A stretch of DNA of 64,000 bases from Crossiella sp. CA-258035. GTDB taxonomy: Bacteria; Actinomycetota; Actinomycetes; Mycobacteriales; Pseudonocardiaceae. The position numbers were made by a program, and so were the translations under genes. The notes below the pieces were generated by a model. It saw only the letters and a list, made by a program, of their open reading frames with translations, was not told the origin of the DNA and did not search any database. The DNA is taken from contig NZ_CP116413.1 in assembly GCF_030064675.1 (NCBI RefSeq), positions 6,418,001-6,482,000 on the forward strand, in the 5' to 3' direction. Of the stretch, positions 1 to 64,000 are shown piece after piece (the first letter of the stretch is position 1; every line of letters starts with the position of its first letter).

Positions 1-1064
1 TGGAGCGCCTGGTGCGGGAGATCACCGCGGGCAAGATCACCGCGGATGAGGCGCTCAGCGGCCTGGAGGCGGTCTCCACCGCGCCGCACCCGTACCCGCG
101 CTGGGTGTCCACGCTGGCCTGGGCGGCGATGGCGGCGGCGGTGGCGGTGCTGCTGGGCGGCGGGCCGCTGCTGGCCGGGATCGCCGCGTTCACCACCGCG
201 GTGATCGACCGGGTCGGCCGGATGGTGAACCGGCTGGCGCTGCCGTTCTTCTTCCAGCAGGTCCTCGGCGGTGTGCTGGCCACCGGCATGGCGCTGGGCG
301 TGCACGCGATGGACCCCGGCAGCCACCTGGTCCGGCCCTCGCTGGTGGTGGCCACCGGGATCATCGTGCTGCTGTCCGGGCTGTCCATCGTGGGCACCGT
401 GCAGGACGCGATCACCGGCTACAACGTCACCGCCGCCGGCCGCGCCATGGAGGTGCTGCTGATGACCGCCGGTCTGGTCATCGGGGTGCTGCTGGTGCTG
501 CGGCTGGCGGTCTCCCAGGGCCTGCACATCTCGGTGGCCGAACCGCCGCCGCCGCTGCTGGCGCACGTGCCGCAGATGATCGTGGCCGGTGGCCTGACCT
601 CGTTGTGCTTCGCCTGGGCCAGCTACGCCACGCTGCGGGCGCTGTTCGTGGCCGGGCTGGCGGGCGCGGCGGGCACGGCGTCCTACGGGGTGCTGACCGT
701 CCTGGGCACCGACGTGGTCATCGCCTCCGCGGGCGCGGCCATCCTGATCGGCTTCGTCGGCGGCGTGATCTCCCGGCGGCTGCGCATCCCGCCGCTGATC
801 ATTGCGGTCTCCGGGCTGACCCCGCTGCTGCCCGGCCTGACCACCTACCACGCGCTGTTCCAGCTGGCGGTGGACCAGAACATCGCCAAGGGCGCGCAGT
901 CGCTGCTGCTGGCGGCCGGCATCGGACTGGCCCTGGCCGCGGGCGTGGTGCTCGGGGAGTACCTGGCCCAGCCCGTGCGCACCGGCCTGGGCCGCCTGGG
1001 CCGCACCCTGGCGGGACCCCGTTTCTCCGGCCCCCTCCGCCCCACCGAAACCCCGCTGGAGTAA
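1..1064 (+). CDS. Threonine/serine exporter (ThrE) family membrane protein, 5' truncated
   Basis: The frame is already open at the left edge (codons from position 3), so the annotated GTG at 12 is probably internal and the N-terminal part lies outside the window. The visible ~354 residues are a run of about nine to ten hydrophobic segments, with the ThrE-type pattern of a first membrane bundle, a short loop, and a second bundle ending in a charged Pro-rich tail. Motifs such as SGLTPLLPGLTTYHA match the family's C-terminal half. Known ThrE proteins export threonine and serine across the inner membrane; the substrate here is inferred from family only. It is convergent with the acyl-CoA ligase gene, and a repeat array lies in between. 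Confidence 0.8.
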   Translation, partial: ERLVREITAGKITADEALSGLEAVSTAPHPYPRWVSTLAWAAMAAAVAVLLGGGPLLAGIAAFTTAVIDRVGRMVNRLALPFFFQQVLGGVLATGMALGVHAMDPGSHLVRPSLVVATGIIVLLSGLSIVGTVQDAITGYNVTAAGRAMEVLLMTAGLVIGVLLVLRLAVSQGLHISVAEPPPPLLAHVPQMIVAGGLTSLCFAWASYATLRALFVAGLAGAAGTASYGVLTVLGTDVVIASAGAAILIGFVGGVISRRLRIPPLIIAVSGLTPLLPGLTTYHALFQLAVDQNIAKGAQSLLLAAGIGLALAAGVVLGEYLAQPVRTGLGRLGRTLAGPRFSGPLRPTETPLE

Positions 1065-1074
1065 CCCCACCGCC

Positions 1075-1186
1075 GTGTTGGCCGTTGTCGTACGGGGTGT
1101 TGGCCATTGTCGTACGGGGTGTTGGCCGTTATGGCCCACCCCGGCCGCCCACAACGGCCAACACCCCGTACAAGTTCGGCCAACAC
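1075..1186. repeat. 22-bp repeat array, three direct plus two inverted units, between convergent genes
   Basis: Units of 22 bp begin at 1075, 1097 and 1119 (consensus starts gtgttggccgttgtcgtac; the third diverges after 13 bases). Inverted units end at 1164 (partial) and 1186. The two orientations can pair into a large hairpin around position 1145. It sits between two stop codons, so it may terminate transcription from both sides. There is no poly-T run. Confidence 0.7.
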
Positions 1187-1204
1187 GGCGGGTGGGGTCT
1201 CGCG

Positions 1205-2761
1205 TCAGCGGCCGCGCAGCTCGCGGCGCAGGATCTTCCCGGACAGCGCACGTGGCACCGCGTCGATGAACTCGACCACCCGGATCTTCTTGTACGGCGC
1301 GACCTTCCCGGCCACGAACTCCATCACCTCCCGCTCCGCCAAGGCTTCCTGACCGGGGGCGCGCACCACGAACGCCTTGGGCACCTCCTCGCCCTCGGCG
1401 TCGCGGACCCCGATCACCGCGGCGTCGGCGACCCGGGGATCGGAGAGCAGCACGGCTTCCAGCTCGGCGGGCGGCACCTGGTAGCCCTTGTACTTGATCA
1501 GCTCCTTGAGCCGGTCCACGATGAAGAAGTTGCCCTCGGCGTCCACCCGGCCGATGTCGCCGGTGTGCAGCCAGCCGTCCTCGTCGATCATCGCCGCGGT
1601 GTCCGCGCCCCTGGCGAAGTAGCCCTTCATCACCTGCGGCCCGCGGATCCACAGCTCACCCGCGCCGTCGGTGTCCTGTCCGGTGGCCGGGTCGACGATC
1701 CGGCATTCGGTGTTGGGCACCAGCTTGCCCACCGTGCCCTCCGGCGGGTGCTCGTCGGAGTCGGGGACCACGTGGGAGACCGGGGACAGCTCGGTCATGC
1801 CGTAGCCCTGGGTGATCCGCACGCCGAGCCGGGTGGCGCACAGGTGGCCGGTGTCGGCGTCCAGGGGGGCGGCCGCGCACAGCACGGACTTCAGCGCGGA
1901 GAGGTCGAACCGGTCCACCACGGGGTGTTTGGCCAGGGCGAGCACGATCGGCGGGGCCACCGGCACCTTGGTCACCCGGTGCTCGGCCAGCGCGGTGAGG
2001 AACTGCTCCAGCTCGAACCGGGGCAGCACCACAACCGTTGTGCCGCACCGCAACGCGTGGTTGAGCAGCACGGTGATGCCGTAGATGTGGAACATCGGCA
2101 GGATGGCCAGGATCCGGTCCTCCGGGCCGGTGGGCTGCATCCCGCCGGCCTGGGCCATGTTGGCCACGATGTTGCGGTGGGTCAGCATGACGCCCTTGGC
2201 TTTTCCGGTGGTGCCACTGGAATAGGGCATCACCGCCACGTCCTCGGCCGGGTTGATCTCCACCTCCGGCACCGGCCCGTCGGTGGCCATCAGCTCCAGG
2301 ATCGAGCGGTGCCCCGGCGCGGTGTCGCAGACGAAGACGTGCTCGACCCCGGCCGCTTCCGCCGCGGGCACCGCGCGGTCCAGGAACAGCGAGATGGTGA
2401 TGAGGAACCTCGCGCCGGAGTCGCGCAGCTGCGTGGTCAGCTCTTCGGTGGTGTACAAGGCGTTGACCGTGCTGACGATCGCGCCCAGGGTGGTGGTCGC
2501 GTAGAACACCACCGGGTAGGCCACCGTGTTGGGGCTGAACAAGGCCAGCACATCGCCCTTGCCCAGCCCCTCCTGGTGCAGGCCCGCGGCGAGCCTGCCG
2601 ACCGCGGCGTCCAGCTGGCCGTAGGTCAGCCGCAGCCCGTCCGGCTTGCTCCCGTCCACCACCGCCAGGTGATCACCCCGTTCCCGTGCCCCGGCCAGCA
2701 CGTAGCTGTGCACCGGCAGATCGGGGATCTCGACGTCGGGGAGCGGGCTGCGGTGGATCAT
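1205..2761 (-). CDS. AMP-dependent acyl-CoA synthetase/ligase (4-coumarate:CoA ligase-like)
   Basis: This 518-residue adenylate-forming enzyme should activate a carboxylic acid to its acyl-AMP and then its CoA thioester. The P-loop-like box YSSGTTGKAKGV lies near residue 178, a GELWIRG box near 369, and the C-terminal catalytic lysine context LSGKILRREL near 509. Length and motifs match the 4CL/long-chain ligase group. It is the last gene of the minus-strand operon, 44 bp after the acyl-CoA dehydrogenase gene, which suggests it supplies the CoA ester for the dehydrogenases and carboxylase upstream. The acid it activates cannot be read from sequence; no enoyl-CoA hydratase is nearby. ATG start at 2761. 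Confidence 0.88.
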   Translation of the reverse strand: MIHRSPLPDVEIPDLPVHSYVLAGARERGDHLAVVDGSKPDGLRLTYGQLDAAVGRLAAGLHQEGLGKGDVLALFSPNTVAYPVVFYATTTLGAIVSTVNALYTTEELTTQLRDSGARFLITISLFLDRAVPAAEAAGVEHVFVCDTAPGHRSILELMATDGPVPEVEINPAEDVAVMPYSSGTTGKAKGVMLTHRNIVANMAQAGGMQPTGPEDRILAILPMFHIYGITVLLNHALRCGTTVVVLPRFELEQFLTALAEHRVTKVPVAPPIVLALAKHPVVDRFDLSALKSVLCAAAPLDADTGHLCATRLGVRITQGYGMTELSPVSHVVPDSDEHPPEGTVGKLVPNTECRIVDPATGQDTDGAGELWIRGPQVMKGYFARGADTAAMIDEDGWLHTGDIGRVDAEGNFFIVDRLKELIKYKGYQVPPAELEAVLLSDPRVADAAVIGVRDAEGEEVPKAFVVRAPGQEALAEREVMEFVAGKVAPYKKIRVVEFIDAVPRALSGKILRRELRGR

Positions 2762-2805
2762 GGCGACCTCCGGTGGCGTCGTTGCCGGGTGGGCCTTCTA
2801 CCGTG

Positions 2806-3960
2806 TCAGTACGACTTCCCGAGGTCCAGGGTGTGCTGGGCGACGAAGTTGAGGATCATCTCCCGGCTCACCGGCGCGATCCGCCCGACCCTGGCCGCGC
2901 CGTAGAGGGTGCCGACCCCGTACTCGGTGGACATCCCGTTGCCGCCGTGGGTCTGCACGGCGGCGTCCACCGCGGCGATGGCGGCTTCGGCGGAGGCGTA
3001 CTTGGCGATGTTGGCCGACTCGGCGGCGCTGGGATCGTTCTGGTCGTAGGCCCAGGCGGCGCGCTGGGTGGCCAGCCTGGCCAGCTCGACCTCGATGTGC
3101 GCCTTCGCCAAGGGGTGCGAGATCCCTTGGTGGGAGCCGATCGGCGAGTCCCACACCTTGCGGGCGCGCGCGTAGTCGGCCGCCTTGGCCAAGGCGTACC
3201 GCCCGATGCCGCAACCGTAGGCGGCCACGGTGATCCGCTCCGGGTTCAGCCCGGCGAACAACGCGGCCAAGCCCGCGTCCTCCCCGCCCACCAAGGCATC
3301 GGCCGGCAGTTTCACGTCGTCGAAGAACAGGGTGAACTGCCGCTCCGGTGAGGTGATCTCCATCGGGATCGGGTGGTAGGAGTAGCCGGGTGCGTCCGTT
3401 GGCACCACGAACAGCGCGGGCCGCAGCTTGCCGGTGCGCGCGTCCTCCAGCCGGGCCACCACCAGGGTCGCGTCGCTCTCGTCGACCCCGGAGATGTAGT
3501 ACTTGCCGCCGGTGAGCCGCCAGCCGTCGCCGTCGGCGCGGGCGGTGGTGACGATCCGGTGGGAGTTGGAGCCCGCGTCGGGTTCGGTGATGGCGAAGGA
3601 CATCTTCAGCGACCCGTCGGCGAAGCCGGGCAACCAGTTCTTCTTCTGCTCCGGGGTGCCGGAGTTGGCGATGACGGTGGCCGCGATGGCCGGGGACACC
3701 ACGAGCAGCAGCAGCGGGCAGCCCCCGGCGGCGAGCTCCTCGCAGACGATGGCCAGTTCGGTGATGCCGCCTCCGCCGCCGCCGTACTCCTCGGGCACGG
3801 CGACGCCGAGGTAGCCGAGCTGTCCGGCCTCGGCCCACAGTTCGGTGGTCTTCTCCCCCGCTTTGGCCTTGTCGACCCAGTAGCCGTGCCCGTACTTGGC
3901 GGCCAGCGCGGCCACCGAGGCCCGCAGCGCGCGCTGTTCGTCGGTCTCCCGGAAGTCCAT
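2806..3960 (-). CDS. Acyl-CoA dehydrogenase (operon copy 1)
   Basis: The product is a 384-residue flavoprotein of the acyl-CoA dehydrogenase family, expected to introduce an alpha,beta double bond into an acyl-CoA using FAD and pass electrons to ETF. The start is ATG 3960 (MDFRETDEQRALR, the usual N-terminus); the frame stays open upstream to 4494 but that part overlaps the carboxylase gene in another frame. FAD-binding motifs FAITEPDAGSNSHR and QTHGGNGMSTEYGVGTLYG are clear. The stop of the carboxylase alpha gene is 5 bp upstream, so the two are surely co-transcribed. Two dissimilar dehydrogenases in one operon suggest two oxidation steps or a heteromeric enzyme. The substrate is unknown. 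Confidence 0.9.
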   Translation of the reverse strand: MDFRETDEQRALRASVAALAAKYGHGYWVDKAKAGEKTTELWAEAGQLGYLGVAVPEEYGGGGGGITELAIVCEELAAGGCPLLLLVVSPAIAATVIANSGTPEQKKNWLPGFADGSLKMSFAITEPDAGSNSHRIVTTARADGDGWRLTGGKYYISGVDESDATLVVARLEDARTGKLRPALFVVPTDAPGYSYHPIPMEITSPERQFTLFFDDVKLPADALVGGEDAGLAALFAGLNPERITVAAYGCGIGRYALAKAADYARARKVWDSPIGSHQGISHPLAKAHIEVELARLATQRAAWAYDQNDPSAAESANIAKYASAEAAIAAVDAAVQTHGGNGMSTEYGVGTLYGAARVGRIAPVSREMILNFVAQHTLDLGKSY

Positions 3961-3965
3961 GTCCG

Positions 3966-5948
3966 TCAGTCCTCCATCGGCTTCTGCCCGGTTGGGGCGG
4001 GTTCGATCACGGCGAGCACGGCCCCGGCCTCGACCTGGGCGCCCGCGGTCACGGCGAGTTCGGTGAGCACGCCGTCGGCGGGCGAGCGCACCGGGTGTTG
4101 CATCTTCATCGCTTCCAGCACCAGCAGTTCCTGTCCGGCGCGCACGGTGTCGCCGGGCGCGGCGGTGACCGCGACGACGGTGCCGGGCATCGGCGCGAGC
4201 AGTGATCCCTCGGCGTGCGCGGCCCCGGGTTCGGTGAAGCGCGGCAACCGGCGCAGGGTCACGGGTCCGAACGGGGAGTCCACGAACACCTGTTCGCCGT
4301 AGCGCGCCACGTGCAGCGTGCGCCGCACCCCGTCGACCTCCACCACCACCGACTCCGGCGCGGCGGTCACCACGCTCACCTCGGGCAGGTTCTCGGTGAT
4401 GATCCCGTTTCTGGTGAAGCGGTACTCGACCTCGATCGTCCCTTGTGGACTGTCGTAGGCCTTGACCTGGTTGGCCGAGTGCAGGTTCCGCCACCCGGCG
4501 GGCACGCGGGCCTGCACGGTGGCGGCCGCCCGGTTGGCGGCGGCCTCGGCGAGCGCGGCGGCCAGCGCGGAGATCCGCACCCCGCGCTCCTCGGCCAGCG
4601 GCAGGTCGAGTCCTGGGCGGGTGAGGAAACCGGTGTCCACCCGACCGGCCAGGAAGTCCGCGTCGCGCAGCACCCGGACCAGGAGGTCCCGGTTGGTGGC
4701 CGGGCCGTGGATGCGCGCCCCGGCCAGCGCGGCGGCCAGCCGGCGGGCGGCTTCGGCGCGGGTGGGGGCCCAGGCGATCACCTTGGCCAGCATGGGGTCG
4801 TAGTGGGTGCTGATGACCGAGCCGTCCACCACCCCGGCATCCAGACGCAGTCCGCGCTCGCCGGTGCCGGTGAACTCACTGTCCACTCCGGACACCTCGA
4901 ACCGGTGCAGCGGCCCGCTGCCGGGCCGCCAGTCCGCGGCCGGGTCCTCGGCGTAGAGCCGGACCTCGATGGCATGTCCGCGCGGCACCGGCATCTCCGC
5001 GGGCAGCGGGCTGCCTTCGGCGATGGCGAGCTGCCAGGCGACCAGGTCGACGCCGAAGACGGCTTCGGTGACCGGGTGCTCCACCTGGAGGCGGGTGTTG
5101 GTCTCCAGGAAGTAGAACTCGCCCTTGGCCGAGACCATGAACTCCACGGTGCCCGCGCCCCGGTAGCCGATCGCCCGCGCCGCCGCCACGGCCGCCGCGG
5201 ACATGGCCTCGCGCAGGGTGTCGTCCACCGCCGGTGAGGGCGACTCCTCCACGACCTTCTGGTAGCGGCGCTGCACCGAGCAGTCCCGCTCGCCCAGCGC
5301 CCACACCGCGCCGTGGGCGTCGGCGAGCACCTGGATCTCCACGTGCCGCCCGTGTTCCAGGTAGGGCTCGCAGAAGACGGTGCCGTCGCCGAAGGCGCTG
5401 GCCGCCTCGGCCCGCGCCGCCGCTACCGCCCCGGCCAGCTCCTCTGGCGCGCGCACGATCCGCATGCCCCGGCCGCCGCCCCCGGCGGAAGCCTTGACCA
5501 GCAACGGGAACTCGGTCACGTCCCCGGGGTCGAGCTCGGGCAGCACCGGCACCCCGGCCTCGGCCATCAGCTTCTTGGCCTCAACTTTCGCGCCCATGGC
5601 CTCGATGGCCTCCGGCGGCGGCCCGATCCACACCAGCCCCGCTTCGCCGACGGCGCGGGCGAACTCGGCGTTCTCGGACAGGAAGCCGTAGCCGGGGTGC
5701 ACCGCGTCCGCCCCGCTGCTGCGGGCGGCCGCGATCAGCGCCTCGGCCCGCAGGTAGGTCTCACCGGGGGTGAGACCGGGCAGGCGGACCGCGAGGTCGG
5801 CTTCGGTGACGTGCGGGGACTCGGCGTCGGCGTCGGAGAACACCGCCACCGTGCCGATGCCCAGCGCACGGCAGGTGCGGAACACGCGGCGGGCGATCTC
5901 GCCGCGGTTGGCGACCAGGACTCGGGTGATCACGTTGGGGGACCTCAC
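3966..5948 (-). CDS. Acyl-CoA carboxylase alpha subunit (biotin carboxylase plus BCCP)
   Basis: This 660-residue protein combines a biotin carboxylase domain (about residues 6-445, ATP-grasp loop KASAGGGGRGMRIV) with a C-terminal biotinyl domain carrying EAMKMQHP near residue 612, whose lysine is biotinylated. It carboxylates biotin with ATP and bicarbonate for the beta subunit encoded just upstream. The architecture matches alpha subunits of methylcrotonyl-, geranyl- and propionyl-type carboxylases. The GTG start at 5948 overlaps the TGA of the beta-subunit gene by four bases (GTGA), implying coupled translation and equal dosage. In the AtuA context a branched or isoprenoid acyl-CoA substrate is likely, but this is inference. 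Confidence 0.92.
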   Translation of the reverse strand: MRSPNVITRVLVANRGEIARRVFRTCRALGIGTVAVFSDADAESPHVTEADLAVRLPGLTPGETYLRAEALIAAARSSGADAVHPGYGFLSENAEFARAVGEAGLVWIGPPPEAIEAMGAKVEAKKLMAEAGVPVLPELDPGDVTEFPLLVKASAGGGGRGMRIVRAPEELAGAVAAARAEAASAFGDGTVFCEPYLEHGRHVEIQVLADAHGAVWALGERDCSVQRRYQKVVEESPSPAVDDTLREAMSAAAVAAARAIGYRGAGTVEFMVSAKGEFYFLETNTRLQVEHPVTEAVFGVDLVAWQLAIAEGSPLPAEMPVPRGHAIEVRLYAEDPAADWRPGSGPLHRFEVSGVDSEFTGTGERGLRLDAGVVDGSVISTHYDPMLAKVIAWAPTRAEAARRLAAALAGARIHGPATNRDLLVRVLRDADFLAGRVDTGFLTRPGLDLPLAEERGVRISALAAALAEAAANRAAATVQARVPAGWRNLHSANQVKAYDSPQGTIEVEYRFTRNGIITENLPEVSVVTAAPESVVVEVDGVRRTLHVARYGEQVFVDSPFGPVTLRRLPRFTEPGAAHAEGSLLAPMPGTVVAVTAAPGDTVRAGQELLVLEAMKMQHPVRSPADGVLTELAVTAGAQVEAGAVLAVIEPAPTGQKPMED

Positions 5949-7543
5949 ATCCGGAAGACGCCGAAGTTCCTGGTGCCGCTGACCTGTCCACTGTGGATGG
6001 TCGAGAGGCAGATGCCGAGCACCGTTCTGGTGTCCCGCGGGTCGATCACGCCGTCGTCGTAGAGCCGCCCGGACAGGAACGGGGCCAGCGACTGGGCCTC
6101 GATCTGCCCCTCCACCATGGCCCGCAGGTTCTTGTCGGCCTCGTCGTCATACGGCGCGCCCTTGGCCACGGCCGCCTGCCTGGCCACGATGGAGAGCACC
6201 CCGGCCAGCTGGGCCGGTCCCATCACCGCGGACTTGGCGTTGGGCCAGGTGAACAGGAACCGCGGGTCGTAGGCCCGGCCGCACATGCCGTAGTTGCCCG
6301 CGCCGTAGGAGGCGCCCATCACCACGGTCAGGTGCGGCACGGTGCTGTTGGACACCGCGTTGATCATCATCGCGCCGTGCTTGATGATCCCGGCCTGCTC
6401 GTACTCCTTGCCGACCATGTAGCCGGTGGTGTTCTGCAGGAAGATCAGCGGCACGTCGGCGGAGTTGGCCAGCTGGATGAACTGGGTGGCCTTCTGCGCC
6501 TCGGCGCTGAAGAGCACCCCGCGCGCGTTGGCCAGGATGCCCACCGGGTAGCCGTGCAGGCTGGCCCAGCCGGTGACCAGGCTGGTGCCGTAGCGGGGTT
6601 TGAACTCGTCGAACTCCGAGCCGTCGACCAGCCGGGCGATCACCTCGCGCGGGTCGAAGGGCAGCCGCAGGTCACTGGGCGCGATGCCGAGCAGGTCCTC
6701 GGCGTCGTAGCGGGGTTCGACGCTGGCCCGGCTCGGACCGGGGCCGAGCTTGCGCCAGTTGAGCCGGGCCACGATGTCCCGGCCGATGCGCAGCGCGTCC
6801 CGCTCGTCCTCGGCCAGGTGGTCGGCCAGGCCGGAGACCGCGGCGTGCATCTCCGCGCCGCCCAGCTCCTCGTCGTCGGACTCCTCGCCGGTGGCCATCT
6901 TCACCAGCGGTGGCCCGCCGAGGAAGACCTTGGCCTGCTGCTTGACCATCACCACGTGGTCGGACATGCCGGGGATGTAGGCGCCGCCGGCGGTGGAGTT
7001 GCCGAAGACCAGGGTGACCGTGGGCAGTCCGGCGGCCGAAGCCCTGGTGAGGTCGCGGAACATCCGGCCGCCGGGGATGAAGATCTCGCTCTGGCTGGGC
7101 AGGTCCGCGCCGCCGGACTCGACCAGGCTGAGCACCGGCAGCCGGTTGGCCACCGCGATGTCCATGGCCCGGAAGGACTTCTTCAGCGTCCACGGGTTGC
7201 TGGCGCCGCCGCGCACGGTCGGGTCGTTCGCGGTGATCAGGCATTCGACGCCGTTGACCACGCCGATCCCGGCGACCAGGCTGGCCCCCACGGTGTAGTC
7301 GGTGCCCCAGGCGGCCAGTGGGGACAGCTCCAGGAACGCCGAGTCCTCGTCGATGAGCAGCTCGATGCGTTCGCGCGGCAGCAGTTTGCCGCGTTTGTGG
7401 TGCCGGTCGACGTACTTCGCGCCGCCACCGGCCAGTGCCTTGGCGTGTTCGGCCTCCAGCTCGGCGAGCTTGGCCAGCATGGCTTCCCGGTTCGCCACGT
7501 GTTCCGGCGCCGCGGTGTCCACTGTGGACTTCAGTACGGTCAT
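5945..7543 (-). CDS. Acyl-CoA carboxylase beta subunit (carboxyltransferase, MCC/GCC-like)
   Basis: This 532-residue carboxyltransferase transfers CO2 from biotin to an acyl-CoA. It has the two crotonase-fold halves of MccB/AtuC-type subunits, with ESGGADLPSQ, GNSTAGGAYIPGMSDHVVMV and the second-half motif GASYGAGNYGMCGRAYDPRF. The start is ATG 7543 (MTVLKSTVD); it overlaps the TGA of the upstream dehydrogenase gene as ATGA, and its own stop overlaps the alpha-subunit GTG. The close coupling of beta, alpha and two dehydrogenases resembles leucine/isovalerate (liu) and acyclic terpene (atu) clusters. I cannot separate methylcrotonyl from geranyl specificity by eye. Confidence 0.9.
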   Translation of the reverse strand: MTVLKSTVDTAAPEHVANREAMLAKLAELEAEHAKALAGGGAKYVDRHHKRGKLLPRERIELLIDEDSAFLELSPLAAWGTDYTVGASLVAGIGVVNGVECLITANDPTVRGGASNPWTLKKSFRAMDIAVANRLPVLSLVESGGADLPSQSEIFIPGGRMFRDLTRASAAGLPTVTLVFGNSTAGGAYIPGMSDHVVMVKQQAKVFLGGPPLVKMATGEESDDEELGGAEMHAAVSGLADHLAEDERDALRIGRDIVARLNWRKLGPGPSRASVEPRYDAEDLLGIAPSDLRLPFDPREVIARLVDGSEFDEFKPRYGTSLVTGWASLHGYPVGILANARGVLFSAEAQKATQFIQLANSADVPLIFLQNTTGYMVGKEYEQAGIIKHGAMMINAVSNSTVPHLTVVMGASYGAGNYGMCGRAYDPRFLFTWPNAKSAVMGPAQLAGVLSIVARQAAVAKGAPYDDEADKNLRAMVEGQIEAQSLAPFLSGRLYDDGVIDPRDTRTVLGICLSTIHSGQVSGTRNFGVFRM

Positions 7544-8697
7544 GCCGTGTACCCCAATCGCCTGGCCGCGAGGTCGGCGAGCACCTCGCTGGCCCCGCCG
7601 CCGATGCCCAGGATCCGCGCGTCCCGGTAGTGCCGTTCCACCTCGGCCTCCCGCATGTACCCGAACCCGCCGTGCAGCTGCACCGCGGCGTCCGCCACGA
7701 ACGAACACGCGGCCACCGCCGCGTTCTTGGCCAGGCACACCTCGGCCACCACCTCCGCACCGGCGGCGGCGCGCGCGGCCACCGAGCGGGTGTAGGTGCG
7801 GGCCAGCTCGATCCGCTGGGTCATCTCCACCAGCTGGTGCCGCACGACCTGGCGGCTGACCAGTGGCCGCCCGAAGGTCTCCCGCGCCTTCACCCACTGG
7901 ACGCTGAGGTCCAGGCAGCGCTGGGCGGTGGCGTAGGCCTGCACGGCCAGGGTGATCCGCTCGGTCTGGAACTGCCGCATCAGCTCGGCGAACCCGGCGT
8001 TCTCCCCGCCCACCAGGTTGCCCACCGGCACTCTGGCGTCCACAAAGGACAGTTCGGCGGTGTCGGAGCAGTGCCAGCCCAGCTTCTCCAGCCTGCGGCT
8101 CACGGTGAACCCCGGCGTGCCCTTCTCCACCACGAGCAGGCTCACCCCGCCGTAGCCGGGTTCCCCGGTGCGCACCGCGGTGGTGACGAAGTCCGCGCGC
8201 GCCCCGGAGGTGATGTAGGTCTTGGCCCCGTTGAGGACGAAGTGGTCCCCGTCGCGGACCGCGGTGGTGCGCAGCGCGGCCACGTCCGATCCCCCGTCGG
8301 GCTCGGTGACCGCCAGCGAGCCGATCTTCTCCCCGGCCAGCGCGGGCCGGACGAACCGGTCCACCAGGTCCGCGCCACCGGCGGCCACGATGTGCGGCAG
8401 CGCGATGCCGTGGGTGAACAGCGCGGCCAGCAACCCGGAGGAGCCACCGGCGGCCAGCACCTCCTCGTTGACCACCACCATGTCCAGCAGGTCACCGCCG
8501 CTGCCGCCGACCTCCTCGGGAAAACCGATGCCCAGCAGGCCGATCGCGGCCGCGGCCCGGTGCAGCGAGCGCGGCACCTCCCCGGCGCGTTCCCAGTCCG
8601 CCAGGTGCGGCACGGCCTCCCGCTGGACGAACCGGTGCACGGTCTCCCGCAGCGCCCGCCGCTCCGGCGTGCCGAACGGGTCGGAAACTTCGTTCAC
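7540..8697 (-). CDS. Acyl-CoA dehydrogenase (operon copy 2)
   Basis: This 385-residue acyl-CoA dehydrogenase has the standard motifs SLAVTEPDGGSDVAALRT (FAD contact), ARETFGRPLVSRQVVRHQL and VQLHGGFGYMREAEVERHYRD near the C-terminus. It differs clearly from the copy at 2806-3960, so the pair is not a recent duplication. I chose GTG 8697 because it gives a four-base GTGA overlap with the AtuA gene; GTG 8700 is an alternative, and upstream extension would overlap AtuA. Isovaleryl/citronellyl-type activity would fit the operon, but family membership alone does not prove it. Confidence 0.88.
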   Translation of the reverse strand: MNEVSDPFGTPERRALRETVHRFVQREAVPHLADWERAGEVPRSLHRAAAAIGLLGIGFPEEVGGSGGDLLDMVVVNEEVLAAGGSSGLLAALFTHGIALPHIVAAGGADLVDRFVRPALAGEKIGSLAVTEPDGGSDVAALRTTAVRDGDHFVLNGAKTYITSGARADFVTTAVRTGEPGYGGVSLLVVEKGTPGFTVSRRLEKLGWHCSDTAELSFVDARVPVGNLVGGENAGFAELMRQFQTERITLAVQAYATAQRCLDLSVQWVKARETFGRPLVSRQVVRHQLVEMTQRIELARTYTRSVAARAAAGAEVVAEVCLAKNAAVAACSFVADAAVQLHGGFGYMREAEVERHYRDARILGIGGGASEVLADLAARRLGYTA

Positions 8698-10382
8698 CAC
8701 AACACCTCCGGCACATCGACAACCCGGGCCCGCAGCCATTCGCCGAGCGCCTTGGCCTGCGGGTCGAACCGGGTGGCCGAGGCCACCCCGTCGCCGAGCA
8801 GGCCGCGGATGACGAAGTTCACCGCGCGCAGGTTCGGCAGCGCGTGCCGTTCGACGGTCAGCTCCGCGCATTCCGGCAGCAGTTCTTGGAGCCGTTCGAC
8901 GGTGAGGTGGTGGAACAGCCAGCGGTAGGCCGGTTCCGAGCGCACCCACACGCCGAGGTTGGCGTCGCCGCCCTTGTCCCCGGAGCGGGCCCCGGCGATC
9001 CGCCCGAGCGGTCCGCGCCGGGTCGGCTCGTGCCGCCCGAACGGCGCGGGTCCGCTGTCACTCCAGGACTCGGCGAGCTGCTGCCCCACCGGTTCCTCGA
9101 CTTCGACCCTGCTCCCGTCCGGCAGCACCGCGACCTGCGTGACCGCGCTCCGGTCCACGTAGGCGGCCGAGTAGACCCCGAACGGGGTGCCGTCGCTGGG
9201 TGGCGCGGTCACGTGGAAACCCGGGTAGGAGGCCAGCGCCAGCTCGATCGCCGAGCGGGAGAACGCCTTGACCCGCTTGGGATCGGTGTCCTTGATGGTG
9301 GCGTGCAGCAGCGCGCTGGCGGTCTCCTCGGTGTCCGCGTCGGCCCGGTCGGTGCGGGCCAGCGTCCAGGTCAGCCCCTGCCCGCCGATGGCCTGCTCCA
9401 GCTGGGCGCGCACCAGGTCGGCCTTGCGCTGCACGTCCAGTCCACAGAGGACGAAGGTGGTGGCGTTGCGGAACCCGCCGAGCCGGTTCAGGCACACCTT
9501 GAGCTGTTCCGGCGGCGGCGCGCCGGTCACCCCGTGGATGCGCACCCGGTCGGGCCCGGCCTGTTCCAGCTGGATGGTGTCGAAGCGGGTGGTGACATCG
9601 GGCCCGAGGTAGGCCGGTTCGGCGATCTCGTAGAGCAGCTGCGCGGTGACGGTGTCCACGGTGACCGCGCCGCCGGCGCCCTCGTGCTTGGTGATCACCG
9701 AGCTGCCGTCGGCGGCGACCTCCGCGATCGGGAACCCCGGCTTGCGGAGGTCGGCGAGGTCGGCGAAGAAGGCGAAGTTGCCGCCGGTGGCCTGGGTGCC
9801 GCATTCCAGCACGTGCCCGGCCACGGTGGCCCCGGCCAGCGCGTCCCAGTCGGTGCGCGACCAGCCGAAGTGCGCGGCGGCGGGTCCGACCACCAGGGAG
9901 GCGTCGGTGACCCGTCCGGTGACCACCACGTCGGCCCCGGCGCGCAGGCACTCCGCGATGCCCCAGGCGCCGAGGTAGGCGTTGGCGGTCAGCGGCTCCC
10001 CGAAGCCCAGCTCGCCGGCTCGGTGCCGCAGGTCGTCGCCTTCGACGTGCGCGACCCGGACGTCCAGGCCCAGCTTTCCGGCCAGCGCCCGCAGCGCCGC
10101 GGCCAGCCCGGCCGGGTTGAGCCCGCCCGCGTTGGTGACGATCTTGACACCGCGTTCCACGGCGAGCCCGAGGCAGTCCTCCAGCTGGCGCACGAAGGTG
10201 CGCGCGTAGCCCAGCGAAGGGTCCTTGAGCCGGTCCCGCCCGAGGATCAGCATGGTCAGTTCGGCGAGGTAGTCGCCGGTGAGGATGTGCAGTTCGCCGT
10301 CATGTAGTTGTTCGCGAACCGCGCTGAACCGGTCACCGTAGAAGCCGGAGGCGTTGCCGATCCGCAGCACCCGGTCAGTCAT
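8694..10382 (-). CDS. Acyclic terpene utilization AtuA family protein (DUF1446)
   Basis: This 562-residue protein has an N-terminal DUF1446/AtuA region (about residues 3-445, starting RIGNASGFYGDR and containing TNAGGLNPAGLAAAL) and a C-terminal ferredoxin-fold AtuA-like domain (about 460-555, GRIAGARSGDKGGDANLGV). AtuA is required for citronellol/geraniol growth in Pseudomonas, but its biochemical role is unresolved. Here it lies between a TIGR03084 gene (8-bp overlap at 10375-10382) and an acyl-CoA dehydrogenase gene (4-bp overlap), a grouping common in actinobacteria. That context suggests acyl-CoA catabolism of branched acids rather than a proven terpene pathway. Confidence 0.85.
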   Translation of the reverse strand: MTDRVLRIGNASGFYGDRFSAVREQLHDGELHILTGDYLAELTMLILGRDRLKDPSLGYARTFVRQLEDCLGLAVERGVKIVTNAGGLNPAGLAAALRALAGKLGLDVRVAHVEGDDLRHRAGELGFGEPLTANAYLGAWGIAECLRAGADVVVTGRVTDASLVVGPAAAHFGWSRTDWDALAGATVAGHVLECGTQATGGNFAFFADLADLRKPGFPIAEVAADGSSVITKHEGAGGAVTVDTVTAQLLYEIAEPAYLGPDVTTRFDTIQLEQAGPDRVRIHGVTGAPPPEQLKVCLNRLGGFRNATTFVLCGLDVQRKADLVRAQLEQAIGGQGLTWTLARTDRADADTEETASALLHATIKDTDPKRVKAFSRSAIELALASYPGFHVTAPPSDGTPFGVYSAAYVDRSAVTQVAVLPDGSRVEVEEPVGQQLAESWSDSGPAPFGRHEPTRRGPLGRIAGARSGDKGGDANLGVWVRSEPAYRWLFHHLTVERLQELLPECAELTVERHALPNLRAVNFVIRGLLGDGVASATRFDPQAKALGEWLRARVVDVPEVLW

Positions 10383-11163
10383 CGAACCGCCCCGGCTCGC
10401 GGTCGGCTCCCGGCGGCCCGGCGAAGGCCTGCGCGATGCTCATCCACTTGGCCGCCACCGCCCCGGTGACGCTCAGCTTCAGATCGGCCGGGTTGCGCCT
10501 GCGCACGACGAGCAGGCAGAACTCCAGCGCGGACCCGCTGACCCGGTCCTCGGCCTCCTCCGGTCCCCATTCCCAGCGATCGCCCGAAGGTCCGGTCAGC
10601 TCGACCCGGACCGGCTTGTCCGGCAACGGTTCCTGGCGCACCGCGAAGGCGAACCCCATGGTCCGCACGCCCAGGTGCGCGATGTGCCGCAGCCGGTCGG
10701 TGGGCTCGCGCCGGACACCGAGGGCGTCGGCCACGTCCTGTCCGTGCGCCCAGGTCTCCATGATCCGCGCGGTGGCCATCGAGGTGGCCTTCATCGGCGG
10801 CCCGAACCACGGGATCTTCTCCGCCGGCGGCACCGCGGCCAGCGCCGCGCGCAGCGCGTCCCGCCCGGCCCGCCAGCGCCCGAGCAGCGACTCCGGCGCC
10901 TCGCCGACCCCCTCGGCCGCGCCTTCCTCCACAAAGGACAGTGGGTTGGCGGTCTTCAGCGACTCGGCGAACCCGGCCGGATCGGCGGCGGCCAGGATGG
11001 CCTGCCGGTCGGTCCAGGCCAGGTGCGCGAGCTGGTGCGCGATGGTCCAACCCTCGGCCGGGGTGGGTGTGGCCAGCCCGACCAGGTCGAGTCCGGCGAC
11101 GAGGCGGTCCAGGTCACCGCCCTCGGCGTCGAGATCGGCCAGCAGTCCGGTCAGCGTGCTCAT
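10375..11163 (-). CDS. TIGR03084 family protein (DinB/maleylpyruvate isomerase-like fold)
   Basis: The 262-residue protein has the N-terminal bundle of mycothiol-dependent maleylpyruvate isomerase/DinB proteins: a helix with TPTPAEGWTIAHQLAHLAW and a later METWAHGQDVADALG, supplying histidines that could bind a metal. The C-terminal third is the family-specific domain. ATG 11163 overlaps the TetR stop as ATGA. Members of this family are recurrent neighbours of AtuA genes; whether they are enzymes is not established. A mycothiol- or metal-dependent step in handling the operon's substrate is a reasonable but unproven guess. Confidence 0.8.
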   Translation of the reverse strand: MSTLTGLLADLDAEGGDLDRLVAGLDLVGLATPTPAEGWTIAHQLAHLAWTDRQAILAAADPAGFAESLKTANPLSFVEEGAAEGVGEAPESLLGRWRAGRDALRAALAAVPPAEKIPWFGPPMKATSMATARIMETWAHGQDVADALGVRREPTDRLRHIAHLGVRTMGFAFAVRQEPLPDKPVRVELTGPSGDRWEWGPEEAEDRVSGSALEFCLLVVRRRNPADLKLSVTGAVAAKWMSIAQAFAGPPGADREPGRFDD

Positions 11164-11771
11164 CGGCGTTGCCCTCCCAGCGCGTCATCCAGCATGGCCG
11201 CCCACTGCCGCACGATCCGCTTGCGGCGCTTGCCGTCGTCGGTGAGCAGGTTCGCCAGCGCCAGACCGCGGATCAGGTCCAGCGTGGCCTGCACCGCCTC
11301 CCGCACCCCAGGCCGGGACTCGTCGACGCGGAGCAGTTCCAGGGCCAGCCGGTGCGTCTCCCGCCCCAGCCGCGCCTGCAACGGCAGCACCAGCTCGTGC
11401 AGCTCCGGGTCGGTGCGGGCGGCGACCCAGAGCTCCAGCGCCGCGGTGAACAGCGGGCTGGCGTAGAAGTCGGCGAGCAGCTCGACCACCGCGGCGGTGT
11501 GCCCGCCCTCGGCAGGCGCGCTCGCGGCCTGCGCGCGCAACTGCTCGACACCCATCGCGCCCACGTACTCCACCGCCGCCGCGACCAGTTCGCCGCGGGT
11601 CCGGAAGTGGTGCAGCTGCGCGCCCCTGGACACCCCGGCGCGCTGGGCGACCAGGGTGGTGGTGGTCCCGGCCCAGCCGCGTTCGACCAGCGCGTCCACG
11701 GTGGCCACCATCAGCTTGCGCCGCGTCTCACGGCTGCGGTCAGCCTGCCTCTGCCTGGTCGGCGCGCCCAT
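11160..11771 (-). CDS. TetR family transcriptional regulator of the AtuA/carboxylase operon
   Basis: This 203-residue regulator has an N-terminal TetR helix-turn-helix (about residues 15-62, TVDALVERGWAGTTTTLVAQ followed by RAGVSRGAQLHHF) and an all-helical ligand-binding domain. It is the first gene of the eight-gene minus-strand operon and its stop overlaps the next start. A near-perfect palindrome lies 21-52 bp upstream of its ATG, so autoregulation and control of the whole operon is the simplest model. The likely inducer is an acyl-CoA intermediate, as in other TetR regulators of fatty-acid catabolism; this is inference. Confidence 0.88.
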   Translation of the reverse strand: MGAPTRQRQADRSRETRRKLMVATVDALVERGWAGTTTTLVAQRAGVSRGAQLHHFRTRGELVAAAVEYVGAMGVEQLRAQAASAPAEGGHTAAVVELLADFYASPLFTAALELWVAARTDPELHELVLPLQARLGRETHRLALELLRVDESRPGVREAVQATLDLIRGLALANLLTDDGKRRKRIVRQWAAMLDDALGGQRR

Positions 11772-11791
11772 GCCGGCAGAGTCTTCCGCCG

Positions 11792-11823
11792 AACTAACAA
11801 ACAGTCAAGCCTGCTTGTTAGTT
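11792..11823. promoter_or_regulatory. Probable TetR operator palindrome
   Basis: Nine-base arms aactaacaa (11792-11800) and ttgttagtt (11815-11823) are perfect inverted repeats, with further matching bases inside. A nested palindrome caagc-ct-gcttg occupies 11806-11817. The site lies in front of tetR and 138 bp before the divergent NTF2-like gene, so it could control both directions. Confidence 0.7.
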
Positions 11824-11882
11824 GCGTGCGCAGCGACCCACGTCACACCACTTCGGCCGCCAACCGGCTTGCACCGCTGAAT

Positions 11883-11900
11883 CGTACGCTGTACCGTACG
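11883..11900. promoter_or_regulatory. Palindromic element and probable promoter region of the NTF2-like gene
   Basis: Two copies of cgtacg (11883-11888 and 11895-11900) flank ctgtac. A TTGCAC at 11869-11874, 17 bases before TACCGT (11892-11897), could be the -35/-10 pair, which would put the palindrome over the -10 region. This is pattern evidence only. Confidence 0.35.
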
Positions 11901-11960
11901 TCATACGAACTGCTGGCGTGGCCGCGCGCCCGCAGCTCAGCGCGAGAAGAAGGAGTCACC

Positions 11961-12398
11961 TTGACCCACACCCCCGTACTGCCCACCGACGGCGCTGGTT
12001 TCGTCCCTGCCAGCGAGGACGTCGAGAGCGTGCTCGCCTGGTTCGCCGAGTACGACGCCGCCGCGGGCGCGGGCGAGATCCAGCGGATGGCCGACATGGC
12101 GCTGTTCCCGATCAACGTGATCAGCACCGACGCCGAGGGCAACGCCTCGGCCGCTTCGTGGACCCGGGAGGTCTTCGTCGAGCGCTGGACCGAGATCCTC
12201 GGCGGTGGCCACGACATCGAGATGAAGTCCGTCCGCACGCCGCACTTCGTCAGCCGGGAGCTGGTGTTCGTCACCACCGACTCCACCTTCACCGTGGAAG
12301 GGCACACCCAGACCGTGCGCTACGGCGACCTGCTGGTGCGCGTCGGCGGGCGCTGGCTGTTCCAGACCATGGTGCAGGGCGGCTGGGGCCAGCAGTAA
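11961..12398 (+). CDS. SnoaL/NTF2-like domain protein
   Basis: This 145-residue single-domain protein has the NTF2-like pattern: an N-terminal helix (EDVESVLAWFAEYDAAAGAG), a short middle helix, then three long beta strands (SRELVFVTTDSTFTVEG, QTVRYGDLLVRVGGRWLFQT). Such folds include ketosteroid isomerase-like enzymes and small-molecule binders; no catalytic residues stand out. The TTG start at 11961 is favoured by AAGGAG at 11950-11955 with five-base spacing; the frame extends upstream without a better start. It is divergent from tetR and may share its operator, and a hairpin follows the stop. Function unknown. Confidence 0.7.
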   Translation: MTHTPVLPTDGAGFVPASEDVESVLAWFAEYDAAAGAGEIQRMADMALFPINVISTDAEGNASAASWTREVFVERWTEILGGGHDIEMKSVRTPHFVSRELVFVTTDSTFTVEGHTQTVRYGDLLVRVGGRWLFQTMVQGGWGQQ

Positions 12399-12411
12399 CA
12401 ATGCGCACGCT

Positions 12412-12445
12412 ACGACGGGTCCGGCCTGCCGCGCGGGCCCGTCGT
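12412..12445 (+). terminator. Hairpin after the NTF2-like gene
   Basis: Arms acgacggg (12412-12419) and cccgtcgt (12438-12445) form an 8-bp stem. There is no T-run after it, so it may be a weak or factor-assisted terminator. It overlaps the possible GTG at 12444, which argues for the later start of the next gene. Confidence 0.45.
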
Positions 12446-12461
12446 GGCGCACACTGCACGG

Positions 12462-12992
12462 GTGATCACCGTTGCGCTCAACCAGAACGCGGTGGCCGCG
12501 CTGCGCGGTCCCGGCCTGCGCACCACCGCGCTGCCGACGGAGCCGCTGCACGCCTCGCTGCACACGGCGGTCATCGAACCCGGCCTGGCCCGCCTCTCCG
12601 GCGGGCTGGTCTTCGCCGCGCTGGCCGGCTCCGGCATCCCGGCCGGCCCTGACCTCACCGGCCGGGAGTGCCTGGCCAACAAGCTGCACCTGAGCTACCA
12701 CCTGCCGGTCTCCACCGGGGTCCCGGACGACGGCAGCGAGCTGGACGTGGACGAGGGCGACCAGCGACTGATGCTGCGCCAGGGCATCCTGCTCGGTTTC
12801 GCGGTGTGCGAACTGGCCGGGAAGCTGCCCGAGCCGGTGCCGGTTCGCTCGATCGTGTCGGTCAGCCGCTCCTCGGGAACTTTCCGCTTCCACCAGGTCC
12901 GGCCGGGGGAGCACTGGCTGGCCGAGGACCTGGACGACTACAAGGACGAGCGGATCGCCGCCGTCGACTTCCGGCCCCCGACCGCGGCATGA
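12462..12992 (+). CDS. Uncharacterised protein, first of a coupled three-gene set
   Basis: About 176 residues, no family recognised. It has no signal peptide or membrane segment. The sequence alternates short hydrophobic stretches with Asp/Glu-rich loops, ending LAEDLDDYKDERIAAVDF, and looks like a soluble alpha/beta protein. I chose GTG 12462 (VITVALNQNAV) because GTG 12444 is inside the preceding hairpin; neither has a clear ribosome site. Its TGA overlaps the ATG of the next gene as ATGA, so it is translationally coupled to the first of two paralogous unknown proteins. Codon use is typical of the window. Confidence 0.6.
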   Translation: MITVALNQNAVAALRGPGLRTTALPTEPLHASLHTAVIEPGLARLSGGLVFAALAGSGIPAGPDLTGRECLANKLHLSYHLPVSTGVPDDGSELDVDEGDQRLMLRQGILLGFAVCELAGKLPEPVPVRSIVSVSRSSGTFRFHQVRPGEHWLAEDLDDYKDERIAAVDFRPPTAA

Positions 12993-14074
12993 GCGATATC
13001 GACTTCTACGCCGACCTGGTCGCCACCGGCGCGGTGCTCGGCGCCGACCGGCACTGGACCCCGGCCGAGCTGGACGAGCTGTTCGACGCGGACAACCGCG
13101 AGTACGTCGAAGCGGTCTCCACCGAGGCGCTCAACCTGGACTACGGCCTGGTGGAGTACTACTGGGAACGGGAGTCCCAGCGCGCACCGTGGCACGGCGT
13201 GCACCTGAGCGCCCAGGTGCACCGGCTGACCATCGGCTGGGCCGACCCGCCCGCCCTGCTGAGTGAGAACTACGGCGCGTTCGAGCCGAACCCGTCCTTC
13301 GCCGAACTCCGCGCCGAGCTCGACCGCCGGGACATCCCCCTCATCGAGCTGCCCCAGGAGCTCCCGGCGCACCGCTCCTACTGGCAGCCGGACAGCCAGG
13401 CCGTGGTGGTCGAGATCGTCGCCCAGGAGGAGTTCCTCACCTCCCCGTCGGAGGAGATCGGCTCGATCAACGGCATCTCCGCCCCCGGCCTGCTGCACAA
13501 CCTGCCCCGCCCCCGCTTCGACGCGATCCGCCAGTCCCTCCACCAGCTCGCCGAGGCCACCCCCGCCGCCCGCGAACGCTGGCTGGACAAGCACGCGACC
13601 GACGCCGACTGGTGGCGCGACCGGCTGACCGTGTTCGCGATCAAGCTCGGCTGGCGGGAAAGCGCCGAAGCCGTCTGGGTGCCGCTCTACCTGTGGTTCG
13701 CCGAAGCGGCCCTGCGCCGCGACGCCCTGGACGCGGCTGACCTCGCCCGCCGCGTCGCCGAGACCGCCGCCCGCCTCGAGCTCTACACCGCCGAGGAGCT
13801 GCCCGCACTGCTGCCGAACCCCGACGAGCTGACCACCACCCTGCTCACCGGCCTGCCGCTGCACCGGGGCGAGGCCGACCAGCGCTGGGGCATGCCCGGC
13901 CTGCCTGGTGCGGAGGTCCGCCCCCTGCTGCGGTCCCGGCAACTGGTGGAGACCGCGGCCCGGCTGCGCCCGTTCCTGCGCGAAACCGCGGTCATCGCGG
14001 AGCTGGGCGAGTGGCTGCGGGTGTGGCCGGAGTTCGGCCGCGCGGCGGGCTTGTTAGAAATGCGCAGTGACTGA
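12989..14074 (+). CDS. Uncharacterised protein, paralogue A of a tandem pair
   Basis: This 361-residue protein is clearly related to the next gene's product: both open with D(I/L)DxYxxxxATGxxLGxDRHWxP, contain a DYGLxExxWxRxS block, and share SFAxLxxxLxxRDIPLxE and a C-terminal WxxxWPE. The second half carries a helical stretch (about 225-300). There is no signal peptide or known catalytic motif. ATG 12989 overlaps the upstream stop, and its own last eight bases overlap the next GTG. Tandem divergence within one operon suggests partners or specificity variants, for example immunity-like proteins; I do not recognise the family and this is speculation. Confidence 0.6.
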   Translation: MSDIDFYADLVATGAVLGADRHWTPAELDELFDADNREYVEAVSTEALNLDYGLVEYYWERESQRAPWHGVHLSAQVHRLTIGWADPPALLSENYGAFEPNPSFAELRAELDRRDIPLIELPQELPAHRSYWQPDSQAVVVEIVAQEEFLTSPSEEIGSINGISAPGLLHNLPRPRFDAIRQSLHQLAEATPAARERWLDKHATDADWWRDRLTVFAIKLGWRESAEAVWVPLYLWFAEAALRRDALDAADLARRVAETAARLELYTAEELPALLPNPDELTTTLLTGLPLHRGEADQRWGMPGLPGAEVRPLLRSRQLVETAARLRPFLRETAVIAELGEWLRVWPEFGRAAGLLEMRSD

Positions 14075-15215
14075 TCTGGACTGTTACGTCGAAGCCCTGG
14101 CCACCGGCACGCTGCTGGGCATCGACCGGCACTGGGGCCCAGCCCAGGTCGACGCCCTGCTCGGCGGCGAAGGCCGCGACGGCCTGAACGTGGACGCGCA
14201 CAACTGGTTCCGCGACTACGGCCTGGCCGAGATCTTCTGGCAGCGCCGCTCCCTGGCCCACCACTGGCGCGGCCACCACTTCTCGCTACAGCTGCACCGG
14301 CTCCCGCACGAGTGGTGCACCCCGAACGAGATGCTGGTCGCCCGCTACGGCGAGTTCCGCCCCCGCACCAGCTTCGCCGACCTCCACGCCGCACTGACCG
14401 AACGCGACATCCCCCTGGTCGAGGTACCCTACTACGACGAGGACTACCGCGAGTACCGCCAGCCCAGCTCCGGCGCCACGGTCCTCGTGGTCAACCACCA
14501 CCCCGACCCGGACCCCGACCACCCCGCCCTGGCCTTCGGCGACCTCTACCGCATCGGCTCCCCCACCGCCCCGCCCCACCTGGACCGCCCCCGCTGGGAG
14601 GCCCTCGGCCAGACCCTCACCCCGGTCCCGGCCCTGTCCCCGCCCGAGCGCGCGGCCTGGCTGACCGAGCACGAACCCACCGGCCCGGACCAGAGCGCCT
14701 GGTGGCACGGCGTGTTCACCCACCTGGCCTACCTGGACAAGCCGTTCGAGCCAGATCAGTCCCCCGTGCTCCTGTGGTTCCTGCACGAGTCCCTGAGCCG
14801 CCCCGCCCCGGTCCTCGCCGTGGCCCTGGACTGGCTGGAGGACCTGCGCGACACGATGTCCCCACCCGCCAACGCCACCCCGAGCGCCACCAACAGCGCT
14901 CCGCCCACCGCGACCAGCGCCCCGCTCCCGCCCGGCAACACCCCACCCCCGGCTGACAACTCCCGGCCCGCCTTCGCCCCTGCCACCGCCCTGCCCACCG
15001 CCGACGACATCGTCCGCCTCGCCCTGTCCGCCGCCCCCCTCTCCCCCGCCCACACCCGCTGGGCCGCCCCCGGCGTCCGAGGCCCCGACCTGCCCGCCCA
15101 GCTGCTGACCAGAGACCTGATCGCCGCCGCCACCCGCCAGCGCCGCCACCTCACCTCCCCCGACCTGCGCGAACAGCTCCTCCCCTGGCTCGAGCTCTGG
15201 CCGGAACTGCGCTGA
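14067..15215 (+). CDS. Uncharacterised protein, paralogue B of a tandem pair
   Basis: This 382-residue paralogue of the preceding protein keeps the N-terminal DRHW motif, the DYGL block and the C-terminal LELWPEL. It differs by a Pro/Thr/Ala-rich low-complexity insert (roughly residues 270-312) that probably forms a flexible linker between the conserved N-terminal part and the C-terminal helical segment. The GTG start at 14067 gives an 8-bp overlap with paralogue A. The reverse strand here also has a long glycine-rich open frame, which is a composition artefact of this insert. Function unknown. Confidence 0.6.
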   Translation: MTDLDCYVEALATGTLLGIDRHWGPAQVDALLGGEGRDGLNVDAHNWFRDYGLAEIFWQRRSLAHHWRGHHFSLQLHRLPHEWCTPNEMLVARYGEFRPRTSFADLHAALTERDIPLVEVPYYDEDYREYRQPSSGATVLVVNHHPDPDPDHPALAFGDLYRIGSPTAPPHLDRPRWEALGQTLTPVPALSPPERAAWLTEHEPTGPDQSAWWHGVFTHLAYLDKPFEPDQSPVLLWFLHESLSRPAPVLAVALDWLEDLRDTMSPPANATPSATNSAPPTATSAPLPPGNTPPPADNSRPAFAPATALPTADDIVRLALSAAPLSPAHTRWAAPGVRGPDLPAQLLTRDLIAAATRQRRHLTSPDLREQLLPWLELWPELR

Positions 15216-15226
15216 CCCTCCCCCTC

Positions 15227-15246
15227 TGTACCTAGTAGTATGTACA
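15227..15246. promoter_or_regulatory. Inverted repeat and likely promoter of the DUF4865 gene
   Basis: tgtac (15227-15231) and gtaca (15242-15246) flank ten bases that include TAGTAT at 15236-15241, a fair -10 hexamer. The ATG at 15257 follows closely, so the transcript would have a very short leader. A regulator binding this palindrome would block the -10. Confidence 0.4.
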
Positions 15247-15256
15247 GTACGGACCC

Positions 15257-15838
15257 ATGCACGCGATGCGCTACGCGATCACCCTGCCCGCCGACTACGA
15301 CATGGACGTCATCCGCGAGCGGGTGGCCACCCGGGGACACGCGCTGGACGAGTTCCCGGGCCTGGGCCTGAAGTCCTACCTGATCCGGGAACGCGGCGTG
15401 GCCGGCTCCCCGGTCAACCAGTACGCGCCGTTCTACCTGTGGCGAACCCCGGCCGGGATGAACGACTTCTTGTGGGGCAAGGGTTTCCAGGGCATCTGCG
15501 ACGACTTCGGCCGCCCCGTCGTCCAGCACTGGCTGGGCCTGGCCTTCGAACACGGCCCCGCCCACGCCGACTCGCCGATCTCCGCCACCACCGAGCTCAC
15601 CACCCTCCGCACCGCCGAACCCGGCACCGCGGTCCAGGCCGCCATCGCCGACCTGACCGCTCACGCCGCCACCCCCGGCGTGCACTGCACCGCCCTGGCC
15701 ATCGACCCCCGAACCTGGGAGCTGCTCCGCTACACCCTGTGGTGCGCCGAGCCCCCGGCCGAGGCAGGTGTCCACTTCCAGGTGCTGCACCTGTCCCGCC
15801 CCGAGCTGGACCAGCTGCCCACCGGCCGCCACTGGTGA
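15257..15838 (+). CDS. DUF4865 family protein
   Basis: A 193-residue protein beginning MHAMRYAITLPADYDMDVIRERV, the typical DUF4865 opening, followed by the conserved GLGLKSYLIRERG, NQYAPFYLWR and FLWGKGFQGICDDFGRP blocks. The fold resembles a duplicated monooxygenase/ferredoxin-like barrel. The family often sits near tautomerases or regulators, but its activity is not known. ATG 15257 or ATG 15266 could be the start; no strong Shine-Dalgarno is present, consistent with a short-leader transcript from the palindromic promoter just upstream. Confidence 0.7.
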   Translation: MHAMRYAITLPADYDMDVIRERVATRGHALDEFPGLGLKSYLIRERGVAGSPVNQYAPFYLWRTPAGMNDFLWGKGFQGICDDFGRPVVQHWLGLAFEHGPAHADSPISATTELTTLRTAEPGTAVQAAIADLTAHAATPGVHCTALAIDPRTWELLRYTLWCAEPPAEAGVHFQVLHLSRPELDQLPTGRHW

Positions 15839-15872
15839 AACTCCCGCGCACACCCGCCCCGGAGTTGGCAGG

Positions 15873-16430
15873 ATGCCCCCCATGACCGCCCCACCCGAGC
15901 AGATCACCACGGACCGCCTGGTGCTGCGCCGCCTCCACCTGTCCGATGTGGACGAAGTGCAGACCGTGGCCGCCGACGCGCTCCCCCACCTGCACCCGTG
16001 GATGCCTTGGGCGGGAACGGAATACACCCGGGAGACCGCGGCCACCTGGCTCACCTTCGTGCAAGAGGGATGGCGGACCGGCACCGCGTACAGCTACGGA
16101 GTCACCCTGTCCGGCAACCTCATCGGCGCCACCGGCCTGGAACGCCGAATCGGCCCCGGCGGCCTGGAGATCGGCTACTGGCTACACCCGGCCCACACCG
16201 GCAACGGCTACGCCACCGAAACCGCCGCCGCCCTCACCCGCACCGCGTTCACGTTGCCGGACATCACTTTCGTCCAAATCTGGCACGACCTGGCCAACAC
16301 CCGCAGCGCCGCCGTCCCCAAACGCCTCGGCTTCACCGAAGTGGCCCGCCACGAGCCACCCCGCGAACCCCTGAGCCCCGGCAAGATCGGCGTAGACGTG
16401 GTCTGGCAGCTCAACCGCCCCCCAAGCTGA
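15873..16430 (+). CDS. GNAT family N-acetyltransferase (RimJ/RimL-like)
   Basis: About 185 residues with the GNAT fold of ribosomal-protein acetyltransferases: TDRLVLRRLHLSDVDE at the N-terminus, IGYWLHPAHTGNGYATE providing the acetyl-CoA pyrophosphate loop, and NTRSAAVPKRLGFTEV near the C-terminus. It would acetylate a small molecule or a protein N-terminus using acetyl-CoA. ATG 15873 has GGAG eight bases upstream; ATG 15882 is an alternative. The gene follows DUF4865 by 34 bp on the same strand and is convergent with the HxlR gene. The substrate cannot be inferred. Confidence 0.82.
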   Translation: MPPMTAPPEQITTDRLVLRRLHLSDVDEVQTVAADALPHLHPWMPWAGTEYTRETAATWLTFVQEGWRTGTAYSYGVTLSGNLIGATGLERRIGPGGLEIGYWLHPAHTGNGYATETAAALTRTAFTLPDITFVQIWHDLANTRSAAVPKRLGFTEVARHEPPREPLSPGKIGVDVVWQLNRPPS

Positions 16431-16590
16431 CCCCAAACCCACCTCCAGGTTCACCAGTTCGAGCGACCTGAACCCGGAACCTTGCACTCTGATCGACTCG
16501 TTACCGCAGAGAGAAGCAGTGGGCGGCGGCGGGACACGGTGACCCACGGCCCCACCCGGCCCGATCCCACCCGGCCCGGCCCCAGCCGCC

Positions 16591-17208
16591 TCAGCCCTGG
16601 CCCCGCCCCCGGCCTTCCGTGCCTCCGGCCCCGGCCCTGGGCAAGGCCTCGGACACGACTCCGGGCACGGGCTCCAGACCCGAGCCGGTGTCGGGGAGTT
16701 GATGGCCGTGCTCGCAGGTCAGCACGGCGCGCACCGTGCCCCCGCAGTCGCGGTGCCGGAGCCGCAGCGGCGGCGAAGCCGGGGCGACCAGGTGCTTGTC
16801 GCCCCACTGCATCAGCGCGGTCAGGACGGGCTGGAGCTCGCGACCCGCGGATGTCAGGCGGTACTCGTGACGGGCCCGCGCGCCCGGGTCGCGGTACTCG
16901 TGGCGGGACAGGATTCCGTTGTGCACCAGGGTGTTCAGGCGGGCGGTGAGGATCGCTCGCGGCGCGCCGGTGTGCTGCCGGATGGTCTCGAAGCGCCGGT
17001 TGCCCAGGAAGACCTCGCGCAGGACCAGGAGCGACCAGCGTTCGCCCAGGACCTCCAAGGACATCGCGACCGAGCAGGTCCGCGGGACAACGCCTGCACC
17101 GGAGACCGAGCCAGCACCGGGGATCAAGCCACCGCCAGGGACCGAGCCGGAACCGGGGGCGCGAGCGGGACCGGAAGCTGGGGTGGCGTCGGGAGTGGGG
17201 ACGGTCAC
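16591..17208 (-). CDS. HxlR family transcriptional regulator with low-complexity N-terminus
   Basis: 205 residues: a winged helix of the HxlR type occupies about residues 44-140 (CSVAMSLEVLGERWSLLVLR, then GAPRAILTARLNTLVHNGIL), preceded by ~40 residues of Gly/Pro/Ser repeats and followed by a Cys-containing C-terminal part (RDCGGTVRAVLTCEHGHQL) that could bind zinc. The N-terminal repeats may mean the true start is further in. It is divergent from a PaaI thioesterase gene, and a GTTCG-n5-CGAAC palindrome lies between them. It probably represses that gene; the ligand is unknown. Confidence 0.78.
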   Translation of the reverse strand: MTVPTPDATPASGPARAPGSGSVPGGGLIPGAGSVSGAGVVPRTCSVAMSLEVLGERWSLLVLREVFLGNRRFETIRQHTGAPRAILTARLNTLVHNGILSRHEYRDPGARARHEYRLTSAGRELQPVLTALMQWGDKHLVAPASPPLRLRHRDCGGTVRAVLTCEHGHQLPDTGSGLEPVPGVVSEALPRAGAGGTEGRGRGQG

Positions 17209-17232
17209 GGCGGGGATTCTCGCACGAGCTGT

Positions 17233-17247
17233 GTTCGGATTGCGAAC
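17233..17247. promoter_or_regulatory. Palindrome between hxlR and thioesterase genes
   Basis: gttcg-gattg-cgaac, a perfect 5-bp inverted repeat with five-base spacing, lies in the 60-bp divergent gap. Its position suits an operator for the HxlR regulator. The half-sites face the opposite way to a LexA box, so it is not an SOS site. Confidence 0.5.
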
Positions 17248-17268
17248 TCTGATGTTACGGTCTGGCCC

Positions 17269-17784
17269 ATGAGCGAACTGGCGCCCGCGTCCTGGGGCGA
17301 GCCCCGGACCAAGACGGTCACCTGGTACGACCCGTTTGCCCTGGCCAAGGTGGGTGCGGGCCTGTCAGGGCTGGAGTACCTGACCGGGATGGTCAACGGT
17401 GAGCTGGCACCGCCGCCGATCTCCGGGCTGATGGGGTTCCGGGCGGTGTCGGTGCGCGAGGGCGAGGTGACTTTCGCCTGCACGCCGGACGAGTCCGCCT
17501 ACAACCCGATCGGGCTGGTGCACGGCGGACTGGTCTGCACCCTGCTGGACTCCGCGGCCGGGTGCGCGGTGCACAGCACGCTGCCCGCCGGGGTGGGCTA
17601 CACCTCGGTGGAGATCAAGGTCAGCTACCTGCGGCCCGTGCACGCCGACAGCGGTGAGCTGGTGGCGCGGGGCTGGGTGACCAAGCCGGGGCGGCGGATC
17701 GCGTTCGCGGAGGCGAGTGTCACCGACGCGGCTGGCAAGCTGGTCGCGACCGCCACCAGCAGCTGCCTGGTCATGACCCCCTGA
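17269..17784 (+). CDS. PaaI family (hotdog-fold) thioesterase
   Basis: A 171-residue hotdog-fold protein. NPIGLVHGGLVCTLLDSAAG carries the HGG helix motif and the acidic residue used by PaaI/4-hydroxybenzoyl-CoA-type thioesterases; the following strands (SVEIKVSYLRPV, ELVARGWVTKPGRRIAFAEA) complete the fold. It should hydrolyse an acyl- or aryl-CoA. ATG 17269 is used because the upstream open frame runs through the divergent regulator. Regulation by the adjacent HxlR protein is likely. The exact CoA ester is unknown. Confidence 0.85.
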   Translation: MSELAPASWGEPRTKTVTWYDPFALAKVGAGLSGLEYLTGMVNGELAPPPISGLMGFRAVSVREGEVTFACTPDESAYNPIGLVHGGLVCTLLDSAAGCAVHSTLPAGVGYTSVEIKVSYLRPVHADSGELVARGWVTKPGRRIAFAEASVTDAAGKLVATATSSCLVMTP

Positions 17785-17800
17785 GCCACAAACCCTTGGG

Positions 17801-18859
17801 CTACAACAGGGTGAGCTGTTCCTGGTTGACCGGGGCGGCGGCGGGCGCACCCTCGGGCAGACTGCCTTCCGGCCACACCGCTTCCTCGTCGCCCGGCACC
17901 CCGGCGACCGCGCGGCCCCGGGAACCGTCCAGGCCGTGGCGGCGCAGCAGTGGGCCGACGCGTTCGGCGAGCCAGGTCCGGTAGCGCTTGTCGGCGTAGC
18001 TGCCGCGACCGTAGATCCGCCGGTAACCCGCGACCCGGCCGGGGTGTTCGCTGGCCAGCCACCGCATGAACCACTCGCGGGTGCCGGGTCGCAGGTGCAG
18101 CGCGAGCACCGTGACCCCGCTGGCGCCCGCGGCGGCGATCTGGCGCAGCAGTTCGTCCAGGTGCTCGGTGGCGTCGGTGAGCCAGGGCAGTACCGGGGCG
18201 ATGAACACCCCGCAGGACAGCCCCGCGTCAGCGAGCCTGCGCACCAGGTCGAGGCGGGCCTGCGGGCTGGGCGTGCCGGGTTCCAGGCTGCGTTGCAGGT
18301 CGCGGTCCAGCAGGGCCAGGGACACGCCGAGCCCCACCGGGACCTGTTTGGCGGCCGCGGTGAGCAGCGGGATGTCGCGGGCGAGCACGGTGCCCTTGGT
18401 CAGGATGGACAGCGGCGTGCCGGAGTCGGCCAGCGCCCGGATGATGCCCGGCATCAGCTCGTAGCGGCCCTCGGCCCGCTGGTACGGATCGGTGTTGGTG
18501 CCCATCGCCACGTGCTCCCGCCGCCACCGCGGCCCGCGAACCTGCTTGGCCAGCACCTCGGCCGCGTTGACCTTGACGATCACCTGGCTGTCGAAGTCGC
18601 GGCCGGCGTCCAGGTCGAGGTAGGTGTGCGAGTTGCGGGCGAAGCAGTAGGTGCAGGCGTGCGCGCAGCCCCGGTACGGGTTGACCGTCCAGGCGAAGGG
18701 CATCGACGAGGCGGCCGGCACCCGGTTGAGCACCGACTTGGCGCGGACCTCGTGGAAGGTGACCCCGGCGAACTCGGGGGTGCGCACCGAGCGGATGAAC
18801 CCGGACAGGGACAGCAGCGCAGGCTGCTCCGCGTCGACCCGTTGCGCTTCCCATCGCAT
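17801..18859 (-). CDS. Radical SAM protein, Rv2578c family, under a LexA box
   Basis: A 352-residue radical SAM protein with the cluster motif GCAHACTYCFAR (CxxxCxxC) at about residues 55-66 and the Rv2578c-type C-terminus ending in YGRGSYADKRYRTWLAERV. It would cleave S-adenosylmethionine reductively; the substrate is unknown, though relation to spore photoproduct lyase-like proteins and SOS control suggest a DNA- or nucleotide-related role. ATG 18859 (MRWEAQRVD) is preferred. A perfect LexA-type palindrome lies 9 bp upstream. The M. tuberculosis homologue is, to my knowledge, also reported with an SOS box. Confidence 0.85.
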   Translation of the reverse strand: MRWEAQRVDAEQPALLSLSGFIRSVRTPEFAGVTFHEVRAKSVLNRVPAASSMPFAWTVNPYRGCAHACTYCFARNSHTYLDLDAGRDFDSQVIVKVNAAEVLAKQVRGPRWRREHVAMGTNTDPYQRAEGRYELMPGIIRALADSGTPLSILTKGTVLARDIPLLTAAAKQVPVGLGVSLALLDRDLQRSLEPGTPSPQARLDLVRRLADAGLSCGVFIAPVLPWLTDATEHLDELLRQIAAAGASGVTVLALHLRPGTREWFMRWLASEHPGRVAGYRRIYGRGSYADKRYRTWLAERVGPLLRRHGLDGSRGRAVAGVPGDEEAVWPEGSLPEGAPAAAPVNQEQLTLL

Positions 18860-18868
18860 GTGGGTGAG

Positions 18869-18884
18869 TCGAACATATGTTCGA
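18869..18884 (-). promoter_or_regulatory. LexA (SOS) box upstream of the radical SAM gene
   Basis: tcgaacatatgttcga is a 16-base perfect palindrome that matches the mycobacterial/actinobacterial LexA consensus TCGAAC-n4-GTTCGA. It lies 9 bases before the ATG at 18859. An additional half-site, ttcgaac, follows at 18885-18891. Confidence 0.85.
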
Positions 18885-19240
18885 TTCGAACGCAACTGGG
18901 GTGCCGCGAGCCAGGAACAGGCCATGGGAAACCGAACTGGAGGCATGACTGAGCGAGAGGTGACCCCTTGGCGACCCGAGGGCGGCAGGTTCGACCTTGC
19001 CGCGCAAGGCGTTCTACGTCCACGCGCCATGGTTCCGCCGACCGCCCACACTGTCCACAAAGGACCCGACGGCGTTCCGGGAGGCGGTCGCAGTCCACCC
19101 GCACGACTCCCCGGCTGCGGTCGCAGGTCATCGTGCAGACGGTCAGGGCGATCGCGCGTTGTCCGGCAACGGATCTCGCCACAGCGGAGCGGGTTTCTCG
19201 TTGGCGCGGCTGACTTCCAGCCGGGCGAGCGGATCGGCGG
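18885..19240. other. Gap of about 355 bp with no supported gene
   Basis: Contains the upstream region of the SOS-controlled radical SAM gene. Both strands have short open frames with GC-rich third positions (plus 18997-19263, minus from 19182) but neither has a clear ribosome site or recognised family. A small palindrome ccttgc-cgc-gcaagg is at 18995-19009. Confidence 0.4.
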
Positions 19241-20026
19241 TCACACCGGCGCCTCCTCGGTGAGGTAGACCAGCAGGCGGCACTCTTGTGTCCCCGGCAG
19301 CGGCAGGCTCTCGTACGGCATGGTCAGCGGGCCCGCCGCCGGATGCGCCCACCGCTCGACCCCGGTGGCCGCGGGCAGCACCGCCGCGGCGGCGAACCTG
19401 CGGCTGAACCCGGCGCCGAGCATGATGGCCAGTTCCTCGGCGAGCAGCGCCGCCCCGTAGTCGCCGAGGTCGGCCGCGGTGCGCAGTTGTGCGGCGTGCT
19501 CGTCGGCCACCTGCTCCCAGTCCGGGAACAGCTCGCGGGCGCGCGGGTCGGTGAAGACGAACCAGGTGAGGTTGGGCGGGTCCTCGTCCAGCAGGCCGGT
19601 CGGGTCCGCCAGCCGCCGGAACCCCTTGGTGGCCGCGAGCACCTCGCCGTACGGGGTGAGGATGAGCGCGGGCGCGGGGTCGAGGCGGTCGAGCAGGGCC
19701 CGCACCGCGGGCCGTAACTCCAGCGGCTCGGCGGCCAGCGCGCAGGTGTTGCCGGTGCCAGCCTTGATCAGCCGGTACAGGTGCACCCGCTCGTCCGGGG
19801 TGAAGCGCAGCGCGTCGGCCAGGGCGCCGAGGACCTGGCCGGAGGGGTGCCGGTCCCGGCCGCGTTCCAGGCGGGTCAGGTACTCCACGCTGATCCCGGC
19901 CAGCTCGGCCAGCTCGCCGCGGCGCAGTCCGGGCGTGCGGCGGCGCGGGCCGGCCGGCAACCCGGCCTCGGCCGGGGTGACCGACTCCCGGCGGGCCCGC
20001 AGGAACCCGCCCAGCACGTTGTCCAT
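19241..20026 (-). CDS. HTH transcriptional regulator with MmyB-like ligand-binding domain
   Basis: A 261-residue XRE-type regulator. The helix-turn-helix (about residues 33-80) contains the family signature LRRGELAELAGISVEYLTRL followed by ERGRDRHPSG; the C-terminal ~170 residues are the PAS-like MmyB domain (LILTPYGEVLAAT, NLTWFVFTDPRAREL). The start ATG 20026 has AGGG nine bases upstream; ATG 20032 is too close to it. It is divergent from an aldo/keto reductase gene 75 bp away, the usual partner arrangement for this family, so it probably regulates that oxidoreductase. The effector is unknown; fatty-acid-like ligands have been seen in related structures. Confidence 0.88.
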   Translation of the reverse strand: MDNVLGGFLRARRESVTPAEAGLPAGPRRRTPGLRRGELAELAGISVEYLTRLERGRDRHPSGQVLGALADALRFTPDERVHLYRLIKAGTGNTCALAAEPLELRPAVRALLDRLDPAPALILTPYGEVLAATKGFRRLADPTGLLDEDPPNLTWFVFTDPRARELFPDWEQVADEHAAQLRTAADLGDYGAALLAEELAIMLGAGFSRRFAAAAVLPAATGVERWAHPAAGPLTMPYESLPLPGTQECRLLVYLTEEAPV

Positions 20027-20101
20027 GGGCATCGACCCTACGCGGAGAGGGGCCCTGGCAGGGTCTCCCATCCACAGGCCCCGGACAGCAGGATTCAGGG
20101 C

Positions 20102-21073
20102 ATGCGGTACCGACTTTTCGGCCACACCGGCCTGCGCGTCTCCGAGCTCCTGCTGGGCACCATGGTCTTCGACGACCCCGAGGTGGCGCGCCGCGTCATC
20201 GACGCCTACGCCGAGGCGGGCGGCAACGTGCTGGACACCGCCTCGGCCTACGGCGACGGCGAGTCCCTGCTCGGCGAGGTCCTGCGCCGGCGCGACCGGT
20301 TCGTGCTCGGCACCAAGTACACCCTCTCCCGCGACCACGCCGACCCGAACGCCTCCGGCAACCACCGCAAGAACCTCGTCGCCTCCCTGGAGCAGAGCCT
20401 GCGGCGGCTGCGCACCGACTACCTCGACCTGTACTGGGTGCACCTGTGGGACCGGCACACCCCGGTCGAGGAGACCATGCGCGCCCTCGACGACCAGGTG
20501 CGCGCGGGCAAGATCCGCTACGTCGGCGTCTCCGACGCGCCGGCCTGGGTGGTGGCCAGGGCGAACACCCTGGCCCAGTGGCGGGACTGGACGCCCTTCG
20601 CCGGTCTGCAGGTGCCCTACAACCTGCTGCAGCGCGACATCGAGCGCGAGTTGCTGCCGATGGCCGAGGCGCTCGGGCTGAGCGTGACCGCCTGGGCGCC
20701 GCTGGCCTCCGGCAAGCTCGCCGCCACCGCGGGCTCCTCCCGGGTCGACCCGGCCACGCTCACCCCGCGCGAGCTCGCCGCCGCCGAGGCCGTCCGCACC
20801 GTCGCCGAGGAGGTGGGCGCGCGACCGGCGCAGGTGGCCCTGGCCTGGCTGCGCAGCCGGTCGAAGGCGGTGCTGCCACTGGTCGGGGTGAGCCGGGTCG
20901 AGCAGCTCACCGAGAACCTGGCCGCACTGGACCTGGTGCTCCCCCAGGACGCCCTGGACCGGCTGACCGCGGCCGCGCCGTTCGAGCTGGGCTTCCCCGG
21001 CGATTTCATCGCCCAGTGCGAACCGGCCCCGTTCTGCTTCGGCGACACCGCGACCAGGGTCCAGGGCCGCTGA
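20102..21073 (+). CDS. Aldo/keto reductase
   Basis: A 323-residue (beta/alpha)8 NADPH-dependent oxidoreductase. The tetrad is visible: NVLDTASAYGDGES (Asp, Tyr), VLGTKYTLSRDH (Lys) and LYWVHLWD (His). The C-terminal half has RSKAVLPLVGVSRVEQL for cofactor binding. It reduces aldehydes or ketones; the natural substrate cannot be read. ATG 20102 follows the divergent MmyB-type regulator, and the gene is convergent with the NmrA-like gene 12 bp downstream. Confidence 0.9.
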   Translation: MRYRLFGHTGLRVSELLLGTMVFDDPEVARRVIDAYAEAGGNVLDTASAYGDGESLLGEVLRRRDRFVLGTKYTLSRDHADPNASGNHRKNLVASLEQSLRRLRTDYLDLYWVHLWDRHTPVEETMRALDDQVRAGKIRYVGVSDAPAWVVARANTLAQWRDWTPFAGLQVPYNLLQRDIERELLPMAEALGLSVTAWAPLASGKLAATAGSSRVDPATLTPRELAAAEAVRTVAEEVGARPAQVALAWLRSRSKAVLPLVGVSRVEQLTENLAALDLVLPQDALDRLTAAAPFELGFPGDFIAQCEPAPFCFGDTATRVQGR

Positions 21074-21085
21074 CCAGCCGGTCCG

Positions 21086-21940
21086 CTAGCCGCGCACCGC
21101 GTCCGCGACGAACTCGCGCAGTGACACCGCGGGCTGCCCGATCAGCTTCTCCAGGTCCCCGCGCGGCACGTCCAGCTCGCCCTGACCAAGCGCGCGGTAG
21201 AAGTCCACGATCAGCTCGACCAGGCCCGCGGGCAGTCCAGCGCCGAGCATCCCGGCCCTGGCCTCCGCCGGGGTGACCTCGGCGTAGACGATGTCCTTGC
21301 CGGAGGCTTCCGCGATCAGCTTGGCGAGGTCGGCGTAGCTGTAGGACTCCGGGCCGCCCAGCTCGTAGATCGTGTTCTGGTGGCCGTCAGTGGTCAGCAC
21401 CGCTGCCGCGGCCCGCGCGAAGTCCTCGCGCGCGGCCGGGGCGAACCGCCCGCCCTTGCTGGAGGTGGCCAGCACGCCGGTGGCCAGCGCGCCCGCGATG
21501 GTGCCCAGGTCGTTCTCGAAGTACCAGTTGTTGCGCAGGATCGTGTACGGGATGCCGCTGGCCCTGATCAGCTCCTCGGTGGGCCCGTGGGTCTGGGCCA
21601 GCACGATGGTGGCGGTGTCCGCCGAGGTCAGCGAGGTGTAGTGGATGTGCTGCACGCCGGCGGCCTTGGCGGCCTCGATCGCGTTGGCGTGCTGGCGGAC
21701 CCGCTCGGCCGCGCTCTCCCCGTCGGTGGAGATGATCAGCAGCTTGTCCGCGCCGGCGAAGGCCGCGACCAGGGTCTCCGGCCGGTCGAAGTCGCCCTCG
21801 CGCAGCTGGATGCCCAGGTCGGCGCCCTTGGCCGGGGTGCGGACGCTGCCGACCACCTGGTCTGCCGGGACCTTGGTCAGCAGGTGCTTGACCACGAGCC
21901 TGCCGAGCTGTCCGGTAGCGCCGGTCACCACGATCGTCAT
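21086..21940 (-). CDS. NmrA/QorB-like NAD(P)-binding quinone reductase
   Basis: A 284-residue atypical short-chain dehydrogenase: Rossmann motif VTGATGQLGRLVVKHL at the N-terminus, then HYTSLTSADT and IPYTILRNNWYFEN, the pattern of QorB/YtfG-type NAD(P)H:quinone reductases. It likely protects against quinones by reduction. ATG 21940 has AAGGAG six bases upstream. It is divergent from an HxlR regulator carrying a conserved N-terminal cysteine, with a long palindrome between them, as in the QorR/qor2 and HypR pairs. Expression on electrophile or quinone stress is therefore likely. Confidence 0.88.
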   Translation of the reverse strand: MTIVVTGATGQLGRLVVKHLLTKVPADQVVGSVRTPAKGADLGIQLREGDFDRPETLVAAFAGADKLLIISTDGESAAERVRQHANAIEAAKAAGVQHIHYTSLTSADTATIVLAQTHGPTEELIRASGIPYTILRNNWYFENDLGTIAGALATGVLATSSKGGRFAPAAREDFARAAAAVLTTDGHQNTIYELGGPESYSYADLAKLIAEASGKDIVYAEVTPAEARAGMLGAGLPAGLVELIVDFYRALGQGELDVPRGDLEKLIGQPAVSLREFVADAVRG

Positions 21941-22013
21941 TGCTGTCTCCTTGGCAGTGGGGTGCTCTTCCACCCCCTCCAACCGGCTGCCGATTCCAAT
22001 ACTTCCCCAAAGT

Positions 22014-22040
22014 TAGTAATGACTTTGAAGTCAGTTACTA
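22014..22040. promoter_or_regulatory. HxlR/QorR-type operator in divergent promoter
   Basis: tagtaatgactt (22014-22025) and aagtca-g-ttacta (22028-22040) form a long inverted repeat with one extra base. It lies in the gap between the qorB-like gene and the HxlR gene, with AT content well above its surroundings. It matches the dyad symmetry of DUF24/HxlR operators. Confidence 0.75.
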
Positions 22041-22065
22041 TCTCAAGGGAACCAAAGGAGTCGAC

Positions 22066-22431
22066 GTGCTGGATTTTGATCCGACCGACCGGGACTGCCC
22101 GGCCCGGCAGCTGCTCGACCGCATCGGCGACCAGTGGACGGTGCTGATCGTGCTGTCACTGTGCTCGGGGCCCAGGCGGTTCACCCAGATCGGCGAGGTG
22201 GTCAGCGGCATCTCGCAGAAGGTGCTGTCCCAGACGCTGCGCAGCCTGGTGCGTGACGGCATGCTCACCCGCACCGCCTACGCCGAGGTGCCGCCCAGGG
22301 TGGAGTACGCGCTCACCCCGCTCGGGCACAGCCTCGCCGACACCGTGGCCTACCTGGACCGATGGGCCCGCGAGCACATGGCCGAGGTGCTGACCGCGCG
22401 CGCGGAGTTCGACCGGGCCAAGGTCTCCTAG
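22066..22431 (+). CDS. HxlR family redox-type regulator (QorR-like)
   Basis: A 121-residue winged-helix regulator. The N-terminus DPTDRDCPARQLLDRIGDQW holds the single cysteine used by redox-sensing HxlR proteins such as QorR, YodB and HypR; LCSGPRRFTQIGEVVSGISQ is the recognition region. The GTG start at 22066 has AAGGAG five bases upstream. It faces the quinone-reductase-like gene across a palindromic operator, so thiol oxidation or alkylation by quinones probably relieves repression of both. Its stop overlaps the convergent TIGR03086-like gene. Confidence 0.88.
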   Translation: MLDFDPTDRDCPARQLLDRIGDQWTVLIVLSLCSGPRRFTQIGEVVSGISQKVLSQTLRSLVRDGMLTRTAYAEVPPRVEYALTPLGHSLADTVAYLDRWAREHMAEVLTARAEFDRAKVS

Positions 22432-23039
22432 GCGCTCCACCGGGACCGGCCGCGCCAGGCCGGGTCGCGGCCGAGGAAGGCGAGCAGGAACTCCGCCGCG
22501 CCCGCGTCCGGGCCCTCGCTGACCACCGGGCCGAACCGGTGCGGCCGGTCGGCCTGGCTGACGAACAGCGGCGCCAGCTCCAGCAGCTCCCTGGCCAGGG
22601 ACTCTGGCAGCGGCAGGTCGCCGTCGCAGGCCACGGCCAGGTCCCAGCCGTGCACCGCGACCTCCACCGCGCCGGTGGTGGCCACCAGCGTCGCGGTGAT
22701 CGGGCAGCCTGCCACCGCGACCAGGTCGGGTCCGTCCGCGCGCCGCCAGCTGCGCACCAGCCGGGTGGCGTGCGTCCGGACGCTGTCGATGAGGTCGGCG
22801 GCGGGTTCCTCGCGGCGAGCCGGGGTCAGCGCGACCTGACCGAGGTCGGCGGCCTCGGCCAGCGCGGCCATCGAGTCCTCCAGGTGCCGCAGCAGCGCCC
22901 GCACGTCCCAGTCCCGGCACGGGGTCGGCCAGCTCAGCGACGCCGGGGTCACCAGGTCCAGGCCACTCATGGCGTACCGGACCGAGCGCGTCAGCAGCTC
23001 GACCCCGCCCAGCAGCGCTCCCCCACCTGTCCCGGTCAT
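22428..23039 (-). CDS. TIGR03086-like DinB/maleylpyruvate isomerase-fold protein
   Basis: A 203-residue four-helix protein of the mycothiol-dependent family: LTRSVRYAMSGLDLVTPASL at the N-terminus, WDVRALLRHLEDSMAALAEA (first His) and AVEVAVHGWDLAVACDGD (second His-containing helix). These histidines could bind a divalent metal and mycothiol. The ATG at 23039 is used; the frame is open further upstream but overlaps the MFS start region. The substrate is unknown. The TAG stop overlaps the HxlR TAG on the other strand. Confidence 0.75.
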   Translation of the reverse strand: MTGTGGGALLGGVELLTRSVRYAMSGLDLVTPASLSWPTPCRDWDVRALLRHLEDSMAALAEAADLGQVALTPARREEPAADLIDSVRTHATRLVRSWRRADGPDLVAVAGCPITATLVATTGAVEVAVHGWDLAVACDGDLPLPESLARELLELAPLFVSQADRPHRFGPVVSEGPDAGAAEFLLAFLGRDPAWRGRSRWSA

Positions 23040-23183
23040 CGCGGCCCGGCCTCCTGTCCGCGCCACGGTCGCGGCGCCTGTCAGTACAGACCCGGAAACC
23101 GGCCGGGAGTCATCGGCCACCGATGAGTTTTCCGTCCGGGGCGGGTCACAACCGGTGAGACCCACACACGGGAAGGCCTCACG

Positions 23184-24737
23184 ATGACCACCACCTCGCC
23201 CAGCCGGGCCGGCCGCCGGGAATGGCTCGGGCTGGCTGTGCTCGCCCTGCCCACCCTGCTGCTCGCCCTGGACATGAGCGTGCTCTACCTGGCGTTGCCG
23301 CAGCTCAGCCGCGATCTCGGCGCGGACGGCACCCAGCAACTGTGGATCATGGACAGCTACGGGTTCATGATCGCCGGGTTCCTGGTGACCATGGGGACCC
23401 TGGGCGACCGGATCGGGCGGCGCAGGCTGCTGCTGATCGGCGGAGCCGCCTTCGGCGCGGCCTCGGTGCTGGCGGCGCTGTCCACCAGCCCGGAGATGCT
23501 GATCATCACCAGGGGCGTGCTGGGCATCGCCGGGGCGACCCTGATGCCCTCCACGCTGGCGCTGCTGACCACCATGTTCACCGACGCCCGGCAGCGCGGG
23601 GTGGCGATCTCGGTGTGGATGAGCTGCTTCATGGGCGGCTCCGCGCTCGGGCCGATCATCGGCGGGGTGCTGCTGGAGCGGTTCTGGTGGGGGTCGGCGT
23701 TCCTGCTGGGCGTGCCGGTGATGCTGGTGCTGCTGGTGACCGGGCCGCTGCTGCTGCCGGAGTACCGCAAGCCGGATGCCGGGCGGATCGACCTGGTCAG
23801 CGTGGGGTTGTCGCTGGCCGCGATCCTGCCGGTGGTGTACGGGCTCAAGGAGCTGGCCAAGAACGGTCCGGCACTGGTCCCTGCGCTGGCGATCGTGGCC
23901 GGGCTCGTCTTCGGGGTGACGTTCGCGCGGCGGCAGCGGCGACTGCCCGATCCGGTGCTGGACCTGCGGTTGTTCGCCAACCGGACGTTCTCCTCGGCGC
24001 TGGTGGTGTGGCTGGGGTTCGGCGTGATCCAGGGCGGCAGCTACCTGTTCTTCACGCTGTACCTGCAGACCGTGGTCGGGCTGACGCCGCTGCAGGCCGG
24101 GTTGTGGCTGGTGCTGCCCGCGCTGGCGATGGTGCTCGGGTCGATGGCCGCGCCGGTGATCGCGCGGCGGGTCCGGCCGGGACTGGTGATCGCCAGTGGG
24201 CTGGGTGTGGGCGCGGTGGCGTACCTGTGGCTGACCGGGCTGGACGGGTCGGCTTCGCTGTCGGTGCTGCTGCCGGGGCTGGTGGTCTCGCTGATCGGAC
24301 TCGGGCTGGCCGCCGCGCTGGGCACCGAGCTGATCGTCGGCGCGGCGCCAGCCGAGCGGGCCGGATCGGCGGCCGCGCTGTCGGAGACCAGCGGCGAGCT
24401 GGGGATCGCGCTGGGCGTGGCGCTGGTGGGCAGTGTGGTGACCGCGGTCTACCGCGACGCCCTCACCCTGCCTGCCGGGCTCCCGGCCCAGGCCGCCGAG
24501 ACCGCCCGCGAGGGCGTCGCGAGCGCGCTGGCAGCCGCTGGCCGCCTTCCTGAGCCCGGCCCCTTACTCTCCGCAGCCAAAGAGGCTTTCACCACCGCCG
24601 TGACCACGATGGCGGGACTCAGCGCACTGGGATTCGCCCTGCTGGCAGCCCTGGCCGCTCTCACCCTCCGCAACACCACGCCACCCGACTCAGCGAACCA
24701 TGGTCACACAATGGAAGATTGCCCCCAAAGAATATAG
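23184..24737 (+). CDS. MFS drug exporter, DHA2 (EmrB/QacA) family
   Basis: A 517-residue transporter with about 14 hydrophobic segments. The DHA2 hallmarks are LDMSVLYLALPQLSRDLG in TM1, GTLGDRIGRRRLLLIGGAAF (motif A) and RGVLGIAGATLMPSTLALL in TM4-5. It should export drugs or toxic metabolites using the proton gradient. The ATG at 23184 has GGAAGG upstream. The last codons run into the LexA box of the next gene, since its TAG at 24735-24737 forms the first bases of that box. No dedicated regulator is adjacent. Confidence 0.9.
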   Translation: MTTTSPSRAGRREWLGLAVLALPTLLLALDMSVLYLALPQLSRDLGADGTQQLWIMDSYGFMIAGFLVTMGTLGDRIGRRRLLLIGGAAFGAASVLAALSTSPEMLIITRGVLGIAGATLMPSTLALLTTMFTDARQRGVAISVWMSCFMGGSALGPIIGGVLLERFWWGSAFLLGVPVMLVLLVTGPLLLPEYRKPDAGRIDLVSVGLSLAAILPVVYGLKELAKNGPALVPALAIVAGLVFGVTFARRQRRLPDPVLDLRLFANRTFSSALVVWLGFGVIQGGSYLFFTLYLQTVVGLTPLQAGLWLVLPALAMVLGSMAAPVIARRVRPGLVIASGLGVGAVAYLWLTGLDGSASLSVLLPGLVVSLIGLGLAAALGTELIVGAAPAERAGSAAALSETSGELGIALGVALVGSVVTAVYRDALTLPAGLPAQAAETAREGVASALAAAGRLPEPGPLLSAAKEAFTTAVTTMAGLSALGFALLAALAALTLRNTTPPDSANHGHTMEDCPQRI

Positions 24738-24750
24738 AACACGTGTTCGA
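24735..24750 (+). promoter_or_regulatory. LexA (SOS) box upstream of alkB
   Basis: tagaacacgtgttcga matches the GAAC-n4-GTTC LexA core with a full right flank. It starts within the stop codon of the MFS gene and lies 20 bases before the AlkB ATG. Confidence 0.8.
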
Positions 24751-24770
24751 TCGCGGGCTAATCTCGAGCC

Positions 24771-25394
24771 ATGACCCCAGCCCTGCAAGCCTCCCTCTTC
24801 GACCAGGCCGAACCCGGCCTGGCCCCCTTGCCCCAGGCCCAGCGCACCCACCTCGCGCACGGCGCCTGGATCGACGTCCTGCCCGCCTGGCTGACCGGCG
24901 CCGACGAGCTGTTCGAGCACCTGGTCCACGAGGTGCCCTGGCAGGCCGAACGCCGCCAGATGTACGACCGCGTCGTCGACGTCCCCCGCCTGCTCTGCTT
25001 CTACCCGGAGTCCGCCACCCTGCCCAGCCCCGTGCTCACCACCGCCCGCGACGCCCTCAACCAGCACTACGCCGCCGAGCTCGGCGAACCCTTCCGCACC
25101 GCGGGCCTGTGCTACTACCGCGACGGCCAGGACAGCGTCGCCTGGCACGGCGACACCCTGGGCCGCGGCGCCACCGAGGACACCATGGTCGCCATCCTCT
25201 CCGTCGGCACCCCCCGCCCACTCTTACTCCGGCCCCGGGGCGGCGGCGAGACAATCCGCCGCTCGCTGGGCCACGGCGACCTGATCGTCATGGGCGGCTC
25301 CTGCCAGCGCACCTGGGAACACGCCATCCCCAAGACCAGCAAACCGGTAGGCCCCAGGATCAGCATCCAGTTCCGCCCCCGAGGCGTCCGCTAA
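24771..25394 (+). CDS. Alpha-ketoglutarate-dependent dioxygenase, AlkB family
   Basis: A 207-residue Fe(II)/2-oxoglutarate oxygenase that repairs alkylated bases by oxidative demethylation. The iron ligands are in SVAWHGDTLGRG (HxD) and TWEHAIPKT (distal His); RISIQFRPRG supplies the 2-oxoglutarate arginine. The N-terminus has the AlkB fold pattern LFDQAEPGLAPL and HGAWIDVLPAWL. ATG 24771 follows a LexA box by 20 bases, so it should be induced by DNA damage. E. coli alkB is Ada-controlled, so SOS control is a different wiring. A 530-bp gene-free tract follows. Confidence 0.88.
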   Translation: MTPALQASLFDQAEPGLAPLPQAQRTHLAHGAWIDVLPAWLTGADELFEHLVHEVPWQAERRQMYDRVVDVPRLLCFYPESATLPSPVLTTARDALNQHYAAELGEPFRTAGLCYYRDGQDSVAWHGDTLGRGATEDTMVAILSVGTPRPLLLRPRGGGETIRRSLGHGDLIVMGGSCQRTWEHAIPKTSKPVGPRISIQFRPRGVR

Positions 25395-25923
25395 CCCACG
25401 CCCCACAACCATCCCTCCCGCCAGCCCCAACCGGCGCCCACGCGCTGAACCAGCCGTGCTCAAACCCCACCCTCAACCCGCAGCTCAATCCGCCCGGCCT
25501 GCCCCCGCACCCAGACCAGTCGCCGCCCCGTCCACCGCCACCCAGCCCAGCCCAGCCTCGCGCAAGCTCAACCACGCGCTGCCGAACCCCGACCCGGACA
25601 TCCCCCGTCTCCAAGCCCCACACCACCCAGCTCAGCACCACCCTCCGCCGCCCCCGCGCCACCGGCCCGCCCCACCCATCCCTGGCCGACCCGACCAGCA
25701 CTGCCCCGCCGCACCTTCCAACAACACCGACCACCAACAACCACACCCACCACACAACCCCAGCCGTTCACCTCGCCCACCACGCAAGCCCGACCACCCG
25801 CCACCTCCCCCATCCAGCGACGCTTGCGCCGATCACTCCAGCGCGACGGGACGTCAGCCGCCGGTTATGGGTACATTTCTCGGTGACCCAGGGCGAGGAC
25901 GGCCTGGAGATAGGACCGCCGAG
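25395..25923. other. Gene-free, strongly C-biased tract (plus strand)
   Basis: About 530 bp with very few G on the plus strand until about 25850 and short Cys/Pro-type repeats such as cccagcccagcccagcc. Open frames on both strands are a composition effect and show no family. The last ~70 bp hold the leader of the HATPase gene. Confidence 0.6.
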
Positions 25924-26307
25924 ATGAACGCCCGGCCTGCGGAGAGCAGCACCGCCCTGGAGGTCTCAGCGGCGGCGTGCCGTCAGGCGCGGCTGCTGGT
26001 GCGGGCGACGTTGGCCGGCTGGGGCGTGACGGGCACGGTGGTCGAGGACGCGATGCTGGTCGCCAACGAGCTGGTGGCCAACGTGGTCGACCACGCCCAG
26101 GGTCCGCTGCGCCTCGAACTGCTGCCCAGGACGGGCGGGGTGCTGATCCGGGTCAGCGACGGCAGCCCGACGCCGCCTCGGTTGCACCGGGGCCCGGTGG
26201 ACTCGGTGCGTCGGCGAGGCCTGCAACTGGTCGAGGCGCTCTCGGTCCGCTGGGGCCACCAGCCGACCGGCCAGGGCAAGATCGTCTGGGCGGAGCTGAC
26301 CGACTAG
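25924..26307 (+). CDS. ATP-binding (HATPase_c) anti-sigma/regulatory kinase-like protein
   Basis: A 127-residue single GHKL ATPase domain of the RsbW-like group widespread in actinomycetes. The N-box is ANELVANVVDHA, the G1 box VSDGSPTPPRL and the C-terminal RRGLQLVEALSVRWG. Such proteins act as anti-sigma factors or partner kinases for anti-anti-sigma proteins, but no sigma or STAS gene is next to it. ATG 25924 has AGGA eight bases upstream; the upstream open frame belongs to the C-rich tract. Convergent with the HesB-like gene. Confidence 0.82.
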   Translation: MNARPAESSTALEVSAAACRQARLLVRATLAGWGVTGTVVEDAMLVANELVANVVDHAQGPLRLELLPRTGGVLIRVSDGSPTPPRLHRGPVDSVRRRGLQLVEALSVRWGHQPTGQGKIVWAELTD

Positions 26308-26408
26308 ACCGGACCTGGCGAGGACCGGACCAGCGGGCGGCCTGCCTCGGCCAAGCCCCGCCGGTCCGCGATGGTGATCTCCTTCGTTCCGGGTGACCGG
26401 TTGGGTCG

Positions 26409-26714
26409 CTAGTTGCTCACGGGCGGCGCGGCCTGCTCGCCCAGCGCGAACGACAGCTGTCCCTGTTCGTCGACCTCCGCGTCCAGGATCTTGTCGTCCA
26501 GGAACTCGGCGGCCTGCGGGTCCAGGAAGACATGGGCGCCCTCGCCGACCAGCACCTGGTCGTCCTGTTCCGGCGCGGGAGCGATGGTCATCTGCAGTTC
26601 ACCGGGGTGGTCCACACCGGAGGCGGAAAAGCGCAGGCCAGAGCCGTCGGGCACGCCATCGGCGGCCATGATGGTGCGAACGACCTCGATGGCCGTGGGC
26701 GTGAGAGCGAGCAT
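26409..26714 (-). CDS. HesB/IscA-like fold protein lacking the cluster cysteines
   Basis: A 101-residue protein with the A-type Fe-S carrier fold: MLALTPTAIEVVRTIMAADG at the N-terminus, GLRFSASG and an HVFLDPQAAEFLDDKILDAEV block. No cysteine is present in the whole chain, whereas IscA/ErpA need three, so it cannot bind a cluster in the usual way. Actinobacterial homologues are often annotated adhesin-like; no function is known. ATG 26714 has GGAGGG upstream. Its promoter region is shared with the divergent TetR gene. Confidence 0.75.
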   Translation of the reverse strand: MLALTPTAIEVVRTIMAADGVPDGSGLRFSASGVDHPGELQMTIAPAPEQDDQVLVGEGAHVFLDPQAAEFLDDKILDAEVDEQGQLSFALGEQAAPPVSN

Positions 26715-26796
26715 CGGTGGGTTCCCTCCGTAGTCGGCACGGCTGTCGAAGTGGGCCACGCTAGTCGCGGTCCTTGCGCCGCGCAGCGCCAACCTT

Positions 26797-26821
26797 CAGG
26801 GTGTACTTGCGGTACACCCTG
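26797..26821. promoter_or_regulatory. TetR operator, perfect 10-bp arms
   Basis: cagggtgtac and gtacaccctg flank ttgcg, a perfect inverted repeat 20 bases before the TetR ATG. It is the strongest operator-like palindrome in the window. Confidence 0.75.
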
Positions 26822-26822
26822 C

Positions 26823-26834
26823 TAGTGCGCACTA
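26823..26834. promoter_or_regulatory. Second palindrome before the tetR gene
   Basis: tagtgcgcacta is a 12-base perfect palindrome directly after the first operator and seven bases before the ATG. It may be a second binding site or part of the core promoter of an almost leaderless transcript. Confidence 0.45.
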
Positions 26835-26841
26835 TTGGTTC

Positions 26842-27453
26842 ATGCCCTTGCCGCGCTACTTCCGGTTACCCACCGAGCGCCGTCGACACATCCTGGATGT
26901 CGCCCAAGCTCATTTCGCCACCGACGGCCTGGGCGCCGCCTCCTACAACAAGATCATCGCCGCCGCGGGAATCTCCAAGACCAGCGCCTACCAGTACTTC
27001 GACGGCCGGGACGACCTGCTGACGGCAGTGGTCGCCGACGCACGCGAACGCCTGGCCCACACCCTCGGCACCTGGCCGGGCACCCTCACCCGCGCCGACT
27101 TCTGGCGAGAACTGCGCGCAGCCGCCACCCGCCTGCTCGCCCACCTACAGGCCACCCCGGCGGACCTGGCGGTAGCCGTGGCGACGATCACGGTCGACGC
27201 GGACCGCCAACTGGAGAAGTGGCTGGACGCGATGCTCGCCGACGGCCGCTCGCTGGGACTCGTGCACCCGGAAGTCGACCCAGAGCTGATGCGGGCCGCC
27301 ACGGCCGCGGTGGTCCGCGCAGCGAACGGCTGGCTGGCGACCCAGCTGGATCCCACACGGTCCCAGGCGCCGACGGAGCCCCAGGTGCCAGCGGAGCTGT
27401 GGCGGCTGCTGGTCGGGTTGTGGTCCGCGCCGGAGCCGGTCGACGCGGACTGA
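26842..27453 (+). CDS. TetR family transcriptional regulator
   Basis: A 203-residue TetR protein with helix-turn-helix at about residues 12-60 (HILDVAQAHFATDGLGAASY, then AAAGISKTSAYQYFDGRDDL) and an all-helical C-terminal domain. The aromatic-rich YQYFDGRDDLL is a usual TetR hinge. Two palindromes lie directly in front of its ATG 26842, so it should be autoregulated and may also repress the divergent HesB-like gene, whose ATG is 127 bp away. No obvious enzyme or exporter target is adjacent; the ligand is unknown. Confidence 0.87.
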   Translation: MPLPRYFRLPTERRRHILDVAQAHFATDGLGAASYNKIIAAAGISKTSAYQYFDGRDDLLTAVVADARERLAHTLGTWPGTLTRADFWRELRAAATRLLAHLQATPADLAVAVATITVDADRQLEKWLDAMLADGRSLGLVHPEVDPELMRAATAAVVRAANGWLATQLDPTRSQAPTEPQVPAELWRLLVGLWSAPEPVDAD

Positions 27454-28036
27454 CCAGCGGCTGGCTCAGTCGGCTGGCTCAGAACGGGCCGAATCGCCAC
27501 GAGCCGAGCGGACGCCGCCGGAACACTTCCCGACCACGCTCACCCCAACTGCGCCACCCCAACTGCGCCACGCCGACCGACCCCGCGCCGACGTCGACCG
27601 AACCCACGCCGAGCCCACGCCGACCGACCCCGCGCCGACGTCGATCGAGCCCGCGCCGCGCCAGCCCAGCCAGGCCGACCTCAGCCAGCCGCCCAGCCAG
27701 ACCAAGCCCAGTTCGACCGAACCCACACGGCCCAAGCCGGCGCGGATCGAGCCCATCCAGCGCGGATCGGTCCATCCAGGCCCGTCCAGCGCGGCATCCC
27801 AGGCCCGGCCAGCGCCGCATCGGTCCGTGCACGCGCGGACCAGTCCATCCTGCGCGGGCCACTGCACGCCGCGCCGGCCACCGCACGTCGCCCGGGCCGC
27901 TACCCCGCCCCGGCCGCTACATCCCGCGTGAGCCGCTACCCCGCGTGAGCCGCTACCCCGCGTGGGCTGCTGCGAGCCGCGTGGGCCGTTGCATGCCGCG
28001 TGCGCAGCCGCGTCTCGCTTCCCGCGGCCTCCGCTG
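27454..28036. other. Gene-free, strongly C-biased tract with degenerate repeats
   Basis: About 580 bp, C-rich on the plus strand (G-rich on the minus strand), with imperfect short repeats: gaccgaccccgcgccgacgt occurs twice (about 27575 and 27625) and ccgctaccccgcgtgag recurs near 27930-27960. Open frames are low complexity and show no family. The tract abuts the 74-bp repeat at 28037. Confidence 0.65.
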
Positions 28037-28110
28037 CCCCGCCCGCGCCTCCGCTTCCTCTGCGGAACGCTTTTCAAGCCGAAAAGGTTGCTTTCCGTCT
28101 TGATCTTCGG
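28037..28110 (-). repeat. 74-bp dispersed repeat, copy 1
   Basis: Identical base for base to the reverse complement of 50898-50971. Read on the minus strand it begins ccgaagatcaagacgg, then has stem-loops cttttc-ggctt-gaaaag and tccgc-n7-gcgga, and continues into the G-rich tract. Its downstream neighbour in coordinate is a small hairpin (28114-28134) after the membrane-protein gene. Confidence 0.85.
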
Positions 28111-28167
28111 GCCAGACCCGGCCGGGCTGGGTCTCATCCGGTCCGTTCTGCGCGTCGAACCGTCGCC

Positions 28168-28803
28168 TCAGCCGAGGCTGGTGACGAACTTGGCTACCGC
28201 GTCGGGGCGGAGGCGTTGGGCCATTCTGCCCTGGGGAGCGAGGCTGGCCAGGCGGTATAGGGGGCGGTCTGGGGCGGCGTCGCCGCGGGCCTCGGCGCGG
28301 AGCTGGGCCACCAGTAGTTCGGAGTAGACCAGGGCGTGGGCTTCGCCCGCCGTGGCCAGGACGTCGGCCAGGCGGCGCAGGGCCAGGATGCCCAGTTCGC
28401 GGCCGCCGACGCCGGCGTAGGTGGCCAGGGCGAGGTTGAGGGTCTGGTTCTTCGGGGGGCCGGAGACCAGCAGGCCTACGGTGCGGGCGCCGCGGACGTC
28501 GGTGACCAGCAGTTCCAGCCGGCCGGCGGCGCGCAGGTCGACGCGGCGGGTGCCGATCGCGCGGACCGACACCACGCCGTCCTGCAGCCACACCTTGCGC
28601 CGGGCCTCGGTGACCGCGAGCAGCACCAGCGGCAGCGCGACGATCGCCGCCGCGATCAAACCGACCACCGCGCCGCCGAAGAGCCCGAACAGGCCGCCGA
28701 GGGCTCCGCCCAGCAGCACCGCGCCGATGGCCACCGCGCCGGCCCGTTTGCGCAGCAGCGCGGAGTCCAGCAGGTTCAGCGGGATCCGTTCGCCGGGAGT
28801 CAC
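28168..28803 (-). CDS. Hypothetical membrane protein coupled to hisS
   Basis: A 211-residue protein with two close membrane segments (about residues 22-62, rich in Gly/Ala/Leu/Val) after a short basic N-terminus, followed by a cytoplasmic domain of about 140 residues ([20 protein letters not shown] through [10 protein letters not shown]). It resembles actinobacterial PH-like membrane proteins but no family is certain. GTG 28803 overlaps the hisS stop as GTGA, so it is translated with hisS. Function unknown. Confidence 0.7.
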
Positions 28804-30068
28804 TCCGGCCGCGCCAGCGCCGCGCGGACCTCGGCCACCACGTCCTCCAGCGGCACCGGCCGCTGGTCGCCGCTGGCCAGGTCCTTGAGCTGGGCGATGC
28901 CCTCGGCCAGGTCGCGGTCGCCGAGCACCAGCGCGAACCGGGCGCCGGACTTGTCAGCGGCCTTCATCGCGCCCTTGACGCCCCGGCCGCCGTAGGCGAG
29001 GTCGGTGCGCACGCCGGCCGCGCGCAGCGCGCCGCCGACGGCCACCAGCCGCGACCGGGCCTCCTCGCCCAGTGGCACGCCGAAGACCTCGCAGCGGGCC
29101 GTCTCGCCGACCGCCAGTCCCTCGGCCTGGCAGGCCAGCACCGCGCGGTCCACGCCGAGCCCGAAACCGATGCCGGAGAGCGGCTGGCCGCCGAGCTGGG
29201 CCATCAGCCCGTCGTAGCGGCCGCCGCCGCCGATGCCGGACTGCGCGCCGAGCCCGTCGTGCACGAACTCGAAGGTGGTCTTGGTGTAGTAGTCCAGGCC
29301 GCGCACCATGCGCGGGTTCTCCACGAACTTCACGCCCAGGTCGCCGAGGTGGCCCTTGGTCCGCTCGTAGTGCTCGCGGCACTCCGGGGAGAGGTGGTCG
29401 ACCATCAGCGGCGCGTCGGCGAGCAGTTCGCGCACCTCGGGGCGCTTGTCGTCGAGCACGCGCAGCGGGTTCAGCTCGGCGCGGGCGCGGGTGGCCTCGT
29501 CCAGGGGCAGCTTGGCCAGGAACGCCTGGAGCCTCTCCCGGTAGGCGGGGCGGCAGGTGTTGTCGCCCAGGGAGGTGATCTCCAGCCGGAAACCGGTCAG
29601 GCCGAGTGCGCGGAACCCGGCGTCGGCGACCGAGATGACCTCGGCGTCGATGGCCGGGTCGTCGATGCCGATGGCCTCGATGCCGACCTGCTGCAGCTGC
29701 CGGTACCGCCCGGCCTGCGGGCGCTCATAACGGAAGAACGCGCCGGCGTAGTACAGCTTCACCGGCAGCTGGCCGCGGTCGAGACCGTGTTCGATCACCG
29801 ACCGCATCACGCCCGCGGTGCCCTCCGGGCGCAGGGTGACCGAGCGGTCGCCGCGGTCGGTGAAGGTGTACATCTCCTTGCTGACCACGTCGGTGGACTC
29901 GCCGACGCCGCGGGCGAACAGCCCGGTGTCCTCGAACAGCGGCAGCTCGATGTAGCCGTAGCCGGCGCGCCGGGCCTGCTCGGTCAGGGTGTCGCGGACG
30001 TGCAGGAAGGCCGCCGAGGTCGGCGGGTAGTACTCGGGAATGCCCTTGGGAGCGGCGAAGGTGCTCAT
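28800..30068 (-). CDS. hisS: Histidyl-tRNA synthetase
   Basis: A 422-residue class II synthetase that charges tRNA-His. Motif 2 is [16 protein letters not shown], the histidine-specific motif is [15 protein letters not shown], and motif 3 is [14 protein letters not shown]; the C-terminal anticodon-binding domain occupies about residues 325-420. The length is standard. ATG 30068. It follows the metallo-hydrolase gene by 10 bp and overlaps the next membrane-protein gene by four bases, forming a three-gene operon typical for actinobacteria. Confidence 0.95.
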
Positions 30069-30078
30069 CGGTAGTGCG

Positions 30079-30780
30079 TCACAGTCCTCGGGTCGGGAAG
30101 GCCGGTGCGCCGCCGCCGGTCAGCCCCGTCAGGAACGGGTTGCCTGCGCGCTCGCGGCCGATGGTGGTCGGGCTGCCGTGGCCGGGCAGCACCACGGTGT
30201 CGTCGGGAAGCGGCAACACCTTGGCGCGCAACGACTCCATGATCTTGCCGGAGTCGCCGCCCGGCAGGTCGGTGCGTCCGATGGAACCGGCGAAGAGGGT
30301 GTCGCCGGACAACAGCAGCCGTCCGCCCTCCTCCGCGCCGGTCCGGAAGCACACCGACCCGCCGGTATGGCCGGGGGTGTGGTCGACGGTGAAGCTCAGC
30401 CCGGCGATCTCCAGCTGCTGGCCGTCGCCGAGCTCGCGGACCTCGTTCGGCTCGCGCAGCGCCAGCTTGCCGCCGAAGAAGTCGGCGGCGTCCACGCCGA
30501 ACCCGCGGGCCGGGTCGCTGAGCAGCGCGCGGTCCTCCGGGTGGATCCAGGCCGGCACGTCGTGGCCGTCGCAGACCGGGGTGACGGAGAAGACGTGGTC
30601 GAGGTGGCCGTGGGTGAGCAGCACGGCCACCGGGGTGAGCCGGTACTGGCGCAGGGCCTGCTCGATCAGCTCCTCGGCGTCCTGCCCGGGGTCCACGATG
30701 ACGCAGGCCTCGCCCTCGTCGGCGGCCAACAGGTAACAGTTGGCGGCGAGGGGGCCGGCGGGGAACCCGGCGACGAACAC
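30079..30780 (-). CDS. MBL-fold metallo-hydrolase, glyoxalase II-like
   Basis: A 233-residue metallo-beta-lactamase-fold hydrolase. The metal motif is [12 protein letters not shown], with further ligands in [28 protein letters not shown] and [13 protein letters not shown]. It may hydrolyse thioesters such as S-lactoylglutathione/mycothiol-like adducts, but related proteins have varied activity. GTG 30780 is chosen for the AGGAGG seven bases upstream; the frame happens to be open far beyond it. First gene of the hisS operon. Confidence 0.88.
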
Positions 30781-30963
30781 GGAGGAACCTCCTGGTCGAC
30801 TGCGACTGGATTGTCCCCTTAGCCTAGCGAGCGCCCCGAGCCGGTTTTCGCGGGTCGAACCAACGGACGACGGGTACCGCCACACTGGCCTTACACGATC
30901 CGATCTAGACTCCGCGCGCCACCACCACACCAACCACAGGTCGACCCCCAGGGGAGGATCCAC

Positions 30964-31815
30964 GTGCCGAGCAACGAGCAGCGGCGCCAGGCTGCCAAGC
31001 GCAAGCTGGAACGGCAGCTGGAACGCCGGGCGGCGCGCGCCAAGCGCCGTCGCGTGATCGGCGTGACGGTGACCGTCGTCGCCGTACTGGCTGTCGTTGG
31101 CGGCGTCTACTGGTTGGCGACCTCGGAGAGCAGCACCGACGCCGCGGCGAACCCCTCGGACACCTCGACCACGCCGCCGCCCCCGCCGGGCAAGCAGACC
31201 GAGGGTCCGTGCAAGTACACCGAGACCCCGGCCGAGCCCGCGGCGAAGGAGGCCGGTCTCCCGCCGGATGCGAACCCGACGCCGGACAAGGGCACGGTGC
31301 AGGCGGACTTCAAGACCAGCCAGGGTGTCATCCCGCTGACCCTGGACCGGGCCAAGGCCCCGTGCACGGTGCAGAGCTTCGCCCACCTGATCGCCAAGAA
31401 GTACTACGACAACACCACCTGCCACCGCCTGACCACCGGCGAGGGCCTGAAGGTGCTGCAGTGCGGCGACCCGAAGGGCACCGGCCAGGGCGGCCCCGGC
31501 TACACGATCAAGGACGAGAAGCCGAAGGACCTGAAGGCCGGCGCCAAGGAAGGCGTCAGCGTCTACCCGCGCGGCACCCTGGCGATGGCCAAGACGCAGG
31601 CTCCGGACAGCGGCGGCAGCCAGTTCTTCATGGTCACCGGCGACTCCCAGCTGCCGCCGGAGTACACGGTCTTCGGCTCGGTGAGCGAAGAGGGCATGAA
31701 GGTCCTGGACAAGGTCGCCGCCGCCGGCACCGAAGCCGGTGAGCCCGGCGCCCCGCCCGGTGACGGCAAGCCCAAGCTCGAGACCAAGATCGAGACGGCG
31801 ACGTTGAAGGGCTGA
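30964..31815 (+). CDS. Membrane-anchored cyclophilin-type peptidyl-prolyl isomerase
   Basis: 283 residues: a very basic N-terminus (about 1-30), one transmembrane helix (about 31-52), a Pro/Thr-rich linker, and an extracytoplasmic cyclophilin domain (about 105-280) with SGGSQFFMVTGDSQLPPEY and YTVFGSVSEEGMKVLDKV. It catalyses cis-trans isomerisation of prolyl bonds in exported proteins. The GTG start at 30964 follows GGGAGG. It is monocistronic: a strong terminator lies 17 bp after its stop. The order hisS / hydrolase / cyclophilin / rel is conserved in actinobacteria. Confidence 0.9.
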   Translation: MPSNEQRRQAAKRKLERQLERRAARAKRRRVIGVTVTVVAVLAVVGGVYWLATSESSTDAAANPSDTSTTPPPPPGKQTEGPCKYTETPAEPAAKEAGLPPDANPTPDKGTVQADFKTSQGVIPLTLDRAKAPCTVQSFAHLIAKKYYDNTTCHRLTTGEGLKVLQCGDPKGTGQGGPGYTIKDEKPKDLKAGAKEGVSVYPRGTLAMAKTQAPDSGGSQFFMVTGDSQLPPEYTVFGSVSEEGMKVLDKVAAAGTEAGEPGAPPGDGKPKLETKIETATLKG

Positions 31816-31832
31816 TCCCCTCGCGACATCGA

Positions 31833-31872
31833 GAACGCCCGGCCGGGTTTTTCCCGGCCGGGCGTTCTTTTT
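31833..31872 (+). terminator. Rho-independent terminator of the cyclophilin gene
   Basis: Fifteen-base perfect stem, gaacgcccggccggg (31833-31847) and cccggccgggcgttc (31853-31867), with a five-T loop and a TTTTT tail (31868-31872). It is the clearest intrinsic terminator in the window. Confidence 0.95.
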
Positions 31873-32276
31873 GTGGCTGGACGCCCGGAGGGGCGGGGGC
31901 GCGGCAAGGGGAGGCACGGCAAGCCCGGGGCAGCGCCAGGGGAAGGCAGCGCCGGGGGCAGCCGTGGGGGCAGCGCGGCAGGCGGAGGGCAGGCGGGGTC
32001 GGGAGCAGCGCGGCCGGCCGGGGCAGCGCGGCACGCGGGCGCGGCGGCGTTTGGCGGGGCTCGGGGTCTCCCGGCTGGTTTGCGGGTTGTGGTTCAGCAG
32101 ATCAATCTTGATTGACACTGAAGCAATAGTGACTACAGACCAGCGAAGTGGCGTGGCTTGGGCCGATGAGCTGCCCTGATGGCGGATTGCTACGGCTTGG
32201 TTGCGCAGGGTAGTTGTTGGGGGCCGCGGGCGGGGGCCGGGTGGTCGCTTTGTCGGTGCGAGCCTTGGGGACCCGG
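31873..32276. other. Gap: G-biased tract then promoter region
   Basis: 31873-32090 is strongly G-rich on the plus strand, with no gene. 32091-32276 returns to mixed composition and holds a likely promoter and leader for the secreted sugar-dehydrogenase gene. Confidence 0.5.
32112..32139 (+). promoter_or_regulatory. Possible promoter of the secreted sugar-dehydrogenase gene
   Basis: TTGACA at 32112-32117 is a perfect -35; sixteen bases later TACAGA (32134-32139) is a modest -10. The local AT content is raised. The start codon is 138 bp further on. Confidence 0.35.
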
Positions 32277-35123
32277 ATGTCTGTGCTGCGCGTGCTTCTC
32301 GCTGCCCTGTTGACCTTGACCTGCCTGGTGGGGTTGCCCGCCGGGACCGCCTCGGCCACGCCGCCGGGGTTTGTCGACTCCGTCGCGTTGTCGGGGTTGC
32401 ACGCGCCGACCAATGTGGCCTTCGCCGCGGATGGGCGGGTATTCGTCGCGGAGAAACGCGGCATTGTGAACGTGTTCGACGGGCTGGCGGATCCGACGCC
32501 GACCGTGTTCGCGGATCTGCGCACCCAGGTGCAGGACTACTGGGACCGGGGATTGCTGGGATTGGCGTTGCATCCGCGGTTTCCGGTGGTGCCGCACGTG
32601 TACGTCGCCTATACCTATGACGCCATTCCCGGGGGTGTGGCACCCGCTTGGGGAGACACCTGTCCTGATCCGCCGGGGGCGACCGTGAACGGGTGTGTGG
32701 TGCAGGGGCGGGTATCGCGGCTGGTGGCCAGTGGGAACACCGGGACCGAGCAGGTGGTGCTGACCTCGTGGTGTCAGCAGTTCCCCAGTCATACCGTGGG
32801 TGAGTTGCGGTTCGGGGCTGATGGGGCGTTGTACGTGAGCGCCGGGGATGGGGCCAGCTTCAACTATGCCGACTGGGGGCAGACCAAGAATCCTTGTGCT
32901 GATCCGCCCGGGGCCGCCGGGTCCAGCCTCTCTCCGCCTGCGGCGCAGGGTGGGGCGGTGCGGGCGCAGGCGGTGCGGCGGCCCGCTGGGCAGCCTCGGG
33001 TGTTGAACGGGTCGGTTATTCGGATTGATCCCGACACTGGGGCTGGGTTGCCGGGGAATCCGTTCGCGGGGAGTTCGGATCCGAATGCGCGGCGGGTCAC
33101 CGCTTATGGGTTGCGGAATCCGTTCCGGTTCACGGTGCGGCCGGGGACTTCGGAGCTGTGGGTGGCCGATGTGGGGTGGGGCACCTGGGAGGAGATCAAC
33201 CGGGTGGTGAATCCGGCCGATGCCACCGCGGAGAACTTCGGCTGGCCCTGTTATGAGGGCACGGCTCGGCAGGGTGGTTATGACGGGGCGAACCTGGACT
33301 CCTGTGAGCAGCTCTACGCGGGCGCTGGACAGCAGGCTCCCTATTACGCCTATCGACATGACGGTTCGGTGGTCGCCGGGGACGGGTGTCCGACCGGGAG
33401 CTCTTCGGTGACGGGGCTCGCTTTTGAGCAGGGCAGCGCTTATCCGGCGGAGTATCGGGGGGCGTTGTTCTTCGCGGACTCCTCGCGGGGCTGTGTGTGG
33501 GCGATGCGGGCCGGGGCGAACGGGTTGCCGGATCCGGCGCGGATCGTCACCGTGGCCACCGGGGTGCGGGTGCCGGTGCAGATCCTGCGGGGGCCGGGCG
33601 GGGACATGTTCTACCTGGCGCTGGGGGCGGGTGAGCTGCGGCGGTTGAGCTATCCGGCGGGCAACCGGGCGCCGACCGCGGTGGCGACCGCGACCCCGGC
33701 CAGTGGGCCCGCGCCGTTGACCGTGCGGTTCGACGGGTCGCAGTCCACCGATCCGGACGCCGACGCGCTGACCTACGGCTGGGACCTCGACGGTGACGGC
33801 GCCTATGACGACTCGACGCTGCCCCGGCCCAGCTGGACCTACGGTCAGGCCAGCCAGGTGACCGTGCGGCTGCGGGTGACCGATCCGGCCGGGTTGTCCG
33901 GCACCACCTCGGTGACGGTGACCGTGGGGCAGCCGCCGCCGCAGGATCCGGTGCCGGTGATCGCGAGTCCGACGGCGGCGCTGCGCTGGCAGGTGGGGCA
34001 GCGGATCCCGTTCAGTGGCAGTGCCACCGATCCGCAGGACGGGCCGTTGCCGGCCTCGGCGCTGACCTGGCGGCTGGTGTTGCACCACTGTCCGAGCAAC
34101 TGCCACACCCATCCGGTGCAGAGCTTCACCGGGGTGGCCGGTGGGGAGTTCTTCGCGCCGGACCACGAGTACCCGTCGTTCCTGGAGCTGGTGCTGACCG
34201 CGCGGGACTCCGGCGGGCGGGAGGCCAGCCGCTCGGTGCGGCTGGACCCGCGGACGGTGCAGCTGAGCTTCGCCTCCGATCCGCCGGGGTTGCAGCTGAC
34301 CACGTTCTCCCAGACCCAGGTCACCCCGTTCACCAGGACGGTGATCGTCGGGTCGGCGAACTCGGTGTCCGCGCCCAGCCCGCAGACGTTGTCCGGCACC
34401 AGTTTCGGCTTCACCTCCTGGTCCGACGGCGGGGCGAACAGCCATGTGGTCACCGCGCCGGCCACCGCGACCACCTACACCGCGCGCTACCGGGCCAGTG
34501 GGCTGCTGGCCGAGTACGGCTTCGACGCGGGCAGCGGAAGCACCGCGGCCGATGACAGCGGCAGTGGGCGCACCGGCACGGTCACCGGCGCGCAGTGGGT
34601 GACCACCGGCAAGTTCGGGCGGGCGCTGCGTTTCGACGGGGTCGACGACTGGGTCACCGTGCCCAACCACGCCAGCCTGTCCCCGGCCCGGTTCACCCTC
34701 TCCGCCTGGGTGCAGCCGAGCGCGGCGAGCACGCAGTGGCGCACGATCGCGTTGCGGGAGACCACGAACGGCCTCAGCTACGGCCTGTACGCCAGTTCGC
34801 CGTCGCGGGGTCCGGGCGCGGCGGCCAGGGTCGGCGGGGTGGAGCGGGACACCGTGAGCGGCACGGCGTTACCGGCTGGCCAATGGTCTTATGTGAGCGC
34901 GACCTACGACGGGAGCGTGTTGCGGCTCTACGTCAACGGCTCGCTGGTGGCCAGCCAGGCCGTGGCCGGGTCGGTGACCGCCTCGAGCGGGGTGTTGCGG
35001 ATTGGCGGGAACGCGGTGTGGCGCAACGAGTTCTTCGCCGGGCTGATCGACGAGGTGCGGCTCTACGACCGGGCGCTGAGCCCGGCGGAGCTGACCGCGG
35101 ACCAGGCCAGGCCGGTGAACTGA
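32277..35123 (+). CDS. Secreted glucose/sorbosone dehydrogenase-like protein with PKD and LamG domains
   Basis: A 948-residue exported protein. A Sec signal peptide (MSVLRVLLAALLTLTCLVGL, ending near TASA) precedes a six-bladed GSDH-type propeller (about 30-450, SGLHAPTNVAFAADGRVFVA; GLRNPFRFTVRPGTSELWVA), a PKD domain (about 462-555, FDGSQSTDPDADALTYGWDL), a second Ig-like region (558-740) and a LamG domain (about 741-945, ALRFDGVDDWVTVPNHASLS). It probably binds and oxidises or recognises polysaccharide outside the cell; PQQ dependence is known only for some family members. ATG 32277 is chosen to give a proper signal peptide. Confidence 0.85.
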   Translation: MSVLRVLLAALLTLTCLVGLPAGTASATPPGFVDSVALSGLHAPTNVAFAADGRVFVAEKRGIVNVFDGLADPTPTVFADLRTQVQDYWDRGLLGLALHPRFPVVPHVYVAYTYDAIPGGVAPAWGDTCPDPPGATVNGCVVQGRVSRLVASGNTGTEQVVLTSWCQQFPSHTVGELRFGADGALYVSAGDGASFNYADWGQTKNPCADPPGAAGSSLSPPAAQGGAVRAQAVRRPAGQPRVLNGSVIRIDPDTGAGLPGNPFAGSSDPNARRVTAYGLRNPFRFTVRPGTSELWVADVGWGTWEEINRVVNPADATAENFGWPCYEGTARQGGYDGANLDSCEQLYAGAGQQAPYYAYRHDGSVVAGDGCPTGSSSVTGLAFEQGSAYPAEYRGALFFADSSRGCVWAMRAGANGLPDPARIVTVATGVRVPVQILRGPGGDMFYLALGAGELRRLSYPAGNRAPTAVATATPASGPAPLTVRFDGSQSTDPDADALTYGWDLDGDGAYDDSTLPRPSWTYGQASQVTVRLRVTDPAGLSGTTSVTVTVGQPPPQDPVPVIASPTAALRWQVGQRIPFSGSATDPQDGPLPASALTWRLVLHHCPSNCHTHPVQSFTGVAGGEFFAPDHEYPSFLELVLTARDSGGREASRSVRLDPRTVQLSFASDPPGLQLTTFSQTQVTPFTRTVIVGSANSVSAPSPQTLSGTSFGFTSWSDGGANSHVVTAPATATTYTARYRASGLLAEYGFDAGSGSTAADDSGSGRTGTVTGAQWVTTGKFGRALRFDGVDDWVTVPNHASLSPARFTLSAWVQPSAASTQWRTIALRETTNGLSYGLYASSPSRGPGAAARVGGVERDTVSGTALPAGQWSYVSATYDGSVLRLYVNGSLVASQAVAGSVTASSGVLRIGGNAVWRNEFFAGLIDEVRLYDRALSPAELTADQARPVN

Positions 35124-35172
35124 GCGCGGTCCCGGCCTGGACTCCCGGGTCGGGGACTGCTAGAGATCTCGC

Positions 35173-35970
35173 GTGAGCACGGAGACGATCCAACTGCACT
35201 GCGTCAACTCGTGGGAGGCCGCGTTCCTGCGGGAGGAGGTGCGCGGCTACTTCACCCCGGAGGTCGATCTCCGGCCGGGGGCGACCGTGCTCGACGTGGG
35301 CGCCAACATCGGCGTCTTCGCCGCGGCCGTCTACGAGCGGCTGGGCGGCGACGTGCGGCTGTTCGCCTTCGAGCCGATGCCGCCGCTGCACGCGACGCTG
35401 GCCCGCAACGCCGAGGAGTTCTTCCACGGCAAGCTGACCGCGCTGCCCTACGGTCTGGCCGCCGCCGAGCACGAGCTCGACTTCAGCTACTTCCCGGCCG
35501 CCACGATCTTCTCCTCCTCGCTGCGCGACGCCGGCAACATCGAGCAGGAGCGGCGGCGGGTCACCGCCAGTGTGGTGGAGATGATCCGGCAGGGCGGCAT
35601 GGGACCGGCGCTGCGCCGGGTGCCCGCGCCGGTGCTGCGTTTCCTGGTGGGCCGCAAGCTGCGGGTGATGCGCGAGCTGGAGACCCACCGGGTGCGGGTC
35701 CGGCCGCTCTCGGCGGTGATCGAAGAACAGGGCATCGAGGCGATCGACCTGCTCAAGATCGACGTCGAGGGCGCGGAGCTGGACGTGCTGCACGGCATCC
35801 AGGACCGGCACTGGCCGCTGATCCGGCAGTCGGTCGTCGAGGTCGAGGGCTGGGCGGCCAACCGCGACCGGATCAGTGAGGTGTTCACCTCGCGCGGCTT
35901 CACCGTGCGCGCGGAGCAGGACCCGGCGCAGCGGGCCGCCGACATCGGCATGGTCTTCGCGGCCCGCTAA
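35173..35970 (+). CDS. FkbM family methyltransferase
   Basis: A 265-residue SAM-dependent methyltransferase: motif I VLDVGANIGVFAAAVYERLG, then LFAFEPMPPLHATLARNAEE and the FkbM-specific LLKIDVEGAELDVLHGIQDR. FkbM-type enzymes O-methylate sugars or secondary metabolites. No biosynthetic genes are close, so the acceptor is unknown. GTG 35173 lies 49 bp after the secreted dehydrogenase gene and may be co-transcribed with it. Its stop is 9 bp from the convergent rel stop. Confidence 0.88.
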   Translation: MSTETIQLHCVNSWEAAFLREEVRGYFTPEVDLRPGATVLDVGANIGVFAAAVYERLGGDVRLFAFEPMPPLHATLARNAEEFFHGKLTALPYGLAAAEHELDFSYFPAATIFSSSLRDAGNIEQERRRVTASVVEMIRQGGMGPALRRVPAPVLRFLVGRKLRVMRELETHRVRVRPLSAVIEEQGIEAIDLLKIDVEGAELDVLHGIQDRHWPLIRQSVVEVEGWAANRDRISEVFTSRGFTVRAEQDPAQRAADIGMVFAAR

Positions 35971-35979
35971 GCCCTGGAC

Positions 35980-38274
35980 TCAGCTGGCCGAGGTGACCCG
36001 GTACACGTCGTAGACGCCCTCCACGTTGCGCACCGCCTTGAGCACGTGGCCGAGGTGTTTCGGGTCGCCCATCTCGAAGGCGAACCGGCTCACCGCGACC
36101 CGGTCCCGGGAGGTGGTCACCGAGGCGGAGAGGATGTTGACCCGTTCGTCGGCCAGCACCTTGGTGATGTCGGAGAGCAGCCGGTGCCGGTCCAGGGCCT
36201 CGACCTGGATGGCGACCAGGAACACCGAGGACGCCGACGGGGCCCATTCGACCTCCAGCAGGCGTTCCGGGCTGGCCTGGAGCTCCTCGCTGTTGGTGCA
36301 GTCGGTGCGGTGCACGCTGACCCCGCCGCCGCGGGTGACGAAGCCGAGGATCTCATCGCCCGGCACCGGGGTGCAGCAGCGGGCGAGCTTGACCCACACG
36401 TCGCTGGTGCCCTTGACCACCACGCCCGCGTCCACGCCGCGGCGGCGCTGCACGGTGGAGGGGGTGGCCCGGTCGGCCAGCTCCTCCTCGGCGTGCTCGA
36501 CCCCGCCGAGCAGGGCGACCAGGCGCTGCACCAGGTGGCGGGCGGAGACGTGGCCCTCGCCGACGGCGGCGTAGAGGGAGCTGACGTCGAGGTAGCGCAG
36601 CTCGCGGGCCAGCGCGGTGACCGAGTCGGCGGAGACCAGGCGCTGCATGGGCAGGCCGACCCGGCGGACCTCCTTGGCGATCTGGTCCTTGCCGGCCTCG
36701 ATGGCCTCTTCGCGGCGTTCCTTGGCGAACCACTGCTTGATCTTGGTCTTGGCGCGCGGGCTGGCCGCGAACTGCAACCAGTCGCGGCTGGGTCCGGCGC
36801 CTTCGGCCTTGGAGGTGAAGATCTCCACGACCTCGCCGTTCTCCAGCTTGCGCTCGAGTGCGACCAGGCGGCCGTTGACGCGGGCGCCGATGCAGCGGTG
36901 CCCGACCTCGGTGTGCACCGCGTAGGCGAAGTCCACCGGGGTGGAGCCGGCGGGCAGGGTGACCACGTCGCCCTTGGGGGTGAAGACGAAGATCTCCTTG
37001 ACCGCGAGGTCGTAGCGCAGCGACTCCAGGAACTCGCCCGGGTCGGCGGCCTCGCGCTGCCAGTCCAGCAGCTGTCGCATCCAGGCCATCTCGTCGACCT
37101 CGACGCCCTTGTGGGTGCCGCGGGTCTCCTTGTAGCGCCAGTGCGCGGCGATGCCGTACTCGGCGGTGCGGTGCATCTCGTAGGTGCGGATCTGCACCTC
37201 GAGGGGTTTGCCGTCGGGGCCGATCACGGTGGTGTGCAAGGACTGGTAGACGCTGAAGCGGGGCTGGGCGACGTAGTCCTTGAACCGGCCGGGCATGGGC
37301 TGCCAGAGCGCGTGCACCACGCCCATCGCGGCGTAGCAGTCGCGCACCTCGTCGACCAGGATGCGCACGCCGACCAGGTCGTGGATGTCGTCGAAGTCGC
37401 GGCCGCGGACGATCATCTTCTGGTGGATGGAGTAGTAGTGCTTGGGGCGGCCTTCCACCCTGGCCAGGATGCGCGCGGACTCCAGGTGCCCGGAGAGCTC
37501 GTCGGTGACCTTGCGCAGGTGCTTGTCCCGGCTGGGCGCGCGGTTGGCGACCAGGCGGACGATCTCGTCGTACTTCTTGGGCTGCAGGATGGCGAAGGCC
37601 AGGTCCTCCAGCTCCCACTTGACCGTGGCCATGCCCAGGCGGTGCGCCAGCGGGGCGAGCACCTCCAGGGTCTCGCGGGCCTTGCGGGCCTGCTTCTCCG
37701 GGGCCAGGAAGCGCATGGTGCGCATGTTGTGCAGCCGGTCGGCGAGCTTGATCACCAGGACGCGGGGGTCGCGGGCCATGGCGATGACCATCTTGCGGAT
37801 GGTCTCGGCCTCGGCGGCGGCGCCCAGCTTGACCTTGTCCAGCTTGGTGACGCCGTCGACCAGGTGCGCGACCTCGTCACCGAACTCCGCGCTGAGGGCG
37901 TCCAGGGAGTAGTCGGTGTCCTCGACGGTGTCGTGCAGCAGCGCGGCGACCAGGGTGATGGTGTCCATGCCGAGCTCGGCCAGGATGGTGGCCACCGCGA
38001 GCGGGTGCGTGATGTAGGGGTCGCCGGACTTGCGGCGCTGTTCCCGGTGCTTGTCCTCGGCGACGTCGTAGGCGTGCTGGAGCAGCGCGAGGTCGGCCTT
38101 GGGGTGCAGTTCGCGGTGCACCGCCGCCAGGGGTTCGAGGACCTGCTTGACCGGGGCGGCGCGCTGCGCGGTGATCCGCCGGGCCAGCCGTGCGCGCACC
38201 CGCCGGGTGGCTGAGGGCGGCGGCGCGGGGAGCGCCGGCTGCGCCGCTACGGAGGCTTCGACGTCTTGGCTCAA
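35980..38274 (-). CDS. relA: Bifunctional (p)ppGpp synthetase/hydrolase Rel
   Basis: A 764-residue RelA/SpoT homologue that makes and degrades (p)ppGpp. The HD hydrolase domain shows [14 protein letters not shown], the synthetase shows [20 protein letters not shown] with the RFKD form typical of bifunctional enzymes, followed by TGS ([20 protein letters not shown]), a Cys-containing region ([13 protein letters not shown]) and a C-terminal ACT domain. The TTG at 38274 (MSQDVEA) has GGGAG seven bases upstream; the GTG two codons earlier is too close to that site. Located between FKBP and FkbM genes, monocistronic by position. Confidence 0.93.
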
Positions 38275-38442
38275 GTGCACGCTCCCGGATTGCCTCGGGT
38301 TGCCGAGGCCACCGACCCCGGTAACCGAGGATAACGCCACAGGTCGAGCGGGACGCGCGGGTGTTCGACGAACGTGAAGAGTGACACGACGAACAGCGTC
38401 CGGCTTACCGCTGGACCGATCATTTTTCGCCGTGTGTGCGGA

Positions 38443-38475
38443 CCCGGTCACCGTGCGTGTGCGCCGGTGACCGGG
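38443..38475 (-). terminator. Hairpin after the double-FKBP gene
   Basis: cccggtcaccg (38443-38453) pairs with cggtgaccggg (38465-38475), an 11-bp stem with an 11-base loop just past the FKBP stop on the minus strand. No T-run follows. Confidence 0.5.
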
Positions 38476-38486
38476 ACCGCACCCGG

Positions 38487-39404
38487 TCAGTGGGCGGCGA
38501 GCACGTCCACCACGTGCACCAGGGTGTCGGTCTGGCCCTGGGCGGGCGGCACGACCAGGAGCACCCGGCTGCCCGCGCGGACCCCGGCGAGTCCGGCGAT
38601 CAGGCCCTCGGCGGTCTTGCCGGGCCGCAGGGTGAAGGCGGCGGGCTTGCCCTTGCGCCAGGAGGAGTCGAGGACCTCGCCGGTGCGCCAGACCACGGTG
38701 GTGTGCTGGACGATCGCGGTCTGCCCCGGCCACACCCGTGGGCCGCGGCCTTCGACCAGGGTGCGGGACTCCGGCCACCGCGGCGGCTGCGCCGAGGGGA
38801 CGGTGATGGCGGGCTGGCGGCCGTCGACGCGTTCGACCGAGGGCAGCCGCCGGGTGTCGTAGGGGCGGCCGGGCCTGCCCGCGGCGGAGGCGGCGCTCTG
38901 GTAGGTGCCGTAGACGTCGACGACGAAGACCAGGGTGTCGTCCTTGAGGATGCCCGCCTCGGGGATGCCGCCGCGCGGGCCGTAGCCCCAGTCCGGCGGC
39001 ACGGTCAGCACCACCCGGCTGCCCGCGCGCACGCCGAGCAGGCCCTGGTCCCAGCCCTTGATCAGCTTGCCGACGCCCAGGGGCACGTCGAAGGGCGCGG
39101 TGCCGCCGTAGGAGTGCTCGACGAGCTTGTTGTTGCGCCACACCTTGAGCAGGTAGTGCGCGAAGAGGATCTCGCCCTTGGCCGCGGCCGGGCCGCGGCC
39201 GGGGATGGCGGTGCGCACGTCCAGGGTGGCGGACGGGGTGAGCGCGGAGGGGATCTCCAGGACCGGTTCGTGGCCGAAGGCGCCGGCGACGAAGGGACGG
39301 CCGTGCGCGGGTCCGGCGGCCGCGGTGGCGGTGCCGAGCCCGAGGGCGGCGCTGAGGCCGACGGCCAGCAGCACCAGTGTTCTGCGCGTCAGTGAGTGAG
39401 CCAC
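38487..39404 (-). CDS. Exported FKBP-type peptidyl-prolyl isomerase with two FKBP domains
   Basis: A 305-residue protein with a signal peptide ([20 protein letters not shown], cleavage near TAAA), then two tandem FKBP folds: about 75-165 ([35 protein letters not shown]) and about 215-303 ([32 protein letters not shown]). The second lacks the usual GYG, so it may be inactive or a binding module. It should help fold secreted proteins. GTG 39404 is chosen so the signal peptide starts correctly; the ribosome site is weak. Confidence 0.82.
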
Positions 39405-39449
39405 GAGGCACCGTAACCAGCGCGGCGCGGCGCGGGGCACCACCGAAGA

Positions 39450-39487
39450 GAGCAGCCCCGCCGCGCTGGTGCGCGACGGGGCTGCTC
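39450..39487 (-). terminator. Hairpin downstream of the small secreted protein gene
   Basis: gagcagccccg (39450-39460) pairs with cggggctgctc (39477-39487), with an inner gcgc-tggt-gcgc stem. It follows the stop of the 57-residue gene on the minus strand and precedes the FKBP gene. No T-run. Confidence 0.7.
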
Positions 39488-39526
39488 AGGTGTGCGGACG
39501 CCGGGTGGCGGTCGGCGTCCGCGTGG

Positions 39527-39700
39527 TCAGCGCCGGCAGATGTCGGTGGCCAGCCCGGTGAGGGCCTGGCCTGCGCCGTCCTTGCACCAGCCGCTGGCTC
39601 CCGCCTTGCTCTCGGTCGCGCCGAGGACGAACAGCAGGGCGGTGGTGGCGATCGCGGCGGTGAACACGCTGCCTACTCGACGTACGACGGTTGAGTTCAT
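39527..39700 (-). CDS. Small secreted two-cysteine protein
   Basis: 57 residues: a basic start ([13 protein letters not shown]), a hydrophobic signal ([15 protein letters not shown]) and a predicted mature part of about 25-30 residues, [20 protein letters not shown] ending ICRR, with two cysteines that could form a disulfide. ATG 39700 has GGGGGA upstream and a terminator follows, so it looks like a real monocistronic gene. I do not recognise the family. A secreted signal, adhesion or defence peptide is possible; nothing proves it. Confidence 0.6.
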
Positions 39701-39840
39701 AGTGAATCCCCCGTTGGTGTGGTGGCCGGGCGGTGGCGGCTCGGCTCGGTGTGCCACAGATCTCCAGATTAGCCCGAACGAGGGATCTTGGGATTGTCTA
39801 TAGGTGCACTGATTCCGGGCTGTCACGGCACAAATACACG

Positions 39841-39874
39841 CCAGCGCCGCCAGGGGCAGCCCTGGCGGCGCTGG
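39841..39874 (-). terminator. Terminator of the yajC-secD-secF-apt gene group
   Basis: ccagcgccgccaggg (39841-39855) and ccctggcggcgctgg (39860-39874) form a perfect 15-bp stem with a four-base loop, 16 bp after the apt stop on the minus strand. The following minus-strand bases are T-rich (tgtatttgtg). Confidence 0.85.
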
Positions 39875-39890
39875 GGTTCGTGCGGGTGGT

Positions 39891-40508
39891 TCAGACCGTG
39901 CGCAGCGCGGTGACCTGGTAGCCCTCCAGGGCGGCGCGGCCGTTGAGGGCGGCGATCTCCAGGACCACCACGACCCCGGCGACCACTCCCCCGGCCTGTT
40001 CGACCAGCTGGCAGGTGGCCGCGGCGGTGCCGCCGGTGGCGAGCACGTCGTCGATGACCGCGACCCGCTGGCCGGGCCGGATGGCGCCTTCGGCGAGCTC
40101 CAGCTCGGCGGTGCCGTACTCCAGCTGGTAGCTGACCTTGGCCGCGACCGAGGGCAGTTTCCCGGCCTTGCGGACCGGGACCACGCCGACGCCGCAGCCG
40201 TAGGCCACCGGCGCGGCCAGCAGGAACCCGCGGGCCTCGATGCCGGCCACCACCTCGGCCTGCGGGCAGGCCGCGGCCAGGCCGTAGACCAGGGCGCCGA
40301 GTGCCTTCGGGTCGGCCAGCATCGGGGTGAGGTCGCGGAAGAGCACGCCGGGCTGCGGGAAGTCGGGGACGTCCCTGATCAGGTCCAGCGCGCCCTCGAG
40401 GTCACCGGCCAGGGTCAGCTGCTTGACCACGGCCTGCTGGGCCTGGGCCATGGCCTCGCCGACGCCACGGGTGGCCTCGGCGAGGTCGGGCTGCTGTGCT
40501 CCGGTCAC
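39891..40508 (-). CDS. apt: Adenine phosphoribosyltransferase
   Basis: A 205-residue enzyme converting adenine and PRPP to AMP. The PRPP site is VAVIDDVLATGGTAAATC; GVLFRDLTPMLADPKALG and GIEARGFLLAAPVAYGCGVG are the other Apt signatures. The N-terminal ~30 residues are an extra extension compared with short Apt proteins. GTG 40508 overlaps the secF stop as GTGA. It ends the secD-secF-apt unit, as usual upstream of rel in actinobacteria, so purine salvage and (p)ppGpp synthesis are neighbours. Confidence 0.92.
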   Translation of the reverse strand: MTGAQQPDLAEATRGVGEAMAQAQQAVVKQLTLAGDLEGALDLIRDVPDFPQPGVLFRDLTPMLADPKALGALVYGLAAACPQAEVVAGIEARGFLLAAPVAYGCGVGVVPVRKAGKLPSVAAKVSYQLEYGTAELELAEGAIRPGQRVAVIDDVLATGGTAAATCQLVEQAGGVVAGVVVVLEIAALNGRAALEGYQVTALRTV

Positions 40509-41767
40509 CGGCCGCGCTTGCCGGTCGGGCGGGCCTTGGGCGCGGCGCGGCGGGCGTCGCTGGCCTTGGCGGTGCGGCCGGGCACGCCGGAGGCCGCGCT
40601 GATCGCCTGCTCGCGGCGCAGCTCGGCGTCCAGGCTGTCCTCGTCGGTCGGCTCGAAGGTCTCGCCCGCGGCGGCCGCCTCGGCCTTGCGGGCCAGGTTG
40701 GCCCGGCGCGCGGCGACCCGCTGGGCCTGCTGCTGGTACTTCGGCTCGGTCAGCTTCAGCGTCACCAGCAGCGGCGAGGCCAGGAAGATCGAGGAGAAGA
40801 CACCGGAGATCATGCCGGTCATCTGCACCAGCGCGAGGTCCTTGAGCGTGCCCACGCCGAGCAGGCCGACGCCGATGGCCAGCAGCGCGAACACCGGCAG
40901 CACCGCGATCAGCGAGGTGTTCAGCGAGCGCACCAGGGTCTGGTTGACCGCCAGGTTGGTGGCCTCGGCGTAGGTGCGCCGGGTCAGGCCGAGCAGGCCG
41001 CGGGTGTTCTCCTTGACCTTGTCGAAGACGACCACCGTGTCGTACAGCGAGAAGCCGAGGATGGTGAGCAGGCCGATCACGGTGGCCGGGGTGACCTCGA
41101 AGCCGACGATGGAGTACACGCCCGCGGTGACGATGAGGTCGAAGGCCAGCGCGGCCAGCGCGCTCAGCGCCATCCACTTCTCGAAGTAGAAGATCAGGAA
41201 CAGCGTGACCAGCACCAGGAACACCACCAGGGCGATGATCGCCTGGTCGGTGATCTCCCCGCCCCAGGAGCCGGACACGGCGCTGTCGCTGATCACCGTC
41301 GGCACGCTCTGCCCGTTCACGTCCTTGGGCTTGAGCTGGTTGAACAGCGCGTCGCGCAGCTTGGTGACCTGCTCGGCGTTGAGCGCCTCGGAGCGGATCT
41401 GGATGGTCTGGCTGGTGCCGGTGCCCGCGGTCTGCACCGAGGCGGCGTCCTTGCCCAGGGTCTGCTGGTAGACGTCCTTGACCTGCTGGTCGGTGATGGC
41501 CGGGCCGCTGACGCTGGAGGTCGGCATGGACAGCTTGGTGCCGCCCTTGAAGTCGATGCCCAGCTCGAAGCCCTTGAACACCATCGAGCCGAGGCAGATC
41601 AGGAACAGCAGCGTGGTGGCGATGTACCAGACCTTGCGCTTGCCGACGATGTCCAGCGCGCCGTTGCCCAGGTAGAGCCGGGTGAAGAAGGCTTCCTTCT
41701 TCCTCGGCCGCTGGGTGCTTTCCAGGTCGGGGGCCACCACGGCTCCGCTCTCGTTCTGTTCAGCCAT
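40505..41767 (-). CDS. secF: Protein translocase subunit SecF
   Basis: A 420-residue RND-type Sec accessory protein. Six membrane segments are visible, with the SecF signatures FELGIDFKGGTKLSMP in the first periplasmic loop and GFSLYDTVVVFDKVKENTRG in TM4. The C-terminal ~75 residues form a charged Ala/Arg-rich tail typical of actinobacteria. With SecD it uses the proton gradient to aid late steps of secretion through SecYEG. ATG 41767; one base separates it from secD. Confidence 0.95.
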   Translation of the reverse strand: MAEQNESGAVVAPDLESTQRPRKKEAFFTRLYLGNGALDIVGKRKVWYIATTLLFLICLGSMVFKGFELGIDFKGGTKLSMPTSSVSGPAITDQQVKDVYQQTLGKDAASVQTAGTGTSQTIQIRSEALNAEQVTKLRDALFNQLKPKDVNGQSVPTVISDSAVSGSWGGEITDQAIIALVVFLVLVTLFLIFYFEKWMALSALAALAFDLIVTAGVYSIVGFEVTPATVIGLLTILGFSLYDTVVVFDKVKENTRGLLGLTRRTYAEATNLAVNQTLVRSLNTSLIAVLPVFALLAIGVGLLGVGTLKDLALVQMTGMISGVFSSIFLASPLLVTLKLTEPKYQQQAQRVAARRANLARKAEAAAAGETFEPTDEDSLDAELRREQAISAASGVPGRTAKASDARRAAPKARPTGKRGR

Positions 41768-41768
41768 C

Positions 41769-43472
41769 TCAGGCCTCCTTCACGGCTGCGCCGGCCGGGG
41801 CGGCCTTGCGGTAGGTCGCGTTGAACCGCTGTGCCTCGCCGAGCCCGGACAGGCTGGGGCGGGAGAGGAACTTGGACTGCGAGGCCAGCGCGACCAGCGG
41901 GTGGGTCACCAGGAACACGATCACCAGGTCGAGCACGGTGGACATGCCCAGGGTGAAGGCGAAGCCCTTGACCTGGCCGACGGCCAGGACGTAGAGCACC
42001 GCGGCGGCCAGGAAGCTGACCGCGTCGGCGGAGAGGATGGTGCGGCGGGCGCGGACCCAGGAGCGGGGCACCGCGGAGCGGAAGCTGCGGCCCTCGCGCA
42101 CCTCGTCCTTGAGTCTTTCGAAGAAGACGATGAAGGAGTCGGCGGTGATGCCGATGGCGATGATGAACCCGGCGACGCCGGCCAGGTCCAGGGTGAAGCC
42201 GACCCAGCGGCCCAGCAGCACCAGCACCGCGAAGACGACCAGGCCGGTGAGCACCAGGGAGAGCGCGGTGAGGATGCCCAGCGCCCGGTAGTAGAACAGG
42301 CAGTACAGCAGCACCAGGGCCAGGCCGATGGCGCCGGCGATGAGACCGGCCTGCAGCGAGGCCAGGCCGAGGGTGGCCGAGACGGTCTCGAACTCCGACT
42401 GCTCGAAGTTCAGCGGCAGCGAGCCGTACTTGAGCGCGTTGGCCAGCTGCTGGGCCTCGTTCTGGGTGAACTGGCCGGTGATCTGGGTGCTGCCGCCGAC
42501 GATGGCCTCGTTGATCGAGGGCGCGGAGACGACCTTGGTGTCGAGCACGAAGGCGGCGCGCTTGCCGACGTTCTTGGAGGTGAAGTCGGCCCAGGTCTTC
42601 ACGCCGTCGCCGTGGAAGTTCAGGGTGACCACGAAGCCGGGGCCCTGGGAGTTGGCCTGCGCGCTGGCGTCGGAGATCTGCTTGCCGTCGAGGAACACCG
42701 GGCCCAGGATCAGCTTCTCGGTGCCCTTCTCGTCACAGGTGACCAGGGGCAGCTTCGGGTCGTCCAGGCCGGTGAGCGGGTCGGCGGCCTTGCAGTCCAG
42801 GGTGGCCAGGGCGATCTGCTGGGCCTGCTGGTCGCTCAGCAGCGCCGGGTTCTGGCGGAGCTGCTTGGCCTGCTTGATGGCTTCGGGACCGGCCTTGGGC
42901 TGGCTCGGCGCGCTGCTGGGCGGCGCGGCGGAGGAGCTGCTGGGCTGGGCGGATCCGGAGGGCTGCTGGGCGGGGGCGATGCGGCCCTGCGGCTTCGGTG
43001 AGGAGGTCGGCGTGCCGGTGCCGGCGCCGGGCGCGGAGGTCGGCGGCGGGTTGGCGCCGCTGGTCTGGTTGCCGGGCGCGGGCTGGTTGGTCGCCGGGAC
43101 CGCGCCGATGACCGCGCGGAAGCCGAGCACCGCGGTGCGGCCCAGGCTGCGGGCCTCGTCCGGGTTGTTGCCGGGGACCGTGATGACCAGGTTGCTGCCG
43201 TCCTGCACGACCTCGGCGCCGGAGATGCCGGAGCCGTTGACACGGCGGTCGATGATCTCGCGGGCGAGGTTGAGCGACTCCGCGGAAGGCGGGGCGCCGG
43301 ACTCCGACCGCGCGGTCAGCGTGACCCGCGTGCCGCCCTGCAGGTCGATGCCCAGCTTCGGCTTGGCCTGCCCGTCACCGGTGAAGAACACCAGCGAGTA
43401 CAGCACGACAACGATCAGTCCGAAGGCGGCGAGGTTTCGCCACGGGCGTACATGCCCAGCCGGAGGTGCCAC
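41769..43472 (-). CDS. secD: Protein translocase subunit SecD
   Basis: A 567-residue SecD with TM1 near residues 12-31, the signature KLGIDLQGGTRVTLTA, and a C-terminal six-helix bundle with GIGLALV-like and ITADSFIVFFERLKDEVREG motifs. A ~75-residue Pro/Ser/Thr-rich insert interrupts the periplasmic P1 region (about 130-205), longer than in E. coli; such inserts are known in actinobacteria. The GTG start at 43472 has a GGAG slightly far upstream (11 bases). Co-transcribed with secF; works with YajC. Confidence 0.93.
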   Translation of the reverse strand: MAPPAGHVRPWRNLAAFGLIVVVLYSLVFFTGDGQAKPKLGIDLQGGTRVTLTARSESGAPPSAESLNLAREIIDRRVNGSGISGAEVVQDGSNLVITVPGNNPDEARSLGRTAVLGFRAVIGAVPATNQPAPGNQTSGANPPPTSAPGAGTGTPTSSPKPQGRIAPAQQPSGSAQPSSSSAAPPSSAPSQPKAGPEAIKQAKQLRQNPALLSDQQAQQIALATLDCKAADPLTGLDDPKLPLVTCDEKGTEKLILGPVFLDGKQISDASAQANSQGPGFVVTLNFHGDGVKTWADFTSKNVGKRAAFVLDTKVVSAPSINEAIVGGSTQITGQFTQNEAQQLANALKYGSLPLNFEQSEFETVSATLGLASLQAGLIAGAIGLALVLLYCLFYYRALGILTALSLVLTGLVVFAVLVLLGRWVGFTLDLAGVAGFIIAIGITADSFIVFFERLKDEVREGRSFRSAVPRSWVRARRTILSADAVSFLAAAVLYVLAVGQVKGFAFTLGMSTVLDLVIVFLVTHPLVALASQSKFLSRPSLSGLGEAQRFNATYRKAAPAGAAVKEA

Positions 43473-43642
43473 GGTACGTCGGTCTCCTCAAGCCAACGGG
43501 GCCGTGCGGTGGACCCGTTGCCGATGGTCAGTGGATGTGGACCGCTCTGTCCGCATCGGGCGAGGCAGGGCGGTGCGCCCCCGCCACGCTGCACGCGGGG
43601 GCGCCAGAGCCTAGCGCGCCAGTAAATCCTGGCGTTAGCGTC

Positions 43643-44041
43643 TTACCGGTTGTTCTTGCCCTGCTCAAGGGGCGGGGCGACCTCGGCCTTGCTCTCGTTG
43701 GCCTTGTCCGCCGCCGTCTTGTCGGCGGCGGGAGTCACGGGGAGCTCCTCCTCGTCGACCTCGAGCTCCTCCTCGTGCAGGTCCTTGACCTTCTCGCGCA
43801 CCGCGGCGCGCACCCACTCGGTGGTCACACCGGGGGCGATCTCCAGCTTGATGGTGGTGTCGTCCTCGGCGTCGACCACCGTCGCGTACAGACCGGAGGT
43901 AGTCATGACCCGGTCACCAGGCGCGAGCGAGCTCTGCAGCGACTGCTGTTCCTGGATGGCCCTCTTCTGCTTGCGGACGCTCAGGAACATCATGACCCCG
44001 AGCCCGACAATGAGGAGCGGGAAGATAAATGACGGGTCCAT
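43643..44041 (-). CDS. yajC: Preprotein translocase subunit YajC
   Basis: About 132 residues: one N-terminal transmembrane helix (FIFPLLIVGLGVMMFL), then the YajC cytoplasmic domain SLAPGDRVMTTSGLYATVVD, and an acidic/Lys-rich tail (HEEELEVDEEELPVTP). YajC associates with SecDF. ATG 44041 gives better spacing from GGAG than the preceding ATG at 44044, though both are possible. 170 bp separate it from secD, where secD may have its own promoter. Confidence 0.9.
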   Translation of the reverse strand: MDPSFIFPLLIVGLGVMMFLSVRKQKRAIQEQQSLQSSLAPGDRVMTTSGLYATVVDAEDDTTIKLEIAPGVTTEWVRAAVREKVKDLHEEELEVDEEELPVTPAADKTAADKANESKAEVAPPLEQGKNNR

Positions 44042-44122
44042 CATTCTCCGTTCGGCGGAGGCCGGCCCTGGTGGCCTGACATCCGGTTTTGTTCGGGTAT
44101 GCGGGTACGAGTGTGCCAGGTG

Positions 44123-45172
44123 TCACTCGCCGGGAGCCTGGGGCGGGGGTTCGAGCCCGAGGTGGCGCCACGCGGACACGGTAGCGACCCGCCCGCGCGG
44201 TGTTCGCGCGAGCATGCCGGCCCGCACCAGGTACGGCTCGCAGACCTCCTCGACGGTGGTCGGCTCCTCACCCACCGCCACGGCCAGGGTAGACACCCCG
44301 ACCGGGCCGCCTCCAAACGACCGCACCAAAGCGCCCAGAACGGCACGATCCAGGCGGTCGAGGCCGAGTTCGTCGACGTCGTAGACCTGGAGCGCGGCCA
44401 TGGCGATGTCCCTGGTCACGGCCCCGTCGGCGCGGACCTCGGCGTAGTCGCGGACCCGGCGCAGCAGCCGGTTGGCGATGCGCGGGGTGCCGCGGGAGCG
44501 CCCGGCGATCTCGACCGCGCCGTCGGGGCGCAGGTCGACGCCGAGGATGCTCGCGGAGCGTGTGAGGATGAGCTCCAGCTCGCCGGGGGCGTAGAACTCC
44601 ATGTGCGCGGTGAAGCCGAAGCGGTCGCGCAGCGGGCCGGTCAGCGAGCCGGACCGGGTGGTGGCGCCGACCAGGGTGAACGGGGCGATGTCCAGGGGGA
44701 TGCTGGTGGCGCCGGGGCCCTTGCCGACCACCACGTCGACCCGGAAGTCCTCCATGGCCAGGTAGAGCATCTCCTCGGCGGGGCGGGCGATGCGGTGGAT
44801 CTCGTCGATGAACAGCACGTCGCCCTCGGCCAGGTTGGACAGCATCGCGGCCAGGTCGCCGGCGCGTTCCAGGGCGGGGCCGGAGGTGATCCGCAGCGCG
44901 GCGCCCAGCTCGGCGGCGATGATCATGGCGAGGCTGGTCTTGCCGAGTCCGGGCGGGCCGGAGAGCAGCACGTGGTCGGGTGGGGAGCCGCGCCGCATGG
45001 CGCCGCCGAGGACCAGTTCGAGCTGTTCGCGGACCCGGCCCTGGCCGACGAACTCGGTCAGGTTCCGCGGCCGCAGCCCGGTCTCGTCCTCGCGTTCGCC
45101 GGTGCCGGCGTAGGGCGAGAGGGGGGTGTCCTCGTCGGGCTCGCCCACGAACACCGCGTCGTCTTCGTACAC
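44123..45172 (-). CDS. ruvB: Holliday junction branch migration helicase RuvB
   Basis: A 349-residue AAA+ motor. Walker A is [11 protein letters not shown], Walker B is [10 protein letters not shown], the sensor region [19 protein letters not shown], and a C-terminal winged helix contacts DNA. It drives branch migration with RuvA. GTG 45172 ([10 protein letters not shown]) is 9 bp after ruvA. It is the last gene of the SOS-controlled ruvCAB operon and is 78 bp from yajC. Confidence 0.95.
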
Positions 45173-45181
45173 CGCGCTCCC

Positions 45182-45778
45182 CTACTTCTTGCGCCCGAGT
45201 CCGGCCAGGGCCCTGCGCAGCACGGTCGCGGTGTCCCCGCCGCCGTCGGCGAGCACCGCCTCCACCGCGCCCTCGGCCTGTTTGGCCGGGAAGCCCAGTC
45301 CCAGCAACGCTTCCACCACCTGGGCGCGCACGTGGTCGTGGTCCAGGCCGGGCAGTTCGGGGCTGCTGCTGGGGATCAGCGCGCCGACCTTGTCCCGGAG
45401 CTCGATGACCAGGCGTTCGGCGCCCTTGCGGCCGACGCCGGGGACCTGGGTGAGCACGGTGATGTTGCCCTCGGCCAGCGCGGCGCACAGCTTGTCCGGC
45501 TCCAGCACGGCGAGCACGGCCAGTGCGAGCTTGGGGCCGACGCCGGTGACGGTCTGCAGCAGGCCGAAGAGCTCGCGGGCCTCGTCGGTGGCGAAGCCGA
45601 AGAGGGTGAGGGAGTCCTCGCGCACGACCAGCGTGGTGGACAGCCGGGCTTCTTCGCCGCGGCGCAGGGTGGCCAGGGTGGCGGGGGTGGTGCGCACGGC
45701 CAGGCCGACGCCGCCGACCTCGATGACGACGTGGTCGAGGCTGATGGAGAGCACCTGGCCGCGTACCGAGGAAATCAC
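45182..45778 (-). CDS. ruvA: Holliday junction branch migration protein RuvA
   Basis: A 198-residue RuvA with the N-terminal OB fold ([20 protein letters not shown]), helix-hairpin-helix motifs ([40 protein letters not shown]) and a small C-terminal UBA-like domain that binds RuvB. It recognises the four-way junction and positions RuvB. GTG 45778 starts 4 bp after the ruvC stop. Same operon as ruvC and ruvB. Confidence 0.95.
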
Positions 45779-45782
45779 GTGA

Positions 45783-46373
45783 TCACTTGTTCCTTGTCCG
45801 GGCGGGCTTGGCCGCCGTCCTGGCCGCGGCGGCGAGCCGGGCCTTGTGCGCCTGGGCGAGCTGGGCGGCCCTGGCCTGGGCCTCGGCCAGCCTGGACTGC
45901 ATGGGCGCGCGCCAGATGTGGCAGATGGCCAGGCCGAGGGCGTCGGCGGCGTCGGCGGGCTTGGGCGCCTCGGCCAGCCCGAGCACCTTGGTGACCATGG
46001 CGGTGACCTGGGCCTTGTCCGCGCGGCCGGAGCCGGTGAGGGCGGCCTTCATCTCGCTGGGGGTGTGGAAGGCCACCGGCAGGTCGCGCCGGGCCGCGCA
46101 CAGCGCGATCACCCCGCCGGCCTGGGCGGTGCCCATGGCGGTGCGCACGTTGTGCTGGCTGAACACCCGTTCCACCGCGATCACATCGGGCCGGTAGCGC
46201 TCCAGCCACAGCTCGGCGGCATCGGCGATCTGCAGCAGCCGCACCGCGAGGGGGGCGTCGACCGGGGTGCGGACCACGTCCACGGCGACCGCGCGGACGC
46301 TGCGGCCGGTGCCGCCGTCGACCACGGCGATGCCGCAGCGGGTCAGGCCGGGGTCCACTCCCAGCACGCGCAC
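45783..46373 (-). CDS. ruvC: Crossover junction endodeoxyribonuclease RuvC
   Basis: A 196-residue resolvase that cuts Holliday junctions. Catalytic acidic residues are in [36 protein letters not shown] and [14 protein letters not shown]. The GTG at 46373 has GGGAG nine bases upstream; a TTG three codons earlier abuts the GGGAG and is unlikely. The C-terminal Ala/Arg-rich tail is longer than in E. coli. A LexA box lies 23 bases upstream. Confidence 0.94.
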
Positions 46374-46396
46374 GCAGACCAACTCCCGATCAACTG

Positions 46397-46412
46397 GCGA
46401 ACACTCGTTCGA
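46397..46412 (-). promoter_or_regulatory. LexA (SOS) box upstream of ruvC-ruvA-ruvB
   Basis: gcgaacactcgttcga matches the GAAC-n4-GTTC LexA core with one full flank. SOS control of ruvCAB is well known in actinobacteria, so this site supports the other three boxes in the window. Confidence 0.85.
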
Positions 46413-46533
46413 ACCCTAGAGGGCGGGCGACTTACCCGGGTGGGTGACACGCGAAAACGTGGACAGTCACCCGCCGGAGTGGGTACCGTCGGTTTCGCAA
46501 TGCGATCGCATTGGATCTCTTGGGGGTTCTCAG

Positions 46534-48159
46534 ATGAATGATGTCAGCAGGCGCGGCTTCCTGGCCGGGACCGCGGCGCTGGGCGGACTGGCGGTCACCT
46601 CCGGTGTGGCCGCCGCGGCCCCGGAGGCGGCTGGGGGGACTGGTCATCCGCCGCTGGGCCCGGTGACCGTGCGTCCCGGCGACCCGCGCTACCGGGACTT
46701 GCAGATCAAGGGCGTGAACACCCGGTTCCGCCCCGCGCCGGAGGCGTTCCAGCTGGTCGGCTCGACCGAGCAGGTGGTTCGCGCGGTGCAGGAGGCGGTG
46801 CGCGCGGGCAAGCGGATCACCGTGCGCGGCGGCGGCCACTCCTGCGAGAACTCCGTCGGCGAGGGCGCGCAGGTGATCATCGACCTGTCCCAGTTCAACG
46901 ACGTGTACTTCGACCAGCGCCGCGGCGCCTTCGCCATCGAGGCCGGTGCGACCCTGCGCGAGGTGTACAAGACGCTGTACCTGGGCTGGGGCGTGACGCT
47001 GCCCGGCGGGGAGTGCGGCGAGGTCGGCGTGGGCGGGCACATCCAGGGCGGCGGCTACGGCCCGCAGTCCCGGCGGCTGGGCGTGACCGTGGACTACCTG
47101 TACGCGGTCGAGGTCGTGGTGGTCGACAAGGACGGCACCGCCCGCGCGGTGGTGGCCACCCGGGAGCCCGGCGACCCCAACCGCGAGCTGTGGTGGGCGC
47201 ACACCGGTGGCGGCGGCGGCAACTTCGGCGTGGTCACCCGCTACTGGATGCGCGATCCGAAGGCCAAGGGCGACGACCCGGCCAAGCTGCTGCCGCGCCC
47301 ACCGGCGGAGGTGGTGACCAGCGTGGCGATCTGCGGCTGGAAGGACATCGACGAGGACCGCTTCGTCCGGCTGATGCGCAACTACGGCGAGTTCCTGGAA
47401 CGCCACAGCGCCCCGGACTCCCCCTACACCGGCCTGTGGTCGGCCTTCCTGGTGCCCGGCCCGGTCGAGGGTGCGAACCCAGGCGGCTTCATCATCACCG
47501 GCCAGATCGACGCCGGTGTCCCGAACGCGGAGAAGCTCCTGTCCGACTACTTCGCCGCGGTCACCGCCGGGGTGGACAAGGGCGTGTTCGTCACCCCGCC
47601 GGAACGCCAGACCTGGCTGACCAGCGCGCTGTCCTCGGGCACCAACCAGGAGTCGGGGCGGTACAAGCAGAAGTCGGCCTACCTGCGCAAGCGCTACACC
47701 GACGAGCAGGCCCGGATCTCCTACCGGCACGTCACCGCGGCCAAGGTCCCCGAGGGCACCAGCCCCGCGCCGATCCTGTGGCTGCTGTCCTTCGGCGGCA
47801 AGGTCAACACCGTCGCCCCCTCGGCCACCGCGATGGCGCAGCGGGACTCGATCCTCAAGGCCACCTTCATCACCTACTGGCCCGACCCCAAGGACGAGGA
47901 GACCGAGATCCGCCGCGTCCGCGAGTACTTCCGCGAGCTCTACGCCGACACCGGCGGCGTGCCCGTGCCCAACGCGGCCAACGACGGCTGCTACATCAAC
48001 TACCCGGACATCGACATGGCCGACCCGGCCTGGAACACCTCCGGCGTGCCGTGGCACGAGCTGTTCTACAAGGGCAACTACCCCCGGTTGCAGCAGGTCA
48101 AGGCCAAGTGGGACCCGAGGAACGTCTTCCACCACACCCTGTCCATCCGCCTGCCGTGA
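46534..48159 (+). CDS. Tat-exported FAD-linked oxidase (BBE-type)
   Basis: A 541-residue secreted flavoprotein. The twin-arginine signal is VSRRGFLAGTAALGGLAV. The PCMH FAD domain holds RGGGHSCENSVGEGAQV, whose His can bind FAD covalently, and LPGGECGEVGVGGHIQGGGY, whose Cys is positioned for the second covalent bond, as in bicovalent berberine-bridge-type oxidases. The C-terminal BBE motif region includes NAANDGCYINYPDIDM and YKGNYPRLQQVKAKWDPRNV. It may oxidise sugars or alcohols outside the cell. ATG 46534. Confidence 0.88.
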   Translation: MNDVSRRGFLAGTAALGGLAVTSGVAAAAPEAAGGTGHPPLGPVTVRPGDPRYRDLQIKGVNTRFRPAPEAFQLVGSTEQVVRAVQEAVRAGKRITVRGGGHSCENSVGEGAQVIIDLSQFNDVYFDQRRGAFAIEAGATLREVYKTLYLGWGVTLPGGECGEVGVGGHIQGGGYGPQSRRLGVTVDYLYAVEVVVVDKDGTARAVVATREPGDPNRELWWAHTGGGGGNFGVVTRYWMRDPKAKGDDPAKLLPRPPAEVVTSVAICGWKDIDEDRFVRLMRNYGEFLERHSAPDSPYTGLWSAFLVPGPVEGANPGGFIITGQIDAGVPNAEKLLSDYFAAVTAGVDKGVFVTPPERQTWLTSALSSGTNQESGRYKQKSAYLRKRYTDEQARISYRHVTAAKVPEGTSPAPILWLLSFGGKVNTVAPSATAMAQRDSILKATFITYWPDPKDEETEIRRVREYFRELYADTGGVPVPNAANDGCYINYPDIDMADPAWNTSGVPWHELFYKGNYPRLQQVKAKWDPRNVFHHTLSIRLP

Positions 48160-48187
48160 CCCGCGCCCGCCCCAGGTCCCGGCTAGC

Positions 48188-49249
48188 GTGGGCGAGGTGC
48201 ACGAGTTCACGCTGGCCCTGCATCGGGCGCTGACCGGATCCGCCAACGCCTGCTCCTCCCCCTACTCCGTGGCCACCGCGCTCGGCCTGCTCGCCGAGGC
48301 CGCGCGGGGGCCCGGACGGGCGGAAATCGTTGCCCTGGTGGGAGATCCAGCCGAACTGGCCACGCGGTTCGGCGAGGCCGGGCAGCTGTGGGCAGGGGAG
48401 CTCGCGGTGGCCAACACGCTGTGGGTGGACCGGGATGTCACGGTGCGGCCGGAGTTCACCGACACCCTGGGCGGCTGGCCGGGGGCCGCGGTGCGCGAGC
48501 TGGCGCTGCGGGCCGACCCCGAGTCCGCCCGCGGGGTGATCAACGCCGATGTCGCCGAGACGACCAGGGGGCTGATCGCGGAGGCGGTGCCGCAGGGCGC
48601 GATCACCCCGGAGACCGTGGTGGCGCTGGTGAACGCGCTCTACCTCAAGGTCGGCTGGAACCTGCCGTTCCGGGACGGGGCGACCGAGGACCTGCCCTTC
48701 CACGCGCCCGACGGGACGGTCGCGGTGCCGACGATGAGCCGGGCCGGGAAGTCCAAGCACGTGGCCGCCGGTGGCTGGCAGTCGGTGGCGCTGCCCGCCG
48801 ACGGCGGCGTGGAAGCCGTGGTGCTGCTGCCCGACGGCGACCTGGACCAGACACCCCTGGACGCGGCGCTGCTGGCGGAGCTGACCGGGCCCGGGGAGTT
48901 CCGGCAGATCGAGCTGTACCTGCCGCGGTTCCGGGTCGAGTCGCGGGTGGAGCTGGCCGCGCCCCTGGCGGAGCTGGGCGTGCGCACGGTGTTCAGCGAG
49001 GACGCCGACCTGGGCGGGCTCACCGCGGAACGGGTCGCGGTGACCGCGGCGCTGCACCAGGCGGTGCTCGAAGTCGACGAGAACGGCCTGGAGGGCGCGG
49101 CGGTGACCGCGATGATGGTCGGGGCGGTGTCCCTGGAGCTGGAACCGCCGCCACCGCTGGAAATCCGGGTGGACCGGCCGTTCCTGTTCCTGGTGCGGCA
49201 CCAGGGCACCGGCGCGCCGTACTTCCTGGCCAAGGTCGTGCGGCCGTGA
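48188..49249 (+). CDS. Serpin family protease inhibitor
   Basis: A 353-residue serpin, cytoplasmic by sequence because no signal peptide is seen. The N-terminal SSPYSVATALGLLAEAARG, middle VVALVNALYLKVGWNLPF, the hinge VDENGLEGAAVTAMMVGAVS and the C-terminal RVDRPFLFLVRHQGTGAPYF fit the inhibitory fold. The hinge keeps small residues (GAAVTA), so it may be inhibitory; the reactive bond lies in the following MMVGAVSLELEPPP region. GTG 48188 or 48197. Its TGA overlaps the start of the next small gene. Confidence 0.87.
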   Translation: MGEVHEFTLALHRALTGSANACSSPYSVATALGLLAEAARGPGRAEIVALVGDPAELATRFGEAGQLWAGELAVANTLWVDRDVTVRPEFTDTLGGWPGAAVRELALRADPESARGVINADVAETTRGLIAEAVPQGAITPETVVALVNALYLKVGWNLPFRDGATEDLPFHAPDGTVAVPTMSRAGKSKHVAAGGWQSVALPADGGVEAVVLLPDGDLDQTPLDAALLAELTGPGEFRQIELYLPRFRVESRVELAAPLAELGVRTVFSEDADLGGLTAERVAVTAALHQAVLEVDENGLEGAAVTAMMVGAVSLELEPPPPLEIRVDRPFLFLVRHQGTGAPYFLAKVVRP

Positions 49250-49557
49250 CCGAGATCGACCCGGAGGTCAAACGGCGGGCCTGCGTCGCGCTGGCCCGGC
49301 ACGCCAGCCGGTCCGCGCCACTGGGCTGGTCCACCGACACCGCGGACAGCTTCGCCGGCTGGCACTTCTCGCCGTACGAGGAATGGCTGCTGGTCCACAC
49401 CTCCGGCGGCTGGGGCGGGCCGGTGCAGTACCTGGTGCGCGAGGACACGGTGTTCGTCTTCAGCCTGGCGGAGCACTCCTACGAGTCCGCGCTGGCCGCC
49501 GCGCGTGCGCACTACGACCGCCCGGCCCGGCGCTGGTGGCGGTTCGGGCGAGCCTGA
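49246..49557 (+). CDS. Small uncharacterised protein coupled to the serpin gene
   Basis: 103 residues, soluble, Trp- and Tyr-rich (LGWSTDTADSFAGWHFSPYE, SGGWGGPVQYLVREDTVFVF), ending in a basic RRWWRFGRA. I recognise no family. The GTG at 49246 overlaps the serpin TGA as GTGA, so it is made with the serpin. It could bind the serpin or its target protease; this is only context-based. Codon use matches neighbours. Confidence 0.6.
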   Translation: MTEIDPEVKRRACVALARHASRSAPLGWSTDTADSFAGWHFSPYEEWLLVHTSGGWGGPVQYLVREDTVFVFSLAEHSYESALAAARAHYDRPARRWWRFGRA

Positions 49558-49677
49558 CCGCGCGCTCGGGCAAGGCGGCATCAGGAAAAGCGAAGTCCAG
49601 GGGAATCGGTGAACCCCGGAAACGGCGGCACGCTACGTTGAAACGTCCACCGTCACGAAGCCCCGCCGGGAGTACAC

Positions 49678-50556
49678 GTGCCGCGAGTAGCGGTGATCGG
49701 CTACGCCAGTGTCGACCACGCCATGGAGACCGACCCGTTCCTGGCCGCGACCGGCACCACCCTGGTCCGCCGCCGCCTGTCCCACCCCTGGCCCCACCTG
49801 GGCGGCATCACCTACGCCGCCGAGGGCCTGACCAATGCCGGCCACGACGTCCGCGCGGTCACCTGGGTAGGCCAGGACACCTTCGGCGCGGCCTACACCG
49901 AACGGCTCGCCGCCTGGGGCGTGGACGTCTCCGGGGTCGACCAGAGCGGCGACCGCACCCCGTCGAACTTCCTGTTCTACGCCCCCGACGAACAACTCGT
50001 CACCGTCTACGACCCCGGCGAACCGGTCCCGGACTCCCTGACCGAGACCCAGCGCGCGGTCATCGCCGACAGCGACTGGGTCTGCCTCCTGGTCGGCCCC
50101 CGCCCCGTCACGGTCGAGATCCTGGACCTCCTCCGCCCGGAACAACACCTGGCCTGGACCGTCAAGGACGACCCGGACGCCTACCCCGGCGGCCTGGTCC
50201 ACCGCCTGTTGTCCCGAGCCTCCGTCCTCACTTTCTCCACCAGGGAAAGACTGTTCCTGGAACGCGCGGTAGCCCCCCGCCCATTACGCGACCGCACCAG
50301 GCCCGAGTCCCTGCGCGCGGAAACACAAGGACCCGCGGGCGCCCAGTTCTGGCACAACGGCACCTCGGGCGCGGTGGGGGCGACGGCGATCGAGGCGGTG
50401 GACACGACGGGCGCGGGGGATGTGTTCTTCGCGGCGGCGGTGGCGAGCATGATCGAGTCCCCGGCGGAGCCGCGGCTGGCGACGGAGGCGGGGGTGGCGG
50501 CGGCGACGGCGTTGCTGCGGTGCCGGAAGGACTCGACGGAGGGCAAGGTCTGCTGA
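49678..50556 (+). CDS. PfkB/ribokinase-family sugar kinase-like protein
   Basis: A 292-residue PfkB-fold protein. The C-terminal ATP/anion-hole motif is AVDTTGAGDVFFAAAVASM with the catalytic Asp; the N-terminal signature is PHLGGITYAAEGLTNAGHDV. It would phosphorylate a sugar or nucleoside. GTG 49678 has GGGAG five bases upstream. Neighbouring genes give no pathway. Followed by a 766-bp gene-free G-rich tract. Confidence 0.82.
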   Translation: MPRVAVIGYASVDHAMETDPFLAATGTTLVRRRLSHPWPHLGGITYAAEGLTNAGHDVRAVTWVGQDTFGAAYTERLAAWGVDVSGVDQSGDRTPSNFLFYAPDEQLVTVYDPGEPVPDSLTETQRAVIADSDWVCLLVGPRPVTVEILDLLRPEQHLAWTVKDDPDAYPGGLVHRLLSRASVLTFSTRERLFLERAVAPRPLRDRTRPESLRAETQGPAGAQFWHNGTSGAVGATAIEAVDTTGAGDVFFAAAVASMIESPAEPRLATEAGVAAATALLRCRKDSTEGKVC

Positions 50557-51322
50557 GCGGGTGCTCGCGGGGGCGAGTGCGCGAGGGGCGAGTGCGTAGG
50601 CAGCGGGTGCTCGCGGGTAGTGGGTGCGCGGGGGCGGGCTCGCGGGCGGGCGGCGCGTTGGCTGGGCTCGCGGCGGGCTGGGCGGGCGGTTGAACCGGGA
50701 CGCGGGCGGTGGGGTGAGCTCGTGGGCGGTGCGTGGCGGCGTGTGCGGAGCAGCCGGGCGGCGGGCGGCGCGCGCGGGTGGCGGCAGGCTTGGGGCGGTT
50801 CGCAGAGGGGCTGGCAGCGGGCAGGCGAGGCTTGCGGATCGCGGCGGGTTAGTCTCGGTTCGCGGCGATCGGTCAGGCCCGGTCACGCTCCGCGAAGCCG
50901 AAGATCAAGACGGAAAGCAACCTTTTCGGCTTGAAAAGCGTTCCGCAGAGGAAGCGGAGGCGCGGGCGGGGGAAACAGCGGGCCAGCGCGGGCGAGCCTG
51001 AGCGAGCACGGATCGGGTCGGCCCGGGGTTCGCCCTGGTCAGGGAGCCCGGACAGCAGGACCGGAGCGTCGCGGGTCGGCTCGGAGCGGCGCGGCTGGGC
51101 TCGGAGCGGCGTGGGGCGACAGCGCGCGGGTGGTCGGCAGCGCGCCGGGGGCTCGGGTCGCTGGGCTCAGGTCGCTGGGTTCGGAGCGGCGGGCTCGGGC
51201 ATGGCACGGGCAGGGGCAGCCCGGCAAGGTCGGGCGGGGATGCTTCGCGGCGGCTGGGCGTGGCGCGCGGGGCGGTCCGGGGTACGGCGGGGCGGGGCGG
51301 GCGGCGCGCATAGGCTCGGTGG
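50557..51322. other. Gene-free, strongly G-biased tract around repeat copy 2
   Basis: 766 bp with G far exceeding C on the plus strand, apart from the AT-richer 74-bp repeat at 50898-50971. Short repeats such as gggctcggagcggcg recur near 51085-51110. Open frames here are Gly/Arg/Trp-rich artefacts without a family. The tract ends at the PPOX gene start. Confidence 0.65.
50898..50971 (+). repeat. 74-bp dispersed repeat, copy 2
   Basis: Identical to the reverse complement of 28037-28110. Stem-loop 1: cttttc (50922-50927) with gaaaag (50933-50938). Stem-loop 2: tccgc (50942-50946) with gcgga (50954-50958). The G-rich tract continues on its 3' side, as in copy 1; here it also occurs on the 5' side. 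Confidence 0.85.
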
Positions 51323-51724
51323 GTGAGTGTTGATCTGGTGGGCCGGGGCCAGGAGTTCGTGGAGTTCTGGACGGAGCGGCGGCTTGCCTCGCTCACGTCG
51401 GTGCGGCCGGATGGGCGGCCGCACGTGGTGCCGGTCGGGGTGACCGTGGACTTCGAGCGTGGGCTTGCCCGGGTGATCACCCGTCGGCACTCGGTGAAGG
51501 CGCGGCTGGTCGCCGGCGCTGGGGTGGCGGGGCTGGCGGTGGCGGTGTGCCAGTTCGAGGGGGCGCACTGGTCGACGCTGGAGGGGCGGGCCGTGCTGCG
51601 GGATGACGCCGAGTCGGTGGCGGAGGCGGTGGCGCGGTATGCGCGGCGGTATCGGCAGCCCAAGGAGAGTCCGGAGCGGGTGGTGTTGGAGATCGTGGTG
51701 GAGCGGGTGCTCGGGAATCGCTAG
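51323..51724 (+). CDS. PPOX class F420/FMN-dependent oxidoreductase-like protein
   Basis: A 133-residue split-barrel protein of the pyridoxamine phosphate oxidase class: RRLASLTSVRPDGRPHVVPV is the family core, followed by VITRRHSVKARLVAGAG and a strand-rich C-terminus (RVVLEIVVERVLGNR). Actinobacterial members use F420 or FMN; the cofactor cannot be decided here. GTG 51323 is preceded by a G-rich region that may serve as ribosome site. Flanked by two gene-free tracts. Confidence 0.8.
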   Translation: MSVDLVGRGQEFVEFWTERRLASLTSVRPDGRPHVVPVGVTVDFERGLARVITRRHSVKARLVAGAGVAGLAVAVCQFEGAHWSTLEGRAVLRDDAESVAEAVARYARRYRQPKESPERVVLEIVVERVLGNR

Positions 51725-52106
51725 GCCAGGGGCTTGGCGGCGGGTTTCGCTGGGGAGCGCGGGTTTCGCTGGGGTTCGCTGGGAGTCGCGAGGGGCTTCG
51801 CGGGGGCGCGGGCTTCGCTGGTGAGGCGTGAGAGCGCGTCGCTGGGGCCGCCGGGGGTTTTAGCGGCGTGCGGGGCATTGCCGGGATGCGCCGGGTGGGT
51901 TGCCGGGGTGGCTGGAGGTGCTGCTCGGGCGCGTGAGGTTTGTCCGGGACGCGGGGGGTGCCGGGCATGGGGGCTGCCGGGCGCGGGGCTTCGGCGGGGC
52001 GCGCCGGGTTCGGCTGGGACGCGCGGGGGTTTGGCTGGACGGCGCCGGGTTTGGCTGGACGGCGCGGGGGTTTGCTGGGCGGGCGGGGGTTGGCTCGGCG
52101 GCGGGG
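51725..52106. other. Gene-free, strongly G-biased tract with tandem repeats
   Basis: 382 bp, very G-rich on the plus strand with recurrent gggtttcgctgggg-type units at 51735-51830 and a 20-bp tandem pair at 52028-52067. Open frames are Gly/Trp/Arg artefacts. It separates the PPOX gene from the convergent GNAT gene. Confidence 0.6.
52028..52067. repeat. Two 20-bp tandem repeat units
   Basis: gggtttggctggacggcgc occurs at 52028-52046 and 52048-52066, period 20; a degenerate third unit follows. Confidence 0.7.
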
Positions 52107-52592
52107 TTAGGTGGGGGTTTGGGTGTGGGGTTTTTCCAGGATTGTTAGCAGGATGCCTGCGGGGTCTGGGCGTTCGGCTACTCGGGTGTAGCCGTGGCGT
52201 TCGTACAGGGAGATGGTGGCGGTGCTGGCGGTGCCGGTGGCTAGCCAGAGGGTGCGGACTGTGGGTGGGGTGGTTTGTTCCAGGGTGGTGAGGAGGCGGG
52301 TGCCTGTGCCTTCGCCTTGGCGGTCGGGGGCTACGGCCAGGCGGGCGATCTCCATTCGGTCGCCGGTGATCAGGCCGCGGATGGCGCCGATGAGGCGGGG
52401 GCCGGACCAGGCGCCCAGGGTGGGGGTGTGCGAGTCGGTGATGAGGGCTTGCAGGTGGGGCAGGGTGTCGGTCAGTGGGGGGATGAAGGGTTCTCGGTAG
52501 CGCTGGGCCTCGGGGACGAACGCCGCGTATTGCAGGGTGAGGAGTTCGCCTGCGTGGTTGGGGTGCAGGGGGGCGATGTGGATCTCGGTCAT
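52107..52592 (-). CDS. GNAT family N-acetyltransferase (SOS-linked operon)
   Basis: A 161-residue GNAT: HPNHAGELLTLQYAAFVPEA at the N-terminus, MEIARLAVAPDRQGEGTGTR as the acetyl-CoA loop, and ATISLYERHGYTRVAERPD near the C-terminus. ATG 52592 overlaps the TGA of the DUF4262 gene (ATGA), so it is the second gene of a two-gene unit behind a LexA box. It may modify a small molecule, but the substrate is unknown. Induction by DNA damage is therefore likely, which is unusual for a GNAT. Confidence 0.82.
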   Translation of the reverse strand: MTEIHIAPLHPNHAGELLTLQYAAFVPEAQRYREPFIPPLTDTLPHLQALITDSHTPTLGAWSGPRLIGAIRGLITGDRMEIARLAVAPDRQGEGTGTRLLTTLEQTTPPTVRTLWLATGTASTATISLYERHGYTRVAERPDPAGILLTILEKPHTQTPT

Positions 52593-53116
52593 GGGCCGTT
52601 CACGCCGGGGAGCCAGCTTTCGGGGGCGCCGCTGGCGGTGAGGACGGGCTGGGCTCGGCGGAAGCGGTAGCAGCCGGTCTGCCAGGGCCAGGCATGGTCG
52701 TGTTTGGGCCACAGCAGTTGCAAGGCGGGGAAGTCGGCGTCGGGGTAGAGGGCTCCGGCGGAGGTCAGCCAGTCCGGGTAGTGCTGCTGGGCGACCTGTT
52801 CGAAGGTGACCTGGTAGCCGTCGATGAAGCCGTCGTAGCGGTAGCCGGGGGCGAAGCGCTCCCCCGCCGCGGTGCGTTCGGCGTACTGGCGGACCAGGTC
52901 ACGGCCGTGGTGGTCTGGCGCGCCGATGACGATGACCTCGGGGGTGTGGCGCAGGGCCCACAGGCCGAGGGTGTAGTGGCAGCCGGGGACGCGCAGGCCG
53001 GTCAGCTGGTCGTGGTCGGCGGCTACCGCGATCGTGGCGTAGTCGTGCTCGGCGACGTGTTTCAGCAGGTCGCGGCGGATGTCTTCCGCGGTGGCGCCGT
53101 TGCACATGTCGCACAT
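52589..53116 (-). CDS. DUF4262 protein under a LexA box
   Basis: A 175-residue DUF4262 protein: CDMCNGATAEDIRRDLLKHV at the N-terminus, CHYTLGLWALRHTPEVIVIG (the family core) and HDHAWPWQTGCYRFRRAQPV at the C-terminus. The N-terminal CxxC (CDMC) could bind a metal and is absent from its neighbour. ATG 53116 has GAGGAC upstream; the frame extends further but would swallow the SOS box. A LexA box is 24 bases upstream. The molecular function of DUF4262 is not known. Confidence 0.82.
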   Translation of the reverse strand: MCDMCNGATAEDIRRDLLKHVAEHDYATIAVAADHDQLTGLRVPGCHYTLGLWALRHTPEVIVIGAPDHHGRDLVRQYAERTAAGERFAPGYRYDGFIDGYQVTFEQVAQQHYPDWLTSAGALYPDADFPALQLLWPKHDHAWPWQTGCYRFRRAQPVLTASGAPESWLPGVNGP

Positions 53117-53140
53117 GGTGCTGTCCTCCCTCTCGCTCGT

Positions 53141-53156
53141 TCGAACACATGTTCGC
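53141..53156 (-). promoter_or_regulatory. LexA (SOS) box upstream of DUF4262-GNAT
   Basis: tcgaacacatgttcgc matches the TCGAAC-n4-GTTCGA consensus at 15 of its defined and flanking positions except the last base. It lies in the 55-bp gap between two DUF4262 genes, 24 bases before the ATG at 53116. Confidence 0.85.
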
Positions 53157-53171
53157 ACGAGGGGGCGACAG

Positions 53172-53678
53172 TCAGGGGCCGTCCGCGCCGGAGGTCCAAC
53201 TTTCGGGGTAACCCGAGTCGGTGAGCACCGGCTGCCACTCGAAGAAGCCGCCCGGGGCGTCCTCCTGCCAGGGCCAGTGGCCCTCGGGGGTGGTGACGAT
53301 GATCTGCATCGCCGGGAAGTTGCCCTGGGGGTGGAAGAGGAAGACGAAGCCGAAGAACTCCGGGTAGTAGCCCAGGTGCACCTTCTCGAAGGTGACCAGG
53401 CAGCCGGGGAGGAAGTCGTTGTAGACCTTGCCCAGCGGGAAGCGCTCGCCGCGGGAGATGCGGTCGACGTAGACGCCGATGACGTGGGTGGCCGCTTCCT
53501 CGGGCAGGCCGATGACCACGGCCTCGGGGGCGCCGAAGCGGCGCCAGGTGCCGACGGAGAGGGCGAAGTTGGCCGCGCCGTCTTCCTCGGGGATGTGGAC
53601 CACGGCGGCGCCGTGTTGTTCGGCGCTGGCGAGGAGTTCGCGGCGGAGCTGGTCGTCGGCGGTTTCCAGGGGCGGCAT
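53172..53678 (-). CDS. DUF4262 protein, second copy
   Basis: A 168-residue DUF4262 protein, paralogous to the next downstream gene: FALSVGTWRRFGAPEAVVIG (family core), FPLGKVYNDFLPGCLVTFEK and EGHWPWQEDAPGGFFEWQPV, ending GYPESWTSGADGP, close to the neighbour's APESWLPGVNGP. It lacks the N-terminal CxxC and has no LexA box of its own; the box is downstream of it. The duplicate probably arose locally. Function unknown. Confidence 0.78.
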   Translation of the reverse strand: MPPLETADDQLRRELLASAEQHGAAVVHIPEEDGAANFALSVGTWRRFGAPEAVVIGLPEEAATHVIGVYVDRISRGERFPLGKVYNDFLPGCLVTFEKVHLGYYPEFFGFVFLFHPQGNFPAMQIIVTTPEGHWPWQEDAPGGFFEWQPVLTDSGYPESWTSGADGP

Positions 53679-53788
53679 GGCGGTAATTGTGCCTGCGGGG
53701 TGGGGGTGCGGGTGGGGTGGGTTGTTGGGCCGTTTGGCCTAATTTGCGGTTGTTTCGGGTTGGGGTGTCGCTGGGGAGACGCTGGTTA

Positions 53789-53926
53789 GCGGTGGATTGT
53801 GTGATTTGGTTTGGGGCCCCTAGGCCATCCCGGATTGGGCTGACGGGGCAGGCGGTGAGGCCCGCCCAATCGCTGGGCTAGCTTATGGGATGGCCTCCCC
53901 CCAAACAAAATCACACAATCCACCGC
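53789..53926. mobile_element. MITE-like long inverted repeat, 138 bp
   Basis: The left arm 53789-53831 begins gcggtggattgtgtgattt and the right arm 53887-53926 is its reverse complement: 19 identical bases, one mismatch, 8 identical, a short bulge, then aggccatccc identical. An inner pair, gattgggc (53833-53840) and gcccaatc (53864-53871), extends the fold. No target duplication or coding capacity is evident, so a non-mobile regulatory hairpin is the alternative. Confidence 0.55.
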
Positions 53927-54023
53927 AACTTTTGCGGGGAGCTGCTGGTCGCGGCCACCGTTGGGGTGGGTTTGGTGGGCGCGGATTGGGTTGGGCGAGG
54001 GTTTTGGGTATGGGCGTAAATGG

Positions 54024-54065
54024 TTCGCCGCTCCCGCCTCGCTTGCGCGAGACGGGAGCGGCGAA
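54024..54065 (-). terminator. Strong hairpin downstream of yebC
   Basis: ttcgccgctcccg (54024-54036) pairs with cgggagcggcgaa (54053-54065); an inner ctcgc/gcgag stem leaves a small loop. It follows the yebC stop by about 30 bases on the minus strand. There is no clear T-run. Confidence 0.75.
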
Positions 54066-54096
54066 TTGGTTTGCTTTGTTCTTGTTGCGATATTGG

Positions 54097-54849
54097 TTAG
54101 GCGTCTACCTCGGCCATTACCTCGTCGCTGACGTCGAAGTTGGCGTAGACGTTCTGGACGTCGTCGCAGTCTTCCAGGGCGTCGATGAGGCGGAAGACCT
54201 TGCGGGCGCCTTCGGCGTCCAGGGGGACGGTGGTGGCGGGGAGGAAGTTGGCGTCGGCGGAGTCGTAGTCGATGCCGGCGGCCTGGAGGGCGGTGCGGAC
54301 GGCGACCATGTCGCTGGCCTCGGAGACGATCTCGAAGCTGTCGCCCAGGTCGTTGACCTCTTCGGCGCCGGCGTCCAGGACGGCCAGCAGGACGTCGTCC
54401 TCGGTCATGTCGTTCTTCGGGACGATGATGACGCCCTTGCGGGTGAACAGGTAGGACACCGAGCCGGGGTCGGCCATGTTGCCGCCGTTGCGGGTCATGG
54501 CGACGCGGACCTCGCTGGCGGCGCGGTTGCGGTTGTCGGTGAGGCACTCGACCAGGACCGCCACGCCGCTGGGGCCGTAGCCCTCGTACATGATGGTCTG
54601 CCAGTCGGCGCCGCCGGCCTCCTCGCCGCCGCCGCGCTTGCGGGCGCGCTCGATGTTGTCCGAGGGGACCGAGCTCTTCTTCGCCTTCTGGATGGCGTCG
54701 AACAGGGTCGGGTTGCCCTCGGGGTCACCCCCTCCGGTTCGCGCGGCGACCTCGATGTTCTTGATCAGCTTCGCGAACAGCTTGCCGCGCTTGGCGTCGA
54801 GGGCGGCCTTCTTGTGCTTGGTGGTGGCCCACTTGGAGTGGCCGCTCAT
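54097..54849 (-). CDS. yebC: YebC/PmpR/TACO1 family regulatory protein
   Basis: A 250-residue YebC-family protein with the start [20 protein letters not shown], the [20 protein letters not shown] block and the central [20 protein letters not shown]. Members act as DNA-binding regulators or, as shown for several YebC/TACO1 proteins, as translation factors that relieve stalling. ATG 54849. It is usually next to ruvC in actinobacteria; here a 7.7-kb accessory block separates them. pdxT is 47 bp upstream. Confidence 0.93.
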
Positions 54850-54896
54850 CTCTCCTCCGTCGCTCTCTGCACCGGGACGCGTTCCCCCACAGCTTC

Positions 54897-55517
54897 TCAG
54901 GCCGCGCGCACGGTGTCCGCGAACAGGCGGTGCACCCGCCCGTCGCCGGTCAGTTCCGGGTGGAACGCGGTTGCCAGCACGCGTCCCTGTCGAACGGCGA
55001 CGATCCTACCGGCGGCCGCCCCCGACTCCGGGACATCCGGCACGGTGGCGAGCACCTCCACCTCGTCGCCGACGGACTCCACCCACGGGGCCCGGATGAA
55101 CACCGCGCGCACCGGGTCGCCCTCGACGCCCTTGACCGCGAGGTCGGCCTCGAAGGAGTCGACCTGGCGGCCGAAGGCGTTGCGCCGGACCACCATGTCC
55201 ACGGCGCCGAGCTGGTGCTGGTCCGCGCGACCGTCGAGCACCGTGCTGGCGAGCATGATCATGCCAGCACAGGAGCCGAAGGCGGGCAGGCCCTCCTTCA
55301 ACCGCAGGCGCAGCGGTTCCAGCAGCTCGAAGTTGGTGAGCAGGCGGCTCATCGTGGTGGACTCGCCACCGGGGATGACCAGCCCGTGCACCTGCGCCAG
55401 CTCCTCCGCCCGGCGGACCGGGCGGGCGAGCACATCGCATTCGGCCAGGGCCACCAGGTGCTCTCGCACGTCACCCTGCAGGGCGAGCACTCCGACCACG
55501 GGCTGGGCTGCCGACAC
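54897..55517 (-). CDS. pdxT: Pyridoxal 5'-phosphate synthase glutaminase subunit PdxT
   Basis: A 206-residue class I glutamine amidotransferase that feeds ammonia to PdxS for PLP synthesis. The nucleophile Cys is in [12 protein letters not shown], the His/Glu pair in [15 protein letters not shown], and [11 protein letters not shown] is the family signature. The GTG at 55517 begins [20 protein letters not shown]. Its partner gene pdxS is 6.8 kb away at 62295-63194, not adjacent as in many genomes. Confidence 0.95.
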
Positions 55518-55562
55518 TGCGCACTCCGAACTGCTGGAACCGTCGTTGCTGGGTCTACCAGC

Positions 55563-57014
55563 TTATTCGCCCGCGATCGGCTCCCGAACCGGGGTGCTCT
55601 GCTTGGCCGGACCGGCCAGCGCGCGGTTGCGCCTGCTGACCAGCTTCCAGCCCACGAACAGCACCACCGCGATGACCGGCATCGAGTAGAACGCGATCCG
55701 TTCCGGGCCCTCGGTGAAGGCCATCAGCACCAGCACCATGGCCAGGAAGGCGATGCTCAGCCAGCCGGTGTAGGGCGCGCCGGGCATCCGGAACGTGCTG
55801 CGCGGCAGCTCGCCCTTGTCGGCCTTGCGGCGCAGCTTGATCTGGCAGTACAGCAGGGTGATCCAGGTGGTGATCACGCCCAGGCTGGCCACCGCGATGG
55901 CGATGTCGAAGGCCTCCTTGGGCACCAGGTAGTTCAGCACCACGCCGAAGAGGTAGACCACGCCGGTGAACAGGATGCCGCCGTAGGGCACGTGCCGGGC
56001 GGACATCTTGCCGGTGAAGGCCGGGGCCTCGCCCTTCTGCGCCAGCGAGCGCAGGATGCGGCCGGTGGAGTAGAGGCCGGAGTTGCAGGAGGACAGCGCG
56101 GCGGTGAGCACGACCGCGTTCATCACATCGCCCGCGGCCGGGATGCCCAGGCGGGAGAAGACGGTGACGAACGGGCTCTCCGCGCCGGAGTACAGCGTCC
56201 AGGGCAGCACCATGGCCAGCAGCAGCACCGAGCCGACGTAGAAGATGCCGATCCGCCAGACCACGCCGTTGATGGCCTTGGGCAGGACCTTCTTCGGGTC
56301 CTTGGTCTCACCGGCGGCGATGCCGACCATCTCGATCGCGGAGTAGGCGAAGATCACCGCTTGCAGGCTCATCAGCACCACGCCGACGCCGTTGGGCAGG
56401 AAGCCCTGGTTCGCGGTCAGGTTGGACACGCTGGCGGTCACCCCGCCGACATCGGCGGAGGTCAGCACCAGCGCGAGGCCGGTGAACAGGAAGACGATGA
56501 TCGCCAGCACCTTGATGACGGAGAACCAGAACTCCAGCTCGCCGAACAGCTTCACCGACAGCAGGTTCACCGCCAGCAGCACCACCAGCGCGACCAGCGC
56601 GGTGATCCACTGCGGCACGTCCGGCAGCCAGCGGTGCACGTAGATCGCCGCGGCGGTGATCTCGGCGATGCCGGTCATGGCCCAGTTGACCCAGTACATC
56701 CAGCCGCTGGTGAACCCGGCCCACGGGCCGACGAACTCGCGGGCGTACTCCACGAAGCTGCCCGCGGCGGGCCGGTGCATGACCAGCTCCCCCAGCGCGC
56801 GCATCACGAAGAACGCGGCGATGCCGCAGGCGGCGTAGGCCAGCACCAGGCCGGGCCCGGAGGAGGCCAGCCTGCCGCCGGCGCCCAGGAACAGGCCGAC
56901 GCCGATGGCGCCGCCGATGGCGATCATCTGGACCTGGCGGTTGGACAGCGACTTGACGTACCCGTCCTCGTCTGGCTGACCAAGCTTGGTGTCGAGCTCC
57001 GGCGCGGAAGCCAC
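55563..57014 (-). CDS. Amino acid permease (AAT/APC family)
   Basis: A 483-residue permease with twelve membrane segments. The APC signature GGAIGVGLFLGAGGRLASSG is in TM1 and VMRALGELVMHRPAAGSFVE in TM3. It resembles AnsP, GabP and CycA-type symporters for asparagine, GABA or D-serine/alanine; the substrate is not decidable by eye. GTG 57014 has AGAGGGG upstream. It lies between pdxT and a trans-sulfuration gene, with separate transcription from pdxT likely. Confidence 0.9.
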   Translation of the reverse strand: MASAPELDTKLGQPDEDGYVKSLSNRQVQMIAIGGAIGVGLFLGAGGRLASSGPGLVLAYAACGIAAFFVMRALGELVMHRPAAGSFVEYAREFVGPWAGFTSGWMYWVNWAMTGIAEITAAAIYVHRWLPDVPQWITALVALVVLLAVNLLSVKLFGELEFWFSVIKVLAIIVFLFTGLALVLTSADVGGVTASVSNLTANQGFLPNGVGVVLMSLQAVIFAYSAIEMVGIAAGETKDPKKVLPKAINGVVWRIGIFYVGSVLLLAMVLPWTLYSGAESPFVTVFSRLGIPAAGDVMNAVVLTAALSSCNSGLYSTGRILRSLAQKGEAPAFTGKMSARHVPYGGILFTGVVYLFGVVLNYLVPKEAFDIAIAVASLGVITTWITLLYCQIKLRRKADKGELPRSTFRMPGAPYTGWLSIAFLAMVLVLMAFTEGPERIAFYSMPVIAVVLFVGWKLVSRRNRALAGPAKQSTPVREPIAGE

Positions 57015-57083
57015 GCGGCGCCCCTCTCTGTCCTCGATTACATAGATATCCGGCGCCCACGTGGTGGAATCACGTAACGGGGG

Positions 57084-57106
57084 CCCCGGTGCCCTCTGAA
57101 CCGGGG
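57084..57106 (-). terminator. Hairpin downstream of the trans-sulfuration gene
   Basis: ccccggt (57084-57090) pairs with accgggg (57100-57106), 40 bases after the stop at 57147 on the minus strand. No T-run. Confidence 0.4.
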
Positions 57107-57146
57107 ACGATATCTCTACTCACCGTGCACATTGGAAGGGGGATCG

Positions 57147-58340
57147 CTACGACGTAATGGGGATCACGTTCATTCTTATGGGAACCTCAAGTGACTCCAC
57201 GAGATCGCCCCAGAGATCCTCCACGTCTTCCAGGCCGATCGAGAGCCGGAGCAGGCGGGGGCTGATGCCGCAGGCCAGGCGGTCCTCGTCGGCCACAAGG
57301 CGGTGGGTGAGCGCGGCCGGTCGCTCGATCAGGGAATCGACCGAACCGAGGCTCACCGCATGGGTGAAGAGGCGGAGCCGGGAGAGCAGGACATCCGATT
57401 CTTCGAATGTCTCGATTGCCAGAATCGCGCCGGGTCCGCGCAGCTGCCGTCCGAGCACCCCGTGCGGATCGGAACCGGCCAGTCCCGGATAGTGGACCTT
57501 GGCCACCGCGGGATGCTCGGTCAACCGCGCGGCCAGCTCCGCGGCGGTGCGCTGGGCGGCCTCCACCCGCAGCGGCAGGGTGGCCAGGCCGCGGTGCAGC
57601 AGGTAGGCCGACATGGGGTGCAGCAGCGCGCCGGTGGCCACCCGCAGGCTGCGGATCGCGGCGGCCTGTTCGGCGGGGGCGGCCACGATGCCGCCCATGG
57701 CGTCGCCGTGGCCGCCGAGGTACTTGGTGGCCGAGTGCAGCACGTAGGTGGCGCCGTGCGCGGCCGGGTTCTGCAGCACCGGGGTGGCGAAGGTGTTGTC
57801 CACCAGCACCGGCACCCCGTCGGCGGCGGCGACCAGCGCGTCGAGGTCGACCAGGTCCAGGGTGGGGTTGGCCGGGGTCTCGGCGATCACCAGTCCGGTG
57901 TCCGGCCGCAGCGCCGCGGCGACTCCGGCGGCGTCGGTGTAGGTGACCTCGACGCCGAGGATGCCGCTGCTCAGGAGGTGGTCGGAGCCGCCGTAGAGGG
58001 GGCGCAGCGCGACCACGTGGCGGCGGCCGGTGACCAGGCAGGCGGCCTGCACGGTGGCCACCAGCGCGGCCATGCCGCTGCCGAAGGCGACCGCGTCGGG
58101 CAGGCCCTCCAGCTCGGCCAGCGCCCGCTCGAAGCGGGAGACCGTGGGGTTGACCAGGCGGCCGTAGACCGGGGAGGCCGCGGCCGGTGCGCCGGCGGCC
58201 AGTTCGAGGAGGGCCTGCTCGCCCAGCTCGGCGTCGGGCAGCGGGTAGGTGGTGGACAGGTCGATCGGCAGCGCGTGCACGCCGAGGGAGGACAGCTCCT
58301 GGCGGCCGGCGTGCACGGCGCGGGTGCGGATACCGCTCAT
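57147..58340 (-). CDS. PLP-dependent trans-sulfuration enzyme (cystathionine gamma-synthase/lyase or methionine gamma-lyase type)
   Basis: A 397-residue Cys/Met metabolism PLP enzyme. The cofactor lysine is in LHSATKYLGGHGDAMGG, and SPVYGRLVNPTVSRFERALA and SLGSVDSLIERPAALTH are family motifs. It could act as cystathionine gamma-lyase or methionine gamma-lyase. ATG 58340 (MSGIRTRAVHAG) is chosen since the upstream frame crosses the divergent regulator. The divergent Lrp/AsnC gene suggests amino-acid-responsive control. The PLP genes pdxT and pdxS flank this region. Confidence 0.88.
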   Translation of the reverse strand: MSGIRTRAVHAGRQELSSLGVHALPIDLSTTYPLPDAELGEQALLELAAGAPAAASPVYGRLVNPTVSRFERALAELEGLPDAVAFGSGMAALVATVQAACLVTGRRHVVALRPLYGGSDHLLSSGILGVEVTYTDAAGVAAALRPDTGLVIAETPANPTLDLVDLDALVAAADGVPVLVDNTFATPVLQNPAAHGATYVLHSATKYLGGHGDAMGGIVAAPAEQAAAIRSLRVATGALLHPMSAYLLHRGLATLPLRVEAAQRTAAELAARLTEHPAVAKVHYPGLAGSDPHGVLGRQLRGPGAILAIETFEESDVLLSRLRLFTHAVSLGSVDSLIERPAALTHRLVADEDRLACGISPRLLRLSIGLEDVEDLWGDLVESLEVPIRMNVIPITS

Positions 58341-58383
58341 GGCCGGAATCGTGGCGCGGGCGTCGGTGTTCCTGGGTAGATTG

Positions 58384-58396
58384 CGAATTCTGTTCG
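58384..58396. promoter_or_regulatory. Candidate Lrp/AsnC site
   Basis: cgaa-ttctg-ttcg, a small palindrome in the AT-richer part of the 75-bp divergent gap between the trans-sulfuration and lrp genes. Weak evidence. Confidence 0.35.
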
Positions 58397-58415
58397 GCGA
58401 AGTGGGGTGAGGTCC

Positions 58416-58889
58416 GTGCTGGATGCGGTGGACGCGGCCATCGTGCGGGAGTTGCAGAACGACGCTCGGCTGCCGAACAAGGACCTGGCCGCCAGGGTCA
58501 ACCTGGCGCCCTCGACCTGCCTGGTCCGGCACCGGGCGCTGCGCGAGCGCGGGGTGCTCACCGGGTACCGGGCCGAGGTGGACCTGGCCGCGCTGGGCAG
58601 GCCGGTGCAGGCGATGATCGCGGTGCGGGTGCGCCCGCACACCAGGGCGATCGTGCAGCCGTTCATCGACTTCGCGCTGGGCCTGCCGGAGACGGTGTCG
58701 CTGGCGCACGTGGCAGGCCCGGACGACTTCCTGGTGCACGTGGCGGTGGCCGACACCACGCACCTCCAACGGCTGGTGCTGGACTCCTTCACCACCCGCA
58801 AGGAGGTCGCGCAGCTGCAGACGCACCTGGTCTTCGAGCACGTGCGCAAGGGCGCGGTGCCGCCGGCCGGGGGCGTGCTGGACGGCTGA
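58416..58889 (+). CDS. Lrp/AsnC family transcriptional regulator
   Basis: A 157-residue Lrp-type protein: N-terminal winged helix LDAVDAAIVRELQNDARLPN with LAARVNLAPSTCLVRHRALR as the reading head, and a C-terminal RAM domain (AMIAVRVRPHTRAIVQPFID, LAHVAGPDDFLVHVAVAD). It senses an amino acid. GTG 58416 is preferred because the sequence then begins like typical Lrp proteins; GTG 58407 is also possible. Probably controls the divergent PLP enzyme gene. Confidence 0.87.
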   Translation: MLDAVDAAIVRELQNDARLPNKDLAARVNLAPSTCLVRHRALRERGVLTGYRAEVDLAALGRPVQAMIAVRVRPHTRAIVQPFIDFALGLPETVSLAHVAGPDDFLVHVAVADTTHLQRLVLDSFTTRKEVAQLQTHLVFEHVRKGAVPPAGGVLDG

Positions 58890-58959
58890 GCGGGACTGAT
58901 CCGGTGAGTTCCCGGAGTTTTGCAGGTGCGGGCGGGGCGCGCAGGATACCGTCCACGCC

Positions 58960-59424
58960 GTGTCCGCACCACAAGATCCGGCCACGCCGGACCCCGCGCA
59001 GTACTACCCGGCCGCCCCGCAGGCCTACGACTCGGGCAAGTTCCAGGCCCAGCCCGGCTATCCGGCCCAGCCTGCCTACCCGGCCGAGTACGGCTACCAG
59101 GGACAGCAGGGCTACCAGCAACAGCAGAGCTACCAGGGTTATCAGGGCTACCCCGGCTACCAGCAGCCGTACCCGGCGCAGCGCAAGACCAACGGGCTGT
59201 CCATCGCCGCGCTGGTCTGCGGGATCATCCCGTTCTTCGTGCTGCCGCTGCTCGGGATCATCTTCGGCGCGATCGCGCTGAACCAGATCAAGCGCACCGG
59301 CGACGAGGGCCGCGGCATGGCGCTGGCCGGGCTGATCGTCGGCTGCGTGTGGGTGGGGCTGTTCCTGCTGGTGTTCCTGATCCCGCTGCTGTTCCTCGGT
59401 TCGGTGCCGTTCTTCGTGCGGTGA
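58960..59424 (+). CDS. DUF4190 membrane protein with Tyr/Gln/Pro-rich N-terminus
   Basis: 154 residues: about 70 residues of Tyr/Gln/Pro/Gly-rich low complexity (GYQGQQGYQQQQSYQGYQGY) then the DUF4190 core of two membrane helices (TNGLSIAALVCGIIPFFVLP; GMALAGLIVGCVWVGLFLLV) with the conserved NQIKRTGDEG between them. The disordered cytoplasmic tail could mediate protein contacts. GTG 58960. Paralogous to the next gene's N-terminal half. Function unknown. Confidence 0.78.
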   Translation: MSAPQDPATPDPAQYYPAAPQAYDSGKFQAQPGYPAQPAYPAEYGYQGQQGYQQQQSYQGYQGYPGYQQPYPAQRKTNGLSIAALVCGIIPFFVLPLLGIIFGAIALNQIKRTGDEGRGMALAGLIVGCVWVGLFLLVFLIPLLFLGSVPFFVR

Positions 59425-59473
59425 GCCGGATCCGGTTTGCCTCAACGGCCGGAACTGGTGGACAGTTCCGGCC

Positions 59474-60238
59474 GTGACAGATCAGCCGCAGCCGGAGCAG
59501 CAGGGCCAGCCGGGTCAGCAGCCCTCTCCGGCGCAGTTCTACCCGTCGGCGCCGCCGCCTCCGCCAGAGGCGCCGCCCGGCTACCCGGGTTACCCGAACC
59601 CCGGTTATCCGCAGCCGCCCAAGCCCGCGAACACCAACGGCTTCGCCATCGCCACGCTGGTGCTGGGCATCCTGCCGATCATCCTGACCAACATCCTGGC
59701 GGTGATCTTCGGGATCATCTCGCTGCGCCAGATCAAGCAGCGCGGGGACAACGGCAAGGGGATGGCCATCGCCGGACTGGTGCTGGGCAGCGCGTGGCTG
59801 CTGCTGCTGACCTTCGCGGTGGTGGTCGCGATCAACACCAGGGCGGTGCGGGACGAGGCCGGGCAGGTCTCCGAGCCGGGGCGGCTGACCGTGCTGAACC
59901 TGAAGGTGGGCGACTGCTTCGACGGGATCAAGGAGAGCAAGTCGATCTCCTCGGTCACCGCCCAGCCCTGCGGTTCCCCGCACGAGGCCGAGGTGATGGA
60001 CCGCTGGGACATGGCGGGCGGTTCGACCTACCCGGGCGAGGCGACCATCACCGACGACATCGCGGCCGAGTGCGATGAGCGGATGACCAAGATGCTGCCG
60101 GAGGCCGAGCTGGCCAAGGTGGAGATCTTCTACTTCTACCCGACCGCCTCCTCCTGGCGTACCGGCGACCGGACCGCGGTGTGCGTGGTGGCGGGGGCCA
60201 ACAAGACCAAGCTGACGCAGAAGATGCCGCGCCGCTGA
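59474..60238 (+). CDS. DUF4190 plus septum-formation-like domain membrane protein
   Basis: 254 residues: Pro/Gln-rich N-terminus (1-55), DUF4190 two-helix core (about 56-130, GFAIATLVLGILPIILTNIL and QIKQRGDNGKGMAIAGLVLG), and an extracytoplasmic domain with paired cysteines (LKVGDCFDGIKESK, AQPCGSPHEAEVMDRWD, AAECDERM, AVCVVAGANKTKLTQ) matching actinobacterial septum-formation/DUF4352-neighbour proteins. The GTG at 59474 starts 49 bp after the previous gene, so both are likely co-transcribed. Role unknown, possibly envelope-related. Confidence 0.78.
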   Translation: MTDQPQPEQQGQPGQQPSPAQFYPSAPPPPPEAPPGYPGYPNPGYPQPPKPANTNGFAIATLVLGILPIILTNILAVIFGIISLRQIKQRGDNGKGMAIAGLVLGSAWLLLLTFAVVVAINTRAVRDEAGQVSEPGRLTVLNLKVGDCFDGIKESKSISSVTAQPCGSPHEAEVMDRWDMAGGSTYPGEATITDDIAAECDERMTKMLPEAELAKVEIFYFYPTASSWRTGDRTAVCVVAGANKTKLTQKMPRR

Positions 60239-60255
60239 GGCCGTGGGCACTGGAG

Positions 60256-60284
60256 CGGGGCCGCCCCTGGCCGGTGCGGCCCCG
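60256..60284. terminator. Hairpin after the DUF4190 pair
   Basis: cggggccgc (60256-60264) and gcggccccg (60276-60284) form a 9-bp stem with an 11-base loop, 18 bp after the DUF4190 gene stop. No T-run; it could serve both directions. Confidence 0.65.
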
Positions 60285-60299
60285 TTCGAGGTTGGTGTC

Positions 60300-60583
60300 T
60301 CAGGGGTTGCAGTTGGTGACCGGGCCGACAGGTGCGGGGCTGAAGGTGCAGGTGGCTTTGCCGGGTCCGCCGTTGACAACGGCCGCCACCCCGCCGGAGG
60401 TCCGGTCATTGCTGGCGGCTTGGAGCGCTTGCCGTTGTTGTAGCCGCCGGTCAGGGTGATCTTGTCCAGGCCACCGCCACCCTCGACGCGGCCGGGCAGA
60501 GGATCCTCGCCCGGACCGACGTTGAAATCGATGCCGTTGGCGGCTCCCCTGGCGAATGCGTCACATCCCCGGTCTAGGCGTGG
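60300..60583 (-). pseudogene. Frameshifted remnant of an unrecognised secreted-type protein
   Basis: On the minus strand one frame reads GCDAFARGAANGIDFNVGPG then EDPLPGRVEGGGGLDKITLT, ending near 60425; the adjacent frame continues NDRTSGGVAAVVNGGPGKAT, CTFSPAPVGPVTNCNP and a stop at 60300. The two parts look like one protein broken by a frameshift, and a stop (60584-60586) closes the 5' side. No family recognised; the rest of this 383-bp gap holds only a hairpin. Confidence 0.4.
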
Positions 60584-60621
60584 CTACCCCGGGAATAGTT
60601 GTCGAAAGACATCGACATGTT

Positions 60622-60930
60622 CTACGGCACTCCGGCCAGGCGCAGTCCGGCGGCGGTGCCTGCGGCGAGCAGCACGACCACCACGAAGGGCAGTTTCCGC
60701 CACGCGGCCAGTGCTCCGACCAGCACACCGGCCGGCCGGGCCCAGCCGCTGAAGACCTGCCCGTCCAGCACGGCCTGGGTGAGCACCAGCGCGGACAGCA
60801 GCGCGATCGCGGCCATGGCCAGTCCGCGTTGCAGGCGCTCGGAGACCTCCAGGCGGTCCCGCAGGAACGGGCCGGCGGCGCGCAGGGCGTAGGTGCCGGC
60901 GGCCAGCAGCAGCACGGTGGTCAGGGTCAT
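60622..60930 (-). CDS. azlD: AzlD family branched-chain amino-acid exporter subunit
   Basis: A 102-residue small membrane protein with three to four hydrophobic segments, LLLAAGTYALRAAGPFLRDR at the N-terminus and RKLPFVVVVLLAAGTAAGLR at the C-terminus, the AzlD pattern. With AzlC it exports branched-chain amino acids or analogues. ATG 60930 overlaps the azlC stop as ATGA, giving coupled synthesis of both subunits. Confidence 0.88.
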   Translation of the reverse strand: MTLTTVLLLAAGTYALRAAGPFLRDRLEVSERLQRGLAMAAIALLSALVLTQAVLDGQVFSGWARPAGVLVGALAAWRKLPFVVVVLLAAGTAAGLRLAGVP

Positions 60931-61616
60931 GCGGTCCTCCGCTTCCACTTCGGCACGGGCAGGGCGGCGGCCAGGCCGAGCAGGCCCAGCAGCACGGGCA
61001 GGCCGGGGGGCAGCAGCGGCGCGGTGGCCACCGCGATCAGGCCGCCCAGCAGCGCCACCCGGCGCGGGATCTTGTCCGAGAGCTGCGGCAGGATCAGCGC
61101 GAGCATGCCCGCCGGGAACACCGCGTCCAGGCCGAAGTCCTTCGGATCACCGACCGCGCTGCCGATCAGCGCGCCGAGCAGGGTGCCGGTGTTCCAGGTG
61201 AGGAAGGCGGCCAGGCTGGAGGCCCAGTACACCGCGCGGGCGCGTTCGGGGTCGCGCTGGGCCAGTGCGAAGGCCACCGACTGGTCGATCATCAGGTAGC
61301 TGCCGAGCAGCCGGGCAGGCCAGCGCTGCCCGAACACCCCGCCCACGGCCAGGCCGAAGGGCAGCAGGCGGGCGTTGACCAGCAGCCCGGCCAGCACCGT
61401 GGCCACCGGGCCCGCGCCCGCGGCGGCCACGCCGACCGCGGTGAACTGGGCGCCGCCGGCGAAGACCAGCACGGACATGGCCACCGTCAGCCACACGGAC
61501 AGTCCGGAGGTCACCGCGACCGCCCCGAAGGACATCCCCATCACGCCGCCGGTCAGGGCGGCGGCACTCACATCGCGGATCAACGCGGAATCGAGTGTTC
61601 GCCATATCGAACGCAT
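60927..61616 (-). CDS. azlC: AzlC family branched-chain amino-acid exporter
   Basis: A 229-residue membrane protein with about seven hydrophobic segments; GGVMGMSFGAVAVTSGLSVW and VFAGGAQFTAVGVAAAGAGP are AzlC signatures, as is LGSYLMIDQSVAFALAQRDP. ATG 61616 is used. A gttcg-n6-cgaac palindrome lies inside its first codons, likely bound by the divergent XRE-cupin regulator. Partner of AzlD. Confidence 0.9.
   Translation of the reverse strand: MRSIWRTLDSALIRDVSAAALTGGVMGMSFGAVAVTSGLSVWLTVAMSVLVFAGGAQFTAVGVAAAGAGPVATVLAGLLVNARLLPFGLAVGGVFGQRWPARLLGSYLMIDQSVAFALAQRDPERARAVYWASSLAAFLTWNTGTLLGALIGSAVGDPKDFGLDAVFPAGMLALILPQLSDKIPRRVALLGGLIAVATAPLLPPGLPVLLGLLGLAAALPVPKWKRRTA
61597..61612. promoter_or_regulatory. 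Palindrome between azlC and the XRE-cupin gene
   Basis: gttcg-ccatat-cgaac lies at codons 2-7 of azlC, with TATACT at 61624-61629 as a plausible -10 for the divergent regulator gene. It may be the operator of that regulator. The half-site order excludes a LexA box. Confidence 0.45.
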
Positions 61617-61685
61617 CGACGCCTATACTGAACACACTAAGGTGCGTTCGTCAACGCGAATATCACGACCGCTGGAGCGAACACG

Positions 61686-62252
61686 ATGGCCGACCCCCGC
61701 GCCGGCGGCGCCCCCCTGGCCACCATCGCCGCCAACCTGCGCCGGGAACGCGACCGCACCGGGCTCACCCTCACTGAGCTGGCCAAACGGGCTGGGATCG
61801 CCAAGTCCACGCTGTCCCAGCTGGAGTCGGCCAGCGGCAACCCGAGCGTGGAGACGCTGTGGGCGCTGGGCGTGGCCCTGGGAGTGCCGTTCTCCCGCCT
61901 GGTCGAGCCGCAGCGGGTGCCGGTGCGGGTCATCCGGGCCGGTGAGGGGCCGGGGGTGGCCTCGGAGCAGGCGGCGTTCGTGGGCACGCTGCTCTCGGCC
62001 TGCCCGCCGGGGGCGCGGCGGGACATCTACGTGATCACCATGGAGCCGGGGCAGGCGCGGCTGGCCGACCCGCACATCCCCGGGTCGATCGAGCACGCGG
62101 TGGTCAGCACCGGGCGGCTGCGCTGCGGGCCCGCGGAGGCCGCGGTGGAGCTGGACCCCGGGGACTACGCGGCCTTCCCCGGCGACGCCCCGCACGTCTA
62201 CGAGGCCCTGGCCCCGGGCACGGCGTTCGTGCTGGTCATGGAACACGTCTGA
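61686..62252 (+). CDS. XRE family regulator with cupin domain
   Basis: A 188-residue protein with an N-terminal helix-turn-helix (ERDRTGLTLTELAKRAGIAK, STLSQLESASGNPSVETLWA) and a C-terminal cupin barrel (PGSIEHAVVSTGRLRCGPAE, ELDPGDYAAFPGDAPHVYEA) that would bind a small ligand. The divergent azlCD genes are its likely targets, so the ligand may be an amino acid. ATG 61686. Confidence 0.87.
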   Translation: MADPRAGGAPLATIAANLRRERDRTGLTLTELAKRAGIAKSTLSQLESASGNPSVETLWALGVALGVPFSRLVEPQRVPVRVIRAGEGPGVASEQAAFVGTLLSACPPGARRDIYVITMEPGQARLADPHIPGSIEHAVVSTGRLRCGPAEAAVELDPGDYAAFPGDAPHVYEALAPGTAFVLVMEHV

Positions 62253-62294
62253 CCGCCCGCCCCGGCCAGCGGGACGGGCGGCCGGCGTGCGGGA

Positions 62295-63194
62295 CTACCA
62301 GCCGCGGGTGGCCAGGCGCTGGTTGTCCGGGAGGTCGGAGATGTTGATGCCGACCATGGCCTCGCCCAGGCCGCGGGAGACCTTGGCGATCACGTCGGGG
62401 TCGTCGTGGAAGGTGGTGGCCTTGACGATGGCCTCGGCGCGCTTGGCCGGGTCGCCGGACTTGAAGATGCCGGAGCCGACGAAGACGCCCTCGGCGCCCA
62501 GCTGCATCATCATCGCCGCGTCCGCCGGGGTGGCGATGCCGCCAGCGGTGAACAGCACCACCGGCAGCTTGCCCAGCTGGGCGATCTCCTTGACCAGCTC
62601 ATACGGCGCGCGCAGCTCCTTGGCCGCGACGAAGAGCTCGGGCTCGTCGAGCAGGGTCAGCCGCTTGATGTCGGCGCGGATCTGGCGCATGTGCCGGGTC
62701 GCCTCGACCACGTTGCCGGTGCCGGCCTCGCCCTTGGAGCGGATCATGGCCGCGCCCTCGCTGATCCGGCGCAGCGCCTCGCCCAGGTTGGTCGCGCCGC
62801 AGACGAAGGGCACGGTGAAGTCCCACTTGTCGATGTGGTGGGCCTCGTCGGCCGGGGTCAGCACCTCGGACTCGTCGATGTAGTCCACGCCGATGGCCTG
62901 CAGCACCTGGGCCTCGGCGAAGTGGCCGATCCGGGCCTTGGCCATCACCGGGATGGACACCGCGGCGATGATGCCGTCGATCATGTCGGGGTCGCTCATC
63001 CGGGCCACGCCGCCCTGCACCCGGATGTCGGCGGGGACCCGCTCCAGGGCCATCACCGCGACGGCGCCGGCGTCCTCGGCGATCTTGGCCTGCTCCGGGG
63101 TGACCACGTCCATGATCACGCCGCCCTTGAGCATCTCGGCCATACCGCGCTTGACCCGCGCGGTGCCGACGGCCTGGATGTCACTGGAGGTCAC
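62295..63194 (-). CDS. pdxS: Pyridoxal 5'-phosphate synthase subunit PdxS
   Basis: A 299-residue TIM-barrel enzyme making PLP from ribose 5-phosphate, glyceraldehyde 3-phosphate and ammonia. [40 protein letters not shown] and [20 protein letters not shown] carry the known active-site Asp and Lys residues. The GTG at 63194 ([10 protein letters not shown]) has AGGA five bases upstream. Its glutaminase partner pdxT is 6.8 kb away on the same strand. Confidence 0.95.
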
Positions 63195-63327
63195 TGGTGT
63201 CCTGCCCAACTGTGCGCTGAAGTGGGAAAACCCACTCCGGTGGATGACTTGGACCCTCATGCTACGACCGGACGCGGCCCCCTGAAGTGGCCAATTCCGC
63301 GCGATCTGAGCAGGCCAGTTACCCGCG

Positions 63328-63858
63328 TCACGCTCGCTGGCCGACGGGTGGGCCGAAGCGCCACCTGGTCATGCTCTCCCCGTTCTGCGCCCAGCCGAAG
63401 ACCACCCTGGGCCGCACCAGGTAGGCGGGTCCGCCCTGGCCGCCCTCCCCGGCCAGGCGGCCGTCGGCCAGGTGCAGCGCCCAGCGGTACTTGCGGTGCA
63501 GCTCCTCGGCCAGCCGGGACAGGTCGGCCTGGGCGCTGAGCAGGGTGGCCTCCCCTTCGGCGATGACCACCTCGTCGCCGCTTTCCAGGTGCACGGTGAT
63601 CTCCCGGCTGACCGCCAGGTTGCGCACCGCGGCCGAGCCGGTGACGAAGCAGAACCCCGCGGGCAGCCACACGCCCCACACCGGGCGGGTGTGCGGGCGA
63701 CGGGCGGCGCTGCTGGTGGCGATCCAGTAGTTGCGGGCGTCTTCCAGGCGGTAGCGGGCCCAGTCCCAGTCCAGCAGGTGCGCGCCGGTGGCGGGCACGC
63801 CGCCGCGGCTGGGCCGTGCGGTGCGCGGGCGGGGCAGCGTGGTCAGCAGCTCACTCAT
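63328..63858 (-). CDS. Pyridoxamine 5'-phosphate oxidase-fold protein
   Basis: A 176-residue split-barrel protein: [20 protein letters not shown] at the N-terminus, [20 protein letters not shown] and [20 protein letters not shown] in the core, then [20 protein letters not shown] with TRWRF. It fits flavin- or F420-binding PNPOx-like proteins; it is not a clear PdxH. ATG 63858, with GTG 63861 and TTG 63867 as alternatives. It sits directly upstream of pdxS, separated by 133 bp. Confidence 0.78.
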
Positions 63859-63988
63859 CACCGCCAATTAGTACTCCCGGATGGTGCGACGGCCCGGGGG
63901 TGGACGCCACCAGGCCATCGGGTGTGAGATCGGACACATCCAACGCGCGGCCGGAGCAGGCCGGCCGCGTCCGGGAGGTGGAAGTCCC

Positions 63989-64000
63989 ATGGGCAGCAAG
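63989..64000 (+). CDS. Start of a gene running off the right edge
   Basis: ATG 63989 follows ggaggtggaagtccc, with GGAGG ten bases upstream and GGAAG closer, an acceptable ribosome site. Only four codons (MGSK) are in the window, so no function can be given. Confidence 0.35.

What the first reader, a model, noticed from the sequence alone, without database searches (positions are those of the whole stretch)
28037..28110. A 74-bp sequence repeated base-perfect in inverted orientation 22.8 kb away, with RNA-like stem-loops
Positions 28037-28110 equal the reverse complement of 50898-50971 over all 74 bases, in otherwise divergent non-coding DNA. The core is AT-richer than its surroundings and folds as two tandem stem-loops (6-bp and 5-bp stems). 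Perfect identity suggests recent copying or strong selection: a small RNA family, a protein-binding or recombination site, or a mobile non-coding element. I do not know a named family for it. I also recall similar residues in spurious ORFs of related actinomycetes, but that is memory, not evidence.
Basis: partly seen in the sequence, partly recalled or inferred. Interest (0 to 1): 0.78.

Follow-up and report, generated by a model that had tools for sequence, protein, structure and literature searches.

The report
Repeated element after gene ends
The 74-base repeat is one of about a dozen copies of an apparently undescribed DNA element that lies between genes, usually just behind a gene and facing the same way, in the bacterial genus Crossiella and in altered form in a related genus; it may act where transcripts end, but this is untested.

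Summary
In detail: 28037-28110 is the reverse complement of 50898-50971 over 74 of 74 bases. A second assembly of the species has both copies, so it is no assembly duplication. The repeat belongs to a family: 13 hits below E 1e-8 in this genome, 68 in five Crossiella genomes. A diverged form with inverted DnaA-box-like sites occurs in another genus, g8 (21 of 24 genomes). Scanned loci gave no Rfam match at threshold. Of 35 full-length g8 copies held, 33 follow a gene read in the same direction, 4-226 nt behind its stop, while the next gene points either way (16 of 34). Crossiella's bias is weaker (25 of 36). In 23 related pairs the core is more alike than its flanks, partly because copies were found by the core. 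Best reading, inferred: a gene-3'-end element acting on transcript ends; the two window copies were made alike by recent copying or conversion. A fold common to all classes is not supported. The boldest reading, a DnaA-linked 3'-end roadblock, fits only the g8 form.

The parts
28037..28110 (-). copy 1 of the element core (74 nt, class B); sense strand taken as -
   Evidence: exact reverse complement of 50898-50971; R1 hit G000:C1:6446036-6446108, E 2.4e-19 (it is one of the model's own seeds)
50898..50971 (+). copy 2 of the element core (74 nt, class B)
   Evidence: R1 hit G000:C1:6468899-6468971, E 4.6e-19 (also a seed)
50901..50906 (+). AAGATC near the 5' end of copy 2; also at the 5' end of some g8 copies
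   Evidence: alignments A5 and A7
50917..50922 (+). GCAACC motif
   Evidence: invariant in the 40 rows of A5; GGAAC in 13 of 13 rows of A6, g8
50922..50938 (+). CTTTTC-GGCTT-GAAAAG stem-loop, favoured over shuffles in class B only
50939..50956 (+). CGTTCC-GCAGA-GGAAGCG, conserved block that can form a stem-loop in Crossiella
50957..50971 (+). G-rich end of the core on the sense strand
   Evidence: g8 and G175 forms also end G-rich (by eye)
28168..28803 (-). gene upstream of copy 1, same direction as the element; no Pfam match; 57 nt between its stop codon and the 74-mer
49678..50556 (+). PfkB gene upstream of copy 2, same direction as the element
27454..28167 (.). 714-bp GC-skewed intergenic spacer that holds copy 1
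50557..51322 (.). 766-bp GC-skewed intergenic spacer that holds copy 2

Best explanation
The 74-mer is the core of a lineage-specific gene-3'-end element. Shown: it is a multi-copy intergenic family; related copies keep the core while flanks drift; copies tend to lie just downstream of a gene in that gene's direction, with no preference for the direction of the next gene. Inferred: it works in cis at the end of the upstream transcription unit, as a termination, pausing or 3'-end processing signal built on a linear motif (GGNAACC...CGTTsCG...RGGAA, then a G-rich sense strand), not as a promoter or riboswitch of the next gene. Also inferred: the perfect identity of the two window copies comes from recent copying or gene conversion within the species.
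For: g8: 33 of 35 full-length copies held follow a co-directional gene, stop to GAGTT 4-226 nt, in 11 upstream-gene groups not joined by blastp; next gene co-directional in 16 of 34. Left-half copies in 3-kb loci from five genera: 9 of 9 co-directional, seven at 3-37 nt, two at 521 and 639 nt; next gene co-directional in 3 of 9 (a cruder gene caller). Crossiella: 25 of 36 follow a co-directional gene (G000 11 of 13, G002 12 of 19, G003 2 of 4), next gene co-directional in 15 of 34. Core identity in 23 related pairs 0.88-1.00; upstream 200 bases 0.45-0.94, downstream 200 bases 0.46-0.90; the 10-base profile is 0.92-1.00 over the core, about 0.73-0.86 upstream and about 0.5-0.65 from 90 bases downstream. 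The same upstream-gene groups carry the element in several genomes. No replication-strand bias, 7 of 14 copies, oriC assumed near the contig ends. In G175 the shared left half is followed by a GC hairpin and TTTG, like a terminator (by eye).
Against: The terminator scan found none at either window site. 11 of 36 Crossiella copies follow a gene on the other strand. Secondary structure is not favoured over the whole family. Core conservation is partly built in, since copies were found and anchored by the core. No transcript data. Related species have compact versions of both window sites without the element, so it is dispensable there.
Confidence: 0.4

Rival explanations
1. A non-autonomous mobile or self-copying repeat (REP/ERIC/MITE-like) that settles mostly behind genes and is moved by an unidentified enzyme.
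For: Interspersed family with sub-classes; identical pair 22.8 kb apart; copy 1 is in both assemblies of this species and not in the stretches read at that site in G001, G002 and G003; copy 2 is absent from the compact G001 site.
Against: Flanks of the copies are not alike; the copy-2 site differs from the G001 site by about 0.7 kb of spacer, and no clean junction or target duplication was seen at either site; several sites carry the element in more than one species; no match in plasmid or phage records.
Confidence: 0.27
2. A double-stranded DNA site for a protein (DnaA in the g8 form, something else in Crossiella) that blocks or steers RNA polymerase at gene ends.
For: Conservation is largely linear; the 31 full-length g8 copies aligned all carry TTRTCCACAG and an inverted partner; DnaA is described as a roadblock that promotes termination (PMC11317965, passage read; Schaefer and Messer as cited in PMC10950094, passages read).
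Against: The Crossiella 74-mer has no such box; the g8 model was built partly from copies found by a pattern holding the box, though 8 of the 10 g8 loci found by the right half alone carry it (L114 does not, L123 looks like a chance hit); one search also lists g8 matches to the right half only; E. coli DnaA prefers pairs 2-3 bp apart.
Confidence: 0.18
3. A small trans-acting RNA family.
For: A TAGNCT sequence like a -10 element lies in g8 and many G175 copies (by eye); multi-copy; the - strand of copy 1 folds with z -2.9.
Against: No promoter-like site at the two window spacers; no Rfam match at threshold in the loci scanned; the loop test fails in three of four groups.
Confidence: 0.1

Closest known systems
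REP/REPIN and ERIC-type intergenic repeats (recalled)
   Same: short, interspersed, extragenic, partly palindromic, often behind genes
   Different: no conserved GTAG column in the alignments; seen in full in two genera only; a preferred direction relative to the upstream gene
Intrinsic transcription terminator
   Same: place and direction; a block that can form a hairpin, then a strand-asymmetric tract
   Different: the tract is G-rich, not T-rich; long linear conservation
DnaA-box roadblock termination (E. coli; passages in PMC11317965 and PMC10950094)
   Same: g8 relatives hold TTRTCCACA boxes shortly behind stop codons, mostly in one direction
   Different: box absent from the Crossiella 74-mer; box spacing differs; binding untested

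Membership tests
REP/REPIN | conserved GTAG tetranucleotide beside the palindrome (recalled) | tested here: not met
   not a conserved column in A5 or A7
REP/REPIN | associated RAYT (Y1) transposase (recalled) | not tested
   no search for Y1 transposases was made
MITE | terminal inverted repeats and target-site duplication (recalled) | tested here: inconclusive
   no alike ends or flanks among 8 own-genome copies; compact sites give no clean junction
Intrinsic terminator | GC stem followed by a T tract | tested here: not met
   0 found at both window sites
Structured RNA family in Rfam 15 | score at or above the gathering threshold | tested here: not met
   window and 12 loci: 0; 23 further loci at E<=1 gave 3 sub-threshold matches, all outside the elements
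Structured RNA (any) | fold more stable than shuffles in every sub-class | tested here: not met
   loop P2: class B z -3.2, others +0.6, -0.4, +1.4; P3: Crossiella z -4.2 (n=8), g8 +0.5 (n=12); a 5' hairpin anchored on TCACCCGAT, class B left out, z -7.2 (n=31), unanchored windows best z -2.2 (n=55)
DnaA-box element | TTRTCCACA present (recalled consensus) | tested here: not met
   absent from the 74-mer (sequence); present in the 31 g8 rows of A7
DnaA-box element | DnaA binds it | not testable with these tools
   needs ChIP or EMSA

The most novel reading that the evidence does not exclude
A dispersed 3'-end control system of actinomycetes in which the replication initiator DnaA, bound to a box a few bases behind stop codons, stops RNA polymerase in one direction and so ties read-through at many unrelated genes to the replication state; Crossiella kept the right half of the element and replaced the box with other palindromes.
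Probability: 0.08. Interest if true: 0.8.

Novelty: new variant of a known kind. Interest (0 to 1): 0.48.

Why it matters
If the element ends or processes transcripts, it would be a sequence-specific 3'-end signal without a T tract in G+C-rich actinomycetes, where canonical terminators are thought to be scarce (recalled). It comes with a motif and a list of loci that one term-seq experiment could test.

Tried and rejected
Riboswitch or promoter of the next gene: set aside, because the next gene is co-directional in only 16 of 34 (g8) and 15 of 34 (Crossiella) cases.

Conserved P2 hairpin: I first read AAAAC/GTTT against TTTTC/GAAAA as compensatory change; the shuffle test failed outside class B, so I dropped it as general evidence. 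One segment in the 'other' group and in the Crossiella P3 set (L148) is a chance match outside the element.

Replication-strand site: 7 of 14 copies on the leading strand, oriC assumed near the contig ends.

Phage or plasmid origin: a 96-base query found no match in phage or plasmid records. The viral-contig pattern (0 hits) covers only the exact GGCAACC forms and would miss the window copies.

Regular spacing: four of 21 neighbour distances in G002 are 8.2-8.6 kb (scan P 0.0025, noticed before testing), one of 13 in G000 (scan P 0.94). Unexplained.

Wider distribution: (phylum pattern, 0 of 396) is void, because its spacer limit excluded the Crossiella form and it missed the own genome. (model R1, class, E<=1e-4) hit 1 of 394, the own genome.

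Dropped rows: of 40 loci given, L261, L275, L276 and L295 had no pattern match and were left out of the 36; two of the 22 strong G002 copies and three of the 7 strong G003 copies were not among the loci fetched for it, and G001 and G060 were not scored there. L293's element overlaps a called ORF on the other strand. One search counts only g8 copies with both boxes in loci that I held. An interim note gave 34 of 36 for g8; a cruder caller gave 30 of 31 by my count; the final count is 33 of 35.

Full report
The observation. The 74 bases at 28037-28110 and 50898-50971 are exact reverse complements, 60.8% G+C in flanks of 74-79%, and come first in the list of inverted repeats of the window. Both lie in long intergenic spacers. 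A second assembly of the same species, G060, holds both copies with its own flanks, so this is not an assembly duplication.

The family. A DNA search of the own genome gave 10 matches. Weak hits proved to be a second class with the same motifs. A sequence-only model R1, built from 40 such copies (these match by construction), finds 68 hits with E below 1e-8 in five Crossiella genomes: 13 in G000, 13 in G060, 22 in G002, 13 in G001, 7 in G003. The genus name rests on an exact pattern scan of named contigs that returned 13 stretches, from Crossiella sp. S99.2 and SN42 only. Class B, to which the window copies belong, reads about AAGATCAAGAC-n-GCAACC-TTTTCnnnnnGAAAA-GCGTTCCGCAGAGGAAGCGG and a G-rich end; class A reads about TCACCCGATCGAGTGA-n-GATCCAAAC-n-GGCAACC-AAAACnnnnGTTT-n-GCGTTCCGCAGAGGAACGGTGGCGGCGGCGG.

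Relatives. Of 297 genomes of the family R1 hits 23 at E up to 0.01: the five Crossiella genomes, eight of genus g8 and ten others whose matches lack the rest of the motifs by eye. In g8, which I take to be Amycolatopsis from its size and place only, the right half (GGGAACC-n-CGTTsCG-n-RGGAA-n-GCG, G-rich) follows a left half WWGATCnCGAG-TTGTCCACAGG-n-TGACCTGCGG-n-TAGNCTGTGGACA. A model of it, R2, matches 21 of 24 g8 genomes at E up to 0.001, some copies by the right half only, and 4 of 298 genomes of the order: two of g8, G175, and G000 once. The left half alone matches 17 of 297 family genomes in 5 genera; one genome, G175, has 36 matches with another right half, and the reversed control pattern shows none. 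TGACCTGCGG also stands in five Crossiella segments (by eye). R1 over the class hits 1 of 394 genomes at E up to 1e-4, the own one. Rfam gives nothing at threshold for the window and 12 loci; 23 other loci at E up to 1 gave three sub-threshold matches outside the elements.

Place and direction. With a codon model trained on Crossiella DNA, 25 of 36 Crossiella copies follow a co-directional gene and 15 of 34 precede one. For the g8 copies with both boxes in the loci held it is 33 of 35 and 16 of 34; the stop codon lies 4-226 nt before GAGTT, in four cases exactly 4 nt. The 33 upstream genes fall into 11 blastp groups; five tested members have PDDEXK_1 with UvrD_C traces, GNAT, S9 peptidase, MnmA-type and PDDEXK_1 domains, and one short ORF has none. 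The codon model was not trained on g8. For left-half copies in 3-kb loci it is 9 of 9. Copies are not independent where species share a site. This ties the element to the end of the gene before it and speaks against a promoter or riboswitch for the next gene.

Constraint and turnover. In 23 related pairs the core is 0.88-1.00 identical; the 200 bases upstream range from 0.45 to 0.94 and those downstream from 0.46 to 0.90, with a fall right at the 3' edge in the averaged profile. Some pairs are probably paralogous, and copies were found by the core, which favours core identity. At the copy-1 site G003 has no element: another gene, HesB-like by eye, starts 87 bp behind the stop; G001 and G002 have other sequence there without the element. 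At the copy-2 site G001 has none and about 61 bp to the next gene, against 766 bp here; G002 has a related element behind an extra ORF. So copies come and go together with spacer DNA, and I infer that the two identical window copies were made alike inside this species.

Structure. Folds of single elements range from z -2.9 (the - strand of copy 1) to +0.8. P2 is favoured only in class B. P3 is favoured in Crossiella and not in g8. A 5' palindrome anchored on TCACCCGAT is strongly favoured (31 segments, z -7.2), less so in unanchored windows (best z -2.2). The conserved thing is mainly a linear motif; whether it is read as RNA or DNA is open.

Mechanism. I favour action in cis at transcript ends (0.4). 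Rivals are a mobile repeat (0.27), a protein site on DNA (0.18) and a small RNA (0.1). DnaA is described as able to stop RNA polymerase when bound within a transcribed region (PMC11317965 and PMC10950094, passages read), which makes the g8 form suggestive, but the Crossiella 74-mer has no box.

Literature. Searches on Pseudonocardiaceae or Crossiella repeats, Amycolatopsis non-coding RNA and actinobacterial REP/ERIC/MITE were seen as listings only, the top rows of often long lists; no title or abstract start there describes this element. The library is partial.

Noticed in passing
window 53789-53816 and 53899-53926: 28-bp inverted repeat, 96% complementary, 82 nt apart.
   Followed up: no
window 1065-1196: Nested inverted repeats built of GTGTTGGCC-like units, 38-46 nt arms.
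   Followed up: no
G175, e.g. L206, L221, L248, L251-L260: 36 exact matches of a TTRTCCACAG...TGACCTGC module, where scored behind co-directional genes, typically followed by TAGACTGGAGCGGGGTCAGCCCCCAGGGTGGGTGGGGCTTTG; looks like a separate expanded element.
   Followed up: partly
G002 copies at 4018206/4026377, 5994903/6003193, 6031552/6040174, 8463514/8472142: Four neighbouring pairs of elements 8.2-8.6 kb apart.
   Followed up: partly
L273 (G000:C1:9166570): One copy near the contig end lies beside rsmG-like and jag-like ORFs (named from recall), on the strand opposite to its neighbours.
   Followed up: no
spacers around both window copies: GC-skewed, short-word repetitive spacer DNA that differs clearly between two assemblies of one species.
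   Followed up: partly
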